DNA of 64,000 nucleotides from Acrasis kona (lineage: Eukaryota > Heterolobosea > Eutetramitea > Acrasida > Acrasidae): the NCBI GenBank assembly GCA_026419775.2, contig JAOPGA020001347.1, positions 1 through 64,000 of the forward strand. The letters are read 5' to 3'. How positions within the stretch are numbered: the stretch's first letter is position 1; each line of letters begins with the position of its first letter. Below the pieces are notes generated by a model. The model was not told the DNA's origin. It did no database searches and saw only the letters and a list, made by a program, of their open reading frames with translations. Shown in pieces: positions 1-64,000 of the stretch. Position numbers and translations under genes: made by a program.

Positions 1-1370
1 ATGTAGTGACCATACACATCAGTCATAGTAACTACTCTAAATGGTCCGCGGTAGGCTTTACCTTTCTTGGTCACTGCCAATGGATTTCTCCACATGACAA
101 TATCCCCAGGCTGATATTCATTCGTCTTCCGGTGGTAAGGTGTTACCTCAAATTTCTTCAATTTAATTTCATGAATTAATTTTGGTACTTCGTTATTGAA
201 ACACTTCCAGAATTCGATTAAGGATCTTTGTTGAGCTTCTAGCTCTTTATCTGAATTGATTGTTGAAGTAGCGACTGATAGTGGACTTCTTCCAAACATC
301 AGCGAGAAAGGGGTGCTCAATGTGGTAGAGTGTACCCTTGAATTCATGGCAAAAGCCACAGCTGAAGCGATCTTATTCCACCGGTATGTGTATTCTGAAA
401 AGTTTTCTTTCAATTCATCAATTATCTTGACTAGGGTGGCTCTAATTGTTCTATTTGCCCTTTCTATTCTTCCATTTGCATGATGGTTATACGCAATCAC
501 CTTATTGTGTCGAACTTTTGCAGCTTCATATACCTTGTTTAACAATGGTACCGAGAACTGCTTTGCATTGTCCGTTTTCAATGTGCAAGGGAAACCAAAA
601 TTGAGAAAAATATCCATCATTTGGTNAATTACCTCTTCCGAGTCAATAGAGACAAGTGGTTTGCACCATACAAACCCAGAGAACTTATCAATCACAGTTA
701 GCAAATAGCTATAACCCTCTTTATCTTTGGGGAGATGCATAATATCAGCGTGCATGTGCTCACAAGTGACGCAGAAATCTGGCGCTAGAGCAGGGGCATA
801 ACCAATTCTAGAATGGTTTGTTTTCTGGCAGATGGCACATTTTGCACAGAATTCTTTGCAGATTTTCATCAGGTTCTTGGGTGGCCTTGGCTCTAATAAC
901 TCAATATGGTTGTATAGAGAGTTTGCTCCAAAGTGAGCTCTGGCATGCAATGTTTCGAGCAATTCTTTGATTTTCTCAGGGGATGTTTCTTCAAACCTTT
1001 TAGCGTCAGATCTTTTCTCTTTCGCAAAAATTACTTGTACACGGGAAGCTAGGTCGGCTAAGGTATTGTCCTCCCCCGGCACATGATGGATATCGAAATC
1101 ATATTCCGAAAGTAGTGACATCCATCCCGACAGGATTGTATTCTTTCCGTTAGCCTTTTCTATTGCTTCAAATATATGCGTTAATGCCTTGGCATCAGAT
1201 GAGTTTAAATGGTCGGCCCAGCAGGTAGGTTCTATAATAGTTTGTATGGACAACAACTGATAATAATTCTTTTCTAGGTATCAAATAATTCTTCTCACTT
1301 TTTGATAAAACTCTAGAATAAAATCCTAAATAACGCTTTTCCCTTTTGTGTGTTCTTCTTTTACATCCTT
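1..1370 (-). pseudogene. RNase H (partial) and integrase of Ty3/gypsy pol, broken
   Basis: The RNase H tail contains SRVLSKSEKNY and, after a frame change near 1200-1250, DIHHVPGEDNTLADLASR, the usual end of gypsy RNase H. The integrase follows in that second frame. It has an HHCC zinc module (HARAH, then CAKC), a first acidic residue in CEHMHADIMH, a second in LKTDNAKQF and a glutamate in NGRIERANRT. The spacing of the last two is 35 residues, i.e. D,D-35-E. A GPF motif (AYRGPFRVV) near the left edge matches the GPY/F module of Ty3-type integrases. The ambiguous base at 626 makes one codon unreadable. The protein would have processed and inserted element cDNA; here it cannot be made intact. 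Confidence 0.85.
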
Positions 1371-2304
1371 CTCCAGTTTTGGTTCCGGGGTGTACCACTT
1401 GAACTTGTTGGTGCCCACATCCTTCCCGTCAGGTTTTCTACATTTTTCCTGAATATGTCCGGGCGTGTTACATTTCCAACAGTTTCGATTCAACAGTCTT
1501 TTTTGTTCGGCCTTGGGTTGGACACTGCCTACTGCCTTTTCTCTTTTTTCCTCCTTCTTCTGACCATGCTCCTGCTTCGGTCTTGTTTTCGGTTTAATGT
1601 AACACCTATCCCCGTCCACATTATAGATTGATTCGATGTGTGCCATCACATCGTCTAAGGCACAAGCTCCATTTGTTTGTATGAACGCTACTACTGTGGC
1701 GCGATGTCTTTCTGGTAACACTCGTGCGAAATCCTGGATACTTTGCTTCGACGGAATGTTTAAGGTCTCTACCTGATTCGAAAACATTCTATTAAAATCC
1801 GGTATTTTATCCCCTCGGTTGATACTAATGGAGTAGTAGTCACTCATAAAATGGCCTCGTGATTTGTTTGTGATTAGCTCCGGGATCGCTTGTTTGATTG
1901 TTTTCCATGTGGCATCTTTAAACTCTGGGGTCTCTAAAGTTGCCTTCACAATGGCACCTTTACGTGGAGGGCACAGATCTATCAATAATGGTAGATAGTC
2001 GGAGTGAGGAACTGTTTTGTTGGCCAAGTAGTCTTGTAGCAATCCCAAATCATCTACTACGTGGGACTCTCTTATCTTTGGGGCGTCTTCGTAAGATGAT
2101 TTCCTCTTTCTGTAGTGAACCATCTCCTTATCCGATCGAATGCTACAGAGCGGATCCACCAATATCTCTAGGTTTTTTTTTTTAAATATGCGCGAATGTT
2201 CCTGATTGCTTCCGCAGCATTTATACGGGCCGTGATCTTGTTGAATCCCACATCTTCGAAAGCTTGCTGTACTGTAGACAGATTTTTTATGTTCACCAAT
2301 GGCC
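1326..2304 (-). pseudogene. gag-like protein with CCHC zinc knuckle
   Basis: The minus-strand frame ending at 1326 carries a basic, Lys/Glu-rich tail with one retroviral-type zinc knuckle, CWKCNTPGHIQEKC (C-X2-C-X4-H-X4-C), at about 1435-1480. This is the nucleic-acid-binding signature of gag nucleocapsid. Upstream sequence resembles a capsid-type helical region but has no family I can name. An 11-base T run on the plus strand (about 2172-2182) lies where two overlapping minus-strand frames could be joined by slippage, so the original gag frame may have been the other one. At 2304 the frame passes without a stop into the OTU-protease element, so one long frame (2801 to 1326) covers parts of two elements. 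Confidence 0.7.
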
Positions 2305-3075
2305 CTAACCAAACTAGGAACACAATGACCAACAGTTGCAGCAAACTGAAATTTTTCATCATTATTTACAGCTAGTGCACATTGGTAATGTGCAAATGTG
2401 AATTTACCTCCATATATATACATCTTGCACTTTGGAGCATTTGTTGTTACAAAACACTGGATGGTGTCAGGGTGTTCCACATTATAAGTAAATATAGCTA
2501 CCTCATACAAATGTGCAGCTACAAGAAAATCAATATCAGTCCAGTGTCTCTTTGGTGTATAAGGCATATTTTGGAATGCATCAACTTGTTTTCTGACATC
2601 AATGTATGTCAATGAGTTTACAAATTCATAGTGTTGATTGTTTGTGCGTAATTTGTATTGTAAACATGCAGTGAAGCATAAAGGACCACAATTACCTTCA
2701 CCACCAGCATCATAAATATTTCTGCCAAAGAATTCATTGATGCTATTATTGTCTATAAATATAGAACTAAGTTGTGCACTGAATTCAATTAAATTAAACA
2801 CTTCTAGATTTTCTTTGTCCTGTATATCAGATTTGTCTTTGGGAATTTTAGTGCTTCTAGAAATTTGTGATTTTATAGCATCAGAAACAGATGTATCAAT
2901 TTTTTTCTTTTTCTTAGGACTGCCTTTTGGTGTTGATAGTGACTTTCTCTTGACATTGGCAGGTAAATTGCCATTTTTCCTCAGCTCCCTCAGCTCCTGT
3001 AAGAAACTTATGCGTTTACTTGATTTGACTACTTTTTCTACAACATAAATATTCTTATCAACACAATTATGATTG
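2305..3075 (-). pseudogene. OTU-like cysteine protease domain with basic linker
   Basis: An open minus-strand frame from about 3075 to 2305 starts with a Lys-rich linker (STPKGSPKKKKKID) and then an OTU-like core. GGEGNCGPLCFTACLQYKL resembles the catalytic GDGNC(L/F) block with the nucleophile Cys. Next comes HWTDIDFLVAAHLYEVAIF, the usual helix and strand, and FTFAHYQCAL provides the likely catalytic His. OTU enzymes remove ubiquitin or related modifiers. The frame has no clear start codon of its own, because the upstream finger modules lie in other frames, and at its 3' end it runs into retrotransposon gag. Assignment to the OTU superfamily rests on motif order and has not been tested by a profile search. 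Confidence 0.6.
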
Positions 3076-3269
3076 CCATAATGTTACCTTCATTGGATTT
3101 TAGTGGTTTGCAATCATTTTCTGGTTGGAATATAGAGGTTTGTACTGGTAACTTGACTATTTTACCCTTGTAATATGTTCAGACAAATGTCTTAACTGCT
3201 GTGCCTATCTCTTCTTTGTCAATGGATGGCACCAAGACATTGTTGTTCTTAACATACTCTCTAACTTTG

Positions 3270-3930
3270 TTCAACTTTGCAATAATAGCAGAATAACTTT
3301 TCATGTTCTTTTTGATGTTGTTTTTGATGTTGTAAGTTTGATAATCTACATTTCAAGTTACAAAAATAAGCACTTCTGCACCCTGTGCATATTTTCAAGG
3401 TATCAGGCTTCTTTTTGCATTGTTCACAGCAAATTTCAAGTTTTTTTTGTTCACACTTGGAGGAAGTACAGTGTAAATGTGTAGAATTTGGTGTGCTTGT
3501 ACAGTTGCAAGATGTAGAAGATGTAACATTTGGTAAATCAGTAAAATTGTTTAATGTGTTGAATTGTAGGAGGACGTATTAAAATCAGTAGCTTGTTTTA
3601 AAACATCTTCAATAGTCATAAAGTCAAAGTTCTCAATTTCTCCTATATCTTGGCTAACTTCCAAACTGTTATCACTTTTAAAAAAATTTGAAAAATCAAT
3701 GTCCACTTGAGATATGTTAGATCCAATGTGTTTAGAAGGTGCAAATATTATGTTGTCTTGAATATTTTCTAAGGCATTTTCAACATCCAAGTAATCAGAT
3801 TCAGATCTCAAAAGTGGTTTTATTTGAAGTCCATTATGGTGAGTTCTCAAATGCTTTGTGATAGATTGTGCACTTAAAAGTCTACCATTAGTTTTACATC
3901 CTTTTATTGGACATAAACATTTCAATACAT
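3270..3930 (-). pseudogene. C2H2 finger and MYND finger segments, frameshifted
   Basis: The frame 3925 to 3551 begins with CLCPIKGC and then HLRTHH, a C2H2-like zinc finger, followed by an acidic linker. In the next frame, 3582 to about 3280, lies CEQCKKKPDTLKICTGC, then YFCNLKC, with H and C at the end (HEHEKLFC-type spacing). That is the cysteine pattern of a MYND finger, a protein-interaction module. The two pieces are separated by a one-base frame change near 3555, and the MYND frame ends at a TAG near 3278. I read them as successive parts of one broken transposon protein that continued into the OTU domain. Confidence 0.55.
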
Positions 3931-4337
3931 TGTTTGAGTGTGATTTGCAGTGAAAATCTTTTGCATTGTATTGATTGTCTTTCTATAAATGTTGGCAAGT
4001 GCTACTGCAATATAACACACCCCTTCTTGGTTCCATAACTTCACATCAACACGAATTAAATTGAAGATATTCAAGTTGACAAAACATCAAAATGACCATA
4101 TAAAGGTTAATTGGATATCAATATCAAAATGGATTACAAAACACACAATAAATCAGTAAGATACTTTTATTAATTTACACATAAAGTCCACTTTATAGTT
4201 TTTGTAGAGTAGTTAATCATAATTTTATAAACAGCATAACAAAAGTCAATATAAAAACATTGTGTAGTAATATTGTATTTAAGAACAGCATAATTAATTA
4301 CATGAAATTTAAGCTCATCCTTGTCATTATAATAAAA

Positions 4338-4630
4338 CCTTCACCAATTGGGAGGAAGTCCAAACAAGGAAGAAATTACTTGAAGATGGTATCCTCGTTT
4401 ATTACGATGATTATTTGGTTGGAGGTTTAACATGTTTTAGCACCTATCAAAAGGTTATACGTTTGATTGAACTGCTAAGTGCGAAAAGACTACCAGTGAA
4501 CAAGTCCAAATCGTTAATTGTGCCGACTCGACAGATTGATTATCTTCAATATCGTTTAGATTTGATTAATCATCAAGTTTTTGTTGGGACTAATTTGTCT
4601 CAACGTATTCGTGATACATGTGCTGCTTAG
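4338..4630 (+). pseudogene. Reverse transcriptase, C-terminal half, inverted
   Basis: Read on the plus strand, LVYYDDYLVGG is the YxDD catalytic box (motif C). LPVNKSKSLIVPTRQIDYL resembles motifs D and E of DIRS-type enzymes. The protein sequence at the left end of this segment (from about 4338) continues smoothly from the end of the minus-strand half (...NKVLK), so the roughly 300-bp segment 4338-4638 was flipped in place. The catalytic domain can no longer be translated in one piece. Confidence 0.75.
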
Positions 4631-5025
4631 TTAAACTTTAAGACTTTATTTGCGTGCGATCCTGCTAAACCCATAGGAGCAACAAGCCAAACATAATCAA
4701 TTCCATCAAAACGCATTCCTAAAAACGTTGTATCGGAACCTTGTACTCTAATGGACCAATAAGCCTCAGACAAATCTAATTTGCAGGCATAGTCATACTT
4801 CTTTGCAAATGAATAAACTTCAGCAAATCCGGGCATGTTACGAAGCATAAATTTCTCTAAGAATGGTGTATAGCGCTTACCATTTAAAATAATTCGAGCA
4901 CAATTAGGATCATCAGGGCGTTCTCGAGTTTGTATAGACAAATAATTACTAATCAAATGTCTTGCACGAGTTTCAATCAAATTGCATTCAACCATAGATT
5001 TCAACTGCTGTCGCACAGATGTCAT
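4627..5025 (-). pseudogene. Reverse transcriptase, N-terminal half
   Basis: The 132-codon frame contains KLDLSEAYWSIRV (motif A with the first catalytic Asp), then FLGMRFDGIDYVW and VAPMGLAGSHANKV, the usual motif-B region. It stops abruptly at 4627, exactly where a plus-strand frame carrying the rest of the polymerase also ends. Upstream, ARIILNGKRYTPFLEKF is a typical preface of DIRS-like enzymes. No start codon context is evident. Confidence 0.75.
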
Positions 5026-5885
5026 ATGTCGTGGCGAAATATTGTTAACTGGAGCATCTGTATTACATGGAGGATCTTGTAGGTAATATAATTATCTTCA
5101 TACCATTTTGTAAAAGATTATCACAAGATTGGGGTAAGAATCGACGAGCAACATGTTTATCGAAATCAGACAAAACCAAATCAAAAGGATGATGAAAGGA
5201 ATCTTTATTAAAAAATTGATGTCGCTTACGTTTGACGGTAGGTGTCTTGTTGGCAAAAACGTTGACTGCCATAGTTGCTAAATTACTTCTTGGAAAAAGA
5301 TGTCCGTAAATAGTGTTGTGATCTCTCATAAGATTCTGCACGTTCGGATCTTCTAAATAATCCCATTTACAGAAATGAAGCTTATGTAGACTGTAGGTAG
5401 TAGTAAAATGGTGGACGAGGTTCTCTCCATAGTCCCTAACCAACTGCGTATGAGTGGTTTGGAACCGAAACGAGCTGACGCAACACCATCTCCTTCACGA
5501 ACCGCAAGGTTCACCAACGTGTCAATGTCGGCCGGATCTTTGAAGTAGATCTGACCTTTCTCCTCTATGATATCCACCCGGCGTTCCAAATTTGTATTGA
5601 CAATCCTTCGGTACTGCTCCACACGCCCGTGTTTGTATCTACTCAAATTGCTTTGTGTAGTAATGTTCTTTTAATTAAAAAGTAGAAATGTATACATTCT
5701 AATAAAGTTTACAGATTTGTTTTCGTTAGATTTCATTGTATGTTTAAATGAATGTGGTTCGTTATCAATAAACAATTTCTTATAAATTAAATGTATTGTT
5801 TATTGAAAGAAGAGAGGTTTGTCTTTTCTCCGATTAGTGTCTTACTAATCGATGGTCAATGTCGGCGTAGCGGATAGCTACCTGA

Positions 5886-6404
5886 GTGCAGGGCTTGTCC
5901 CTGCTATCAAAGTTTGATCATTTGTTACTGTTAATGGTGTTGTTCTTGTTAAATACAATTATGATTGTAATTCTGGTATCCAAGGCCTACTCAACACATA
6001 TATATTTTTGGTCAACGAAAGACACCCGGGTGTGTGAAGTTAACCCTGTAAAGTATCACTCAAGCAAAAACTATTTGAGCCATCTTGCTCAGCAAATAAA
6101 TCAATTAGGCTTCAATTTAATGTGAAAAATATGTCCCCACCTTACCTTGAAAATTGTAACTTCCGAAATCTATTTATATTATATAGATATTACATGTCGA
6201 ACGAAAGCAATGACCAGGAAATTATACATGGAGCTTGCAAATGCTGGTGTGGAAACATTTGTACAACCAGGCGATTTAATTAGTTTTGTAGCTTCCGACA
6301 TTTTACATAAAAATATGCCGTTACGATCCGGTCAGAGGTGGTCATTAACATTCTTTACGGATGCGACATCCTTTTATGATAACATGACTGTTAATAAAGC
6401 GTAA
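5886..6404 (+). pseudogene. Possible 2-oxoglutarate/Fe(II) oxygenase-like fragment
   Basis: A plus-strand frame with one internal TGA (near 6120) ends in VQPGDLISFVASDILHK, then GQRWSLTFFTD. GDL followed by H, and GxRWSLxFF with a basic residue, is the C-terminal half of a double-stranded beta-helix oxygenase (distal His and the 2-oxoglutarate-binding Arg). The N-terminal HxD is not visible. It sits at the end of the mobile-element pile. Some transposon groups carry TET/JBP-type members of this superfamily, but this fragment is too short to place. Low confidence. Confidence 0.25.
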
Positions 6405-6934
6405 ATAAATGTATAATTGCATCGACATCTATAGGGTACAAGCAGTGTTTCATTAATAAATGTTTGTTTTTTATTGTGTACATATGAAATTGTAGCCGAT
6501 AAAAGTAGCCGGTAATCTATTTGTAAATCAATCTTGATTGATTTCAATGGTGTTCTTTGCGGTAGACGTGTTGTGTTTGGGGTGTGTGTTCGTCGGATGG
6601 GTGTGGTTGACTGCGTCGCTGATTGGATAGTTTCCAACTCTGAAATATAAAGGCGTTGAGTAATTGAATAACAACTCTCGTCCACTCAACTGTATTGTCC
6701 AACAGCTTGGTTGTAATCGACGGTGATTACGTCGGTACTTAACTTGTAGGCCATCTTGTTGAAAATCCAAGTCTTTTATCCTTTAACGTCGGACTAGCAA
6801 ATAATGAACCATCATCTCTTTCTTCCTAGCGTTACCCTAAGGCAGATGGTTCCACTAAAATTGCTATTAATATTTTAAGTCTCAACTTAGATTCTATTTT
6901 TATCTCATCGATCATCTGCAACAAAACAAAAGAA
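6405..6934. other. Intergenic, no gene seen
   Basis: This stretch contains short overlapping open frames on the minus strand (around 6374-6770) with no recognisable motif. It probably includes the 5' region of the vWA gene that starts at 6935. No repeat or RNA gene was recognised. Confidence 0.5.
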
Positions 6935-8389
6935 ATGGGACTTGCATCAAAGATAAGAAGCGATGCTGCAATGAACAGCATTCAGAGCGGTCAGCAACCG
7001 TTTCAGCAACCACAGCCTAGCGCCCCTCAACAACCTTACGCTCAGCAAAATAATGGACAGCAACCAAGTTATAATTCCAACCTAACAACCCAGCCCAACA
7101 CTGGTCAGCAATCTATGCAACAGGGAACAACGCCTCAATATCCTCAGCAAAGTAACCAACAATATGGTCAGCAACCAGCGATAGGTCAGCAAAACATTCC
7201 GCAACAGCAATATCCTCAGCAATCAACTCATAACACGCAGTTACAATATCCACAACAACAATACGGCCAAATACAAGCTGGATCTATTGTAAGTCAACAA
7301 GGTGCACCAGTGCCACAGCAGCAACCATATACTCAGCAAAATTATGGACAGCAACCAAGTTATAATTCCAACCTAACAACCCAGCCCAACACTAATCAGC
7401 AATCTATGCAACAGGGAACAACACCTCAATATCCTCAGCAAAGTAATCAACAATATGGTCAACAACCAACAAATTTTAACATACCGGTATCAACGTACAA
7501 TAGTATGCCAAGTCAAGATTCGATAAATAATTTATCGAACACAGGTGCTATTGGACAGCAGAGAGGCAACGACAACAACGCTTTAGCAAACAAGCTTCAA
7601 ACTATCATTCAACAGAACGGTTTGCAAAGATTTTATAGCGGAGGAATTCAGCACGTTTTACAAAGGCTACAAGCTGTTAATTTTGGAGATATAGCATCCC
7701 AATGGAGAATTTCAAAAGAGTTAGCTTATGACCTCGCTCCCTTAGCTCTTTATGATACAATTTTCTTTTGTGATGACTCTGGTTCTATGGAGTTCGAAGA
7801 ACAAGGAGAGAGAATTGAAGATCTCAAAGTCATCCTTTCCAAAGTCTCTGACATTGTAACAAACTTTGATTCTGACGGCATCTCAGTTCGATTTATGAAC
7901 AACAATGTGAACGGGGACAACATTCGAAGCTCCGCTCAAGCCCAACAATTGATATCACAAGTACAATTCGGTGGTGTAACACCAATAGGAACAAGATTAG
8001 AAGAAAAAGTGATTCGCCCGTTTGTTCTTAATGGAAATTTACAAAAGCCAATCATGTGTGTGATCATAACAGATGGAGAACCTAGTGGAGAACCAGCCGA
8101 CCGCCTTAGACAAGTAATTCAGAGCACTAAACAACGAATTTCACAGACGTATGGACCTGGAGCATTTGCTGTACAAATCGCTCAAGTTGGAAAGGACCAA
8201 AAAGCGCAACATTTTTTGGGACAGCTAGACAATGATCCTATTGTAGGTGGAATGATTGATTGTACATCTTATTATGAATTTGAGGCGGAGGAGTTCAAGA
8301 AGAAGGGAGTTATCCTATCACCAGAGCTTTGGCTTTTGAAATTATGTGTAGGAGCAATTGATCGCTCTTATGACGAGGCAGATGAATAA
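6935..8389 (+). CDS. Gln/Pro-rich vWA-domain protein
   Basis: Single-exon gene, 484 residues. Residues 20-220 are a low-complexity Gln/Pro/Tyr/Asn tract of prion-like composition. Residues about 275-460 form a von Willebrand factor A domain with a metal-ion-dependent adhesion site: DDSGSM (first loop), GGVTPIG (Thr ligand) and VIITDGEPSGE (final Asp). The type resembles intracellular vWA proteins of fungi and amoebae; no signal peptide or membrane segment is visible. Within the low-complexity part a block of about 148 bp is duplicated (7031-7178 and 7322-7469). The start is the first ATG after a clean upstream region. Ligand and function are unknown. Confidence 0.9.
   Translation: MGLASKIRSDAAMNSIQSGQQPFQQPQPSAPQQPYAQQNNGQQPSYNSNLTTQPNTGQQSMQQGTTPQYPQQSNQQYGQQPAIGQQNIPQQQYPQQSTHNTQLQYPQQQYGQIQAGSIVSQQGAPVPQQQPYTQQNYGQQPSYNSNLTTQPNTNQQSMQQGTTPQYPQQSNQQYGQQPTNFNIPVSTYNSMPSQDSINNLSNTGAIGQQRGNDNNALANKLQTIIQQNGLQRFYSGGIQHVLQRLQAVNFGDIASQWRISKELAYDLAPLALYDTIFFCDDSGSMEFEEQGERIEDLKVILSKVSDIVTNFDSDGISVRFMNNNVNGDNIRSSAQAQQLISQVQFGGVTPIGTRLEEKVIRPFVLNGNLQKPIMCVIITDGEPSGEPADRLRQVIQSTKQRISQTYGPGAFAVQIAQVGKDQKAQHFLGQLDNDPIVGGMIDCTSYYEFEAEEFKKKGVILSPELWLLKLCVGAIDRSYDEADE
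7031..7469 (+). repeat. Two near-identical 148-bp blocks inside the Gln-rich tract
   Basis: Copies lie at 7031-7178 and 7322-7469 (spacing 291 bp). They share a long run including QQPSYNSNLTTQPNT and QQGTTPQYPQQSNQQYGQQ, with only a few substitutions, so they arose by in-frame duplication within the gene. They are coding and keep the reading frame. Confidence 0.9.
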
Positions 8390-8441
8390 ATATAATAAAT
8401 AAAATAATTAGTTTTAGTAGATCATTTTGATAGAACACGAT

Positions 8442-11208
8442 TTATTTTTCAATGTTTGCTATAAAAGTTCTAGTCTGAGAAGTTGCCAAGGTTACCTTTC
8501 TCTGCTCTTGCTTTGAAAGATTTATTCCACTCAACCCAGTTTCATACAACTCCTTCACATTAAAACAATCATCAAGTTGAACATCCACTGGACTGGACTT
8601 GTGTTCGTCAAGATTCCTCCAACGCATCAACGTCCTCTCTCCAACATTCCTCAAGACGTGAGGCTCTAGTGACTGCAAGTGAACATTACGAGGTACATTA
8701 CATTTTATTAAACTAATCTCACGAGCAGTCACACCCACCGCTTGCTTCAAATCCTCCACAAAGTACATCTCGACAGGGAAATTATGTTCTATGGCATCCG
8801 CTTGCACATTATTAGATTTTTCAGCAACATCCAACTTGACACGTAATGACATGTAAGAAACGGCCTTATCATCCAATGGAATATTCAAGCCGGTCAAGTT
8901 CGTAATGCGTCTGTGCAACATGAGCTCGATGGCATCATTAGACAAACTTGCACAGCCTCTGGAGGAATTGGACAAGAATGTAAATTCATTTTTATTAGTT
9001 GACTTCATACTAGCCACATATTGCATGGGATAATAGTTATTAGCGACCGGCCACAACTTTTCTTCTTCTCTATGGGGCTCATTAGTTCGTTTTCTCTGTA
9101 CGCTCCTCCAAGCATTACTATCGGTTTGCCACGTTCCCTCGTTATCAAAGTTTTGTGATTTGAATCTTGCGATGAGCTCTGTACTGGGTTGTAGCGTTCC
9201 AAGGCGATAGGCCAATTCAAAGTAATTTGATTCGGATCCGCTCTTCTTGTGTAGGCGCATGCGTTGCGTGAGCGTTTGACTTTTAATTGTGACTTGATCG
9301 TACATGGGACCTGATGCAAATTTCACGCTTGTTTGTTCGTTAAGTGGCACGGCCTCTTGTTGAATGTTACGGAAGATGTATGGATTGCTTTGTTGTCCGT
9401 GTGCGCCATCAGTGTTGGGAATGTAATTTCTGAGTTGAACGTCAAGTTTGGAGGATACATCTCGAAGTTTGTTGTGAACCATGATTAGACCTCCGGAATG
9501 AGGATCAATCAAAATGTTGTAATTTTCGTTCGAGAGCGTTTTGATGGGTTCTGTACTTGCTTCTTGATTTAAATGTTGGTTGTGAGTTGTTGGGTTGACC
9601 ACACGTAGCAAGAGCGACTTGAGACCTAATGCGGGCACCTTGACACGAAGTGAGATCTCGATGGAATCATCTTCCAGAGGAGTGACTTGGGTGGGGTAGG
9701 TTGTGTTTTGTTGATCTGTGACTTGGAACGAAATTCGGTTGGTGACCATCGAGATGATTTGTGTTCTGTCCCATGCTAACGAATTAAATAAAATGATGGG
9801 CACCACGTCTCCTTGATCGAGCTTTCTTAGATAACTAGGTTCTTGTTTGGTCAACATCTTGATGGAGTTCCAACCAAGTAACTTTGAGATGGCCTCGCTG
9901 TCCACAATTAGATTTTCTTGTATTCCCTTACGCAAACGTTCGTGGTAGTCTTGTAGAGCTCCTTCTGCTTCGGTTCCGGTGATGGCATCGTGATGTTGGA
10001 CTAGACCGTTGGCACTTCTCAACGAAAACAAATGTTGGTATCTTGTGGGTTCGTGTGACATGACGTTCGCCATGTTGGCCAAAGTGTATAATGTTTCGGT
10101 GGTTCTTGCAGTTCTCTCTCCGATGCGAGCATGATCTTTGAGAGCTGGACGTGATGTGTAGTATCCTGTCCATGCTTTGAATTCATCTTCCATGTACGGG
10201 AAGAATTCTCCGGAGAATGTGGGCCACTGTTGTGTGGGGGATTGAATGGAATCAAAATACTCTGATAGAGTGGAATAAACGCACTCGATGCCGTATTGAT
10301 CCTTGTTGGCATTTACATGGTCCATCAGCATGGTCATGTTGTTAAAGTTGATGCTGCTGTTTTGGTAATTCATGTCATCTCCTAGTGGGAACAGGATGTG
10401 ATTGGTGCGATAGGCTGGCTTGAATTTGTTCTTGATTAGGTCAACGAATACTTGTGCCCTTTCATGAACATTTTCGGACGTGACGGGTGGAGAGTATTCG
10501 AACAAGGTGGGCTCGAAGTGGAAGCCGTTGAAGGTGCCGTAGTGTTCGTAAAGCAAATGAGTGAAAATGCTTTTGTCTGTGACCTCGTCCTTCCATAGGA
10601 ACTCCATTTCTTGTTTAGCCCTTCTGTCTCTTCTACTACCAGGTCCATCCCATGAGGCCCTGTTGATGACGTAGTAATCATACCCAAAGTCCTTGTTCAT
10701 GGCTGCAGTAGCTTGGCTCAAACCGAAGGGGTCGATGCTCCATCCTACTCTTACTCTTCCTTTTTCTCCAAATAGGTTGGCCAGGTATTGGTGACCTAAT
10801 GTGGTTTGTGTGATGTCTGCTCCAAAGGTTGTCACCGCTTCATCATGCATTACCCAACCTCCATTGACAAACTCAATTTGGCCTCTGTCCAGTATGGTTT
10901 TGAACTTGCTTTGTAGTTCTGCTGTTGTGCTGGTCCACCATCTATGGAAGAAAGAGGTTTCAGCCCAGATAAATTTACGTTCAGGATGTGCGTATAGATT
11001 CTCAGTTACCGACGACAAAATGTGTTGCACGTCGGTAAAATACTCCTCAAAGGTTTTAATCCAGCCTGGATCGCAATGACTGTGCGTGGTTAGAAAATCC
11101 TTGAAAATCTATTCCTTACCTATGGGGTACGACATGTACCTTGATCGGCGCGGCGAAAGCAAGCGCGACCACAGCAATAAGGATGACTAGATATGAAACT
11201 GATCTCAT
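8442..11208 (-). CDS. GH38 alpha-mannosidase, secreted/lysosomal type
   Basis: Two exons, complement(8442..11079, 11120..11208), joined by a 40-nt intron; 908 residues. Exon 1 encodes a signal peptide (MRSVSYLVILIAVVALAFAA). The splice rebuilds HVVPHSHCDPGW, the zinc-binding entry motif of glycoside hydrolase family 38. FVNGGWVMHDEA and VGWSIDPFGLSQ follow, the latter with the nucleophile Asp. The rest matches the family's middle helical and C-terminal beta domains. Such enzymes trim alpha-mannose from N-glycans in the lysosome or secretory pathway. Mixed similarity to lysosomal and Golgi-type members leaves the compartment open. The gene converges on the vWA gene with 52 bp between stop codons. 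Confidence 0.92.
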
Positions 11209-11651
11209 TTTGATCGAAATTATAAATCCAGTGCATGGTTGAGTCCTATTTTAAAATTGGCGGATTGGGTCAGCTCAAAATTCAATCAAATCAGGTGACA
11301 AGACGTGTGAAAAATATTATCTTTTGCTGGTTGTTGGTTTCGACTTTCGAGTGGAAGTTTCTAAGTACTTTGCTGACAACGATGACGAGAAAACGTTCAA
11401 CTTTTTATAATTATGTTTCCAACCAGGATTAACAACAGAGGTATTTTGAATGAAATTGGTTTTATACCTCACCTCATAAATATCGGTATCGGATGATATG
11501 TAGTTTCAAATACGACCACACTCCGTTCTCCCAAGAGTATCGCTATGATAAATTCAAAAGACAGATTGAGCTAATCTCTAGACGCTCTAAAAATCAGATC
11601 ACTTGTTAACAACATTTACTAATTTTATTGAACTGTCTCACATATGCAATT
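11209..11651. other. Intergenic, no gene seen
   Basis: No convincing frame or RNA gene is present. The segment presumably contains the promoter of the mannosidase gene (right side) and the 3' region of the SWIM gene (left end of that gene at 11652). Confidence 0.5.
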
Positions 11652-14583
11652 TTACATGTCATCAATCAAAGGTGTGTTTTTTTGAAACAAATGTGTTTCA
11701 TTTCTAATTGCAGAAGTTAAACTACTCCTTCTTTTTTGAGTAGTTATGACCTGTTGCAACAAAGCGCACCACTCTAGATATGCCTTTTCAGTCTTTGCAT
11801 CATCAAATACTTCTTTACATTGTTCTAACCAGCTTACAAAATCACTGTATTTACCGCCTGTAGTCATATTCTCATTTAAATACTTTAATTTTATCGCCAT
11901 ATTATCCATCGCGATGCTATGATAGCCGGATGCGGAGAACATTGATATACAATCTTCAAACTCGCCATCTTCATAATTCTGCTTTTTTGCTCTTTTAGAT
12001 AAAGTGGTACCATACATTACACGGACAAGTCCCTCATGATACTTGTCCCTGCTTAATAATCCAACATGGTAAGAAATAAGGCGTAATTTATTTCTATAGG
12101 TAGAGTGTTCATTTATGTACTTGCAACAATCATTAATCATTTTTTCATAATGAGCACAACGAATATACACGTAGGTACCTTGGTTTCAGTGACTTTATGC
12201 ATAATATCAGGAGATTTGAGACATTGGATTGATACACAAGCAAATAACAACTTATTCATAATATCTAATCTTTTAAAAGTAACACTCATTAGTTGTGCAA
12301 TCTGAATTACATTTTGAACTGTCATGTCTCCCTTCTTTTTATAATATACATTGTTTTTCTGATCAAAAAGAATTGATAATACTGTCTCTGCAAGTAAATC
12401 AATACAAGACAGACCGCATTTGTTTGCATATTGAAACAGGTTTAAATAAACATCAATAGAGAACTTTTTCTTTCCTTTTATAAACTCTAAAGTAACATTT
12501 GTTATATATTTATTTAACAAGGACTCACAAATAGTCAACTCTTCACTTTGAATTAACAGATCACATAAACTAAAATCTAATCCGAGTTCTTTAATATTAC
12601 TAATATATTTAAGGAACAAGTCCATAGAAACATCAATTTTATGTTTCACTGCTATAGATGCCGCCCATTTTACACTGCAGTTATCATGTAATTCTTGATA
12701 ACAAGTTTTAAGAGCCTCAACAGCATCATTCTGTTCCATCAATTTCAATAAATTGAACTTCTGTTCAGCTTTGCAATATTCAAGTGTAATAATCTTGTGA
12801 ATTTCATAATCTATCGGAAACAAATTTTTGGAAATTCTACATTTACAAATTTCAATGTACATTTCAACCATACTTGTTTCTTGAATTTCAATGACCTCGC
12901 ACCCATCAGAAGTAGGTCTTGTTTTTACCACTTGGATAACTCTATCTTCAGTTAAGCTAAAAAAGGCAACATTGTATATAATTTTGATTAATTCATCTGA
13001 ACAATGAACTACTGCCTTTTTGAAATCATTCAGATGACCTTGTATAAAAGATAATAACAAATTACTAACAAACATTTCATCAAATACAAAATTATCAGGG
13101 ATATATTTAATATCATCTTCCACTTGATCAAGGAACACGAAATCATGACTAGCTTTCTTCAATAATCGGTCATTTCTCAAAACAAGATATTGAACCAGAC
13201 AACAAAAGTATGTAATATTTGTAAAAGATGAGTAAGCATGATTAATTGCCCTCTCTATTTGATTGTCTTTAACAAGAGACAAAGAGGCAACTAGCTGCAT
13301 TCCCTTAATCGATGACGATGCATAATAAAAGGCCTTTTCATACATTTCATCTCTCATTAATATCTTTAGCCGACTTTTTAGGAATAAATTATTTTCAATA
13401 TCAAAATCAAGAGCAGTATCTGACTCTCCATTCAATACTTTTATTAAATCAGGATAAGACCATGCCAGTTCAGCAGCCTTCTTGCTCTCATCAAAATTAT
13501 GAAATCTCTCATTCCATGAATTAATTATGATTTTCCAAGGCTCCCTCTGCTCATCATCGGCATATATCAACAATTCTGCCAAACAATCATCGACTTGATA
13601 CATTAAATCTTCAAAGTCTTCTTTGACCGATTTGGAAGGGATTTTCATGTAGAGGGATCTCTCGATTACTTTTGTATGATCAAAAGAAAAAAGTGCATTT
13701 ACAATGATTTTCAAAATGCTTAATCCATTTTGAACATCCATTATTTTGGTCATTTTCTCAACGAGCTGTAAACGATCGGTCACTACACGCTTTATATCGT
13801 TTGTTTCGTATTCGTAGTATTTCGGAAGAACACAAGCACATTTGTTTTTGTTGTCACGTCCATTCTCACTTGCTTTACAATGGCACGGCTTTTGTACAAG
13901 CTTGCCTTCAGGATAGGCGTCGATTGCCCTCCTTAGTTCTTCAGAAATTTCTGTCAGGTTGATTGTGTTAAATGTTGGTGTCCGAGTAGATGGGTTGTCC
14001 GCTTCCGAAATGGTACTTGTGTGAACAACTCTTGGTGGTGGTGGCTAAGCCTTGGTTTTTGTCCACTTGATAATTGATGGATTTCATTTCTAATAAAGTG
14101 GCCCATGTTTGGATTTTTAATAATGACGGCCATAAGGGTGGAAGCTAAATCTTCTCGAGTTATCGAAAATATGGATTGCGACAGTTGATCGTAGTTAACT
14201 ACTCTGTCGGGCGTTTCTGCTAGAGCCATTAACACGCAACATTTGTGTTTGCACCAAGTTGCTAATCTTTCGCATCCAGAATGAGAACAGATTGTTGATG
14301 TAACTTGATTGTTGTAGAATGTTATCCGAACGTCGCATTCTGAAAATGTACCCACTAACTCATCACTTGAAGCCATGTATCTAATACTCTCAACTTTATC
14401 GTGATATTTCTTTGCATATTTGAATGACTCATCGTCGGCATACGCGCTAATAATTTTCTTACTAATACTCGGAAGCGGATCTGATTCCAATTGATCATTT
14501 GGGGTATTCACACAGTGCCCTATTCGTGCTTTCTTTCGAGGCCTTTCATCGTCCTTCTCAACAAGTTCGCCAGACCTTGGCAT
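11652..14583 (-). CDS. SWIM-type zinc-finger protein (ZSWIM-like)
   Basis: Three exons, complement(11652..12178, 12238..14028, 14067..14583), with introns of 59 and 38 nt. Together they give an unbroken 944-residue protein. Residues about 80-170 resemble the N-terminal module of the ZSWIM4/5/6/8 group: RITFYNNQVTSTICSHSGC, then WCKHKCCVLMAL, then SITREDLASTLMAVII. The Cys/His ligands C99, C104, C111 and H113 have a CX4C spacing instead of the usual CXC. The remainder is alpha-helical with no named domain. ZSWIM8 relatives act as substrate receptors for Cullin-3 ligases, but no BC-box was identified. The start chosen is MPRSGELVEK; a longer upstream open frame exists. The 38-nt intron has a weak donor (gtggac). 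Confidence 0.75.
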
Positions 14584-14938
14584 ATTCGCTGTTACAAAAA
14601 TTTGGTGCCTACTTTTACAACTTATTTGGATGAAAAGTGGGAACATCTCCATCGGTTGACATTACTTTGACCGAGAAGACATCAGCCGCCGACAACAAAT
14701 ACTCAAACTTCGAGCGGCTGAGACCAATTCAAGAAATGACAAAGGATGAGGTATCTAGAAGCATAATGTAGAGTTTGGTTTCTGAATAGATTTCAACAGT
14801 GTTGCATCAAACAAACATGCGGGACGGCACAGATAAAATACAACAGGGCAATTGCATACGAATCACCCATTATTGAAAGAAGTTGATCGTTATTTGTGGA
14901 TGTAGACTTTTTATTAATGTCTTCCAGTGATTGTTGTG

Positions 14939-15422
14939 TCACCCATCAGAAGGACCACCTATAAATTGAACCTCTTCACATTCAACTTTATTAACAATAT
15001 CTTTCAACTTGATAATTATCCATGAATCACTATTAGAATCTGTTGAACTGTCCCCTGTTAAAGTTAGTATAATTACCATCGTAATGGCCATTCACGCCCT
15101 GAAGGAAGACGTTAGCGAAGCCAAACTGGACATTAAAGCCATACACTGAAACTGCTAACGGACCGGTGGAGATTTCTTCACTGTAGAAGAAGAACAGAGG
15201 GCAACAGAAACTGGACTGGGGAGGAAAGGTCAGGGAGACTGAAATGAGTATGAAAGAGGATAAATCGCAATAGTCGCTCTTCTTTGGACAAATTGAGTAC
15301 CCGCGGAAGTGTTTACGCAACAAAAGACGAATAGTTCCATTTTCTTTGATACATTGACGGAGATTCAAGTCTGATAATCAAAGCCACGCAATTTCTATTT
15401 TACAGGAATAGGAAAAGTCCAT
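14939..15422 (-). CDS. Small orphan protein with ultra-short introns
   Basis: I reconstruct three exons, complement(14939..15054, 15077..15370, 15404..15422), giving 142 residues from an ATG. Intron 1 is 33 nt. Intron 2 is only 22 nt (15055-15076); it starts gtaatt, contains TACTAAC and ends aacag. Removing both yields one frame with a stop at 14939. The protein contains SICPKKSDYCD, a hydrophobic stretch (FILISVSLTF), several cysteines and GFNVQFGFANVFLQG, and ends in a hydrophilic tail (VNKVECEEVQFIGG). I do not recognise a family. Without intron 2 the frame stops early at 15033. Codon-like composition continues on both sides of the proposed introns, which is the main support. Confidence 0.5.
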
Positions 15423-15677
15423 CTTGATAGTCCAATAAGTCAGTTTACCAAAATGACTTAATTAACAACATGAATTCAAGAGTATTTTTTCAAAAATAAC
15501 ATCCACTCACACCCAAACAACTATCGATCGTTTAAATTTGACTACATTGTGGTTCAATCCATCATGCTTCACATTCATTCTAATTCGAGCATCGATGTTT
15601 TTCTGATATTTTTTTGTAAGGGGCAACCAAAACACAATACTTCACAAACAACACTTCCGTCGAAAAGCCATTAAACA

Positions 15678-16040
15678 ATGGTATCACCAAGTCATGAAAC
15701 AGATATTCAAGACATAAAAAGAATTCATTCTCAAACTGATACCTATTCCAAAATTCCACACACGTTGAAAGATAAAAAACAGGTAGAATTGGAAGATGTA
15801 ACTATAAGTTCAACAATCTCAACAAGAAGCTATATCGCAAAAAAAGAATTCCAAACGTTCAAGTAGTGATGATGAGCCTGAAGACCCACATCCCAAACAA
15901 CAATTCATGGTTGTCCTTCGCGGAGATTTAGGGGCTGGTAAGCGGAAACTAGCCATCTTGGCACAATATGCACCCACCTTAATCACATTTTGCAATATAG
16001 TTAATAAAACAAGTTTTGATACTTCAAGAGACACCTAGAC
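15678..16040 (+). pseudogene. Possible fossil of a Ras-like small GTPase
   Basis: A hydrophilic N-terminal frame (MVSPSHETDIQ...) ends at 15866, but the adjacent frame continues with DDEPEDPHPK and QFMVVLRGDLGAGKRKL, followed by QYAPTLI. This resembles the G1 P-loop and the switch I start of a Ras-family GTPase, with the key Ser/Thr after GK replaced by Arg. Stops appear soon after (16035). Later G motifs cannot be traced with certainty. Most likely a decaying gene copy; it could also be chance. Confidence 0.3.
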
Positions 16041-16517
16041 GAATCCATACACAGCACTGGAGATTCCTATAACAGTACTGCCGGACGACTACAAACAAAA
16101 GAGCACTGAAGATCTAACGAAAAACCGATAATCTACTTGACGTATAAATCGTGAGCATGTGAGCTAAGAAAACGTTCAACAAATGGAACCACTCCCAAAG
16201 AGTTTTGAGCGTAAGAACCGGAAGATGATGCACAGTGAAGGAATTTTGACAATTGAAAATGAATTGATCAAACTTAATAAAAAAACTAATTTAGAACTCA
16301 TTGAAAGTTTTATTTATTTATCACCCTGCATCAGTTAACGTTCTTAATTAACACTTGCATCGGAATCAAAGAGACGCACTCTTTTTTCTTCCAAATTATT
16401 TAGATGGTCTCGGGGAGTTTTATAGGACTATATATTAATTACACTATCAATGTTAACAACTAACCTACCTTAGTTCGTACGTATCACCCATTGTTGTGGC
16501 TAATTTTGCCTATAAAT
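16041..16517. other. Intergenic, no gene seen
   Basis: AT-rich sequence with stops in all frames. It may include further decayed parts of the GTPase-like fragment on its left and the promoter of the Rieske/AIF-type gene on its right. Confidence 0.5.
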
Positions 16518-18239
16518 ATGTTCCTAAAAAAAAACTTGTTGATCAACACCCTGGCGAGAAATTTTTCAGTCACAATAAAAATGGCGAAGCAACACCGTGT
16601 CGCATCAGTTAAAGATATCAAGGATGGTGGACTACTTGAGGTATCTATTGGAGAGAACAAAATCCTACTATCCAAAGTGAAAGGAGGTGATATTCATGCT
16701 ACAAGTGCAAAGTGCACACGTATGTTTGATTTAATTTCATTACTCTAAATCTACCAAGATTATGGTGCTCCATTATCAAAAGGTGTATTAACCCCTGAAG
16801 GACGTTTGATCTGCCCATGGCATGGAGCCTGCTTTAAGGTTCAAACAGGAGATATAGAAGACGCTCCAGCACTAAATGCACTTAAAACCTTCAAGGTGAC
16901 AGTTGAGGGAGAAGATGTCTTTGTCACCGCAGAGGATGAAGATCTCAAGGATACACATCGCAAACCATCTTACCAATGCAAGTCAGCTAGCAAGCAAGAA
17001 AAACACGTAGTGATTGCTGGTGGAGGATGTGGTGCCGTTGGTGCTATTGAAGGCCTACGTCTCTTTGGCTACGATGGAAAGATTACAGTCCTCTCCAAGG
17101 AACCCTACCTTCCAATTGACCGTACCAAACTAAGCAAAGAATTAACAACCAACCCAGAGAAAATCTTGTTGAGATCAGAACAGGACTATAAGGATCTTGA
17201 CGTTAACATTCAATTGAATGAAGTCGTCAAGTCAGTTGACTCCAACGCCAAAACAGTCCAAACAGAATCAGGAAAATCCATCTCCTACACTAGTTTGATC
17301 TTGAGCACAGGAGGTACACCAAAGAAGCTTCCTCTGGACGGATTTGATCTTGAAAACATTTTTGTAGTCAGGTCCATCAGTGACACCAAGCAAATTACCG
17401 AAGCCGTCAACATTGATCCATCACCAAAGAACATTGTAATCGTCGGCACCAGTTTCATCGGAATTGAAGTTGCCACATGCTTGTCCAAAGAAAAGAAGCA
17501 CAAGGTCACGTGTGTCGGAATGGACAGCGTTCCATTTGAGTCTATTCTGGGAGAACGCGTCGGAAAGTTTTTACAAAAGCTACAAGAATCCAACGGAGTT
17601 GAATTCTACCTAAAGGCAGACATTAAACATGCTGAACCAAGCGAACAAGATGCCAAAAAAGTTGGAGCCATTCGTTTGAAGGACGGAAGCATCATACCAG
17701 CCGATGTGGTCGTCTTGGGCGTAGGAGTCACTCCAGAGACAAGTTACTTGAAAAACAATTCACAATTTACTTTAAATAAAGATTCATCACTTTGTGTCGA
17801 CCAATACATGAAAGTGAAAGGTGTCGAAAATGTGTATGCCATCGGAGACATTGCCAAGTATCCAAACCATCAAGAACAAGGAGCTGAAGTCCGCGTTGAA
17901 CATTGGGACGTTGCCATGAACCACGGAAGGACGGCTGCTCTTGACATTTGCCAACAGTCTCAAAAGTTCACAAATGTTCCATACTTTTGGTCTGCTCAGG
18001 GACAACAGTTGCGTTACTGCGGAAACACTAATGAAGGGTATGATGATGTCGTGATACAGGGTGATGTGGACCAAAAGGCATTTGCTGCATTCTATACCAG
18101 AGATCAAAGAGTGGTGGCGGTCTTCAGCACAAACTATGATCCTGTGGTCAGCAAGAGTTCAGAGTTGATTCGCGTGGGAAAGATGCCATCGAAGAAGGAG
18201 TTGGAAGGTGGGTTGGACGTTAGAACTGTAACTATTTAA
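16518..18239 (+). CDS. Mitochondrial Rieske [2Fe-2S] plus FAD/NAD reductase (AIFM3-like)
   Basis: Two exons, 16518..16719 and 16759..18239, with a 39-nt intron; 560 residues. The first 21 residues (MFLKKNLLINTLARNFSVTI) look like a mitochondrial presequence; a second ATG at residue 22 in a good context could give a cytosolic form. A Rieske domain follows with CTH (C66, H68) completed by the splice and CPWHGACF (C86, H89). The pyridine nucleotide-disulfide oxidoreductase domains have VVIAGGGCGAVGAIEGL (FAD) and VGTSFIGIEVA (NAD). ENVYAIGDIA is the conserved second FAD motif. The architecture matches AIFM3/NFRL proteins, which pass electrons from NAD(P)H through FAD to the Rieske centre; their substrate is not established. 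The gene is followed 67 bp later by the WD40 gene. Confidence 0.92.
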
Positions 18240-18306
18240 TAAATGAAAGTTGTATCTTTATCCTCATTCACGAAATGTTTGTTGTAATCATCTTCAATTT
18301 AACACA

Positions 18307-19640
18307 ATGATAAAGGACGAAGAGCAAGTAAACGACGAAATAGCAGCAAATGGATTCGATGTTTTGAACTACACACTTGTAAAGCGCAACAAGAAGAAGG
18401 AGAAGAAATACATTCCACAACCAATTGTGATGGAAGACTTTGTCCCAACAATCAACTTCCACCCCACTAGAGATTTAATCGCTGTTGGGTCCGTTGATGG
18501 CTCCACATCCATGTAAATACCAATTCTCTTCTACCCCACTTAATTTAGACATGAATACTCGCTCTCCTCAAACAGTGTTGTTGGAACATTTAACGTGCAC
18601 ACAGAATCTGTGAGAGAAGTATGCTTTAGCGACGATGGAAAATGTAAGATTAAAGATGACATTTATTTTAACATTTAGACATGTTATCCGTGTCGGCTGA
18701 CAAATCCATCAATGCCGTGAATGTGGAAAGAAACAAGACCAAATGGCAAGTCAAAGATGCACACGCACACGCAATCAATACATTCATTGTGTGCGACGAA
18801 AATCTCATCGCCACAGGAGACGACGACGGTTACATTAAAGTATGGGACGTCCGCCAAAAGAAGTGTGCAGCCTCCTTTGAAGAACACGGAGATTTTGTAT
18901 CTGACTTTGACTACAACCCAGAAAAGAACGTACTATATGCCACAAGCGGAGATGGATGTTTGTCATTGTACGATCTTCGTGCAGCAGACGTCATGACTGT
19001 ATCCACTCAAGCAAAACAAGATTTCTTGGCCGTTAATGAAATGGGCAGGGGTGAAATTGTTATAGTGGGTACGGGAAAAGGTCATTTATTAACTTTCAGA
19101 TCAGGTCAATGGGATCATCACCATAGTCGACACGATACAAAATTAGACAGTATTGATTGTCTCTTGTTCGCTAATGAGGATTTAGTAGTGGCAGGTACCA
19201 GCTCTGGCTACATCAACGTGTTCAAAATTGGAAAAACAGTTCAAATGATTCACCAAATAGCAAGCGGCTTGGAGCCCGTCAACATGTTGACATTATCGAG
19301 AGATGGAAAATACATTGCTTCGTGTGGAGACGACAATACTGTTAGGTTCTTTAATGCAGCCGCACTTTATGGTAATGATTTGGTTAAGCAAGTAGAGGAC
19401 GATGAAAAGAGTGGAGATGCTGCTGAAGATGACGAATGGGAAGATGTGGAAGATGCTGAAGATGAAGAGGAGAAACCTAAAAAGAAGAGAAAAGTAGAAA
19501 AGAAGGAGGAACCACAGGTTAAGCGGAAGGCATTCAACTCGGAAAGAAAAGAATTTTTTTTCTGGGTTGGCAGCGGACTACAAAAAATAAACACTACTTT
19601 ACATCAATTATACATTTTTATTTTTTTGATAATAGTTTAA
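18307..19640 (+). CDS. WD40-repeat protein, WDR55/Jip5-like
   Basis: Three exons, 18307..18512, 18549..18643 and 18679..19640 as read, with introns of 36 and 35 nt. WD40 blades are visible: FHPTRDLIAVGSVDG, CFSDDGKYMLSVSADKS, LIATGDDDGYIKVWDVRQ, VLYATSGDGCLSLYDLR and YIASCGDDNTVRFFN. An acidic and then Lys-rich tail (EEKPKKKRKVEKK) is a nuclear/nucleolar signal. The order resembles WDR55/Jip5, a nucleolar factor of rRNA processing. The last 30 residues of the direct frame are hydrophobic and unlikely. An 8-T run at 19554-19561, or a short intron, would shift into a frame ending KEFFSGLAADYKK with a stop at 19588-19590, a more family-like end. Confidence 0.85.
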
Positions 19641-20300
19641 TTCTTTGTTCGGTAGCAGCACGTAATTGTCTTCTCCGTTCTTCAGGACTCGGAGTTTGGA
19701 CGTCATTTGTAGCGACGGAATTGAATGTCGTTGAAGAAGTTGAGGTTATGTTGTTATTGCTTGCACTGGTGATGCTTCTTCTTGGATTTTGTGGACCTGA
19801 CAGCATTGATGTGGACTTCCACCAATCGCCTTCCGGTAATTTTCCCGCTGTTTCGTTATCAATAGTTAATGTCTGGGTTACTTGAGGTTTGGTTTTGACC
19901 TTCATTCCATTTGATTCATCTACTAGAGGTTGGAAGAAGTACTTATCAAAATCGTCTGACGCAATGATTAAAAGTAGAGTATCTCCTTCGTTTATTATAA
20001 AATGTTTGAGTGGTTTGTCTTGATCTAATTGTTTTGATCCTTTTCTGATTTCTTGTTTTTCTATAGGTATACCTTCTTGGTCTTCAATTAATGCTTTCAG
20101 GTCCTTAATTGTAACATTGTATCCAATATCTTCAGGCAGAGTAATTTCGAATGTTTTCCCACTTAGCGTTCCAATTTTGCCCTGTACTAAACGATCAAGA
20201 TCCCATCCTTGGGAAATGATTTTAATAAGATTTCTATCCGTAAACAACTGTTAAACAATAAATACATTATTTGCTTCCTACTTACTTTGACCTTTGGCAT
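19618..20300 (-). CDS. Ubiquitin-like domain protein
   Basis: Two exons, complement(19618..20247, 20286..20300): a 15-base first exon (MPKVK) spliced by a 38-nt intron with a consensus donor (gtaagt). The protein has 214 residues. Residues 25-95 form a ubiquitin-like beta-grasp (IGTLSGKTFEITLPE, TIKDLKALIEDQEGIPIEKQ, IRKGSKQLDQDKPLKHF, EGDTLLLIIAS). No C-terminal diglycine is present, so it is not a conjugating modifier; the rest is Ser/Thr-rich and ends in a basic helix (ERRRQLRAATEQRIKLL). It may act as a proteasome or p97 adaptor, but the partner is unknown. It converges on the WD40 gene, with the tails overlapping or nearly so at 19618-19640. Confidence 0.85.
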
Positions 20301-20467
20301 TCAATGTTTATTTGTAATGAGATCTCTTACAATCAAACAAGCCAAAACAGTTTGGAATGATTGTGCGTACATCATGTTTCGTAACTGAAACTTCGTCAAA
20401 CGAAACTGAAGTATTATGATTTTGTGAAAAGACAATAATAAAAACGTTTTGAATCTTAACGTATATT

Positions 20468-21604
20468 TTATTTGGAAGCAAATGACGCAGCAAACACAAT
20501 AATGAACAAAACACTAAAAGTTGCATAAAAGTCCCAAGTATACTCCAAAGTCTTTTCAGGTTTGCTCCGTTCGTGAGGCTTTCCTACTCTTTTGAATGAT
20601 ACAGGCTCCGAGTTGACTGCAGCTGATGCATTACCTCTGATGCCATACTTTCCACTCAAAAAGTTAATCTTGATGTCTGATCCAAAAAAGTCCGAAATGG
20701 GAATGGACTCAAGTGGTTTCGGAGATAATTCAGTCTTGAAGAATGGAGTCGAATGTAAAGTGTTTGGATTGTAGGAGTTGAAAAGTTCCGATAAAGTTCT
20801 TTGTTCCGCCTTCTTAAAATCTCCGACAACATAGGTTTCGAAAAACTCCAAAGTAAAGTATGTGAAACGATCTATCACTGCCACTCCAACATCATAATCG
20901 GAATGATGTGAATAGGAATTCTCTCCAATCATGCTGCTTCCTGCTGCGATCACATTAGGGGAATAAATTTGTTTGAATAGGGAACCAGCTTGACATGTGT
21001 CAACCATAAGAAGGATCTCGTTGTAACGCCTCTTTTCGAACATTTGTTCGATGAGGTCGGCAATGTCCATGGAATTGATTTCTTCTTGGTCTTGGAACTT
21101 GAGGAACTCGTTACCTCCATGACCTGTCATGTAAATCATGATGTTCGAGTGCTCGTCGGTCATCAGCCTCTTGTTTCTGGGTACTTCGTGCTCGTGACGA
21201 TCTGTCATCATGCGCATGAAGTTTTCTACTGTTACTTCGTAACCTCTGTAATCTACTTCTACATTATCTCCGTAAAGATTGGTCATTTTATTTTGGTTAT
21301 TGAATATTTGAGCTGGATAGCTGTTGCGAGCGTTACAGGCAACATCATCGGCGAGCATGAGTATAATGTTTGAGTCTGGAATACCCAACTTCTTTACAAT
21401 GTGATAGAACGAAAGTGTATTGGCGATATGTCTGTAATTAAACCAAAACCTTGATGTACAAACCAGAACAGCCCAGTTGTTATTATGCTTTGAATGTTTG
21501 CCCAAAAATTCTTGCGCTATTCTGCTTTTGTCTATGTTGAATTCATATTGCTCGCATATCGCCAGCGAAGTTATCACAAGAAGGAGGAACAACAAAATCT
21601 TCAT
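20468..21604 (-). CDS. PIGK: GPI-anchor transamidase catalytic subunit (PIG-K/GPI8)
   Basis: Single exon, 378 residues. Signal peptide ([17 protein letters not shown]), then a C13-family caspase-like protease domain. [17 protein letters not shown] is the family hallmark; the catalytic pair is His162 in YMTGHGGN and Cys204 in [10 protein letters not shown]-terminal membrane helix ([15 protein letters not shown]) anchors it in the ER. It cleaves the C-terminal signal of precursor proteins and transfers them to glycosylphosphatidylinositol. The start is the ATG before the signal peptide; the open frame extends further upstream but without family similarity. It is divergent from TMEM18, with only 42 bp between start codons. 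Confidence 0.96.
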
Positions 21605-21646
21605 GTTTGAAATATCAGTTGGTTGAATTGTTGTAATACTCAAAGA
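21605..21646. promoter_or_regulatory. Compact bidirectional promoter/5'UTR, PIG-K and TMEM18
   Basis: Only 42 bp separate the two divergent start codons. No TATA element is obvious. Any promoter must sit in this gap or inside the coding regions, so the two genes are probably expressed together. This is inferred from position only. Confidence 0.4.
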
Positions 21647-22234
21647 ATGGACGACATAATAGCAGAGGTCAAGGAAGCCAATCAACAACTGATTGATCAT
21701 TTTTTCAATAACGTCAACACCACCACACTTTCGCCTTCACATGTTCTAAATTCGATTATAAATCAATCAAAACTTTTTATTAACGCTATCGATTGGAGCG
21801 ATCAATTTCTGCATGCATTATTTGCTTTTCATATTGTATTTCTAACTATTGCTGTATTAACGAGAAAATCTCAATCGATACAAGCAGGACTTTTTATAAT
21901 CATTCGTATGTTAAAAAAATTCGATTGGGTTCATTAAAGACTGTAGTTGGTATTGTTTACGCAGCAGAAGCAATAAATAAATGGGGAGACCAAAACTGGA
22001 AGACATTTTCTTCTCAAAATTATTTTGATGAAAGTGGCACATTTGTTACCGTACTCTTATCCGTACCTCTTCTTTTAATTGCAGTGTTCATGTTGGTAAG
22101 TGCAAAACAATTCCGTCCGAACGCACTAACGACGCAAGTGTAATCTCTTGTTCACCACGTGTAACCTGATGGTTGCCGTCAAAAGAAAACAAATTATAAG
22201 ACAGAGAAAGGCCCAGCAAGAAGCAAAGAATTAA
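21647..22234 (+). CDS. TMEM18: TMEM18 homologue
   Basis: Three exons, 21647..21905, 21947..22095 and 22139..22234, with introns of 41 and 43 nt (the second has a consensus gtaagt donor and an actaac branch-like site). The protein has 167 residues. It matches TMEM18 along its length: [18 protein letters not shown] (TM1), QAGLFIIIL and [13 protein letters not shown] (TM2), [29 protein letters not shown] (TM3), and a basic tail [21 protein letters not shown]18 is a small three- or four-helix nuclear-envelope protein. Without the second intron the frame stops at 22143 and lacks the basic tail, so the splice is well supported by homology. Confidence 0.92.
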
Positions 22235-22411
22235 ATATTCATTAAATTTGGTTATTTTATAATGTACGCGAAAATATTTTTTTATTTCCCGTTAAGCTCT
22301 GTCTTTGCGCCTTGTGTGGCTATAATAACAAGAGGTTGACCAACTGCCGACCAATAAGGCGCTTGTGTTTAATTTTTTGCTTCCCGCCCAATCGTCTACT
22401 ACAAAAGCTAA

Positions 22412-23824
<1,413 letters not shown>

Positions 23825-23954
23825 ATTAGTTTATCTGTCACTGTATTTTTTAATAAACATGATTGGTATCTTGTACATTCTTAATCAATCCGACCTTTGA
23901 TCTTTTATTCTTTTTCTTCACATTTACTTTTGTAACCAATTAACGAGTGTTGTA

Positions 23955-24830
23955 ATGAGGGTTTGCAGATCATTGGCAGAATTTCAAATCCTTAGAAAGG
24001 CCATTCCACCAGTCAAAAATGTCGGCCTTGTTCCAACCATGGGAGCCCTGCACAGAGGTCACTTGTCTTTGATGGAACTTGCAAAATCACAATGCGATAT
24101 AGTGATTAGCACAATATTCGTTAACCCTACTCAATTCGGACCCAATGAAGATCTTTCAAAATATCCAAGACAAGAAATTGAAGACATCAAAAAACTAGAA
24201 CAATCTAAACACGTGGACTATTTATTGCTACCAACGGTGGAAGATGTGTACCCAAAAGGATTTTCAACATTTGTTAATGTAGAGGGTATAGATGAGCAGA
24301 AAGAAGCCAAAAGTAGACCAGGGCATTTTCGTGGAGTGACCACCGTGGTAAGCAAGCTATTTAATATGACACAGCCACAAAAGGCGTACTTTGGTGCCAA
24401 AGATGCGATGCAGTGCATCGTGATTAAAAAGATGGTACGAGACTTGAACATTCCAATAGAAATTGTAATTGGGCAGACACTAAGGGAACCTGATGGTTTA
24501 GCAATGAGCAGTCGCAATGTTTACCTTTCCGAACAAGACAGAAAAATTTCAACAATTTTGTACAAGTCTTTATCCGCTGCCGAACAATTGTGGAACCTTG
24601 GAAAAGGTTCCCATTGTGAAGTCCACACATCCGCTTCAAACTTAGTCCAAGAAATACTCAAAGTATTATCACAAGAACCTAGTGTGTTGGTCGATTACAT
24701 TAGTGTAGGTAGCAGAGCAGATGGAAGTGAATTGTCGATCGTTGATTATCATGAGGGTGCCATCATTTCACTTGCTGTCAAGCTTGGAACGACTAGGCTT
24801 ATCGATAATATTGAACTCCTTCCCAAATAA
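23955..24830 (+). CDS. panC: Pantothenate synthetase (pantoate-beta-alanine ligase)
   Basis: Single exon, 291 residues, the usual bacterial length. Motifs: PTMGALHRGHLSL (HxGH ATP site), STIFVNPTQFGPNEDL, FGAKDAMQCIVIKKM and REPDGLAMSSRNVYLS (KMSKS-like). It joins pantoate and beta-alanine with ATP to make vitamin B5. No targeting presequence is evident, so it is probably cytosolic. The preceding steps are encoded by the PanB-PanE fusion at 49.7-51.8 kb. The start is the first ATG after the tubulin 3' region. Confidence 0.97.
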   Translation: MRVCRSLAEFQILRKAIPPVKNVGLVPTMGALHRGHLSLMELAKSQCDIVISTIFVNPTQFGPNEDLSKYPRQEIEDIKKLEQSKHVDYLLLPTVEDVYPKGFSTFVNVEGIDEQKEAKSRPGHFRGVTTVVSKLFNMTQPQKAYFGAKDAMQCIVIKKMVRDLNIPIEIVIGQTLREPDGLAMSSRNVYLSEQDRKISTILYKSLSAAEQLWNLGKGSHCEVHTSASNLVQEILKVLSQEPSVLVDYISVGSRADGSELSIVDYHEGAIISLAVKLGTTRLIDNIELLPK

Positions 24831-24992
24831 ATTAACATTTTTGATTGTTGATGTGTTGTTTTATTCGAATACACGTCACATGATGCATCTTGTTGTTTTG
24901 TAAGCATCGATCGCGTCCATCGTTGATTGGTATTTTGAGTTGACAGGCAAACTTGTTTCTCAAACAGGGCAAATCTCATACAATCAGCAAGT

Positions 24993-27477
24993 ATGGAATA
25001 CAAGAAGAACGAAGAGGATGAACGTAATGATTTCATACAGCACCGTGACACAATGATACTGACAAATTTTATTTAGAACCACTCCCCCTTCAAAATATTG
25101 ATAAGATTCAGGTATTACAAGAGTCACGTGTATTCAACGAATCGCCAATCAAAACACGTCACTGCGTCTTTTTGATCACAAAAATTCTATACTGTCTTGG
25201 TCAAGGAGAAACATTAAGCGAAATGGAAGCAAATGATATATTCTTCAATATGATCAAGCTATTCGCGTCGGAAGATGTAATCATTTTCATTCATAATAAA
25301 CTAAATAATAAACAAAGACCAAATTACGTAGAATGCTATATTTGAGCATCAGAGAATTAAGCTCCTACACAGACCAAGTATTCGCCGCAAGCAACAGTTT
25401 GCTCAAGGACATGAACTCAAACCACCTAACCGATGATTACAAAGCCAATGCCATTCGTACCCTACGCACCGCAACAGACGTAAACATCATTTCGCTCGTC
25501 GCCCATTAATCCCATGCATAGGTCTCCATGTTTGGTGCTCTGGATCGTCACCTCAAACAAGCAATCGTAGATCAAAGTCCAAGCATCGCCAGCGCAGCTC
25601 TAGTCACCGGTTTACATTTGACCGACGTCAATCTCGACATGGTCAGAAAATGGACGAACGAATTACAAAGTGCGCTCAAAAGTCAATATCACATGGTCCA
25701 ATACCATGCCATTGCTCTCAGTTACAAACTACGTCACAACGATGCGCTGGCCGTTTCCAAATTAGTGAGCAGCAACATTTCGAGCTTCAGATCTCCATTG
25801 GCACATACCTTACTCATCAGGTTCGCCGTCAAGGTATTACAACAAGAAAGCAACAAGGATTCCGAAAGGAGTCAATCCCTATTCAAGTACCTCGACACTT
25901 GTTTGACTTATCGAAATGACATTGTCGTGCTGGAGGCATGCAAGGCCATTTGTAAAATGGACAATTTGTCGTCCAAGGAACTAACGGCAGCGGTCACCGC
26001 CCTTCAATCCTTTTTGTTATCCAATCGATCCATTCAACGATACGCGGCCATTCAAATCTTGAATAATCTGGCCATCAAATTCCCATCTCTGGTTTCCTTG
26101 TGCAACACCGAAATGGAAGGATTGGTGAGCGACGCCAACAGAAACATTGCCACCCTAGCAATCACCACGTTGCTCAAGACGGGTAACGAATCAAACATTG
26201 ATCGCCTCATGAGACAAATCACCAAATTCATGAGCGACATGCCCGACGAATTCAAAGTGATCGTCGTCCAAGCCATTCGTCAACTATGTTACAAGTACCC
26301 CTCAAAGTACCAATCCATGTTGACGTTCCTATCGAATGGATTGAGAGAGGAAGGTAGTTACGACTATAAGAGAAGCATCGTCGACACCATCATCGGAATC
26401 ATCGAGAACATACCAGATGCCATGGAAAATGGAGTCGATTATCTATGCGAGTTTATAGAGGATTGTGAATTTACGTTATTGCTTCAACAAGTGTTACATT
26501 TCTTGGGCCAAGTAGGTCCCAAGTGTCAAAAACCAAGCAAGTGCATTCGTTATGTTTATAACAGGGTCATTTTGGAATCGGCTCCCGTGAGAGCTAGCGC
26601 GGTGATTGCGCTCGCGAAATTCGCTGCTCATGTGCCCAGCTTGAGGCCCAGCATCGATGTCATCTTGCAGAGAACTCTACAGGATAACGACGATGAGGTC
26701 AGGGACAGAGCTGTTTTTTATTTGAACGTGATTAGGAAAGAGAGCCAAGAAGAAATCAAAAAGTATATTTTGGATCCTTTCGTCATCAACAATGATTCGT
26801 TGGAAAAGAGTTTGATTCGTTACGTAGAATCTGCCGAATTCGAATCTCCATTCGACATTGAGAATGTGATTCATCATTCCGTAACTCATACTAATTCTTC
26901 TTCTTCTTCTGGCGTTGTTGTTGTTGATTCTTCTGATGTGGGCCAAGATACTTCTTCTTTGCCCATCACTCCGATTGTTGCAAAAGATTCTTTACAACAA
27001 TCAACTGTCAGTCAACCACAAGAATCTCCGTTGAGCGCGTTGAACAAGGTGCCTCAATTGGCAAAGATGGGCGTGCCCAAGAAGAGCAGCAAAGCCATCG
27101 CACTTACCGAAGCAGATGCTGATTATAGCGTAGTTTGTGTGAAACATGTGTTTGAAGATTTTATCGTTTTCCAATTCAACGTCAAGAACAACGTACAACA
27201 ACAAAAACTAAAGAATTTGCACGTAGAGATGAACGTGAAGAGTGCTGATGGATTGGAAGATGACATTATGATTGAAGCGTTGAGTTTGCCATTTAATGCG
27301 ACCGCATCCACATTTGTGAGAATGAAGATTAGCGAACCTGGAGCACAACCGGTTGGAAAGTTATCGAATACTTTAATGTTCTCTGCTTGTGAGGCTGATG
27401 CTGAATCTGATGATGAGGGTGATATGGACGAGAGCGATTTGAATGATATTAAGGTGGAAGCTGATGATTATCATTAA
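24993..27477 (+). CDS. Coatomer gamma subunit (COPG/Sec21), short C-terminus
   Basis: Four exons, 24993..25023, 25077..25276, 25318..25479 and 25522..27477 (introns 53, 41 and 42 nt); 782 residues. The splices rebuild the conserved N-terminus: QVLQESRVFNESPI, LRRMLYLSIRELSSY, RTLRTATDVSMFGAL. The HEAT-repeat trunk is complete (LAITTLLKTGNESNIDRL, EFIEDCEFTLLL, DNDDEVRDRAVFYLNV). The appendage begins (ALTEADADYSVVCVKHVF) but ends in an acidic stretch after about 115 residues. The C-terminal platform subdomain of roughly 95 residues found in other gamma-COPs is missing. Only 45 bp separate the stop from the next ATG. Function: COPI coat of Golgi-ER vesicles. Confidence 0.93.
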
Positions 27478-27522
27478 AGATTTTTTTGTAATTTTTTTTT
27501 GTAAATTCTTGTGTGAATTAAA

Positions 27523-28653
27523 ATGTTCAAGTCGAGGTTGTCGTTGTTGGGGATTGGTGGTAGATTTTTGAAACGTGGTTATTCGAATTATCCAATACCG
27601 GAGAGCGTGTATAGATCGAGGACCATTGTATCGCCAGTTACAAAAAGAGATGTCGTCAAGGCTCAAGCATTTGCAAAGAAATTTGGATTGTTATATGTGG
27701 ATACTACGGATATTATGAAATATAATCCCGATAGTGCTAAACAGAATGAAGCTTCAACGCTCGAGGAGGGAGAGGAGGAAGAAGTTAAAGATCCAGAATA
27801 CGTGGTCCATGTATCCGAATCACGTCCGAGTTTTATTGAGAGATTACACTTTCATATTCCTGTTCGAGATAAATTAACTGCAAGTGCTGACTTTGTTACC
27901 TTCCATCCACGCTCTTTGGAATCTGTTCTCAAAAGACCGATGATTCGTGCATGCAGAACCCTCGAGAAGAAAATAGAGGATACACATGTTGTGAGTTGTA
28001 CTGCTGGCCTAGGAGCCGATGCTTACAGACTTGCGATGGCTGGTTTTAAGGTCACGCTTGTTGAAAAAGATCCAATCTTGTTTGAATTGTTAAAAGATGG
28101 TCATGAATATGCTTTAAATAATATTGGTGTTGCGGATGTTGCAATGAGGATGAGATTGATCCATGCTGATTTTACAACATTAACAAGTGAAGATCTTGGT
28201 CCGGTTGATACCTTCTACATTAGTCTGTTGTACAGTAGGAAACCAATGCTAAAAAGTCACCAAAAGATGACAAATAAACATGATCTATATAATTGTACAC
28301 TCCGGCAATACTCTGGGTATGTTAAAAGGGATTTGGTAAAATCCATATTCAACAAGTGTTTAGAATTAAACCCTGCACACAAAATTGTTTTTAAACGGCC
28401 GAATGGAGACAGATATAACCAGGATGAAATTAGTCATCACTTTAATAGATATTTGTATGATTATGATAACAGATATGACATTTGTGATAAAGACGATATC
28501 TCACATGTAGACAACAAGATTACCAATCTTGAAGACAGATCTGAAGATCAAGATAGCAGACATGGAGATGGTTACCGTGAAAATCCATTGCCACGCTCTT
28601 CAATTAATTTCAACACAGTACCTCGTAGAGTCAATGATGAGGAAAAGCAATAA
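27523..28653 (+). CDS. RsmJ-like (DUF548) methyltransferase-fold protein, probably mitochondrial
   Basis: Single exon, 376 residues. The N-terminus (MFKSRLSLLGIGGRFLKRGY) resembles a mitochondrial presequence. The core matches RsmJ, the bacterial 16S rRNA m2G1516 methyltransferase: DFVTFHPRSLESVLKRP, VVSCTAGLGADAYRLAMAG (SAM motif I, with Cys for the usual Asp), VTLVEKDPILFELLKDG. The catalytic motif IV, normally (L/Y)DPMYP, reads FYISLLYSRKPM, so the Asp-Pro-x-Tyr residues are lost. The C-terminus is a hydrophilic extension. It may be a non-catalytic relative or have shifted chemistry. It overlaps tail to tail with the zinc-ribbon gene (21 bp between stops). Confidence 0.75.
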   Translation: MFKSRLSLLGIGGRFLKRGYSNYPIPESVYRSRTIVSPVTKRDVVKAQAFAKKFGLLYVDTTDIMKYNPDSAKQNEASTLEEGEEEEVKDPEYVVHVSESRPSFIERLHFHIPVRDKLTASADFVTFHPRSLESVLKRPMIRACRTLEKKIEDTHVVSCTAGLGADAYRLAMAGFKVTLVEKDPILFELLKDGHEYALNNIGVADVAMRMRLIHADFTTLTSEDLGPVDTFYISLLYSRKPMLKSHQKMTNKHDLYNCTLRQYSGYVKRDLVKSIFNKCLELNPAHKIVFKRPNGDRYNQDEISHHFNRYLYDYDNRYDICDKDDISHVDNKITNLEDRSEDQDSRHGDGYRENPLPRSSINFNTVPRRVNDEEKQ

Positions 28654-28674
28654 AAGCAATACATTTATTTTTAA

Positions 28675-28965
28675 TTATACATCCTGTGAATTTTCTGTTT
28701 GTTTAAATTTCTCATTTTTCTGCGAGTTCTCTGATGTTGTCATCGTACGCAAATTTATTTTAAATAACTTTTCGCAACTACTACATTGGGCGTGTAGGTA
28801 AGAATCAACATTATGAATTGAGAATGCGATCGAATCAGCTTGTGGTGGTTTGTATGAAATATCTACTCTACAATGTGGGCAGTGATATAATTTCGGGCTC
28901 AAATAAATGTGGAATAGATTGTTTTTTAGTGTTATTGTCTCGTGCCATTTTGCTTCTTGGTTCAT
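28675..28965 (-). CDS. Small CxxC...CxxC zinc-ribbon-like protein
   Basis: A 96-codon frame with an ATG start. It contains LYHCPHCRVDISY and QCSSCEKLF, two CxxC knuckles 34 residues apart, a plausible zinc ribbon, then a hydrophilic tail. I recognise no family. It is divergent from the pyrophosphatase gene (126 bp between starts) and convergent with the methyltransferase-like gene. Conserved cysteine pairing and a good position support a real gene. Confidence 0.6.
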   Translation of the reverse strand: MNQEAKWHETITLKNNLFHIYLSPKLYHCPHCRVDISYKPPQADSIAFSIHNVDSYLHAQCSSCEKLFKINLRTMTTSENSQKNEKFKQTENSQDV

Positions 28966-29091
28966 TTTTGTTTGATCAACCTGAATTATTAAAGCTTGGG
29001 TGTCTCATTCTAGTATACACATTGATTTGTAAAATGATTTTATGAACGTTCTCGTTTCTGTCACCTCCTACCAGATTTTTTTACAACAACA

Positions 29092-29640
29092 ATGACGCAC
29101 GCTTGGCACGATATTGACCTTGGCGAAGAATCACCAAGCATCTTTTACTCCGTGATAGAGGTCACAAAAGGATCAAAAACCAAGTACCAGTTGGACAAGA
29201 AGACCGGACTGTTGATGGTGGACAGAATTTTGAGCAGCTCAAGCGTATCCCCAGCAAACTACGGCTTCATTCCCCAAACTGTGGCAGAAGATAACGACCC
29301 CTTAGATGTTTTGGTGTTGATGCAAGATGAGGTCGCTCCAATGTCCATACTTCGTTGCATTCCTATTGGTGTCATGTTAATGATGGATTGTGGAGAGATT
29401 GATCATAAGATTATATGCGTTCACGCTGATGACCCTGAGTACAAAGGCTACAAACACATCAATGAACTTCCAAAACACAGACTCCAGGAAGTGAGATTCT
29501 TCTTCGAGACATACAAACTATTGGAGAACAAATGGGTTAGAGTTGAAGGTTTTGAAGGACCAGAAAAAGCAAAACAAATTGTTGAGAAGGCATCTCAAAG
29601 ATACAGAGAAAAGTTCGCCAACAGCTTAATGTCACAATAA
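29092..29640 (+). CDS. Soluble inorganic pyrophosphatase, family I
   Basis: Single exon, 182 residues. HAWHDIDLG, VIEVTKGSKTKYQLDKKTG, NYGFIPQT and the signature EDNDPLDVLVL with three Asp ligands for Mg2+ identify it. It hydrolyses pyrophosphate to phosphate and pulls biosynthetic reactions forward. No targeting signal is seen, so cytosolic. Its stop codon abuts the stop of NUBP1 on the other strand with no base between. Confidence 0.96.
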   Translation: MTHAWHDIDLGEESPSIFYSVIEVTKGSKTKYQLDKKTGLLMVDRILSSSSVSPANYGFIPQTVAEDNDPLDVLVLMQDEVAPMSILRCIPIGVMLMMDCGEIDHKIICVHADDPEYKGYKHINELPKHRLQEVRFFFETYKLLENKWVRVEGFEGPEKAKQIVEKASQRYREKFANSLMSQ

Positions 29641-30675
29641 TTAAAATGTTTTATTTTGATGCAAATGATTTGTTTGGTTTTTAACTTTTTGGACAATTTC
29701 TAAAAGTGCTTGTGACGCAGGTGAATCAGGCATCTCTTCTATAATGCTTTTACCGTTCTCGCATGCGTTCATTACACGAGGATCTAAAGGTATTCTTCCC
29801 AAGAACGGTACCCCAAATTGTTCCGCCAACTTCTCTCCTCCACCACTCTTTGAAGGCTTAAAGATCTTTGTTTCATTTTTGCAGTTTGGACAGACAAAGC
29901 CGGACATGTTCTCAACAACACCAATAACAGGAATGTTTACTTTTTTACAGAAACTCAATTCTCTACGTACATCAGCACAGCTTACATCCTGAGGTGTAGT
30001 TATGACAATTGCACCATCCAAGTCAGCCTCTCTAAGATACTGTACGACTGTAATGTGTTCGTCTGAGGTTCCAGGAGGTGTGTCGATAACCAAATAGTCT
30101 AATGAGTCTCCCCAATACACATCTCTTAAAAACTGCTTGATGAGCCCATTCTTTTTTGGACCTCTCCAGATGACAGGATCGTCTGCATTTGGGAGCATGA
30201 ATCCTATGCTGACGACGGCTAGATTATCCTTATAATAAGCAGGAGACCACCCTAAATTACTCTGATGGAGCTGCTGTGATTCTAATCCGAACATGCGGGG
30301 AATACTTGGTCCGCACAGATCAATGTCAAGAACACCAACTTGCGTTACGTTCATATCTTCATCTTCGTCTTCGTCCATTGCAGCTTGTCCCTGCCTCGCC
30401 TTGGATATAATTTTGTCATTGAGTGATAGTGCCAGGGCTAATTGACTGGAGAATGTACTTTTACCAACACCTCCTTTTCCGGATAACACTAAGAATTTAT
30501 GTTTGACAATACGCATCGCATCCTTGATCTGATTGACTGCTGGATCCTCTTTTCTACCCTCACCAGAAGCACATAAAAGTTGACTAGGGCATCCCTCGCA
30601 CGATGACGCTTTACCGGCTTGTTCACTCTTAGGTCCTACGCAAGTACTATTAGCATCGACAGGTGCATCACTCAT
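29641..30675 (-). CDS. NUBP1: Cytosolic Fe-S assembly scaffold NUBP1/Nbp35
   Basis: Single exon, 344 residues. The N-terminal 4Fe-4S motif has Cys at 12, 26, 29 and 35 (CX13CX2CX5C), diagnostic of Nbp35 versus Cfd1. The P-loop is [32 protein letters not shown] and [13 protein letters not shown] follow. A C-terminal CPNC holds the bridging cluster between subunits. It assembles 4Fe-4S clusters for cytosolic and nuclear proteins. A Met/Asp-rich loop ([12 protein letters not shown]) is inserted after the P-loop. Confidence 0.97.
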
Positions 30676-30724
30676 TTTTTAATTTTTGTAATCGGAACAA
30701 ACACATTGAACATTCTATACATTT

Positions 30725-32360
30725 TTATTCGCTTACATCAGTTCCGTCTTCAGTAGATACACCAGCGGCCATCATCGTTGGTTGTTCCAACTGCAAAACA
30801 ACAAGATAAGACTCCTCATCACCATCCTGCTTTCCTTGGTCACCAATAATGGCCTCAATCAAAACACTCGTGTGCCTCTCTCTATCCCTCAAGCAAGTCA
30901 CCGTGACATTACAAGAAACTTTTTGTTCGAACCCGTCGGTACACTTTGTGTCGAACCTACATTCGTTTCTAAAGAAATTATCTGGAGCATCCGTAATGAT
31001 GCTTCCAATCATCAAACCCTTCTCGAGCATTTCGTTCGGGAACCGAAAAACAGTATCAAACGCGTTATTGGTGCGAATCACCCTTCCGTTATTATCCAAA
31101 ACGATAATAACATCAGTAAGAGCGTTCAAGATGGAATTCGTTCTCTCTTCTTGAGCCATAATTCTCTTAAACAACACCCTTAGTTTACTTTGGTTGTTAT
31201 TCAAGTGTTTAATGCGCTCTTTGGAAGCTACGCGCAATCTATGAGCATTTAAAAGCCTTCTACCGAAAAACAACACAACACAACACCCCAAGGCAACCAA
31301 CATGACAATCATGGAAGTGATGATGCCAATGTATTTTGAAAAACTTTGAGAATTTTTTTGAATGTAATTCTCGGTAGCAACAAAGGTTAAAGACCACGTT
31401 CGGTCCGCAAATGCCACATACTCCGTGGATTGGACCTCAAATAAATTCAAAAATTTCACATCTTGTTCTAAATTGGTCACATCTGTTTTTGTATTGTAAA
31501 GAAATTGAGTGGGTTGGGAGTCGTTAGCATCCCTTAGCGATATATACCAATCTTCGACGCTAGTGCCGAATGCGTCGTTGAGTAACTCGCTCGGCTCTAT
31601 TGTAATGGTCACCAGACCAGCCAGGTCACCGTAAATTCTCGAAAAGACAGCTTTGTACATACTGACGCCTCGACCACCTATCAAAACGTCAGGAAAGTTG
31701 ATTCGAGACGTTGCGATGACTTGTTTCGTGTCGATGGCCTTTTGTATCTTCTCGATTCGACTATCTCTGCCAGAGTCAACTCCTATGGTCGATAAGAACT
31801 CTGGAGTGTCGGGTGCTACCATGATGAGAGGATAGAATGTGTTATTTGGTGAATTTTTGTAATAGGTATCCAAATCGGGTCTGAAAAGATTTTCTCGCAA
31901 TGTGCCATCTGTCAAATTTCGAAACATTTCGAACGTTGATTTTGGAAGGTAGAGAAGGAATCCAATGACGTGAATGTTTTTGGGGAATGGACCGGGTGCA
32001 ACTTGAAATTGCATAAAAACGTTTTGGTCGATCAACTCGTCTGTAATGTTAAATAAAGATTGTGTGTTACTTAGTGCAGTTATGGAGGCTTGTATGGATT
32101 TTTGCATCTTTGATTTTCCGTTTCTTGAAAATTGGGTTAATTGTGCTTGTGCTTGACGTATTTCTTCTTTTCTTAGTGGGAAGTAGGAAGCAAGTGCGGC
32201 TGTTAGACAAATAGCTATTGTCAAGATTGCAAGGGATATCGGTATTAAATCACCCTTTTGTAGTTTTTTTTAGATCTCCCTCCAAGCTAGAATCAAAAAA
32301 AAGACCACCAGAGCCGTCCATCGACTCTACATCGACCCTCTCTTCACCTCTATTATTCAT
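30725..32360 (-). CDS. CHASE-domain membrane protein with PAS domain, no catalytic output
   Basis: The main frame (32254 to 30725) encodes a membrane helix (PISLAILTIAICLTAALASY), an extracellular CHASE-like sensor of about 270 residues (GFLLYLPK, DWYISLRD), a second helix (IGIITSMIVMLVALGCCVVLFF), a linker helix and a PAS-like domain (ALTDVIIVLDNNGRVIRTNNAF). It stops without kinase, cyclase or receiver domain. The ATG at 32360 is in another frame; a 76-nt intron (32255-32330, GTAGAG...AAAAG) or a one-base change in the 8-T run (32264-32271) would join it. CHASE domains sense small ligands in two-component and cyclase receptors. Partner-dependent signalling is inference. Confidence 0.75.
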
Positions 32361-32512
32361 TTTTGTTTTAAAAGAGTTTTTAGTCGAACAGGTCTTTCTA
32401 AATGGTCGGGTTTTTGTGATGCCATACAAACTTGGTAGCTTTTAACAAACAATCAGCGCCTCTTCGACATTTATTATTTATTCATTATAGATACCCATTT
32501 GTGGTCTATAAA

Positions 32513-32741
32513 ATGAACTTCTATGAACAAAGTAAGTGTTAATGCGGGTTAGGGATGATGGGATGAACGTCTTTTCTTGTAATAATGTTGTAAATGTTAA
32601 CAACGAAGAGGTCACAATGAGAACGATCGTCAGAGCTATGATGCTTTCATCAATTACTTTGTTGATTGTACCAACTCAATTACTTTCTTTGCTTCCCCAA
32701 GAATTTTGATTTTCTTGGTTGAGAAACCTTACAAAAATTAA
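32513..32741 (+). CDS. Candidate spliced microprotein
   Basis: A short first exon (MNFYEQ, 32513-32531) is followed by a consensus donor (gtaagt). Two acceptors near 32608 and 32610 both give open second exons. One encodes about 40 residues with a hydrophobic segment (MLSSITLLIVPTQLLSLL, ending near 32710). The other gives about 49 hydrophilic residues (SYDAFINYFVDCTNS, ending about 32741). I cannot choose between them. It could also be a 5' leader of the gene at 32745, whose ATG lies a few bases downstream. No family recognised. Confidence 0.3.
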
Positions 32742-32744
32742 CTC

Positions 32745-33104
32745 ATGAGCGACCTCGCAAGGCTTTATCTAAGAATTGGTGCAGTATCAGGTGCATTAGC
32801 AGTTGGATTTGGAGCTTTCGGAGCCCATGCTCTCAAAAAGAGAATTACTGATCCCACTTTGCTGAAGACATGGGAGACCGCATCACAGTACCACCTTCTT
32901 CATTCATTGGCTCTGCTAGGTGTCAGTCAGTGCAGAAGGAATCATCATCTCGTTGGTGGATTATTCACTGCTGGAATTATTCTTTTTTCAGGATCCTTAT
33001 ATGCCCTCGTCCTCACCCAGAAGAAAGCACTCGGGGCAATCACTCCGATTGGTGGTTTGAGCTTTATTGGAGGATGGCTAGCATTAGCCTTCTTGGCACT
33101 ATAA
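32745..33104 (+). CDS. DUF423/TMEM256 family small membrane protein
   Basis: Single exon, 119 residues, four predicted membrane helices. The family signature is clear: GALAVGFGAFGAHAL near the N-terminus, WETASQYHLLHSLALL, then LFSGSLYALVL and AITPIGGLSFIGGWLAL. The length equals that of bacterial YgdD and animal TMEM256. Function is unknown; animal members are mitochondrial or secreted-vesicle associated. Confidence 0.95.
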   Translation: MSDLARLYLRIGAVSGALAVGFGAFGAHALKKRITDPTLLKTWETASQYHLLHSLALLGVSQCRRNHHLVGGLFTAGIILFSGSLYALVLTQKKALGAITPIGGLSFIGGWLALAFLAL

Positions 33105-33160
33105 ATTTTAGACATCACCAAGACATAATTGTAGAATAAAAATATCGGTAAATGTACAAT

Positions 33161-33676
33161 TTATTCTCTTTCTAACAACTTCAATAAAATCTTATTCTGT
33201 TGGTCTGTGTGCATGTACTTGCTGTATCCAAGCTTAAGTTCAGGGTATTGTGCGGGCACTTGGGGTAGTAATTCACTAAGAACGCTAACGTCCAATGGGA
33301 ACTCTTCTCCGAGCCAAGTTGCTCTTTCGGTGTGGTCCTTTACCTCTAATCTGGTTAATGGATGAATTAGAATGGACAAGTTTCCTCTGTTAAGAATAAT
33401 CCATTGGTAAAAGTCGGCGAACGACTCATAAGGGACCCAAACTTCGTAGGAGCCGACAAGATGAGGACCGATAGGTTTGTAGTTGACGTGATAAGGGATT
33501 GCATAGACTTTTGGAGATGATGTTGCAGAAAGACGCAAAATCTTTTCTCTTAATGCTATTGCCTGTTCTGTGTTAACTCTATTGTTCTGGCGGAAGTACA
33601 CATGGAAGTGATATTCGAGAATACAATCATCAAACGGTGGTTGTGGTGTCTTGATATCCTCAACTTCAATTCCCAT
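33161..33676 (-). CDS. DOPA 4,5-dioxygenase-family protein
   Basis: Single exon, 171 residues. EYHFHVYF, IGPHLVGSYEVW, NRGNLSILIHPLT and VKDHTERATWLG are the conserved blocks of the small fungal/bacterial DOPA-dioxygenase family (PF08883), with its His residues that can bind a metal. Members cleave catechol rings such as L-DOPA; the substrate here is unknown. It converges on the DUF423 gene (56 bp between stops). Confidence 0.9.
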   Translation of the reverse strand: MGIEVEDIKTPQPPFDDCILEYHFHVYFRQNNRVNTEQAIALREKILRLSATSSPKVYAIPYHVNYKPIGPHLVGSYEVWVPYESFADFYQWIILNRGNLSILIHPLTRLEVKDHTERATWLGEEFPLDVSVLSELLPQVPAQYPELKLGYSKYMHTDQQNKILLKLLERE

Positions 33677-34149
33677 CCCTTATCAACTTTTGTTTCGTTA
33701 TTGATTAATTTGTTATTAACGTCAAATTATTCATAGTAGATCGAACGGAGAAACGGCGTTTACAACTCCATACTTGCTCCAATTTTTATTACAAAACATG
33801 AAATTGTAAAGAGTGACCGATGAATAATTTATTGAAATAAAGGTATAAAAATAATCATACACAGTTTTTGAATTTATGAATGTGCGATGCGATCAAATTT
33901 GTAGGAAATTGTCTGGAAAATTAAGACTTTGTTCCTTATGTTCACGTCAACATTGTTATTGGTCATAACTGACCGGAGGGTTACTTATCAATTCGTTGTA
34001 ACAATTATATTAGTTATATTGTTTTAAGCTTACTCTGTTTCATTCTAAAATAGCCGAAATAATGAGAATTCTTCACATACAACCCTCGTTTTAGCGCTGA
34101 AAAGAATAAAAAAATACAAAAAGAAAGAAGTTTATGCGAATACAAAAAT
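33677..34149. other. Intergenic, no gene seen
   Basis: AT-rich sequence with no supported frame. The right end abuts a dispersed repeat gene starting at 34150. Confidence 0.5.
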
Positions 34150-34561
34150 ATGAAAAGAAACCACGAGGATATAGGTAAATTTATAAAAATGAACACATCA
34201 TCTGAGAGTGGCTCGGACAAAGAAAGTCATTCTGATTCAGAGGATGACATAGAAACACAAATCAAACTAGAGGAGGAGGTGTTTGCCCTTAACAACGCTA
34301 GGCACAGGGAGATGATGGAGGCCGATGATGCTAGGCATAGGGAAATGATGGAAGCCGATGATGCTAAACATAAGGAAAGGATGAGAGCTCTCCATGCTCA
34401 GAGGAAACTCAGGAAATCTGAGAAAAGAGTTGTAGGAAAAAAAAGTGAGTAAACAATAATATTCATTTACCTTAATTTTAGAAATCCTTAAACAGTTATC
34501 TAAATCATTGATCAAGATGAATATAGTTTTAGATATTGTGCAAGAATCCTCGTCTGACTGA
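34150..34561 (+). CDS. Repeat-family small charged protein (copy 1)
   Basis: Two exons, 34150..34444 and 34482..34561, with a 37-nt intron (gtgagt...ttttag); 124 residues. It starts hydrophilic (NTSSESGSDKESHSDSEDD), then has charged helical repeats (ARHREMMEADD twice, AKHKERMRA) and a basic region (RKLRKSEKRVVGKK). The next frame continues open for about 40 codons after the stop (LTESDLKRSILVNLHDDG, ending near 34663), so an indel may have cut the C-terminus. Two further copies lie at 34910-34985 (reverse, partial) and 47765-48010 (degraded). Probably a transposon-associated or expanded orphan family; not recognised. Confidence 0.5.
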
Positions 34562-34807
34562 AAGTGATCTAAAACGATCTATTCTTGTTAACCTTCATGA
34601 TGATGGCATAGAATTGTCGTATTCAGATTGGGTTTCAAGAAGTAACTGTACATCTTTTAAATAATGGTTTTTAATAAATTCTAGGTTCATGCACATTGTT
34701 TTCAATCACTTTTTTCTTTTACGCTAATTCAATATTGTTCATATTATACACATTATCTAGAATAAATAAATTTTTACGCTATATCAGATAAGAACTCAAA
34801 AATATAA

Positions 34808-34890
34808 TCCCCAATGGCTCAGTCGGTTATCCGAAACAGAGCGTCAGACTGTTAATCTGCAGGTCCCTGGTTCGAGCCCAGGTTGGGGAG
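34808..34890 (+). tRNA. tRNA-Asn (GTT) with enlarged D-loop
   Basis: Acceptor TCCCCAA (34808-34814) pairs perfectly with TTGGGGA (34883-34889). The D stem is GCTC/GAGC, the anticodon loop CTGTTAA has anticodon GTT, and the T arm CCTGG-TTCGAGC-CCAGG is perfect. The D-loop is 18 nt (34821-34838), about 9 nt longer than normal for tRNA-Asn, and could itself fold as a 4-bp hairpin (TCGG/CCGA). The top pair of the anticodon stem is a T-C mismatch. It may be an active gene with a variant or intron-like insertion, or a tRNA pseudogene. Confidence 0.8.
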
Positions 34891-34909
34891 TGTTTTTCAT
34901 GGATATTGT

Positions 34910-34985
34910 TAAACAGAATCAGAATGACTTTCTTTGTCCGAGCTACTCTTAGATGATGTGTTCATTTTTATAAATTTACCTTTAA
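34910..34985 (-). repeat. Inverted 5' fragment of the copy-1 repeat family
   Basis: Read on the minus strand, this matches the start of the gene at 34180: the untranslated lead (gtaaatttataaaaatg) and the codons for NTSSKSSSDKESHSDS. It breaks off after about 75 bp. It lies 20 bp downstream of the tRNA. It is closer in sequence to the 47.77-kb copy (SKSS) than to copy 1 (SESG). Confidence 0.85.
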
Positions 34986-34990
34986 AGAAG

Positions 34991-35308
34991 AACTGCTGAG
35001 ATAATGTACTTATTTTTGTAAAAATGTTTCTACTTTCATAAAGTTTCTACTTCCATATCTTCAGTATAGCTGGTTTTTTGTTTTTACGTTAACCTCTTTA
35101 TTGCTTGCAATGGTGAAGCCACCAATTCAAGTCGCCCCTACTCGGTGTACTGGATTGTAAGAGTTATTCGAAGTCTTTATTTGATGGAGATTGATGGATA
35201 AGGTTGATCGTGGACATCATATGACCATTCATAAAGAGACTATGACCAAACAAAGATGAGTGGAAGAAATAAAAAGAGGTCGGAGGGTTTTAATCATTCA
35301 ACAAAACA
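34991..35308. other. Intergenic, no gene seen
   Basis: AT-rich sequence between the repeat/tRNA cluster and the glycoside hydrolase gene; no frame or RNA recognised. The right end should hold the promoter of the hydrolase gene. Confidence 0.5.
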
Positions 35309-36640
35309 ATGGTGCACACAATGTCGTTCCTCGCCCTTGCGATGCTATTTTGCTTGGCACTGGGTCAAGTTGCGATAAGCAACCAGTACATTATGGTTGA
35401 TGGCCAAAGATTCTTTGTGAGAGGAGCAGACTACAGCATCATTCCAATTGGAAAGACGCCAGATACATCATACTGGGACGACACCGCCGCCAACACCACT
35501 TTCGGAAGAGCAGTTTGGCAGAGAGACATTGCTAACATTAAGAGAATGAACGGCAACACAATCAGAGTATACTCTATGGGTGGAGGAAATCACACTGCAT
35601 TCTACGACGCACTACTCGCTAACGGTATTAGAATCATTCTAAACATGTGGGTGAATTGGGGGGACTTTTCTGACCCAACATTCAAGGCGAATGCATTGAG
35701 AGATTGGAAAAATTTCATTATTAAAGAAAGACATCCGGCGGTGCTAATGTGGTGCTTTGGTAACGAATTAAATCAAGGTGGTGGAAGAGACGGACCACTC
35801 TTTTCTCTTTTAAATGAAGCCAGAAGGGTTGTTCAAGAAAATGACCTACCTAATCCAAGACCGACCACCACTACGTTTGCTGACAGAGACCTCTCTAGCA
35901 CCGTAGCTACATTCTATCAGTCGAGTCAAATTGATGTTTGGTCCTTTCAAATTTATAGAGGCCCTAGCTTCTATGATTTATTCACCTCATTCAACAACAC
36001 TGTCAAGTTGAGAAAGCCCCTTGTAATTACTGAATTTGGTTGCGACGCTTATGACAATCCAAACCAAAGAGTAGATGAGGCCCAACATGAATCCTTTAAC
36101 ATGAGGCTTTGGAACGAATTGTACTCCAACGCTGGTGTTGTTGCTGGTGGTCTTGCCTTTAACTATGCCGATGAATGGTGGCGTTGTGACAAGAACAATG
36201 CTGGCGTTCAAAAAACTTGTGGGAATGTCGCGCAAAACACTTGCTTTGATAACTACTGGAATCAGGAATATTCGGGTCTTTATAGTATTTCTAAGAATCC
36301 TGTTCAAAATGGTCCTGATGTGTTGACTCCTCGTTCCATTGTCACAAGTCTTACTCAATTGTGGAGAATTGATCCTTACAAAATTACAACAGTGGCTCCA
36401 ACAACTACAAAAGCTCCTACTACACCAGCACCAACTACTACAAAAGCTCCAACCACCACTGTAACTCCAACCACTACTGTTCCACCAACTATTACTGGTG
36501 TTCCAGGTTGTTGGACCTGTGGTCCAGGTTGGTATCAAGATCCAAAGGAATGGGATAGATGCTCTTGCTCCAAAATTACAAGTAGAAAAGTTGAGGTTCA
36601 AAGTCTATACTATAGAAAATCTTCTGTGTTGATCAATTAA
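35309..36640 (+). CDS. Secreted clan-A-type glycoside hydrolase with Thr-rich linker
   Basis: Single exon, 443 residues. A signal peptide (MSFLALAMLFCLALGQV) precedes a TIM-barrel domain of about 340 residues. FFVRGADYSIIPIG opens the barrel, VLMWCFGNELNQGG carries the Asn-Glu acid/base pair, and PLVITEFGCDAY carries the likely nucleophile Glu, as in GH2/GH5/GH72-like enzymes. A Thr/Pro linker (TTTKAPTTPAPTTTKAPTTT) joins a short Cys-rich C-terminus (CWTCGPGW, CSCSK). Substrate is probably a beta-glycan such as bacterial or wall glucan; family number not certain. Confidence 0.8.
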   Translation: MVHTMSFLALAMLFCLALGQVAISNQYIMVDGQRFFVRGADYSIIPIGKTPDTSYWDDTAANTTFGRAVWQRDIANIKRMNGNTIRVYSMGGGNHTAFYDALLANGIRIILNMWVNWGDFSDPTFKANALRDWKNFIIKERHPAVLMWCFGNELNQGGGRDGPLFSLLNEARRVVQENDLPNPRPTTTTFADRDLSSTVATFYQSSQIDVWSFQIYRGPSFYDLFTSFNNTVKLRKPLVITEFGCDAYDNPNQRVDEAQHESFNMRLWNELYSNAGVVAGGLAFNYADEWWRCDKNNAGVQKTCGNVAQNTCFDNYWNQEYSGLYSISKNPVQNGPDVLTPRSIVTSLTQLWRIDPYKITTVAPTTTKAPTTPAPTTTKAPTTTVTPTTTVPPTITGVPGCWTCGPGWYQDPKEWDRCSCSKITSRKVEVQSLYYRKSSVLIN

Positions 36641-36763
36641 ATTTTGTAGATGTAAATATAAAACGATATTTTGAAGTTTTTTGATGTTTGGGAGTCATAC
36701 ATTAATGCATTTGGACGAGAACATATCGGAATTGGAGAGTAACTTCGGGACAATAATCAAAAA

Positions 36764-37906
36764 TTATGATTTAATTTTATTTGTTAAATTATTGTATCTC
36801 ATGATCTTACATAGCAAGTGCTCAATATCAACGGCGGTAAGGCCCTCTTCACCATATAAATGTTGCACTTCTTTTGTAGCGTCCTTCACTTTCTCTAATA
36901 ATTTATTGTAAGCCTCTTCGACATCACTATCAGTCACTTGACCAGACTTTAAGTACCCAAGCACATGTAAACATTTAAGACTTCCCATTTTATTTGACTT
37001 TGTAATCTTTGCTATTTCTAATGTACTTGGTTTAGAGAAGAACCCTAACTGATAAAAGTCAACGCTCAACAAATAAGACAATAAAGATCCAGTTACCAAA
37101 TGGGCCTTGTGTTTCTTTAATATTGATACCATCGTTTTTCTGGCATCCATAAAAGACATATTTTTTGCATTCTTGAGCAGATTACAAAGTTCTGGTTCAG
37201 CCTTTAATATATTTTCATAATTTGTTTCGTAGGGATATCTTCCAATGTTTGAGGCATAATTACCAGAGTACGCTGTTAGTCTCCAACTGGACTTGTCTTT
37301 TTGGACCAAATTGCAAAGAACATCAAGAGGAGGTGCTTGGTCAGGATAATCAATGACACCCGCACCTCTGTATTCATCAATACTATCATAACGCTTATGT
37401 ACACATGAACCAAAACTATATGCACGTTTTACAAAATATGTAGTCACAGAAGTTTTATTAGTCAAAAAATCTTGTGGAAGGTTTTTAAACATTAAAAGTA
37501 GAGAATGTGAGTGCTTTCTGAAACAACAGTGCTTTTCTGAGTTTTCATCCAGAATCTCAAGATATTTTTGATCTGAAGGCGATAAATCCTGCCTAGGAGA
37601 TTTTTGTACCCATTTGACCGTTGCTGAAATCAAATCAAGCATTGCTTGTTCTTTTTTGTTATTTTCATTTAAACGAGGCCTTTTAATCTCGGCAACCACT
37701 TCAATCTCTTGATCAGAATTCATGTCATTCTTGATATCAAACTTAACGTCAAGATTATCATCTTCATCCTTGGTATCGACTTTCACACTTTCTGTACCAT
37801 TCTCTTCATCTGAATCCTCGAATTTGATATTGTATTTCTTCTCCTCGATTTTGATATCATCATCAGGATCTTCAAAAATAATAACACATCTCTTTCTTTT
37901 CGTCAT
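36764..37906 (-). CDS. Unrecognised nuclear-type protein
   Basis: Single exon, 380 residues. The N-terminus is basic (TKRKR), then strongly acidic for about 80 residues (DEENGTE, DTKDEDD) with a second basic patch (EIKRPRLNENNKK). Residues 90-380 are mostly helical with no known motif; conserved-looking parts include KHCCFRKHSHSLLLMF and GYLKSGQVTDSDVEEAYNKLLEKV. Nuclear localisation is inferred from the basic patches. No family recognised. Confidence 0.8.
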   Translation of the reverse strand: MTKRKRCVIIFEDPDDDIKIEEKKYNIKFEDSDEENGTESVKVDTKDEDDNLDVKFDIKNDMNSDQEIEVVAEIKRPRLNENNKKEQAMLDLISATVKWVQKSPRQDLSPSDQKYLEILDENSEKHCCFRKHSHSLLLMFKNLPQDFLTNKTSVTTYFVKRAYSFGSCVHKRYDSIDEYRGAGVIDYPDQAPPLDVLCNLVQKDKSSWRLTAYSGNYASNIGRYPYETNYENILKAEPELCNLLKNAKNMSFMDARKTMVSILKKHKAHLVTGSLLSYLLSVDFYQLGFFSKPSTLEIAKITKSNKMGSLKCLHVLGYLKSGQVTDSDVEEAYNKLLEKVKDATKEVQHLYGEEGLTAVDIEHLLCKIMRYNNLTNKIKS

Positions 37907-38054
37907 TTGATACCGCTATAATATATAGGATTGGTACACCGAATATAACCAACGTAGTTATGAAAGAAGAATGTTGTTCAAAGTTTAGTTGATTGTAAAA
38001 TTCCTTGTGGACCCCACACTCACACACAGTCAAAGTTTTAATTCAAGTCAAATG

Positions 38055-41000
38055 TTATTTATTAAGTGCCAAAGATTCAAGATCTAAAGAATTCTTTAAA
38101 TGGAAGAATTTCAGATTGTATGGTTCCAAAATTTCGTGTGAAAGTCCACAAGAGCAAATTCCGTTCCTGAAGAAATGTGATATTGATTTGGCCTTGACGA
38201 TAACGTCACGTTTATAAAGTCTTGAGTAGATCGCATAAACTTGATGATTGTCATTGTTGATTCTGAGTGATTTTGAGATCATGATTTTTCTATCAACGGG
38301 AGTGTACAAGTGACCAAAAGCAAGAGCTACTTTATCGGGTGACCTCCATAATGCCTCAACTTTAATGTTTGACTTCTTCTTTAAACTGTCGGAAAGGTCT
38401 GGTTCGTATCCAAGTTCAAATGTAGCCCTATCAAACAGTACCGTTAAGAATTCTCGAATGTGTGGATCATCTTGGTATTCATGACCTAATATCTGAATGT
38501 TGGTGATGCCGCACTCTACCGTAATCTTCAATTTCTTTAATGGTTCTTGTCCGAATTTCTGCCGAAGGGCTTCAATTTCATTAATCATACCTTTTTCTTC
38601 ATATAACCTCAAAACAGTATAGTAGGGAACAACATTTTCAAAACCAGGAATTACCGCCATCTTGTCTAAGAATTCGGCAGCACCTTCAACATTTCTTTTT
38701 TTGTAAAAGTAGGTCATAAAACTATTGTAACAGATAAACAAGTGCTGGGGACGACAAGTTTTTTCAACTGTTTGTAACAAATCATGAGCGTCATCGTACA
38801 TATTATTATTTAGATACAACTCAATCATTTGAATGTAATGATCGCCAACCGGAACAATACCGAACTCTTCCTTCATGTGAATAAAGATGGATGTTCCTGC
38901 ATGCAAGAGGTTACCCGCTACACAAACAGTAAGAATCTTTTGGATGGTACTAGAGACTATAAACTCTGGATGGTCGCTTCTCATCATTTCAAACATTAAT
39001 AATGCCTTCTCGTTCATTCCGCTCTGTGATAATGCTCTAAAGGTATATTCCCATGTCGTTGGCTGGGTTTCATTCCGGGAAAGAACACTTTCAAATACTG
39101 CAACGGCTTTCATTGTGTCTCCAGTGTAACCAAAGAATCTAATTATGAAATTCTCTACGGCAGCACTTCTTGTTTTACTTCTCAAATACATTTCATAAAT
39201 GGCAAGGCCCAGCTTGTGCATAATCCTATCCGTACATGCCAAGAACATGACGGCATAAACTTGAGGATGTGCTTTCACTTGATATTCTTCTAACTTTAAC
39301 AACAATGGAAGACATTTTTCTAACTGTTCGGTATCTCTATAAGCTCTAACAATAGACAAAATTGTATCAAGATCTGGTTTAGATTTTTTTAATAAAGCAT
39401 CTAGATGGTGTTCTATTTTTGAAACATTAATTTCCGGTTGTTTACAAATTGCAGAAATGTAGCCGTCATAAATATGAGGGAGGTGGGAGTTCTTTTGACA
39501 CAACTCAACTGCAGTTGCTTCGTCATCATTAAAAGTCAACATTTGCATGGCAGCAACAAGACATTCTTCCAGACGGTACAAATGAGGACGATCCATTAAT
39601 TCATTCAAAACAAAATTAACAGTCTCTGTACCCATAGTGTTTCTACCTACATAACTCATGAGCAAAACCATGCTAGATGCACTTGGTTCCGCTCCATGAT
39701 TAACAAGTTCAGTATACGCAAACAAGAGGTCTTGTGACTCCGTAAGGTGCACGTAGGAAAGGTAAGCATTAAAAACATCTTCATGTTGCAACAAATCATT
39801 TTCGTAGGCTTCCATATAAATGGAATTCACCACTTTAGAATCATGAGCCATGGCAAGTATTACCGCTCCCACCACTGATGGGTCCCGTCTGAACTCTTTA
39901 TACAAAACCATGACATCATCAAAGCACCTATAATAAGCATATAATTTGACCAGCTGTGAGATGCAATATCCTGGAATAGGCGACTTGAATTCACTCACAA
40001 GATAATGAATGTGCATTTGACGACCCGCCTCAAGATCCTTGCTAACCCAAATACCATTAAACAACAATTTCAAAATTGCGACATCTTCAAGAGCGACTTT
40101 TTCTTCTATTGCTTTATTATAAAAATCTATTGCTTCATCAATATTTCCTGTTCTTACATATAACATAATAACATCACGACAGATCTCCGGATGATAAATC
40201 AAATGTTCATTTTCTAATCTTTTTATAACTTTTTTACCAAGATCTATCCTATGAGCCTGCGCACATCCGCGCAATACTACGGAATACATGACGACATCGG
40301 GCTTTTTAAATTTGGACAGCATCTGATAGCCATTGTCAACCATAAAAGAATTTGAAAACAATTTTAAAACAGCAGTAAAAAACAAAAGATTATCAAAATC
40401 ACTTGGACGCGGATTACAATCAATATAAAAATCTAGGGCCTCATGCACCATATTATTTCTCAAATAAGCATTAATCATTGCCGCGGCAAATACCGGCGAC
40501 GGATGTTTTTCCATGGAAACTTTCTTGTGAAAAATTTTTAATGCCGAATCTAGATCGGCTCTGTCTGAATAATACTTTATTGCTTCACATGTCAATCTTT
40601 CATCATTTAAAGTTTGACTTTCGAATTCAGGAGAGGTAATGAGATTAAATATACGGTCGGAAATGTCTCTTCTTTTCTGTTGTGCGGCAGCATTGATGAT
40701 GGTTCCAATGATTCCTGCGGTGGCTTCAATCTTTGAATTAAAAAGTAGGTCGAGCGCCTCTTCAAAGCGATTTGTTAAACAATATAGTTTGAGTTCTCGG
40801 CGAAGTAACATGGCTTCACTAACTGTGATTTTTTTGAGAGCTTTATTTAATAATAGTAAGCGTTCTACAAAGTGAAATTGTTTTTGTGCTAAAAAGAAGT
40901 CCATGATATCTATACCCATCCCCCAATCATCTTCCATGTTATTTTCTTTGAGCATCTCTTCGTACATTTTCATGGTCTCTCCAACTTTGCCCTCGGCCAA

Positions 41001-41129
41001 TAATGCTTTTAATTTTGTTCGTGGTGTGATTTCTGACACATTTAAATCGGCATTGATTGTGTAGTATCGTGTTGTGTTTAAATGTGTAAATGTCTTTTTA
41101 AATGCATTATTGAACAAGAACCTCCTCAT
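38055..41129 (-). CDS. Pentatricopeptide-repeat protein with degenerate DYW domain, mitochondrial
   Basis: Single exon, 1024 residues. The presequence MRRFLFNNAFKKTFTHLNTTRYY suggests mitochondria. Degenerate PPR repeats fill most of the length (e.g. PDVVMYSVVLRGCAQAHRI, HPQVYAVMFLACTDR). The last 130 residues align to a DYW deaminase: YEPDLSDSLKKKS, DKVALAFGHLYTP, ISHFFRNGICSCG. The zinc/catalytic HxE reads SPD, and the CxDCH ligand motif reads NNDNH. DYW proteins perform C-to-U editing in plant organelles and in heterolobosean mitochondria. This one should bind RNA but lacks the residues for deamination, and it ends in 30 extra residues after the CSCG. Confidence 0.88.
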   Translation of the reverse strand: MRRFLFNNAFKKTFTHLNTTRYYTINADLNVSEITPRTKLKALLAEGKVGETMKMYEEMLKENNMEDDWGMGIDIMDFFLAQKQFHFVERLLLLNKALKKITVSEAMLLRRELKLYCLTNRFEEALDLLFNSKIEATAGIIGTIINAAAQQKRRDISDRIFNLITSPEFESQTLNDERLTCEAIKYYSDRADLDSALKIFHKKVSMEKHPSPVFAAAMINAYLRNNMVHEALDFYIDCNPRPSDFDNLLFFTAVLKLFSNSFMVDNGYQMLSKFKKPDVVMYSVVLRGCAQAHRIDLGKKVIKRLENEHLIYHPEICRDVIMLYVRTGNIDEAIDFYNKAIEEKVALEDVAILKLLFNGIWVSKDLEAGRQMHIHYLVSEFKSPIPGYCISQLVKLYAYYRCFDDVMVLYKEFRRDPSVVGAVILAMAHDSKVVNSIYMEAYENDLLQHEDVFNAYLSYVHLTESQDLLFAYTELVNHGAEPSASSMVLLMSYVGRNTMGTETVNFVLNELMDRPHLYRLEECLVAAMQMLTFNDDEATAVELCQKNSHLPHIYDGYISAICKQPEINVSKIEHHLDALLKKSKPDLDTILSIVRAYRDTEQLEKCLPLLLKLEEYQVKAHPQVYAVMFLACTDRIMHKLGLAIYEMYLRSKTRSAAVENFIIRFFGYTGDTMKAVAVFESVLSRNETQPTTWEYTFRALSQSGMNEKALLMFEMMRSDHPEFIVSSTIQKILTVCVAGNLLHAGTSIFIHMKEEFGIVPVGDHYIQMIELYLNNNMYDDAHDLLQTVEKTCRPQHLFICYNSFMTYFYKKRNVEGAAEFLDKMAVIPGFENVVPYYTVLRLYEEKGMINEIEALRQKFGQEPLKKLKITVECGITNIQILGHEYQDDPHIREFLTVLFDRATFELGYEPDLSDSLKKKSNIKVEALWRSPDKVALAFGHLYTPVDRKIMISKSLRINNDNHQVYAIYSRLYKRDVIVKAKSISHFFRNGICSCGLSHEILEPYNLKFFHLKNSLDLESLALNK

Positions 41130-41192
41130 GAACTCTTTGTGTGAATTGATGATAAATATATCGATTTACAAAAATTGAAGTTTATTTACAAA

Positions 41193-43073
41193 CTATATGG
41201 TTACATTATAAGACCTCTTAAGCAGTGGATTCAGGACACTACTATCAGCAGCATAAGATCCAGGACCAACGAAAGAAGAATCCTTAAGATTCCCCACATC
41301 GGCAACAAATCTATTGGACTTCCCCCATTGAGCCTTTTCGGACCGACTAAAACTTTTATTCTTGGTAATGTTTTCAAAGCTCTTATGGTCCTCATATTTT
41401 CCAGGTCCCAGTGTACTTGCATTATTATTTTGCTTTGATGGAATGGTCGGATCCACGCCTTTGCTTACGAAACGGTCCGTCGTGGAAATGAAAACATCTC
41501 TATTTGAATGTGTCCTCCCCTTCTTCTTTACCCATTCCATAGGAACATCATACGTACCAACAGGAGGAATCTCATCATGGACACGATCTGAGATGGCAGG
41601 TATAGTAGCGTTCAAGTTTGGCTTGTGTTGTTTTGCAGGAGCTGTGGCAGGACTTCTGTTCGTGGATGATGCAAACATGTGAGATCTCTTATCTGGCTTT
41701 CTTATGGTGTCGATAGTTAATGGAGCGTCATAACTTCCTGGACCAGGCAATGGGTGTTTTTCACGATTAAAACGTTTTGTAGTGGAACCAAATACACCGT
41801 AATTTCCCTGTTGCTTCGCCTTCTTTGTAATTTCAGTTGCAAAACCAGAACTTTGATTTGTGTCATAATGGCCAACTGGTGGGACTTGACTTGTTTGTTG
41901 AATAAATCTTTCCGTTACATTATTAAAGGGTGCTCTGTTTAAACTATTCGTGAGACTTGCCTGACCTGCTATCGTTGTTTTGGGATCATATTGATTATAA
42001 TATTGACCTGGACCTGGAGTGAATTTTGATATGATGTTATGTGAAATTGTTTTTGGAACATCAAAGGGTCTAACTGTTGTACTTCCAAAATTCTGTAATG
42101 TAGATGTGACTTCTATTTTTTTGAAACTTGTTTGGTAGCCATATTCTCCAGGCCCTGGCATGTCTACATCTGTTTTGTATAGATTGTTCCTTTCCGTACC
42201 GCTGACGAATACACAGGAGGATGCTTTAGTAGGTGATGTTGACGATTGATCTTTTGTTAATTCGTATTGTCCAGGACCTGGTGTGTTCTTTTTGATGTGT
42301 TCGTTGAACAAAGCTCTCTTTGTTGAGCTTTTGAACCCACTTGAAATTTTTGCCTCTGGGGTTGGTGGGCTTTCTGCAAAGTACTCTCCAGGGCCTGCAG
42401 AGTCTTGTTTATTACCAGCGTATCCTAAAAATGGTGGCCTTTGTCTTACCAACTCTCCATCTAAAAGAAATTAAAAATTTGAAAACAATTAATATAACTT
42501 ACGTGGTCCTTCTTCGTAACCATGTGATTGTGAGAAAGAAGGTATTGACGGTGCTGTTGATACTTTGACCCATACGACACTTTGATTAGAGGAGGGATCG
42601 GTTCTTGCTGTGCGTGTTGACATGGATTTTTTTGAGAAACTCTCTGTAGGGTTGTAACTTCCCGGTCCAGGTAATAGGGATTTTCTGGTCGCCTCTTGCT
42701 CGTTATCGAAGCGAAGAGAATTTGATTTGAAAACTGTAGAAGATGAATTCCCTTTTCCATATTCCATGAGCTTTATTGGAGATCCATTATAAGAACCTTT
42801 TGGGTTAAATTAGTACTGGATTTGAATGTCAATAATGTTATACCAGGTCCAAGGTCTGATTCCTCGTTGTTCTTAAGCCTTTTGGTTGTGCTGCTAAATG
42901 GAGCTTGACTATTATATTTTAAATTATCATCACATTTTTCAGATGTGTTACCTAAACTTGTGTTCTTTGTTGAAAGACGAGTAGTCATGTGTGTATGAAC
43001 CAGGTCCTACGATATTGGTAGTGCCTTTATGGGACAGATCATGGTTACGAACTGACCGTGTAGTGAATGCCAT
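41193..43073 (-). CDS. SHIPPO/sperm-tail PG-rich repeat protein (STPG2-like)
   Basis: Four exons, complement(41193..42460, 42503..42796, 42844..42908, 42952..43073), with introns of 42, 47 and 43 nt. Together they give 582 residues. Each unit carries a [G/P]PG-x-Y motif (VGPGSYTHDY, LGPGSYN, LPGPGSYN, AGPGEYF, TPGPGQYEL, MPGPGEYGY, LPGPGSYDA, LGPGKY, VGPGSYA) followed by S-T-T-x-R-F stretches. This is the STPG/SHIPPO family of axoneme-associated proteins found in flagellated eukaryotes. The splices rebuild repeats at each junction, which supports the model. Confidence 0.88.
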
Positions 43074-43561
43074 TTTATTTTCTGTAGTCGAGTATTGTAA
43101 CTGAAAAACGTTAAAAAGATTGATTGTAAATGTTCATATCTTCAAGATATTAATTGAAGGGTACATCACATTTCTTCAGAGATAATATTGTGATGGAGTA
43201 TTAACCATTGATTTCGCGAGCAAGAACATAACGAAATTGAGGTGTTACCCACTGTTTAGGTTCAATTTAGCAAGCGAATCTCAAAGAAAACTAATCAATC
43301 TTACCTCATCATTCCCCAAACATCATGTAAAAATCTGTAATACTCCATGAAGAACATGAATATTGTGATTAGATTAAAAGTACACAAAAAAGGAATAGGA
43401 GGTGTGGTATACCTCTCAGTATCCCAGGTTCAACACTTGTATCCAATAAAACTGTACTATTATGATTTTTGTCCTGTCGTGGTTGTTGAAAAAATCGTAG
43501 GTGTCGATGTCCCGATACAAGTCCTTTACAACCATACTGATTAACCTTTCCATCAGCAAAC

Positions 43562-44230
43562 ATGATGTCCGTCATGAGGTGTACTCGATTTTATAAAAGA
43601 CATTTTTCAACATCTTTATTACGTTTGCAAGATAATAAGCCTGTGTTTAATGATAACAAAGAAAAGAATTTGAACCCATCTCGCTATACTTCGCCACCTC
43701 TTGAGGAGCTTCCTGAGGACATTCGTGCTATTTGCGACGAAACAAAATCAAAAATAGGATTCATACCAAATGTTTTTTTAGCATACGCAAAAAGACCAGA
43801 ACATTTTCGCAATTTTATGTCCTACCATGATCTGCTCATGAAGGGTCCAAGTGGTTTGAGCAGGGCAGAAAGAGAATCAATTGTTGTGGTGGTTTCAAAG
43901 GAAAACTCTTGTTTATATTGTGTGGTAGCGCATGGTGCGGCACTTCGTGTGTTAGGTAAGGACAATGTTGTTGCAGATCAAATCGTAGTAAATTGGAGAA
44001 CGGCGGACTTATCACCACGCCTCAGAGGTATTCTTGAATTTGCTAGCAAAGTCAATGAAAAGGGATTTGTTGCTCAAGAAGAAGACATTAACAACTTGAA
44101 GGAATTAGGATTAACTGATTTTGACGTTTGGGACATAGTCTCAATAGCCGCTTTCTTTGGATTTTCTAACAGAATGGCAGGGTTCCTAGATATGAGACCC
44201 AACATCGAATTCTACAACATGAAGAGGTAA
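43562..44230 (+). CDS. AhpD-like/peroxidase-related protein, probably mitochondrial
   Basis: Single exon, 222 residues. The N-terminal 25 residues (CTRFYKRHFSTSLLRLQ) look like a mitochondrial presequence. The domain of the carboxymuconolactone decarboxylase/AhpD fold contains SRAERESIVVVVSKENSC and the redox motif CLYCVVAHG (C117, C120, H124), followed by GILEFASKV. This is the uncharacterised peroxidase-related subgroup. Likely a thiol-based peroxidase or its reductase. Starts at a pair of ATGs. Confidence 0.9.
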   Translation: MMSVMRCTRFYKRHFSTSLLRLQDNKPVFNDNKEKNLNPSRYTSPPLEELPEDIRAICDETKSKIGFIPNVFLAYAKRPEHFRNFMSYHDLLMKGPSGLSRAERESIVVVVSKENSCLYCVVAHGAALRVLGKDNVVADQIVVNWRTADLSPRLRGILEFASKVNEKGFVAQEEDINNLKELGLTDFDVWDIVSIAAFFGFSNRMAGFLDMRPNIEFYNMKR

Positions 44231-44464
44231 AATAATTCATCAATAAAATATCTTTAAAACAACGAATCTGTTCCTTATAATCGAATATATGTACATCAAT
44301 GAATGTTGATCAAATCAGAGGTTCGACAATTAAAATAGATTGGAATCAAAATTTGCATCCCATGAAATATTTACTGCTTGGGATATATGACTATGTGTAA
44401 ACTCTCCAGGTCCTCTGTCATCAACTATGAATAATTTAACAAGTTTAAGGTCCTCTTCAATCTC

Positions 44465-44952
44465 ATGAGGTTACAGAGTCTGCAGTACAAGAAAAACAGA
44501 CATACTCCGAATTATAGAGAGACAATCAAGGATAATGTTGCTTCAATTGCAACATCACCACATTTTGTATGACTTAAACATCTCAGCAAGGAACAACAAG
44601 ATGACATAAAAAGAGACAATCAGATGATGATAATGAAAACAGAGAATCAGATGATGATAATGAAAACAGAGTTGAACACGAGGACAAGGATGACGATGAC
44701 CGAGTTGAGGATGAGGATGATGACGATGACAGAGTGGAGCATGAGGACGACGATGCGGACTTGAGTGACAATTCTAAACGGACCAGACCACAATCATCCG
44801 CGCCACATTTGGATAGCCCTCCAAAGCAGAAGAGGAGAGTTGCAGATGATTTGGATGCATTCTTTGACTTTGGATACCAAGAACATGAGATGACATCCAA
44901 CTTACTAGTGCTGAATGAAATCAATATACTCGATAACGATGGCTTCTTCTAA
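44465..44952 (+). CDS. Acidic nuclear-type protein
   Basis: Two exons, 44465..44566 and 44614..44952, joined by a 47-nt intron (gtatga...aaaag); 146 residues. Exon 1 is basic (MRLQSLQYKKNRHTPNY). Exon 2 begins with an Asp/Glu repeat tract (SDDDNENRESDDDNENR), then a Ser/Pro region with a basic patch (KQKRRVADD) and an acidic-hydrophobic tail (DAFFDFGY, NILDNDGFF) of transcription-activator-like composition. No family recognised; an upstream exon may be missing. Confidence 0.5.
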
Positions 44953-45069
44953 TAAATTTCGATTTTGAACAAGTACAATTGTTATAATGTGTTCACGCAA
45001 TCTTTTATCTTGTATATGCTGGTGACCTAACACTGGTCAAATGGACTGTGGAAAACGTTTGGTTTATGG

Positions 45070-45155
45070 AGAATTGAATGGCTTGTGGAAGAAATTATAG
45101 CTTGCTGAAAACAAAATGGCTTGAGGAGAAATTAATGGCTTGAGGAAATTACAAA
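45070..45155 (+). repeat. Three degenerate direct repeats beside transposon
   Basis: The unit atggcttg(t/a)gga(g)aaatt recurs three times within about 80 bp, just before the Ulp1-type element. It may be subterminal transposon sequence. No matching inverted copy was found at the other end. Confidence 0.4.
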
Positions 45156-45179
45156 GCAATTACGGAAGGATACACACCC

Positions 45180-45870
45180 AAAGGAAAAATAATGAGACAG
45201 TGGAAAAAGACCTCAATCTGAATAATGATGAAAAATTTCAGTTTGCTGCAACTGTTGGTCATTGTGTTCCTAGTTTGGTTAGCACTGTACAAATACCCTC
45301 AATTACAAATAGTACATTCAAATCAATAACAGCACTTAGAATATTAGTGAATAAATATACTGAAGCACTGGACCATTATACAGAACTTGAACTTAATCAG
45401 AGTTCGTATGATGCATTAAAAAGAGTGTTAAATAAGCAGTAGTTAGATGATGAGTGTATCAATTTGTTCTTTAAGCAACTTGATGATAAAAATTATCATA
45501 TATACTTTCATCAAGATTTATCCACTTTCTTTTATGAGTTGCTATTTATACAAGATAGTACATATTTGTTTGATAAGGTTAAAAGATTTGCTAAAAATGT
45601 AAATTTTAACTCCATTAAGTTTATTTACACTCTAATTCATTTTCAAACCAGTAAACATTGGTGCTTAGCTATAATAGATGTTGTAGAAAAGAGATTTGAG
45701 TATTTTGATTTGTTATATTATAATCTTCACAAAGGTACTCAAGTGCTGAGTCACATTAAGCAATGATTTTATGATCATAATCAAAATAGTGATGTATTTC
45801 AAAGCAATGGTAACTGATCTTGTTCAGATAACACCTGCAACATTAATGTACTAGTAAATATATGGTTTAT
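45180..45870 (+). pseudogene. Element copy B: shared block and Ulp1-like protease, broken
   Basis: Bases 45221-45282 are identical to the end of the OTU domain of copy A. The frame continues to a TAG at 45440-45442, then goes on in the same frame with LDDECINLFFKQL, HWCLAIIDVVEKRFEYFDLL and QSNGN-stop-SCSDN. These are the W/L-x-D-x-x-I-N, HW, Asp and Q...C blocks of Ulp1/SENP cysteine proteases. Two in-frame stops interrupt it, one next to the catalytic Cys. The transposase-like gene on the other strand begins just beyond its end. Confidence 0.65.
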
Positions 45871-45899
45871 AGACTGTTTTGCAAGCAAAGAGAAAACTG

Positions 45900-47330
45900 T
45901 AGTTAGATCACTTTTTCTTTACCACCACCATTGGAACAACCTCTTTTTCTCACAAAATTGTATATTTGGTTAGAGTTTTCACATCTTTGATTGGAAATTT
46001 GACTTAAAGCGAGTTGATAATTGTCCCATAGATGTTTGATAATATTAATGACATAGTACACCAAGAAATGATGGTAGAATTTGTAGTTGTTTAATTGCAA
46101 ATAATACATGGCAGCTCACTCATTTAAAGTTTCTTAACATTGTGTTTGCAATTTTTCTTCTGAACAGAATTTATCTGTCTCAATAGCATTCATGTCTAGT
46201 ATACTTGCTATATGGCTCCATAACTCCTATATCATCTTTTCATAATCCAGCAACTCCAAGTTCTTATTATTTAAAAATGCATTAAACTTGTCAGGATATA
46301 ATATTATCTTACAATCATTCCCTTTCAACATACCAACTTTGAAGTTCTTGTTAGCCTCTTTGGATTCAGTCATTGTTAAACCAGGAATGTACTTGTTCAT
46401 CCATTTGACAAAATCCTCCTTTTTAACCATTTGACATTCTTTGCTCTTTCAAAGCAAATTAACTTTCAATCAATCTTTGTACTGCATGAAGTGCACATAT
46501 TCCAATATAAACATTTTCAGGGATTAATACACTATCTAATACACTTTTACTTGATCCCTTTGTGTAGATTTTTTTGTCAGAGGATAAAATATTTGAGTTA
46601 TTGGCCTCAGTGCCTTGACTATTATGGCACTTTTTAGATTCTTCTCTGTCATCACCTTTATTACCAAACTTGCATTNTTTTCTTGATAGGTTGCACCAAG
46701 GACAAAATTCTCCTTTTGGAAGATCAATTACATTACTCTATGCCTTCCAGTCACTGACCCATATAAAATCTACATCATAACCTTTACAACCAGATTTCAT
46801 AATCTTTTCAATTTCTATTTTGATCGCTTTACATCCTTTTTTTTATAAATTGCATTCTGCAAATAGCTTTATTAAAATAAATTTACATATTTATAAATGA
46901 CTCTATACAGCCGAAGGCCAGCCTAGCTTGGCGGATTTGATGGCGTGCGTTGCGCAACGCGCGTGCCAGATGGATTGGATAAACATGTCTTTCCTTTAAC
47001 AAGTGCAGCTTGCATAAGAGTGTAGGCATTATCAAAAACTCTATATACTTGGAATCTTCTTTTTTTTGTAGCATTAGTCAATGATTTTATTTTATCAATT
47101 GCTAGATTTTGGCCAGCTTCTGACTTGCAACTAATTTTCATTGTTTCATCAAGATCATCAGTTAAAACCTCTTTCATTATTGAGTTGGCATATTTAAAAG
47201 CTGTTTGATTACTGGTTCCAGCTATTTTATTCAAGTAATTAAAAAAAGCTTGATTAGCTCCATATAAAATGCTTTCACCTTTACTTCTGCCACACTTTTT
47301 ATGTTGTAAGTTTGAGCCTTCGCTTTAACA
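45900..47330 (-). pseudogene. DDE-like transposase, heavily degraded
   Basis: Minus-strand pieces in successive frames form one protein: SLYGANQAFF-type N-terminus (frame 47330 to 46923), VDFIWVSDWKA (candidate catalytic Asp), LPKGEFCPWCNLSRK with further Cys/His, IPENVYIGICALHAVQRLIE, and a C-terminal NQRCENSNQIYNFVRKRGCSNGGGK. The pattern Asp, CPxC, then LH and a late Glu fits a DDE-transposase class seen in fungi and cnidarians; I cannot name the superfamily. An N at 46677 and many stops break it. It converges on the Ulp1 frame, so both probably belong to one element. Confidence 0.5.
46921..46975. repeat. GC-rich tract with perfect 14-bp palindrome
   Basis: The palindrome GCGTTGCGCAACGC occupies 46947-46960 inside a GC-rich stretch of about 55 bp, while the surrounding transposon is strongly AT-rich. 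The palindrome extends further with one wobble position. It could be a protein-binding or terminal hairpin site. Confidence 0.5.
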
Positions 47331-47764
47331 AACGTCGTCTAGCTCTACATTAAAATCTTTTATTGTATAATGAAGTATATCAGACTGTCCATGATGTAAT
47401 TGAAGGATCAAAATGTAACTGATCAACAAGAATTTACTTTATTGTGATACACTACATGACACTACTCTTTGACAAAGGTTCTTCTCCTTCAGAATCATCG
47501 TCGCTTACTTCTTTGTCTTCCTCTGCAAATATCTTTACCACCACCTTACTTGGTAAAACCATCGAAGTATTTGTATCTAATTCTGAATTCGCTGTGTTGG
47601 GTGTGGGACTTGTCATGATGTTTTTTTGGTTAACTATCATAATCATGATCATTTCAAAATTGTTACCAGAGTTCATATTTTTGAATTATGATCACCAACA
47701 ATATATAATTTACTAAATCAATAATAATTTTAATTTAATTAATAATAATTAATTAATAATTAAT

Positions 47765-48010
47765 GGTAAATAAATTTATAAAAATGAACACATCATCTAA
47801 GAGTAGCTCGGACAAAGAAAGTCATTCTGATTCAGAGGATGACATCAGACAGAAACACAAATCAATGAAGAGGAGGAGGCGTTTGCCCTTAACAAGGCTA
47901 GGCATAGGGAGGCAATGGAGGCCAATGATATTAAACATAAGGAAAGGATGAGAGCTTTCCATGCTCAGAGGAAACTCAGAAAAGAGTTGTAGAAAAAAAA
48001 GTGAGTAAAC
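47765..48010 (+). repeat. Repeat-family copy 2 (degraded)
   Basis: It matches the gene at 34180-34450, including the leader, NTSSKSSSDKESHSDSEDD and the charged helical part, through to the gtgagtaaac donor. It has indels that break the frame after the acidic segment and one fewer charged repeat. It lies directly beside the transposase-type element. Confidence 0.85.
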
Positions 48011-48064
48011 AATAAAAAAAATGAGGGTTTGTAAGCCTGTTAATTAAAATACGGTAGTTGATTA

Positions 48065-48590
48065 ATTAAGCTATAGTCAGTTAGGAAATGGTAATGCTGT
48101 TGATCCAAACATTCCTGTTACTGTAGAAACTAGTACAGTGCTTAATGGTAAAAGAGTGAAAATTATATCTGCAGGATATAGTCATATAGCATTGTTTTAT
48201 AAAGTTCCCACTACAGCTGCACCAACTCGATTACCAACACCCACTCTTATCCTTACATCGACTCCATCAACTAATCCTACTTCCACACCAACGTTTGCCT
48301 CTACTCCCACATACTTGCCTACCTCTACCTCACTCCTACTGCAGAAACTCTTCCTTCCACTATGACCTCAACTTCAACAAACACCCTAATATTTACTCCC
48401 ATTTTAACACCTAAACCTACTCCACACAAACATATTTCAACTTCTTCGTACACTACTAATTGAATACCTACTCTTATTCCATTACAATCATCTACTCTAT
48501 CCACCTTAACTACGCCAGCTCCAACTACTTCGTCCATTACTTGCAGCGGAGTGTCATCTAATTCCTCCTCCGTTTGTTCAGGAAGATGAA
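48065..48590 (+). pseudogene. RCC1-repeat / Thr-Pro-rich / EGF-like protein fragment
   Basis: SQLGNGNAVDPNIP and KIISAGYSHIALF form one RCC1 blade. A long Pro/Thr/Ser tract follows (PTTAAPTRLPTPTL, TSTPSTNPTSTPTF) broken by frameshifts and stops, ending with ITCSGVSSNSSSVCSG, which resembles the EGF-like motif common in large amoebal surface proteins. No start, no continuous frame. Probably the fossil of a gene for a cell-surface or secreted protein. Confidence 0.5.
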
Positions 48591-49654
48591 AATACTTGGC
48601 ACAAGATAGTTGTACATGCCAAGCTAGTTTCATTGGCCAAGCTTGCGAATTTGTTATGAATGTGGCAGTCAAATGGACTAAGTGGAAGTGAAATAGCGGA
48701 TATTGTGATAGGAGTAGTAAGCTTCGTTTGATTATATTCTTGATTATTGTTAGTTATTATTACATAAGTTTGCATGCATGAACCATCGGCATAAGGATCC
48801 GATAACAGCAGTGTAATTCTTCGATGTGAAGAAATCTCATCAAGACATAGTTGTATAACTAATTAAATATTGATAAATAGGCCTACTTCATTAAATCATA
48901 TTTTTGTCTTTTGTAAAACTCATATCAAAATCAAACAGAGAACCAATAGATGATTTTTTTACCTTCGGTATTTTCCCCATGTGCCATGGTTGAATATTAG
49001 ATCCCCGCAGACTCTCTATTTTTTTCCAACAACCAACCGCATACACAAGTCAAGAATCCAGCTATCAAGTTAATGGTATATACCACAATTGCTTTGGCGA
49101 GAGACGTATCAACGAGGGTCAGGAAGCAAAGAATCCCACTCTTTGCTAGTTGGTTCTCGTCAGACAGCGGATTTACCTCAACACCACAAGTGCTACACTC
49201 TCCACAAGAAGAGATTTAAGGATAGAGTTGTTCATGGATGTCGTGTTTATAAATGCTTTGTATACTTTTGTGGCGTTCGCCTATAAATTGTGGTTGGCGT
49301 AAACAACATGTTGCAATTATATTGACTACTTGTTTTCAAGTGTGATTAATGTTCATGTAACACATATTAGTATTTAAGAGCTTCAGTAAGATTTTCTGTC
49401 CCTTCAAGTTAATCAATCATTGTGAATATTTGATGAGATTCAAGATGGGAGATGAGGAAGTAAGAATCATAATGAGGTGATAGTCCTTACGCGTTGAAGA
49501 CAATTAGAATAAATACATTTAAATTGAAATAACATTTATTGATTAAAGTAAGCAACTTTTCACGGTTCTATTGACTAGATATAATTTGGTTTTGTTTGTT
49601 ACTCTCGATCATTTGATTGATCAACCCACACAGAACTATAAAATTATTTCATTT
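48591..49654. other. Intergenic, no gene seen
   Basis: About 1 kb with only short open frames (e.g. 49089-49286) lacking motifs. It may contain decayed pieces of the pseudogene on its left. The promoter of the PanB-PanE gene should lie at the right end. Confidence 0.5.
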
Positions 49655-51787
49655 ATGTTGTATCGATGTTCAAAGGTGTTACGAAGATTTTCCAACTTCA
49701 GGAACAACCAAGCTATAACACATCAGCCACAACTCTTTTCATCTCGAAGAGTATACTCTTCTCACAGTGCTAAAAGTGCACAAACTGGTGACAAGGGCAG
49801 AACGAGGATGACGATTACTAACTTGAGACAAAAGCACAAAGATCGTGTGCCCATCACAATGGTAACCGCCACCGATTACCACAGTGGAAGCATTTTGGAT
49901 GAATGTAATGTTGATGCAATACTTGTCGGCGATTCTCTATCTATGACCGTTCTAGGACACGAGAACACTACAAGGGTCAATATGCAGCAGATGTTGCATC
50001 ATGCCGAGTGTGTAGCTCGGGCAGTAAAAAAGGGATTCTTGATTGGAGATATGCCGTTTGGAAGTTATGAGTCCAGCAACGAATTGGCCATCCAAAATGC
50101 CATGCGTTTTATAAAAGAGGCGGGCATGCACGCTATAAAAATTGAGGGTGGTGACCAATCAACAATTGAACGAGTAAGATCAATCACATCTGCTGGAATA
50201 CCCGTAGTGGCTCACATTGGTTTGACCCCACAGACAGTTCATGCTACTGGTGGGTATCAACCGTTCGGCAGGACAGAAAAGGAAGCATCAGATTTATTTC
50301 AACAAGCACTTGCTCTTCAAGAGGCTGGATGCGTCATGATTGTATTAGAATGTGTTCCAGACAAGGTCACACAACAAATCACACAACGTTTAATTGTTCC
50401 TACGATCGGAATAGGGAGTGGACCGCATGTGAGTGGTCAAGTATTAGTTTTTCATGACCTGCTGGGAATGTATGATGATAAAGTTCCTCGGTTTTGCAAA
50501 CAGTTTGCGAATTTACATCAACCGATGAAGGATGCAGTCAATTCATATAGAGAAGAGGTTATAACGGGAGCGTTTCCGAATTCTGATTATACTTACCGTA
50601 TAGACAAACAACAACTTTCGCTATTCCTAAGCGACCTGCCTCCTTTGACACAAGAACAATTACAAAGAGTGACTGAAGCTGAGATGAAGTTTTTACAAGG
50701 ATCTAACATTGAACAAGTTCATACTTTTGACAAAAATAAACCTTTAAATGTTCTTGTGGTAGGTGCAGGTGCGCTTGGTAGCTTAATTGGTGGAAAGATT
50801 GCATCAAAAGAGTTTCATAATTTGTGGTTGTGGGATCCGTGGGTGGAGCAAGTTCAAACCATGAGGAACAAAGGACTAACGATTTTGAACCATAAGGAAT
50901 CTGATCCACAAAGAGTATATAAAATAAACATTACCAGTGATGTGAATGAATTGACAGACACTGATTTGAAATTTCATGTTGCTATTGTTCTAACAAAAGG
51001 TTTCAGTAGGAGGGCTGCCCAAGTTGTAGATAAGTGTTTGCATCCTACGGAAGGAGTTGTTGTGACCCTACAAAATGGTGTTGGTAACAAAGAAATGATT
51101 CTTAACGAATTAAAGCAAGTCACTAACCGTCCTGTTCTGCGTGGTCTTGTTTATATTGGTGCTACTCTCATTAAGCCTGGTATTGTCAAACAAAATAGTA
51201 GAAGGGATAAGGAGATCATTCTTGAGTATGATCCTCAGTATAGCATTCCTTTGTTAAGTATGCTTCAGGAGGCAGGGTTTGCGGCACATGCAAGCAAAGA
51301 CATCTCCACACAGATATTCGAAAAATTGATTGTAAACTGCGCCATCAACCCACTAACAGCACTTTTTGGTTTGAAGAATGGTGAGCTGGCCCAAAATCCA
51401 AAGATGAGATCCCTCGTGATGAATATAGTTGGAGAATGCGTGAAAGTGGCGCGCACCGATAAAAGCATCAAATTAGAAACATATGAACCCGAAAAAGTGA
51501 CGGAAAAAATTATGGCAGTAGCGCATAGTACAAGTCACAACATCTCAAGCATGTACAGTGATATCAAGAGATTAAGGGAGAAGAGAGAGAAAGGTGGAGG
51601 TGGAGAGCCAATTTTAACGGAGATTTCTAGAATAAATGGTGCAATTGTACAGGCTGCAAAGAAACACAATTTGAGCGTACCTTATAATGCAATGTTAGTG
51701 GAGATGGTTGAAGCTTTACAGGAGCATTTGAATCAAAGACCACCAGATCACGACATAATGGATGTGCAGACCGAAGATAAAATGTAG
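49655..51787 (+). CDS. Fusion of ketopantoate hydroxymethyltransferase (PanB) and ketopantoate reductase (PanE)
   Basis: Single exon, 710 residues. A mitochondrial-like presequence (MLYRCSKVLRRFSNFR) precedes PanB at about 45-320: ITMVTATDYHSGSILDE, ILVGDSLSMTVLGHENTT, HIGLTPQTVHATGGY, VPTIGIGSGPHVSGQVLV. After a short linker, PanE occupies about 345-700: NVLVVGAGALGSLIGGKIA (NADPH Rossmann), EKLIVNCAINPLTAL (catalytic Lys), TEISRINGAIV. PanB makes ketopantoate from ketoisovalerate and methylenetetrahydrofolate; PanE reduces it to pantoate, so two consecutive steps share one chain. The product feeds PanC, encoded at 23955-24830. Confidence 0.96.
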   Translation: MLYRCSKVLRRFSNFRNNQAITHQPQLFSSRRVYSSHSAKSAQTGDKGRTRMTITNLRQKHKDRVPITMVTATDYHSGSILDECNVDAILVGDSLSMTVLGHENTTRVNMQQMLHHAECVARAVKKGFLIGDMPFGSYESSNELAIQNAMRFIKEAGMHAIKIEGGDQSTIERVRSITSAGIPVVAHIGLTPQTVHATGGYQPFGRTEKEASDLFQQALALQEAGCVMIVLECVPDKVTQQITQRLIVPTIGIGSGPHVSGQVLVFHDLLGMYDDKVPRFCKQFANLHQPMKDAVNSYREEVITGAFPNSDYTYRIDKQQLSLFLSDLPPLTQEQLQRVTEAEMKFLQGSNIEQVHTFDKNKPLNVLVVGAGALGSLIGGKIASKEFHNLWLWDPWVEQVQTMRNKGLTILNHKESDPQRVYKINITSDVNELTDTDLKFHVAIVLTKGFSRRAAQVVDKCLHPTEGVVVTLQNGVGNKEMILNELKQVTNRPVLRGLVYIGATLIKPGIVKQNSRRDKEIILEYDPQYSIPLLSMLQEAGFAAHASKDISTQIFEKLIVNCAINPLTALFGLKNGELAQNPKMRSLVMNIVGECVKVARTDKSIKLETYEPEKVTEKIMAVAHSTSHNISSMYSDIKRLREKREKGGGGEPILTEISRINGAIVQAAKKHNLSVPYNAMLVEMVEALQEHLNQRPPDHDIMDVQTEDKM

Positions 51788-52004
51788 TTTCTTGCGAAAT
51801 TTAACTTGTTAATGTTTACTTTTGATTTTCTGTTGTATTGTTCTGTAGCAGATGATGCGAAGTATGAAATTGGCGTATCAAATTCTAAATCGTTAGTAGA
51901 CGATTCAATCTAATATGAATACTTTTGATGCACAGTAAAGTAGTAGGCAAGCAAATCGAAAACGATTTATTATTTACAGTGTACAACTTTAGTGTTAAAC
52001 CAGC
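51788..52004. other. Intergenic, no gene seen
   Basis: The 3' region of PanB-PanE and of the small gene on the opposite strand; AATAAA-type signals are present in AT-rich sequence. Confidence 0.5.
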
Positions 52005-52136
52005 TTATAAGAACTTGTCTATTCTGTCGTAGTGTCCTTCGAATATCTCTCTGAATAGGATAGTATTTTGGATCTGTGTTGGAGAGCTAGGCTCTTGCAA
52101 ATCATGGCAGTGGTCTTTGTTCTCGCTTGCTTCCAT
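52005..52136 (-). CDS. Candidate 43-residue microprotein
   Basis: The ATG-to-stop frame encodes MEASENKDHCHDLQEP..., with a C-terminal part (NTILFREIFEGHYDRIDKFL) that looks like a conserved amphipathic helix. An AATAAA lies shortly downstream on the same strand. It is the only plausible gene in this gap. No family recognised; could be chance. Confidence 0.4.
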   Translation of the reverse strand: MEASENKDHCHDLQEPSSPTQIQNTILFREIFEGHYDRIDKFL

Positions 52137-52898
52137 GCTTTATTTTTGTTGCCAATCTGAGAAGAATTTGATCAAAGGGCAACTGCACCATTTGATGAAA
52201 TATTTCGCTTTACAACATCACGAAAAATTGAAGCATAATTAAATCATACTTAGTAGATCTGTGATATGGCAAGTACAAAGCAAGTAACATAGAATTAGTA
52301 AAGGACGTTTATGTAAGTAATAAATTTTAGTGGTCTAACTAATTAGCTGCTCATCGTTAAAATTGACTTCATGCATCATGGACAATTGGTAACACGACAC
52401 TACCGTTATTGTTCAAAAAATTGGTTTCGCTTTTATTATACTAATTCTTTCAATCTATTGACATCCAAAATTTTTCACCACATTGAGATGATAAATCCAT
52501 GATGGTGTTGGTTAGCTAAATCTTTTTCAACTACCTTCTAGAATGTGCCGCAGAGTGCATTACTCTCCTCTACAAGACATCAAATCCTGGAATAAATGTT
52601 TGTCGTCTGTATTTGCATGTTTGGGAGAGACTGAACTTTTTTAAAGTAGGTTGCTGTACCGGTTGCAGGTGAACGTTTGGAAGCATCTTCTCCAACATTA
52701 TTGATATTGTCTTTCTGTGTGCGAAGGGAACCTGTACTTTTGTCGAGGTCTTGAGTCTAATTTTCCTCATCGAATGTCCTTTTTAATTAATTCCGCGTCA
52801 ACGTGTGGTTACCAACGGTGAATGGGCGTTGTGATGAAGGTTGATCTTGCCGAATTAATTGTTTCATTGCGGGCCCTTCAATTAAATCTTCACACAAC
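52137..52898. other. Intergenic, no gene clearly supported
   Basis: A 66-codon minus-strand frame (52770-52570) with an ATG is the best open frame but has no motif and a competing frame over the same region. The right end includes the promoter of the reductase/acyltransferase gene. Confidence 0.4.
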
Positions 52899-55800
52899 AT
52901 GAGCACAGAAAGAGACAGCAACGGGTTGTCTTTAATCGAGTTCTACCGTGGAAAGACCTTGCTATGCACAGGTTGCTCCGGTTTTCTTGGTAAAGTGTTA
53001 GTAGAGAAGATACTACGCTGTTTGCCAGATGTCAAGAAAGTGTATTTGCTCATTAGACCAAAGGGTAAAAGCACAGATATCAATGGAAGAATGAAAAAGG
53101 AGATTCTTGACTCACCAATTATGAACCACCTAAAGGAGAAGATTGGAGAAAAAGAATTTTACGAGCTTGCGTACTCAAAGCTTGAAGCAGTTGCTGGAGA
53201 TGTTGCCGTCCCTACCTTCTTTGTTGACAATGGTGAGGTCAAGGCACAACAAGTTATAGATAGACTCAAGAAGGAAGTAAATGTGATAATCCATAGTGCA
53301 GCCACAATCGGTTTCCACGAGAGACTGGATGTTGCCATCGAGCTCAATACATTCGGACCAGTTAATGCAGTAAAGTTTGCCGTTCAGTGTGAAAACATTG
53401 AAGCAGTGGCACACATTTCAACATGCTTTGTTAACTCCAATACAAAGAGTGGTACGAAAATCCAAGAGAAGCTATATCCCGTCCAACTACCCGGAAACGA
53501 AGACATTGAAGACTTCTGCAGAAGAGTTATGGCCATGACACCTGCTGAGGCAGAGAAAACTTCAGACAAGTATTTAAAACAATTCGGCTTCCCCAACACG
53601 TATACCTTCACCAAGCGCATGGGTGAGATTTTAGCAGAAAAACACGCCAGAGGAAGAGTTCCACTAGCCATCGTGAGACCAAGTATCGTTGGTGGTGCCA
53701 TGAAGGAACCCTGTGCTGGTTGGGTAGATACCGTTAGTGCTGCTGGTAGCGTGTACCTGTTCGTCGGACTTGGAATTCTATCCGTGCTTCCTGGTGATGC
53801 TAAATGTGTTACCGACCAAATCCCAGTTGATTTTGTAGTCAACGCAATGCTTAGCTGTCCCGTCGACGTGAACGCACGTTACAAGAGGTTAGGAGAAATG
53901 TACCGGGTCTACCATTCTGGTTCCAGTTTCTACAATCCATGCACTTGGCAAATGTGCGTTACTGGTGTGGTCAACTACTGGCGCATGCACCCAAGCGTCA
54001 AGGCCATCGCTCCAGCAGAATTCAACTTAATTACAAGCAGCTGGTATTATAATACCCAATTCTTCATGTCCTACACATGGATCAGAAAGTTATATTCCCT
54101 TCTTGCCACCTGGAACAAGTCACATGCCAAAATAGCAGAAACCCTCATCAAGATGGAAAACAGAGCCAACATTATGAAGAAGAGTTTCGCCTACTTCACC
54201 TCTAACGAATGGATCTTTGAAAGTCAACACGTAAATGACATTCAACAAAGCATCGTGCCTGCAGAGAGAGACATTTTCTTCCTAGACACAAAAATGATTG
54301 ATTGGAACACATACTTTAACTGGTTCTGCTACGGCCTACACAAACACATTTTGAAGGAAGATCCCCCACTACCAGTCACTTCCAATGTAGTCAGCATGGT
54401 CAGCACCACATACTCGTCCAACATGGCTTCCGACATTAACTTTGTGTATTCCGCCAGCGGAGACTTTACTAGGAACGGAGTCACGACAGCACGTAGAGAA
54501 TTGATGCAAACCGTCATGAACTCACAAGCAGTCAGATACGAAATCACAGCAGAAGCACATCGCAGCAGCGTCTTGGAAGCAGAAAGAAGAGCCTTTGGCA
54601 TCATGGACAGAATGTTCGCGGACCCCGACCACCGCGTCGTTCGCATGTTATCGTGGACGTTAAGAAAAGTTTGGAGAAGATTATACCAAAGCATCAACAT
54701 CAACAGCGAAGAAGTTTACATGCTAAAACAGTTAGCTTCACAAGTCAACAAGAAAAACTCCGACAACAACGACGGTCACATTGATGGTTTCGATCCATCC
54801 AGCATGACACATCCACCAGGTCCATTGATCCTGATCCCCACGCATCGTAGTTACTTGGACTTTTTAATCATTAGTTACATTTTCTTCGCCTACTCCATTC
54901 CAGTACCACACATTGCAGCAGGAGAAGACTTTTTGAACATGAGCGTCGTCAGGAACATTTTCAGACATTCCGGTGCATTCTTCATCAGAAGACAATTCGG
55001 AGACGATCCGCTCTACAGAAGCATTTTCGCACAATACGTTCAACATTTACTCATGGACGGTTGTCCGATGGAATTCTTCGTCGAAGGAACCAGAAGTAGA
55101 TCCGGAAAAACACTTCAACCCAAATTAGGATTATTAAGCATCATAGTTGACTCCTTCTTGGAAAAGAAAGTTCCGAACCTGACCATCGTACCCGTCAACA
55201 TTTCATACGAAAAACTCATCGAAGGTCAAGCATACAGCGACGAACTCTTGGGAAATGCAAAAAAGAAGGAATCGCTAAAGAACTTGGTGAAGGCCAGAAA
55301 CGTGCTGGGAAACAAGTACGGAGACATTCACGTCAAGATCGCACCGCCGATCAGCTTGGCCGATTACGTGACTCAACTAAGGAGCCAAGACGCTCACTTA
55401 CAAATTCCAAGAAAGTCATCTGGCGTCGAAGAGGACTCTTCGCAAAACAACGAAAACGAAAGTCAAGAATCGAACGAACGATCCGATCTGAAAGATCGTC
55501 AGTTCGATCCATTCGTTCATTCCCACGACAAGAACATCTTGGTCAGGAGATTAGCTTACAAGATCACTCACGAACTAAACGGCGCCAGCATCATTCCGGC
55601 CACATCTCTGGTGGCATCCATCGTGCTTGCTTATCGCGACGGAATTAGTTTGGACGAACTGAACAGGAGGACGGAGTGGCTGAAGCAATTGATCGTGGAG
55701 AGAGGAGGAGAGGTGAGCTGGGTGGCAGGTGATTTGAAGGAGGGAAGCATCGCCAGGCACTCTCAACAAAGCTTCAGCACGAGCGCAGTCGTCGATAGAG

Positions 55801-56663
55801 CGCTGGGATTGATGAGCGATGTGGTGGTCAAAAGAAAGTTCATGATTGAACCAGGTGTAAATTCTAGAAACGAACATAAAAAATTCATTCAGTTGGGTGT
55901 GTATCGCAACCAATTACTTTATTTATTTGTTAAGGAAAGTATTGTTTGTTGTGCTTATGAACAACAAGTGTCAAAGTTAGAAAAGGACGCTTCTAACGGC
56001 GCTGATAAAGGCGTGAATGTGCAAGATTTGTTAACTAGTTGCAAGTTCTTGAGTAGTTTGATGAGACATGAGTTTGTAAAGCAAGAAAATCCGGACGATA
56101 ATGATAACTATGATGCTGTTTTGGATAAAATGATTCAGAGAGGAATCTTTATTAAAAATGAAAATCATGTTCAACTACCTCTTACGAGCGTAGAGACTCA
56201 TCGTTTTATGTGTTCTTTGTTGTGGCCTTTTATCGAAAGTTATTGGGCTGCTACGATGGCTGTTCTCACCTTGTTGTTCACTGGAAGTGAAAAGGAACAG
56301 TTGAATAGCGTGGAAGAAAATGTCTTGATACAAAGAACTCAGTGGTTGGCCGAAAAACTCTTCTTTGAAGACAAGATTCACTTTTATGAATGTTGTTCTC
56401 TTGATACCATCAAGAATGCAATTAACACTTTGGTTACTTTCCGCGTCTTGTCCAGATCTTCTAGAAGCGAGAAGAAAAATGCAAGCGAGAAGTTGCCGCC
56501 TGTTCCACACGTCCATTTGTTGCCACCATACACTGAGATGGACAAGTTGTTTGGAGTTGTTCAAAATGTCCAGAATTACAGAAAGGCCAGCAACAAGACT
56601 CTACATGACATGATGGGAGCTGCATCCCGCAAGAGTGTCTTCCCATTCAGTCCAAAATTGTGA
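52899..56663 (+). CDS. Fatty acyl-CoA reductase fused to DHAP/glycerol-phosphate acyltransferase
   Basis: Single exon, 1254 residues. Residues 15-500 are an alcohol-forming acyl-CoA reductase: LLCTGCSGFLGKVLVEKIL (NADPH), VIIHSAATIGFHE, YTFTKRMGEILAEK (Tyr/Lys pair), LAIVRPSIVGG. Residues about 560-960 are a GNPAT/PlsB-type acyltransferase: IPTHRSYLDFL (HX4D, near 649), FFIRRQFGDDPLYRS, FFVEGTRSRSGKT (near 729), IVPVNISYEKLIEG. The C-terminal PKL resembles a peroxisomal PTS1. The two activities supply fatty alcohol and acyl-DHAP, the two inputs of ether-lipid synthesis; a similar fusion is known in Tetrahymena (TtFARAT). The next gene starts 24 bp after the stop. Confidence 0.95.
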   Translation: MSTERDSNGLSLIEFYRGKTLLCTGCSGFLGKVLVEKILRCLPDVKKVYLLIRPKGKSTDINGRMKKEILDSPIMNHLKEKIGEKEFYELAYSKLEAVAGDVAVPTFFVDNGEVKAQQVIDRLKKEVNVIIHSAATIGFHERLDVAIELNTFGPVNAVKFAVQCENIEAVAHISTCFVNSNTKSGTKIQEKLYPVQLPGNEDIEDFCRRVMAMTPAEAEKTSDKYLKQFGFPNTYTFTKRMGEILAEKHARGRVPLAIVRPSIVGGAMKEPCAGWVDTVSAAGSVYLFVGLGILSVLPGDAKCVTDQIPVDFVVNAMLSCPVDVNARYKRLGEMYRVYHSGSSFYNPCTWQMCVTGVVNYWRMHPSVKAIAPAEFNLITSSWYYNTQFFMSYTWIRKLYSLLATWNKSHAKIAETLIKMENRANIMKKSFAYFTSNEWIFESQHVNDIQQSIVPAERDIFFLDTKMIDWNTYFNWFCYGLHKHILKEDPPLPVTSNVVSMVSTTYSSNMASDINFVYSASGDFTRNGVTTARRELMQTVMNSQAVRYEITAEAHRSSVLEAERRAFGIMDRMFADPDHRVVRMLSWTLRKVWRRLYQSININSEEVYMLKQLASQVNKKNSDNNDGHIDGFDPSSMTHPPGPLILIPTHRSYLDFLIISYIFFAYSIPVPHIAAGEDFLNMSVVRNIFRHSGAFFIRRQFGDDPLYRSIFAQYVQHLLMDGCPMEFFVEGTRSRSGKTLQPKLGLLSIIVDSFLEKKVPNLTIVPVNISYEKLIEGQAYSDELLGNAKKKESLKNLVKARNVLGNKYGDIHVKIAPPISLADYVTQLRSQDAHLQIPRKSSGVEEDSSQNNENESQESNERSDLKDRQFDPFVHSHDKNILVRRLAYKITHELNGASIIPATSLVASIVLAYRDGISLDELNRRTEWLKQLIVERGGEVSWVAGDLKEGSIARHSQQSFSTSAVVDRALGLMSDVVVKRKFMIEPGVNSRNEHKKFIQLGVYRNQLLYLFVKESIVCCAYEQQVSKLEKDASNGADKGVNVQDLLTSCKFLSSLMRHEFVKQENPDDNDNYDAVLDKMIQRGIFIKNENHVQLPLTSVETHRFMCSLLWPFIESYWAATMAVLTLLFTGSEKEQLNSVEENVLIQRTQWLAEKLFFEDKIHFYECCSLDTIKNAINTLVTFRVLSRSSRSEKKNASEKLPPVPHVHLLPPYTEMDKLFGVVQNVQNYRKASNKTLHDMMGAASRKSVFPFSPKL

Positions 56664-56687
56664 AAATAAAAAATCTTCTTCATTACA

Positions 56688-57560
56688 ATGTCTGTTACGT
56701 CTTCCTTTGTCAAATCGTTGGGAATACCCAAGCAGAAGAAAGTTAGTGAAAAGGCGAACGAATTGCTGAGATTATTGGATGTAAAGTGCCCGCTTGGTCT
56801 ACCAAAATCGATACAATCATTTGGAACAGTTTGCAGCAAGACTGTTTGTATAGAATTAGCATGTAGATTGAATAGTATAACGTTTGAAAAGAAGGATGAC
56901 GCTGTCAGAGCAACTGGAGTCACGATGCCAGAATATCAACAAGTTTTAATCACCATTCAGAACATTTTATGCTTAAAATTTCCACTGTCACTACAAGAGT
57001 TGTGTGTTGTTTTTGGGTGCCCTGGTATGAAAGGCACTGTTGAGAAATTACTGGAACAATATCAAGAAAAATTTGTCAAAGCTTTATTGGCCGATTCAAA
57101 GGTAAAAAGGCATGTTGACTTTTCAAATCCTGAATTCAGAGCTGCTGCATTTTATCTCTGTGCAGTAAGTTGTAAATTAAAAGTAGATAAGGCCAAACTC
57201 ATACAACATTCGAACTGTAATCCAATTCAGTTTAATGTTGTTTGCGAGTCAATACAAAAGTACTGTAATGTTGATACTTTACATACGGCACCAGAGATTA
57301 AAGAATTTAAAGAAAAAAAGAGGAAGAGGGAGGAGGAATTAGTCGAGAAGACAACTCCTCCAGATGATGAAATTAGCAAGACGCTCGAAGCATTTAAAGT
57401 AAACAACAAGAACAATCGGAGTGAAACGAAAGAAAACATTCCTGACGTTAAAAAAGTATCCACCTCGAATGTCAAATCAAAGGATGAAATAACATTGGAA
57501 ACAGCAAAGCCCCCTCGTAAAAAGCTTAAGCAAATGAACTTGGACTTCTTTGCAAAGTAA
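56688..57560 (+). CDS. ORC6: Origin recognition complex subunit 6 (ORC6)
   Basis: Single exon, 290 residues. The two cyclin-like/TFIIB-like helical halves are visible: ANELLRLLDVKCPLGLP, KTVCIELACRLNSITF, then FPLSLQELCVVFGCPG and FRAAAFYLCAVSCKLKVDKAKLI, which match the ORC6 middle domain. The C-terminus is basic and disordered and ends QMNLDFFAK (282-290), which fits the PCNA-interacting PIP box (Q-x-x-L-x-x-F-F). It binds orig DNA and recruits the MCM loader. The gap to the upstream gene is only 24 bp and contains AATAAA. Confidence 0.85.
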   Translation: MSVTSSFVKSLGIPKQKKVSEKANELLRLLDVKCPLGLPKSIQSFGTVCSKTVCIELACRLNSITFEKKDDAVRATGVTMPEYQQVLITIQNILCLKFPLSLQELCVVFGCPGMKGTVEKLLEQYQEKFVKALLADSKVKRHVDFSNPEFRAAAFYLCAVSCKLKVDKAKLIQHSNCNPIQFNVVCESIQKYCNVDTLHTAPEIKEFKEKKRKREEELVEKTTPPDDEISKTLEAFKVNNKNNRSETKENIPDVKKVSTSNVKSKDEITLETAKPPRKKLKQMNLDFFAK

Positions 57561-57704
57561 ACTTTATATACCAGTTTTGTAACAAAAGTTATTAATAAAA
57601 CTTTGTTTGCCATGTTCAACTGTTTGATAAATACATGGTCTTTTCTTTGGGAGGGTAACATTCTTGGTTAACTATTATTCTAACCAACATCAATAGCCAA
57701 GCGC

Positions 57705-58451
57705 ATGAATGAAAGGGAAAGAATAGATGAAAATGAGACAGAATATGATGAAGATTATCCTCAAGACCACTCCTTAATGGAAAATTCTGGTCAAAACAAC
57801 AACCATGATTTAGATCAAGATCTACAGTCCATTTTACAAAACATTGAGTTAATGGAAGGAGGAGATGAAGCTCAAATGGCCGATCTAATAAGAGAACAAG
57901 AGCGTATGCTTGCTAACATTGAGGCACAAAGAAATAACAATCCAACTCCACTCCCAGCTAATGGGGACTACATCAGAGAGGCTCAGGATTATGCTTACAT
58001 GGAGTCACTAAGAAGGGACCAAGAAAAGGAAAGACAAGCACAACAAGAAAAACAAGAAAAAGAAAGACAGGTCCAAGAAGAGAAAAAGAGACAAGAAGAG
58101 CAGATCCAAAAAGAAAAGCGACGTGTACAGCAACGTGAAAACAAGGCGCGGTCTTTGGCCATGCTTGGTGAACCTGATCTAGAAAAAGACGACAAGTCAT
58201 CAATTACAAAAATTCTTTTCAGGATGCCTGACGGAAGAACAAGAGTCACCCGACATTTTTATCTTGAAGACACTGTTGAAACATTATTTGATTTTATAGA
58301 TGTAAACAATGAGATCAACGTTGAAGAGTTTGATTTGGTCCAGCAATACCCTCTTGTAAAGTTGTCATTTGAAGATGATTTGAAAAAGACGCTTCGGGAG
58401 GCAGGATTCACTTCAGGTGGGACAACATTGTTAGTAAGAGAGAAAGTATAA
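57705..58451 (+). CDS. UBX-domain protein of the FAF1/UBXD8 type
   Basis: Single exon, 248 residues. An acidic N-terminus is followed by ANIEAQRNN, then YAYMESLRRDQEKER and a long charged coiled coil (about 105-150). A C-terminal UBX domain (about 165-248) reads KILFRMPDGRTRVTRHFYLEDTVETLFDFI and ends in GGTTLLVREKV. UBX proteins recruit the AAA-ATPase p97. The S3/S4 loop, which normally has FPR, reads QYPLVKL, so the p97-contact arginine is absent. The UAS/thioredoxin-like domain of UBXD8 is not seen. Confidence 0.9.
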   Translation: MNERERIDENETEYDEDYPQDHSLMENSGQNNNHDLDQDLQSILQNIELMEGGDEAQMADLIREQERMLANIEAQRNNNPTPLPANGDYIREAQDYAYMESLRRDQEKERQAQQEKQEKERQVQEEKKRQEEQIQKEKRRVQQRENKARSLAMLGEPDLEKDDKSSITKILFRMPDGRTRVTRHFYLEDTVETLFDFIDVNNEINVEEFDLVQQYPLVKLSFEDDLKKTLREAGFTSGGTTLLVREKV

Positions 58452-58514
58452 GTTTTATGTATTTTATTAAAAGTTTTTAATCTACAATTCTTTTCGTTTT
58501 TACATTTGAAGTGT

Positions 58515-59391
58515 CTAATTGTTCGTAATTGTTGATAAGAAATCACTCACAACAAGTCTTAAATCTCCATTGTGTTGGACAAGCTTCTCAATGTTCAGTT
58601 CCTCTATAATGTTTAGTTGATCGTTGAATGATTAGTTTACCATTGGGGAAGCCCATTTCCTTTAGAACATTTAGTTGAGACTGATATTTATCCGTTGGAT
58701 CAGAAGGAGAAGTAATTGGTGACGGTTCTGACACTTGTAGATAGTTATTGTGACTTATGGGAGGTAATACCCTAAATGGTGTCTGAACGATTACGTCATC
58801 ACCAACTTCCATATCACTTTGAGGGGTGGATTGTTGTGACTGGTCCTCTTGGACGACAGGTCGTAGGTTTATAAAAGTCCTACAAAGATATAGCATGTAA
58901 GAAACAATACCACTCATTACGCACTCAATGAGGACGCAAACAAGCAAGAGAAAAAACTCCTTGTTCAATGGTTGGAGCACTAGTTGATACATGGAATGTA
59001 TACATGTCACCACAAGCATCCCAAGCGACAATGCTAAAGACAATATTGAAGCACTCAATATGGCCTGCAGGATTATAATCACTGATAATAAAAGTACAAT
59101 AGTCCCGAAATAAGTCCCAGCTATAGTTTGTATAACTGCATCACACTTAGTATGTAAGTAAAATTTAACTAATGTTATCCTTACTGCAAGAAATACTGGT
59201 ACGGCTAACATATATTTCATTTTTCTTTTCATAGAGGTTTTAAAATCCTCGTAATCATTAGTTTGGGAAGGGAGTATAGGTTCTACTTCCATATGTAAAG
59301 AAGTCGTTGTAGATTGATTGTTGTTGTTATCAACGGAGGAGCTTATTGGGTATCTTGGTATTTGCATCTCTTCTATGGATGAGGGCTCCAT
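58515..59391 (-). CDS. Four-helix membrane protein with C-terminal UBA domain
   Basis: Two exons, complement(58515..58603, 58641..59391), with a 37-nt intron; 279 residues. Hydrophobic segments at about 60-180 (AVPVFLAVRITLV, FGTIVLLLSVIIILQAILSA, LALSLGMLVVTC, FFLLLVCVLIECVMSGIV) give four membrane helices. The splice completes a UBA domain: LNVLKEMGFPNEELNIEKLV, then HNGDLRLVVSDFL. Unspliced, the frame ends in an unrelated basic tail, so homology supports the intron. The layout suggests an ER membrane ubiquitin receptor. It converges on the UBX gene (63 bp between stops), perhaps a shared p97/ER-quality-control role. Confidence 0.85.
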
Positions 59392-59597
59392 ATTTTCAGA
59401 GTGATCAACAAGTTGTCAACCTCCCTAATTTTAGGAGTTGAATTTGAACAAAGAACTTAGTTAAGAACATAAGAAATAAGTCATAATGTTTCATGAAACC
59501 GGTAACTGTTGCTGTAGTTTCGTTCGGAATGGCTTCGATGGATCCAACAAGATTAATGCATTAGGGTAATTATTACAACTTTATTATCAACCTAGGG

Positions 59598-61056
59598 ATG
59601 ATGCACGCTGTTGAACCGGAAAGATCTCATCTCTGGGAGCAGAAGAGGTCAAAGCTTGATGCGATAAAAGCGAAGAACGGGGCAAAAAAGCGCAAAAAGG
59701 GTGAATATCGAGTTGTATTCAATAAAAATGGAACGACAAGTAAAATAAAGAAGAAGACAGATCTAAAGTTCGATTCGTCTTTTGAATCTGGTAACCTTGC
59801 TAAAGCAACCAGAATGTGAGTATACTCGATGTACATTTTAATTTTAAACTTTTTTTAGATCAAAGTACGAATATGAACTTGAACTCTCTTTCGACAATGA
59901 TAAGGGCCATTTTACCCAATGGTTTTACTTTTCAGTCAGACGCATGGTGAAGGGAAGGACATACAAATTTAACATTATCAATTTTTACAAAAGCGGCTCG
60001 TCATTCCGAGACGGTATGAAGCCTCTATCATACTCAGAAGTGAAGGGCTGGAGAAGGAGAGCTGCTGATGTCAAATATTATGAAGGTGAGAAGAAAAAGG
60101 ACCAAAGCTCAAATTACAACATTTTAACTTGGACATACAAACAAGATCATGATGTCAAAAAAATATTCTTTTGCCATTGTTATCCCTACACTTATAGTGA
60201 TCTTTGTAGTTATCTTGAAGATGTGAAATTAAAAATCAATAAAAACATTGTGTTAATTGACCAAGTCCTGTCCAAAACAGTCGATGGAAGGGATTGTAAA
60301 TTGCTTACAGTAACATCCTCTGGTGATGATTCTAATAAACAAGGTGTTGTGATTACTGCGAGAGTTCATCCAGGTGAATCCAACGCTTCTTATATGATGA
60401 AAGGTGTATTAGATTTTCTGTTGTCCGATGATGAGCAAGCACAAGCTCTGCGTAATTTGTTCGTCTTTAAAATTGTCCCAATGCTCAACCCAGATGGAGT
60501 TTTTAAAGGTAATTATAGATGCAATTCTATTGGACAAGATCTAAACAGACACTATGATGATCCATCCCTCGAAATGCATCCAGTAATTGTTAATCTCAAG
60601 ACCGTGATTTCCGATCTTGTGAAGGAGAGAGGTGTGCTGTTATATTGCGACTTGCATGGTCATTCTACAAAAAGAAATGTATTCATGTACGGTTGTTCAG
60701 ATGAAAGTAATGTTCTTAAAGATAATGAAATAAAAGTGTTTCCAAAGATGATGGGCATGCAACCAATGTTCAGTTATAAGGATTGTTCTTTTAACTTGGA
60801 TCAAGTAAAGACCAACACTGGCAGAATAGTGATGTTTCAAAAGATGGGTATAATGAACAGTTACACAATGGAATCATCATTTGGTATCACTGATAAAGAT
60901 TCACCTAAAGCCGCTCACCTCAACAGGACAGACTTTGAGAATATGGGAAAGAGTTTATTGAAGACTTTATACTTGTACCAAACACAAAAACATATCGTAG
61001 ATCAAGTTCGCGATGATTTATTGAGGAGTCGTGGTGATTTCAGAAGTAAATTATGA
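59598..61056 (+). CDS. Cytosolic carboxypeptidase (AGBL/CCP family), tubulin deglutamylase type
   Basis: Two exons, 59598..59815 and 59859..61056, with a 43-nt intron; 471 residues. The family N-domain reads DSSFESGNLAKATR and, across the splice, QWFYFSVRR. The M14 metallopeptidase part has TARVHPGESNASY (zinc ligands H243, E246), NPDGVFKGNYRCNSIGQDLNR, LYCDLHGHSTKRNVFMYGC and YTMESSFG (catalytic Glu). CCPs shorten polyglutamate side chains and remove gene-encoded Glu from tubulin. Upstream ATGs (59486, 59529) do not splice in frame, so the start at 59598 is preferred. Confidence 0.92.
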
Positions 61057-61544
61057 CGCTTTGTGTCTTGGGTCAAGCCGCTCAGGACATTTCTTTTAAA
61101 AAAATGATAAATAAACTTTTGGTTAAAATATGGTTTCATGTTATGTTTATATAGGCTATATAAACTACATTGTCATATCTTGATAGTTGTATCCCAACTA
61201 CCACTTGCTATCCTACCATCGTTGAGTGAGGTAAGAATAAACGTTGCAAGTGTGACCTGTCAAAGTAGCAACACATCTACCATTGTTACATCATTGTTAC
61301 TCATTTGCCCAACATAGGGATTTCAACATTAAAAACAAATGTTTATTGCAAAATTCTACTGTCTTTGATATTCCTTCACACCCGTTGCAAACTTCATCAA
61401 ATTTAGTTTTAAAATCAAAGAATCTGGTTAACTCTCTAACTTCAATGGATGATGAGGCATTTTTGCAGGCCTGGAGTACCTCTTGTATTGTACCATTGTG
61501 TTTGTGTGTCTGTCAAAATATAAAAAGGATTCCCCCAACCCAAA
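61057..61544. other. Intergenic; possible C-terminal exon of the next gene
   Basis: On the minus strand, 61512 to 61297 is an open, Cys-containing frame (EVLQACKNASSSIEVRELTRF, GCEGISKTVEFC) without ATG. It could be a further exon of the UBR/PX gene through a 59-nt intron starting inside its last residues, or a remnant. Not resolved. Confidence 0.35.
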
Positions 61545-63107
61545 CTACATCGAAAAGAAATCAATCACATTCTGGTCATTCCATAGACAAGGAGTCCTAG
61601 CGATACGATTCAAAAACAGTTGAAAATATTTGGATCTAACTTGTATTTCATGATCATGATTTAGAAAGAAAGATTTAGATGGCATCGTGATGCCCAATAA
61701 CTCTTCTGAAAAATCAGCGCTCAAGACTTTATATAGTTGAACTAAATCGGTGAATGTTTTTCTCACCACTTTGCCAATGTAGTAGTCTTGCACCTGGATG
61801 TTATAGAACACCCTAGACTTTCTCCCAATCGTAACACTATCGCCAGATCTGATTACAGCAGACTTGGGTGCCATCAGCGATTGAACCTGATCCTGAAGTT
61901 GCTGTACCTGACTCTGGAGAGCATTTTCTCTTTTAGTCGATTCCCGGACCTGATCCTGAAGCTGCTGGACCTGAATCTGGAGAGCATTTTCTCTTTTGAT
62001 CGATTCCCGGACCTGATCCTGAAGTTGCTGGACCTGAATCTGGAGAGAATTCTCTCTTTTGATCGATTCCCGGACCTGATCCTGAAGCTGCTGGACCTGA
62101 ATCTGGAGAGCGTTTTCTCTTTTGGTCGATTGCTGAAGTAGAATACTATGTTCCTTAATTTCAGCTTGATATTGTTCTAATTGGTCGACCAATCGTCTCT
62201 CCGTATCGCCAATCAGTTGCATATCAGCAGGTGTGACCATGCTTTGTATAGTGCAGTTTTTGTTTTTGTTGTAACAACTGCACTTAAAAACTTTGGCGGT
62301 GGGAACGTGATCACCCAAGTCACATAAACTGTGACAAGACAAAGCACAAAGTGAGCAAATATCTTCTGTATCATGAGTTTCGCATCGATAACAGAATCCA
62401 AAAGTAGCTTTGTCTTCCTCACAGCTACTCTCCCAAAATTTTCCAGATAAAGGTACTTCTTCTTTATAAACTTGAGGAAAATGTCCACCAATTGATTGCT
62501 TCACAATGCTCATATGGTCCACCAGTGCATCACCCATGCACAACTCACAAGTCAAATCGAAAAACAAAGCCCTACCGAAACAATTTCCACCACTTTGGTT
62601 TGTGATGTCATCATATTGCGGAATGACGAACCTTTCGTCGNTTAGTGTGCTTTTGAAGACCTTCCTGTGGTTGTCGTCTAACAACATTTTCCCTTCCTTT
62701 TCAACAGCGACAGAGGTGTTGTTTACGACAAAAGTACCAAGATACCAGTCAAAGTTCGATTTGAACATTTGAAAGAAATTATCCTCAATATATCGTACAC
62801 TATATGAGGCTAATGTAATGTCGTCGAACTCGTCCGGGTAAGGAATCATACCCCATCCCTCAACTTTTCTGTAGTGAGCAAAGCCTCTATCCGTATGTAT
62901 AAGTACGTGATAGTTTCTATTACATGGGCCTCCTATAATAGAAATAATCCAACCCTGATCACCGCTTCCAACATCAGATATATTGTGGCATACCTTTAAA
63001 AGGTTTTTTAAGATGTAAGGATGGGCCAAAATAAAATTCGAAAGAAAAACATCAAAATCTTTCGTCGCTACTTTGCAAAATCTCTCTGGTCTGTCAGGGA
63101 CCGACAT
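61545..63107 (-). CDS. UBR-type zinc finger, coiled coil and PX-domain protein
   Basis: As read, one exon of 520 residues from the ATG at 63107; the open frame extends further without ATG. Residues about 220-270 are a UBR-box-like zinc finger: FCYRCETHDTEDICSLCALSCHSLC, then GDHVPTAKVFKCSC. Next is a long coiled coil (about 290-410) with four 21-residue units (QVQQLQDQVRESIKRENALQ). The last 100 residues form a PX domain: FYNIQVQDYYIGKVVRKTFTDL, LYKVLSADF, LFLNRI, NVIDFF. PX domains bind phosphoinositides; UBR boxes read N-degrons or methylated substrates. The N-terminal 200 residues match nothing I recognise. An N at 62641 makes one residue unknown. Confidence 0.8.
   Translation of the reverse strand: MSVPDRPERFCKVATKDFDVFLSNFILAHPYILKNLLKVCHNISDVGSGDQGWIISIIGGPCNRNYHVLIHTDRGFAHYRKVEGWGMIPYPDEFDDITLASYSVRYIEDNFFQMFKSNFDWYLGTFVVNNTSVAVEKEGKMLLDDNHRKVFKSTLXDERFVIPQYDDITNQSGGNCFGRALFFDLTCELCMGDALVDHMSIVKQSIGGHFPQVYKEEVPLSGKFWESSCEEDKATFGFCYRCETHDTEDICSLCALSCHSLCDLGDHVPTAKVFKCSCYNKNKNCTIQSMVTPADMQLIGDTERRLVDQLEQYQAEIKEHSILLQQSTKRENALQIQVQQLQDQVRESIKRENSLQIQVQQLQDQVRESIKRENALQIQVQQLQDQVRESTKRENALQSQVQQLQDQVQSLMAPKSAVIRSGDSVTIGRKSRVFYNIQVQDYYIGKVVRKTFTDLVQLYKVLSADFSEELLGITMPSKSFFLNHDHEIQVRSKYFQLFLNRIARTPCLWNDQNVIDFFSM
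61886..62137 (-). repeat. Four 63-bp tandem repeats encoding exactly three heptads each
   Basis: Units start at 61886, 61949, 62012 and 62075, each beginning cctgatcctgaag on the plus strand. The period of 63 bp encodes 21 residues, exactly three heptads, so unit number can change without breaking the coiled coil. The units differ at a few bases. Confidence 0.95.
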
Positions 63108-63588
63108 GAATTCAACAGAAAGTTTGATGTGACAGTTGATGGGACATGTCAATATATTACAACCAATAATCCAATCCTATTGCAGTGTGAACAGCATCAG
63201 ACATATGCTTTTCCACTTTCCATCCCAGAAACAACGGCGTATGTTTCTAGTTTCCACAAATTGGGTGTGGGGAGCAGTACTAATTAAAAATTACATGTAT
63301 TATTTTAACAAATATCAGTCTTTGATTCTTAAAATCAGGACCCAAGTTTCCGGTTGAATATTTTATTGTATAATGGGTGTCTAATATGAAGCGTCTAGCT
63401 CAATTATTTGAATGTTCATTGAATATAATAGTTATCTAAGGTAACCCCTAAATCAGCGTATACATCACGTTGAAAGGCTTTACAAAATCTTATAAAAGAA
63501 TAGTTTATTTATAAATATTTATTTTTAAATATCGAGATATATTTAATCAGCTCATTTTAGAAACATATCACAACAAAAAAATAACAAC
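63108..63588. other. Intergenic, no gene seen
   Basis: AT-rich sequence between divergent genes. Upstream exons of the UBR/PX gene could lie here but none was supported. Confidence 0.5.
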
Positions 63589-64000
63589 ATGAACACAACA
63601 ACAACAGTATTACCATCAACAGTTCCAACAAAAGTTTTAGATGGACCAGGAGCAACTACAGTCACACAGACTACCGTCACACAGACCGCTTATGCAGCAC
63701 CAGTCGAAGCAAAGTCACAGGTTTTATCACAAATCATGGGTGCCCTTATGGGTCTATCCATGTTCATTGGAGGTGTCCTACTACTAGTCGGTGCCGCCAT
63801 CAGTTTGGCAGACTTTGGATACCACTACGTCGCCAGCGGTGTCCTCTGGATTATCGCCTTCTCATTCTTCACCTTGGCATCAGTATTCGCTTTCATTGGA
63901 GGATTTGACCTTGGAAACAAGACCACAAGAACACCTTATCACTTTTTGAACATTTTCGGTAGCATCGCCTTCTTCTTGGGAAGTATCCTCATGATCATTG
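63589..64000 (+). CDS. Multi-pass membrane protein, truncated by window end
   Basis: The ATG at 63589 opens a frame that runs to the edge (137 codons). A Thr-rich cytosolic or luminal start (TTTTVLPSTVPTKV, TTVTQTTVTQT) is followed by hydrophobic helices (IMGALMGLSMFIGGVLLLVGAAI, VLWIIAFSFFTLASVFAFIGG, FGSIAFFLGSILMII). Codon bias toward C-ending codons suggests high expression. Family not recognised; the C-terminus is missing. Confidence 0.7.
   Translation, partial: MNTTTTVLPSTVPTKVLDGPGATTVTQTTVTQTAYAAPVEAKSQVLSQIMGALMGLSMFIGGVLLLVGAAISLADFGYHYVASGVLWIIAFSFFTLASVFAFIGGFDLGNKTTRTPYHFLNIFGSIAFFLGSILMII

Follow-up and report, generated by a model that had tools for sequence, protein, structure and literature searches.

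We report that an intronless gene of the heterolobosean social amoeba Acrasis kona, here called C686, encodes a PPR protein whose C-terminal DYW domain has lost all four residues of the catalytic centre and kept all four ligands of the structural zinc site. The protein probably no longer edits RNA, and its DYW domain seems to have been retained for another job. We regard it as a pseudo-DYW protein whose function can only be inferred.

The gene occupies positions 38055..41129 on the minus strand of the window, the 64,000-nucleotide stretch of contig JAOPGA020001347.1 that was analysed, and encodes 1024 amino acids followed by a TAA stop (all C686 features below lie on the minus strand). The N-terminal 35 residues (41025..41129) are basic (5 K/R, 2 D/E) and form a possible mitochondrial presequence. 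The PPR solenoid extends over approximately residues 36–858 (38556..41024), where the AlphaFold2 model shows paired helices, about 23 pairs in all; the protein matches Pfam PPR with 62.4 bits and PPR_2 with 50.8 bits, both above the cut-offs. Residues 859–906 (38412..38555) hold the position of the PG box and E+ region in the paralogues and are followed by the DYW domain, residues 907–995 (38145..38411). A 29-residue C-terminal extension (38058..38144), predicted with low confidence as a helix (pLDDT mostly <50), stands in place of the terminal tripeptide. The basic N terminus suits import, and on sequence grounds the protein may be mitochondrial; the helical moment of this N terminus is modest, which weighs against the mitochondrial role proposed below.

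Several other frames were noted in the window. Adjoining the DYW gene, a 380-residue frame at 36764-37906 (minus strand) resembles the helical domain of 5-hmdU DNA kinase below threshold only (16.1 bits against a cut-off of 25). Ketopantoate hydroxymethyltransferase and ketopantoate reductase are fused (PanB-PanE) at 49571-51787 (plus strand), and a pantoate-beta-alanine ligase gene (PanC) is found at 23955-24830. A 1254-residue frame at 52899-56663 (plus strand) joins fatty acyl-CoA reductase domains to a glycerol-3-phosphate-type acyltransferase with GPAT_C. At 1326-2801 (minus strand), a 491-residue frame without a Pfam match at E 0.01 shows, by eye, an OTU-like N terminus and a CCHC-type knuckle, and possibly represents a retroelement-derived protein.

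The DYW_deaminase profile of Pfam (PF14432) matches residues 907–995 of C686 with 59.4 bits (E 3.1e-16, cut-off 24), and a profile search of the genome contigs places the domain at 38145-38411. Seven zinc ligands have been mapped in OTP86: H892, C920 and C923 coordinate the catalytic zinc (Zn1), beside which E894 acts as the catalytic Glu, and H924, H947, C954 and C956 coordinate the structural zinc (Zn2) (PMC7611903). At the catalytic-centre positions C686 has S for H892, N for C920, N for C923 and D for E894, so that none of the four is retained. The HSE motif is replaced by SPD (residues 930–932, 38334..38342, codons TCA CCC GAT), with loss of the Zn1 His ligand and the catalytic Glu, and CxDCH by NNDNH (residues 958–962, 38244..38258, codons AAC AAT GAC AAT CAT), with loss of both Zn1 Cys and retention of the Zn2 His. 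The remaining Zn2 His and both Zn2 Cys are kept in HFFRNGICSC (38148..38177), so that all four Zn2 ligands are retained in sequence (H962, H985, C992 and C994), and a zinc ion would be expected at this site. Judging from single-residue mutants that have been published for a related protein, C686 should lack deaminase activity.

A profile made from 10 paralogues with intact motifs aligns both motifs to C686 ungapped, and phmmer does likewise with OTP86, DYW1 and a synthetic PPR-DYW protein; none of these offers an alternative HxE or CxxCH, which rules out a better alignment with both motifs intact. These results bear out the first-pass annotation, which had described a PPR protein ending in a DYW domain of plant/heterolobosean type without its deaminase residues and had read HxE as SPD and CxDCH as NNDNH; we looked for a better alignment with an intact HxE or CxxCH, and for the lack of any DYW match, and found neither. 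Its statement that most zinc ligands were gone holds for the catalytic site, where three are lost, but not for the structural site, which comprises four of the seven ligands and keeps them all; the annotation thus caught the catalytic loss, missed the structural retention and slightly understated the observation. Sequencing error is an unreasonable source of the changes, as His/Cys/Cys/Glu to Ser/Asn/Asn/Asp takes several base changes in separate codons, and a hidden intron faking the motifs was considered, with no sign of one. The model of the DYW fold is good, and the domain is of full length; among the structural matches, those ranked after the DYW and deaminase rows were set aside as generic.

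The A. kona genome contains 15 matches to PF14432 above the cut-off (one below it, at 14.8 bits, was dropped). Intact motifs were read in 11 of them (C252, C750, C890, C803, C617, C428, C569, C794, C608, C675 and C520) and also in C772 when its intron is read across by eye; C686 and C496 are degenerate, and C334 is a decayed fragment. In C772 (L013; G000:C772:77449-77766) a small GT..AG intron separates the second Cys from the His of CxDCH (CxDC^H), and reading across it gives LDCHS. C617 (L005) and C428 (L007) are near-identical DYW proteins on two contigs, either a recent duplicate or separately assembled alleles. C334 (L015; G000:C334:63679-63834) covers profile positions 42–92 only, has an in-frame stop inside and is likely a true pseudogene. 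C520 (L012/L035; G000:C520:64985-65242, minus strand) is an atypical DYW protein with an intact active site, no E-motif match, PPRs that score weakly and a C-terminal extension of >30 residues, and is a conceivable trans deaminase.

C496 (L014/L037; G000:C496:15434-15718, minus strand) carries RAE for HSE and DPDSH for CxDCH. Like C686, it has lost all three Zn1 ligands (replaced by R, D and S), retains all four Zn2 ligands and has no E-motif match; unlike C686, it keeps the catalytic Glu and bears other replacement residues, and the two domains are 24% identical. Ten intact domains were taken as reference for a column count (C428 as a near copy of C617, C772 and C334 were left out), yielding 18 invariant columns. 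C686 retains 0/4 Zn1/Glu, 4/4 Zn2 and 6/10 other columns; the corresponding figures for C496 are 1/4, 4/4 and 9/10. Fisher's test of Zn1 versus Zn2, a post hoc comparison of few columns with reference rows chosen for being intact, gave p 0.029 for C686 alone and 0.0014 for both pooled, the latter value on the assumption that the two events were independent, a point on which the tree decides neither way. In that tree, C686 and C496 are ungrouped in the best topology and grouped in 4% of 200 bootstrap trees, and a shared clade is not rejected (AU p 0.159).

The C686 domain is 26–38% identical to its intact paralogues, and its frame of 1024 codons is open and undisrupted. In a neutral simulation without indels, stop-free copies numbered 17, 1, 0, 0 and 0 of 200 at 0.02, 0.05, 0.1, 0.2 and 0.4 substitutions per site, respectively, and these counts disfavour neutral decay; an open frame of this length despite the divergence favours a maintained protein. 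Could C686 nevertheless be an early pseudogene, released from selection by redundancy among DYW factors? DYW proteins outnumber the known editing sites, the same genome holds the decayed fragment C334, and the E motif, PG box and code of C686 are eroded; at this divergence, however, neutral copies carry many stops, the Zn2 ligands are complete and the fold model is good, and we judge such decay highly improbable. Retention of the fold together with the structural-zinc ligands argues that the domain still does something.

The regions that usually accompany an editing-type DYW domain are poorly preserved. No E_motif match was obtained in the C686 protein with Pfam up to E 1, nor at its locus in the genome search, and no E+ match was obtained; in alignments with the paralogues the PG residues are absent and the PG box is not intact. 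Among nine other long DYW proteins scanned, seven have an E_motif match, the two without being C520 and C496. With a paralogue-derived repeat profile, only one of the seven C686 repeats above threshold has a usable 5/last code pair, against 62/109 repeats in seven canonical paralogues, 1/7 in C520 and 3/10 in C496, a count that favours the canonical proteins from which the profile was built. The 29 residues past CSCG leave C686 without the terminal DYW tripeptide; the 12 intact A. kona loci also lack it, and 9 of them end in Tyr soon after CxC.

The first-pass annotation had offered two readings of such a domain. One was a pseudo-editing cofactor, in which C686 would select the site or hold the RNA while the deamination is carried out in trans by a catalytically intact DYW protein, for example C520 or one of the canonical paralogues. 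Known parallels are CRR4 with DYW1 and E+ proteins with DYW2. Recruitment of DYW domains in trans is established in plants (PMC7076377), and C520, with its intact active site, weakly scoring PPRs and missing E-motif match, loosely resembles DYW1-type donors. However, a six-frame, exon-by-exon search of the genome gave 10 E-motif matches (9 above cut-off), all 10 within DYW loci, and found no DYW-less E-class protein. Because this search showed no such partner, and because C686 itself lacks editing-type features (it has neither an E motif nor an intact PG box, and one usable code pair in seven), the cofactor reading is unsupported, and we consider it unlikely. A MORF profile found no match in the A. 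kona genome, and none in the control genomes either. The other reading, a domain reused for RNA binding, agrees better with the retained fold and structural zinc site, as does use as a structural module, although the eroded PPR code speaks against classic sequence-specific RNA binding.

We then compared C686 with DYW proteins of other organisms, using a biased sample of 120 proteins (P0002 plus 119 rows from the best 120 of 714 matches, with P0005, A. kona's own, excluded). Complete at the eight sites were 118 of the 120: 114 intact and four with one or two altered Zn1/Glu positions, two of which (P0061 and P0107) are uncertainly aligned around HxE. Within this biased and capped sample, Zn2 is retained in 118/118 proteins and all four Zn1/Glu residues are lost in 0/118. 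Partial Zn1 damage with Zn2 retained thus occurs elsewhere, and within this comparison complete loss was seen in C686 only. Orthologue searches with the full-length protein and with its C terminus returned only P0001, a fragment from the window itself, and, when the full-length protein was the query, a Macleaya protein at 25% identity; these searches were word-limited, with E-values calculated for 5.8 billion sequences, and A. kona paralogues went unlisted although at least one, C890 (P0005), is in the database. A literature search, in the portions of the papers it covered, gave no report of a DYW domain with all Zn1 ligands lost and Zn2 retained.

According to PMC4202320, Naegleria gruberi has 11 DYW proteins and A. 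kona 12, with two confirmed C-to-U edits each; the A. kona sites are in atp6 and cob, its 12 DYW-type PPR proteins all have a PG box, and the original authors suggested other roles for the surplus. Since C686 has no recognisable PG box, it is probably not among the published 12. Searches of the A. kona assembly for cox1 and nad2/4/5-type genes gave no match; its mtDNA is named in PMC6029061 as NC_026286, and transcriptomes of A. kona development have been published (PMC11589745).

On balance, we lean towards the explanation that a gene for a DYW-type editing factor lost its deaminase chemistry while the protein persisted. The intact structural zinc site would hold the DYW fold together, and the domain would serve as a non-catalytic cap, or as an RNA- and protein-contact module, at the end of the PPR solenoid. 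The present function might then lie in mitochondrial RNA handling, for instance in stabilising, processing or splicing RNA, in its translation or in RNP assembly. Against this explanation, retention of Zn2 may reflect folding stability alone, given that every complete external DYW protein retains it, the PPR code looks eroded, and the limited searches gave no orthologue in which constraint on the altered residues would show.

Two further functions deserve consideration. C686 could serve as a structural PPR component of a mitochondrial RNP, the mitoribosome for example, in which its DYW domain would provide a contact surface stabilised by zinc. The diverged repeats with few code pairs are compatible with this, as are weak sequence matches that include the plant mitoribosomal PPR proteins mS77, mS76, mS80 and mL102, but such matches are common to PPR solenoids in general, and they rank below those to PPR-DYW and designed PPR proteins; with no positive evidence for any complex, such a subunit seems quite unlikely. 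Alternatively, the pocket, with its changed residues Ser, Asp, Asn and Asn, might catalyse a different reaction, such as RNA cleavage that depends on a metal. Metals can, in general, be bound by Asp and Asn side chains. DYW proteins have also been linked to RNA cleavage, CRR2 among them (PMC7076377), but the idea is purely speculative for C686 and can be given next to no weight.

If the preferred explanation, loss of deaminase chemistry with retention of the protein, is extended to C496, the DYW domain may have been exapted, possibly twice, in A. kona, the catalytic zinc site being dismantled and the structural site and fold preserved. We put forward, tentatively, a pseudo-DYW class engaged in non-editing mitochondrial RNA work. 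Such a class would help to account for the heterolobosean surplus of DYW proteins over editing sites. Dead DYW proteins would likely tend to be filtered out, and a dead domain with its structural zinc ligands offers a natural separation-of-function case for roles of DYW other than deamination.

C686 shares with OTP86, PPR65 and the canonical A. kona paralogues an N-terminal PPR solenoid, a C-terminal DYW fold, the four structural-zinc ligands and ungapped alignment of the motifs; it differs from them in lacking the catalytic-zinc ligands, the catalytic Glu, an E-motif match and an intact PG box, and in its tail past CSCG. The ADAT3-like pseudo-deaminase subunits likewise keep a deaminase fold after losing a catalytic residue; ADAT3 retains its zinc site and pairs with ADAT2, whereas in C686 the Zn1 ligands are themselves lost. 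E+-type PPR proteins, with a truncated or degenerate DYW domain, likewise miss its catalytic function, whereas the degenerate domain of C686 is full length and its E and E+ motifs are unrecognisable. DYW1, DYW2 and MEF8 resemble C686 in missing the PG box and in a deviant E region, but their PPRs are very few in number, and the proposal for DYW1 and DYW2 is that they supply deaminase activity (PMC7076377); with its long solenoid and lost catalytic centre, C686 does not correspond to a DYW1-like donor. CRR2 shows that a protein of the DYW class can have a task other than editing, in its case an involvement in plastid RNA cleavage (PMC7076377).
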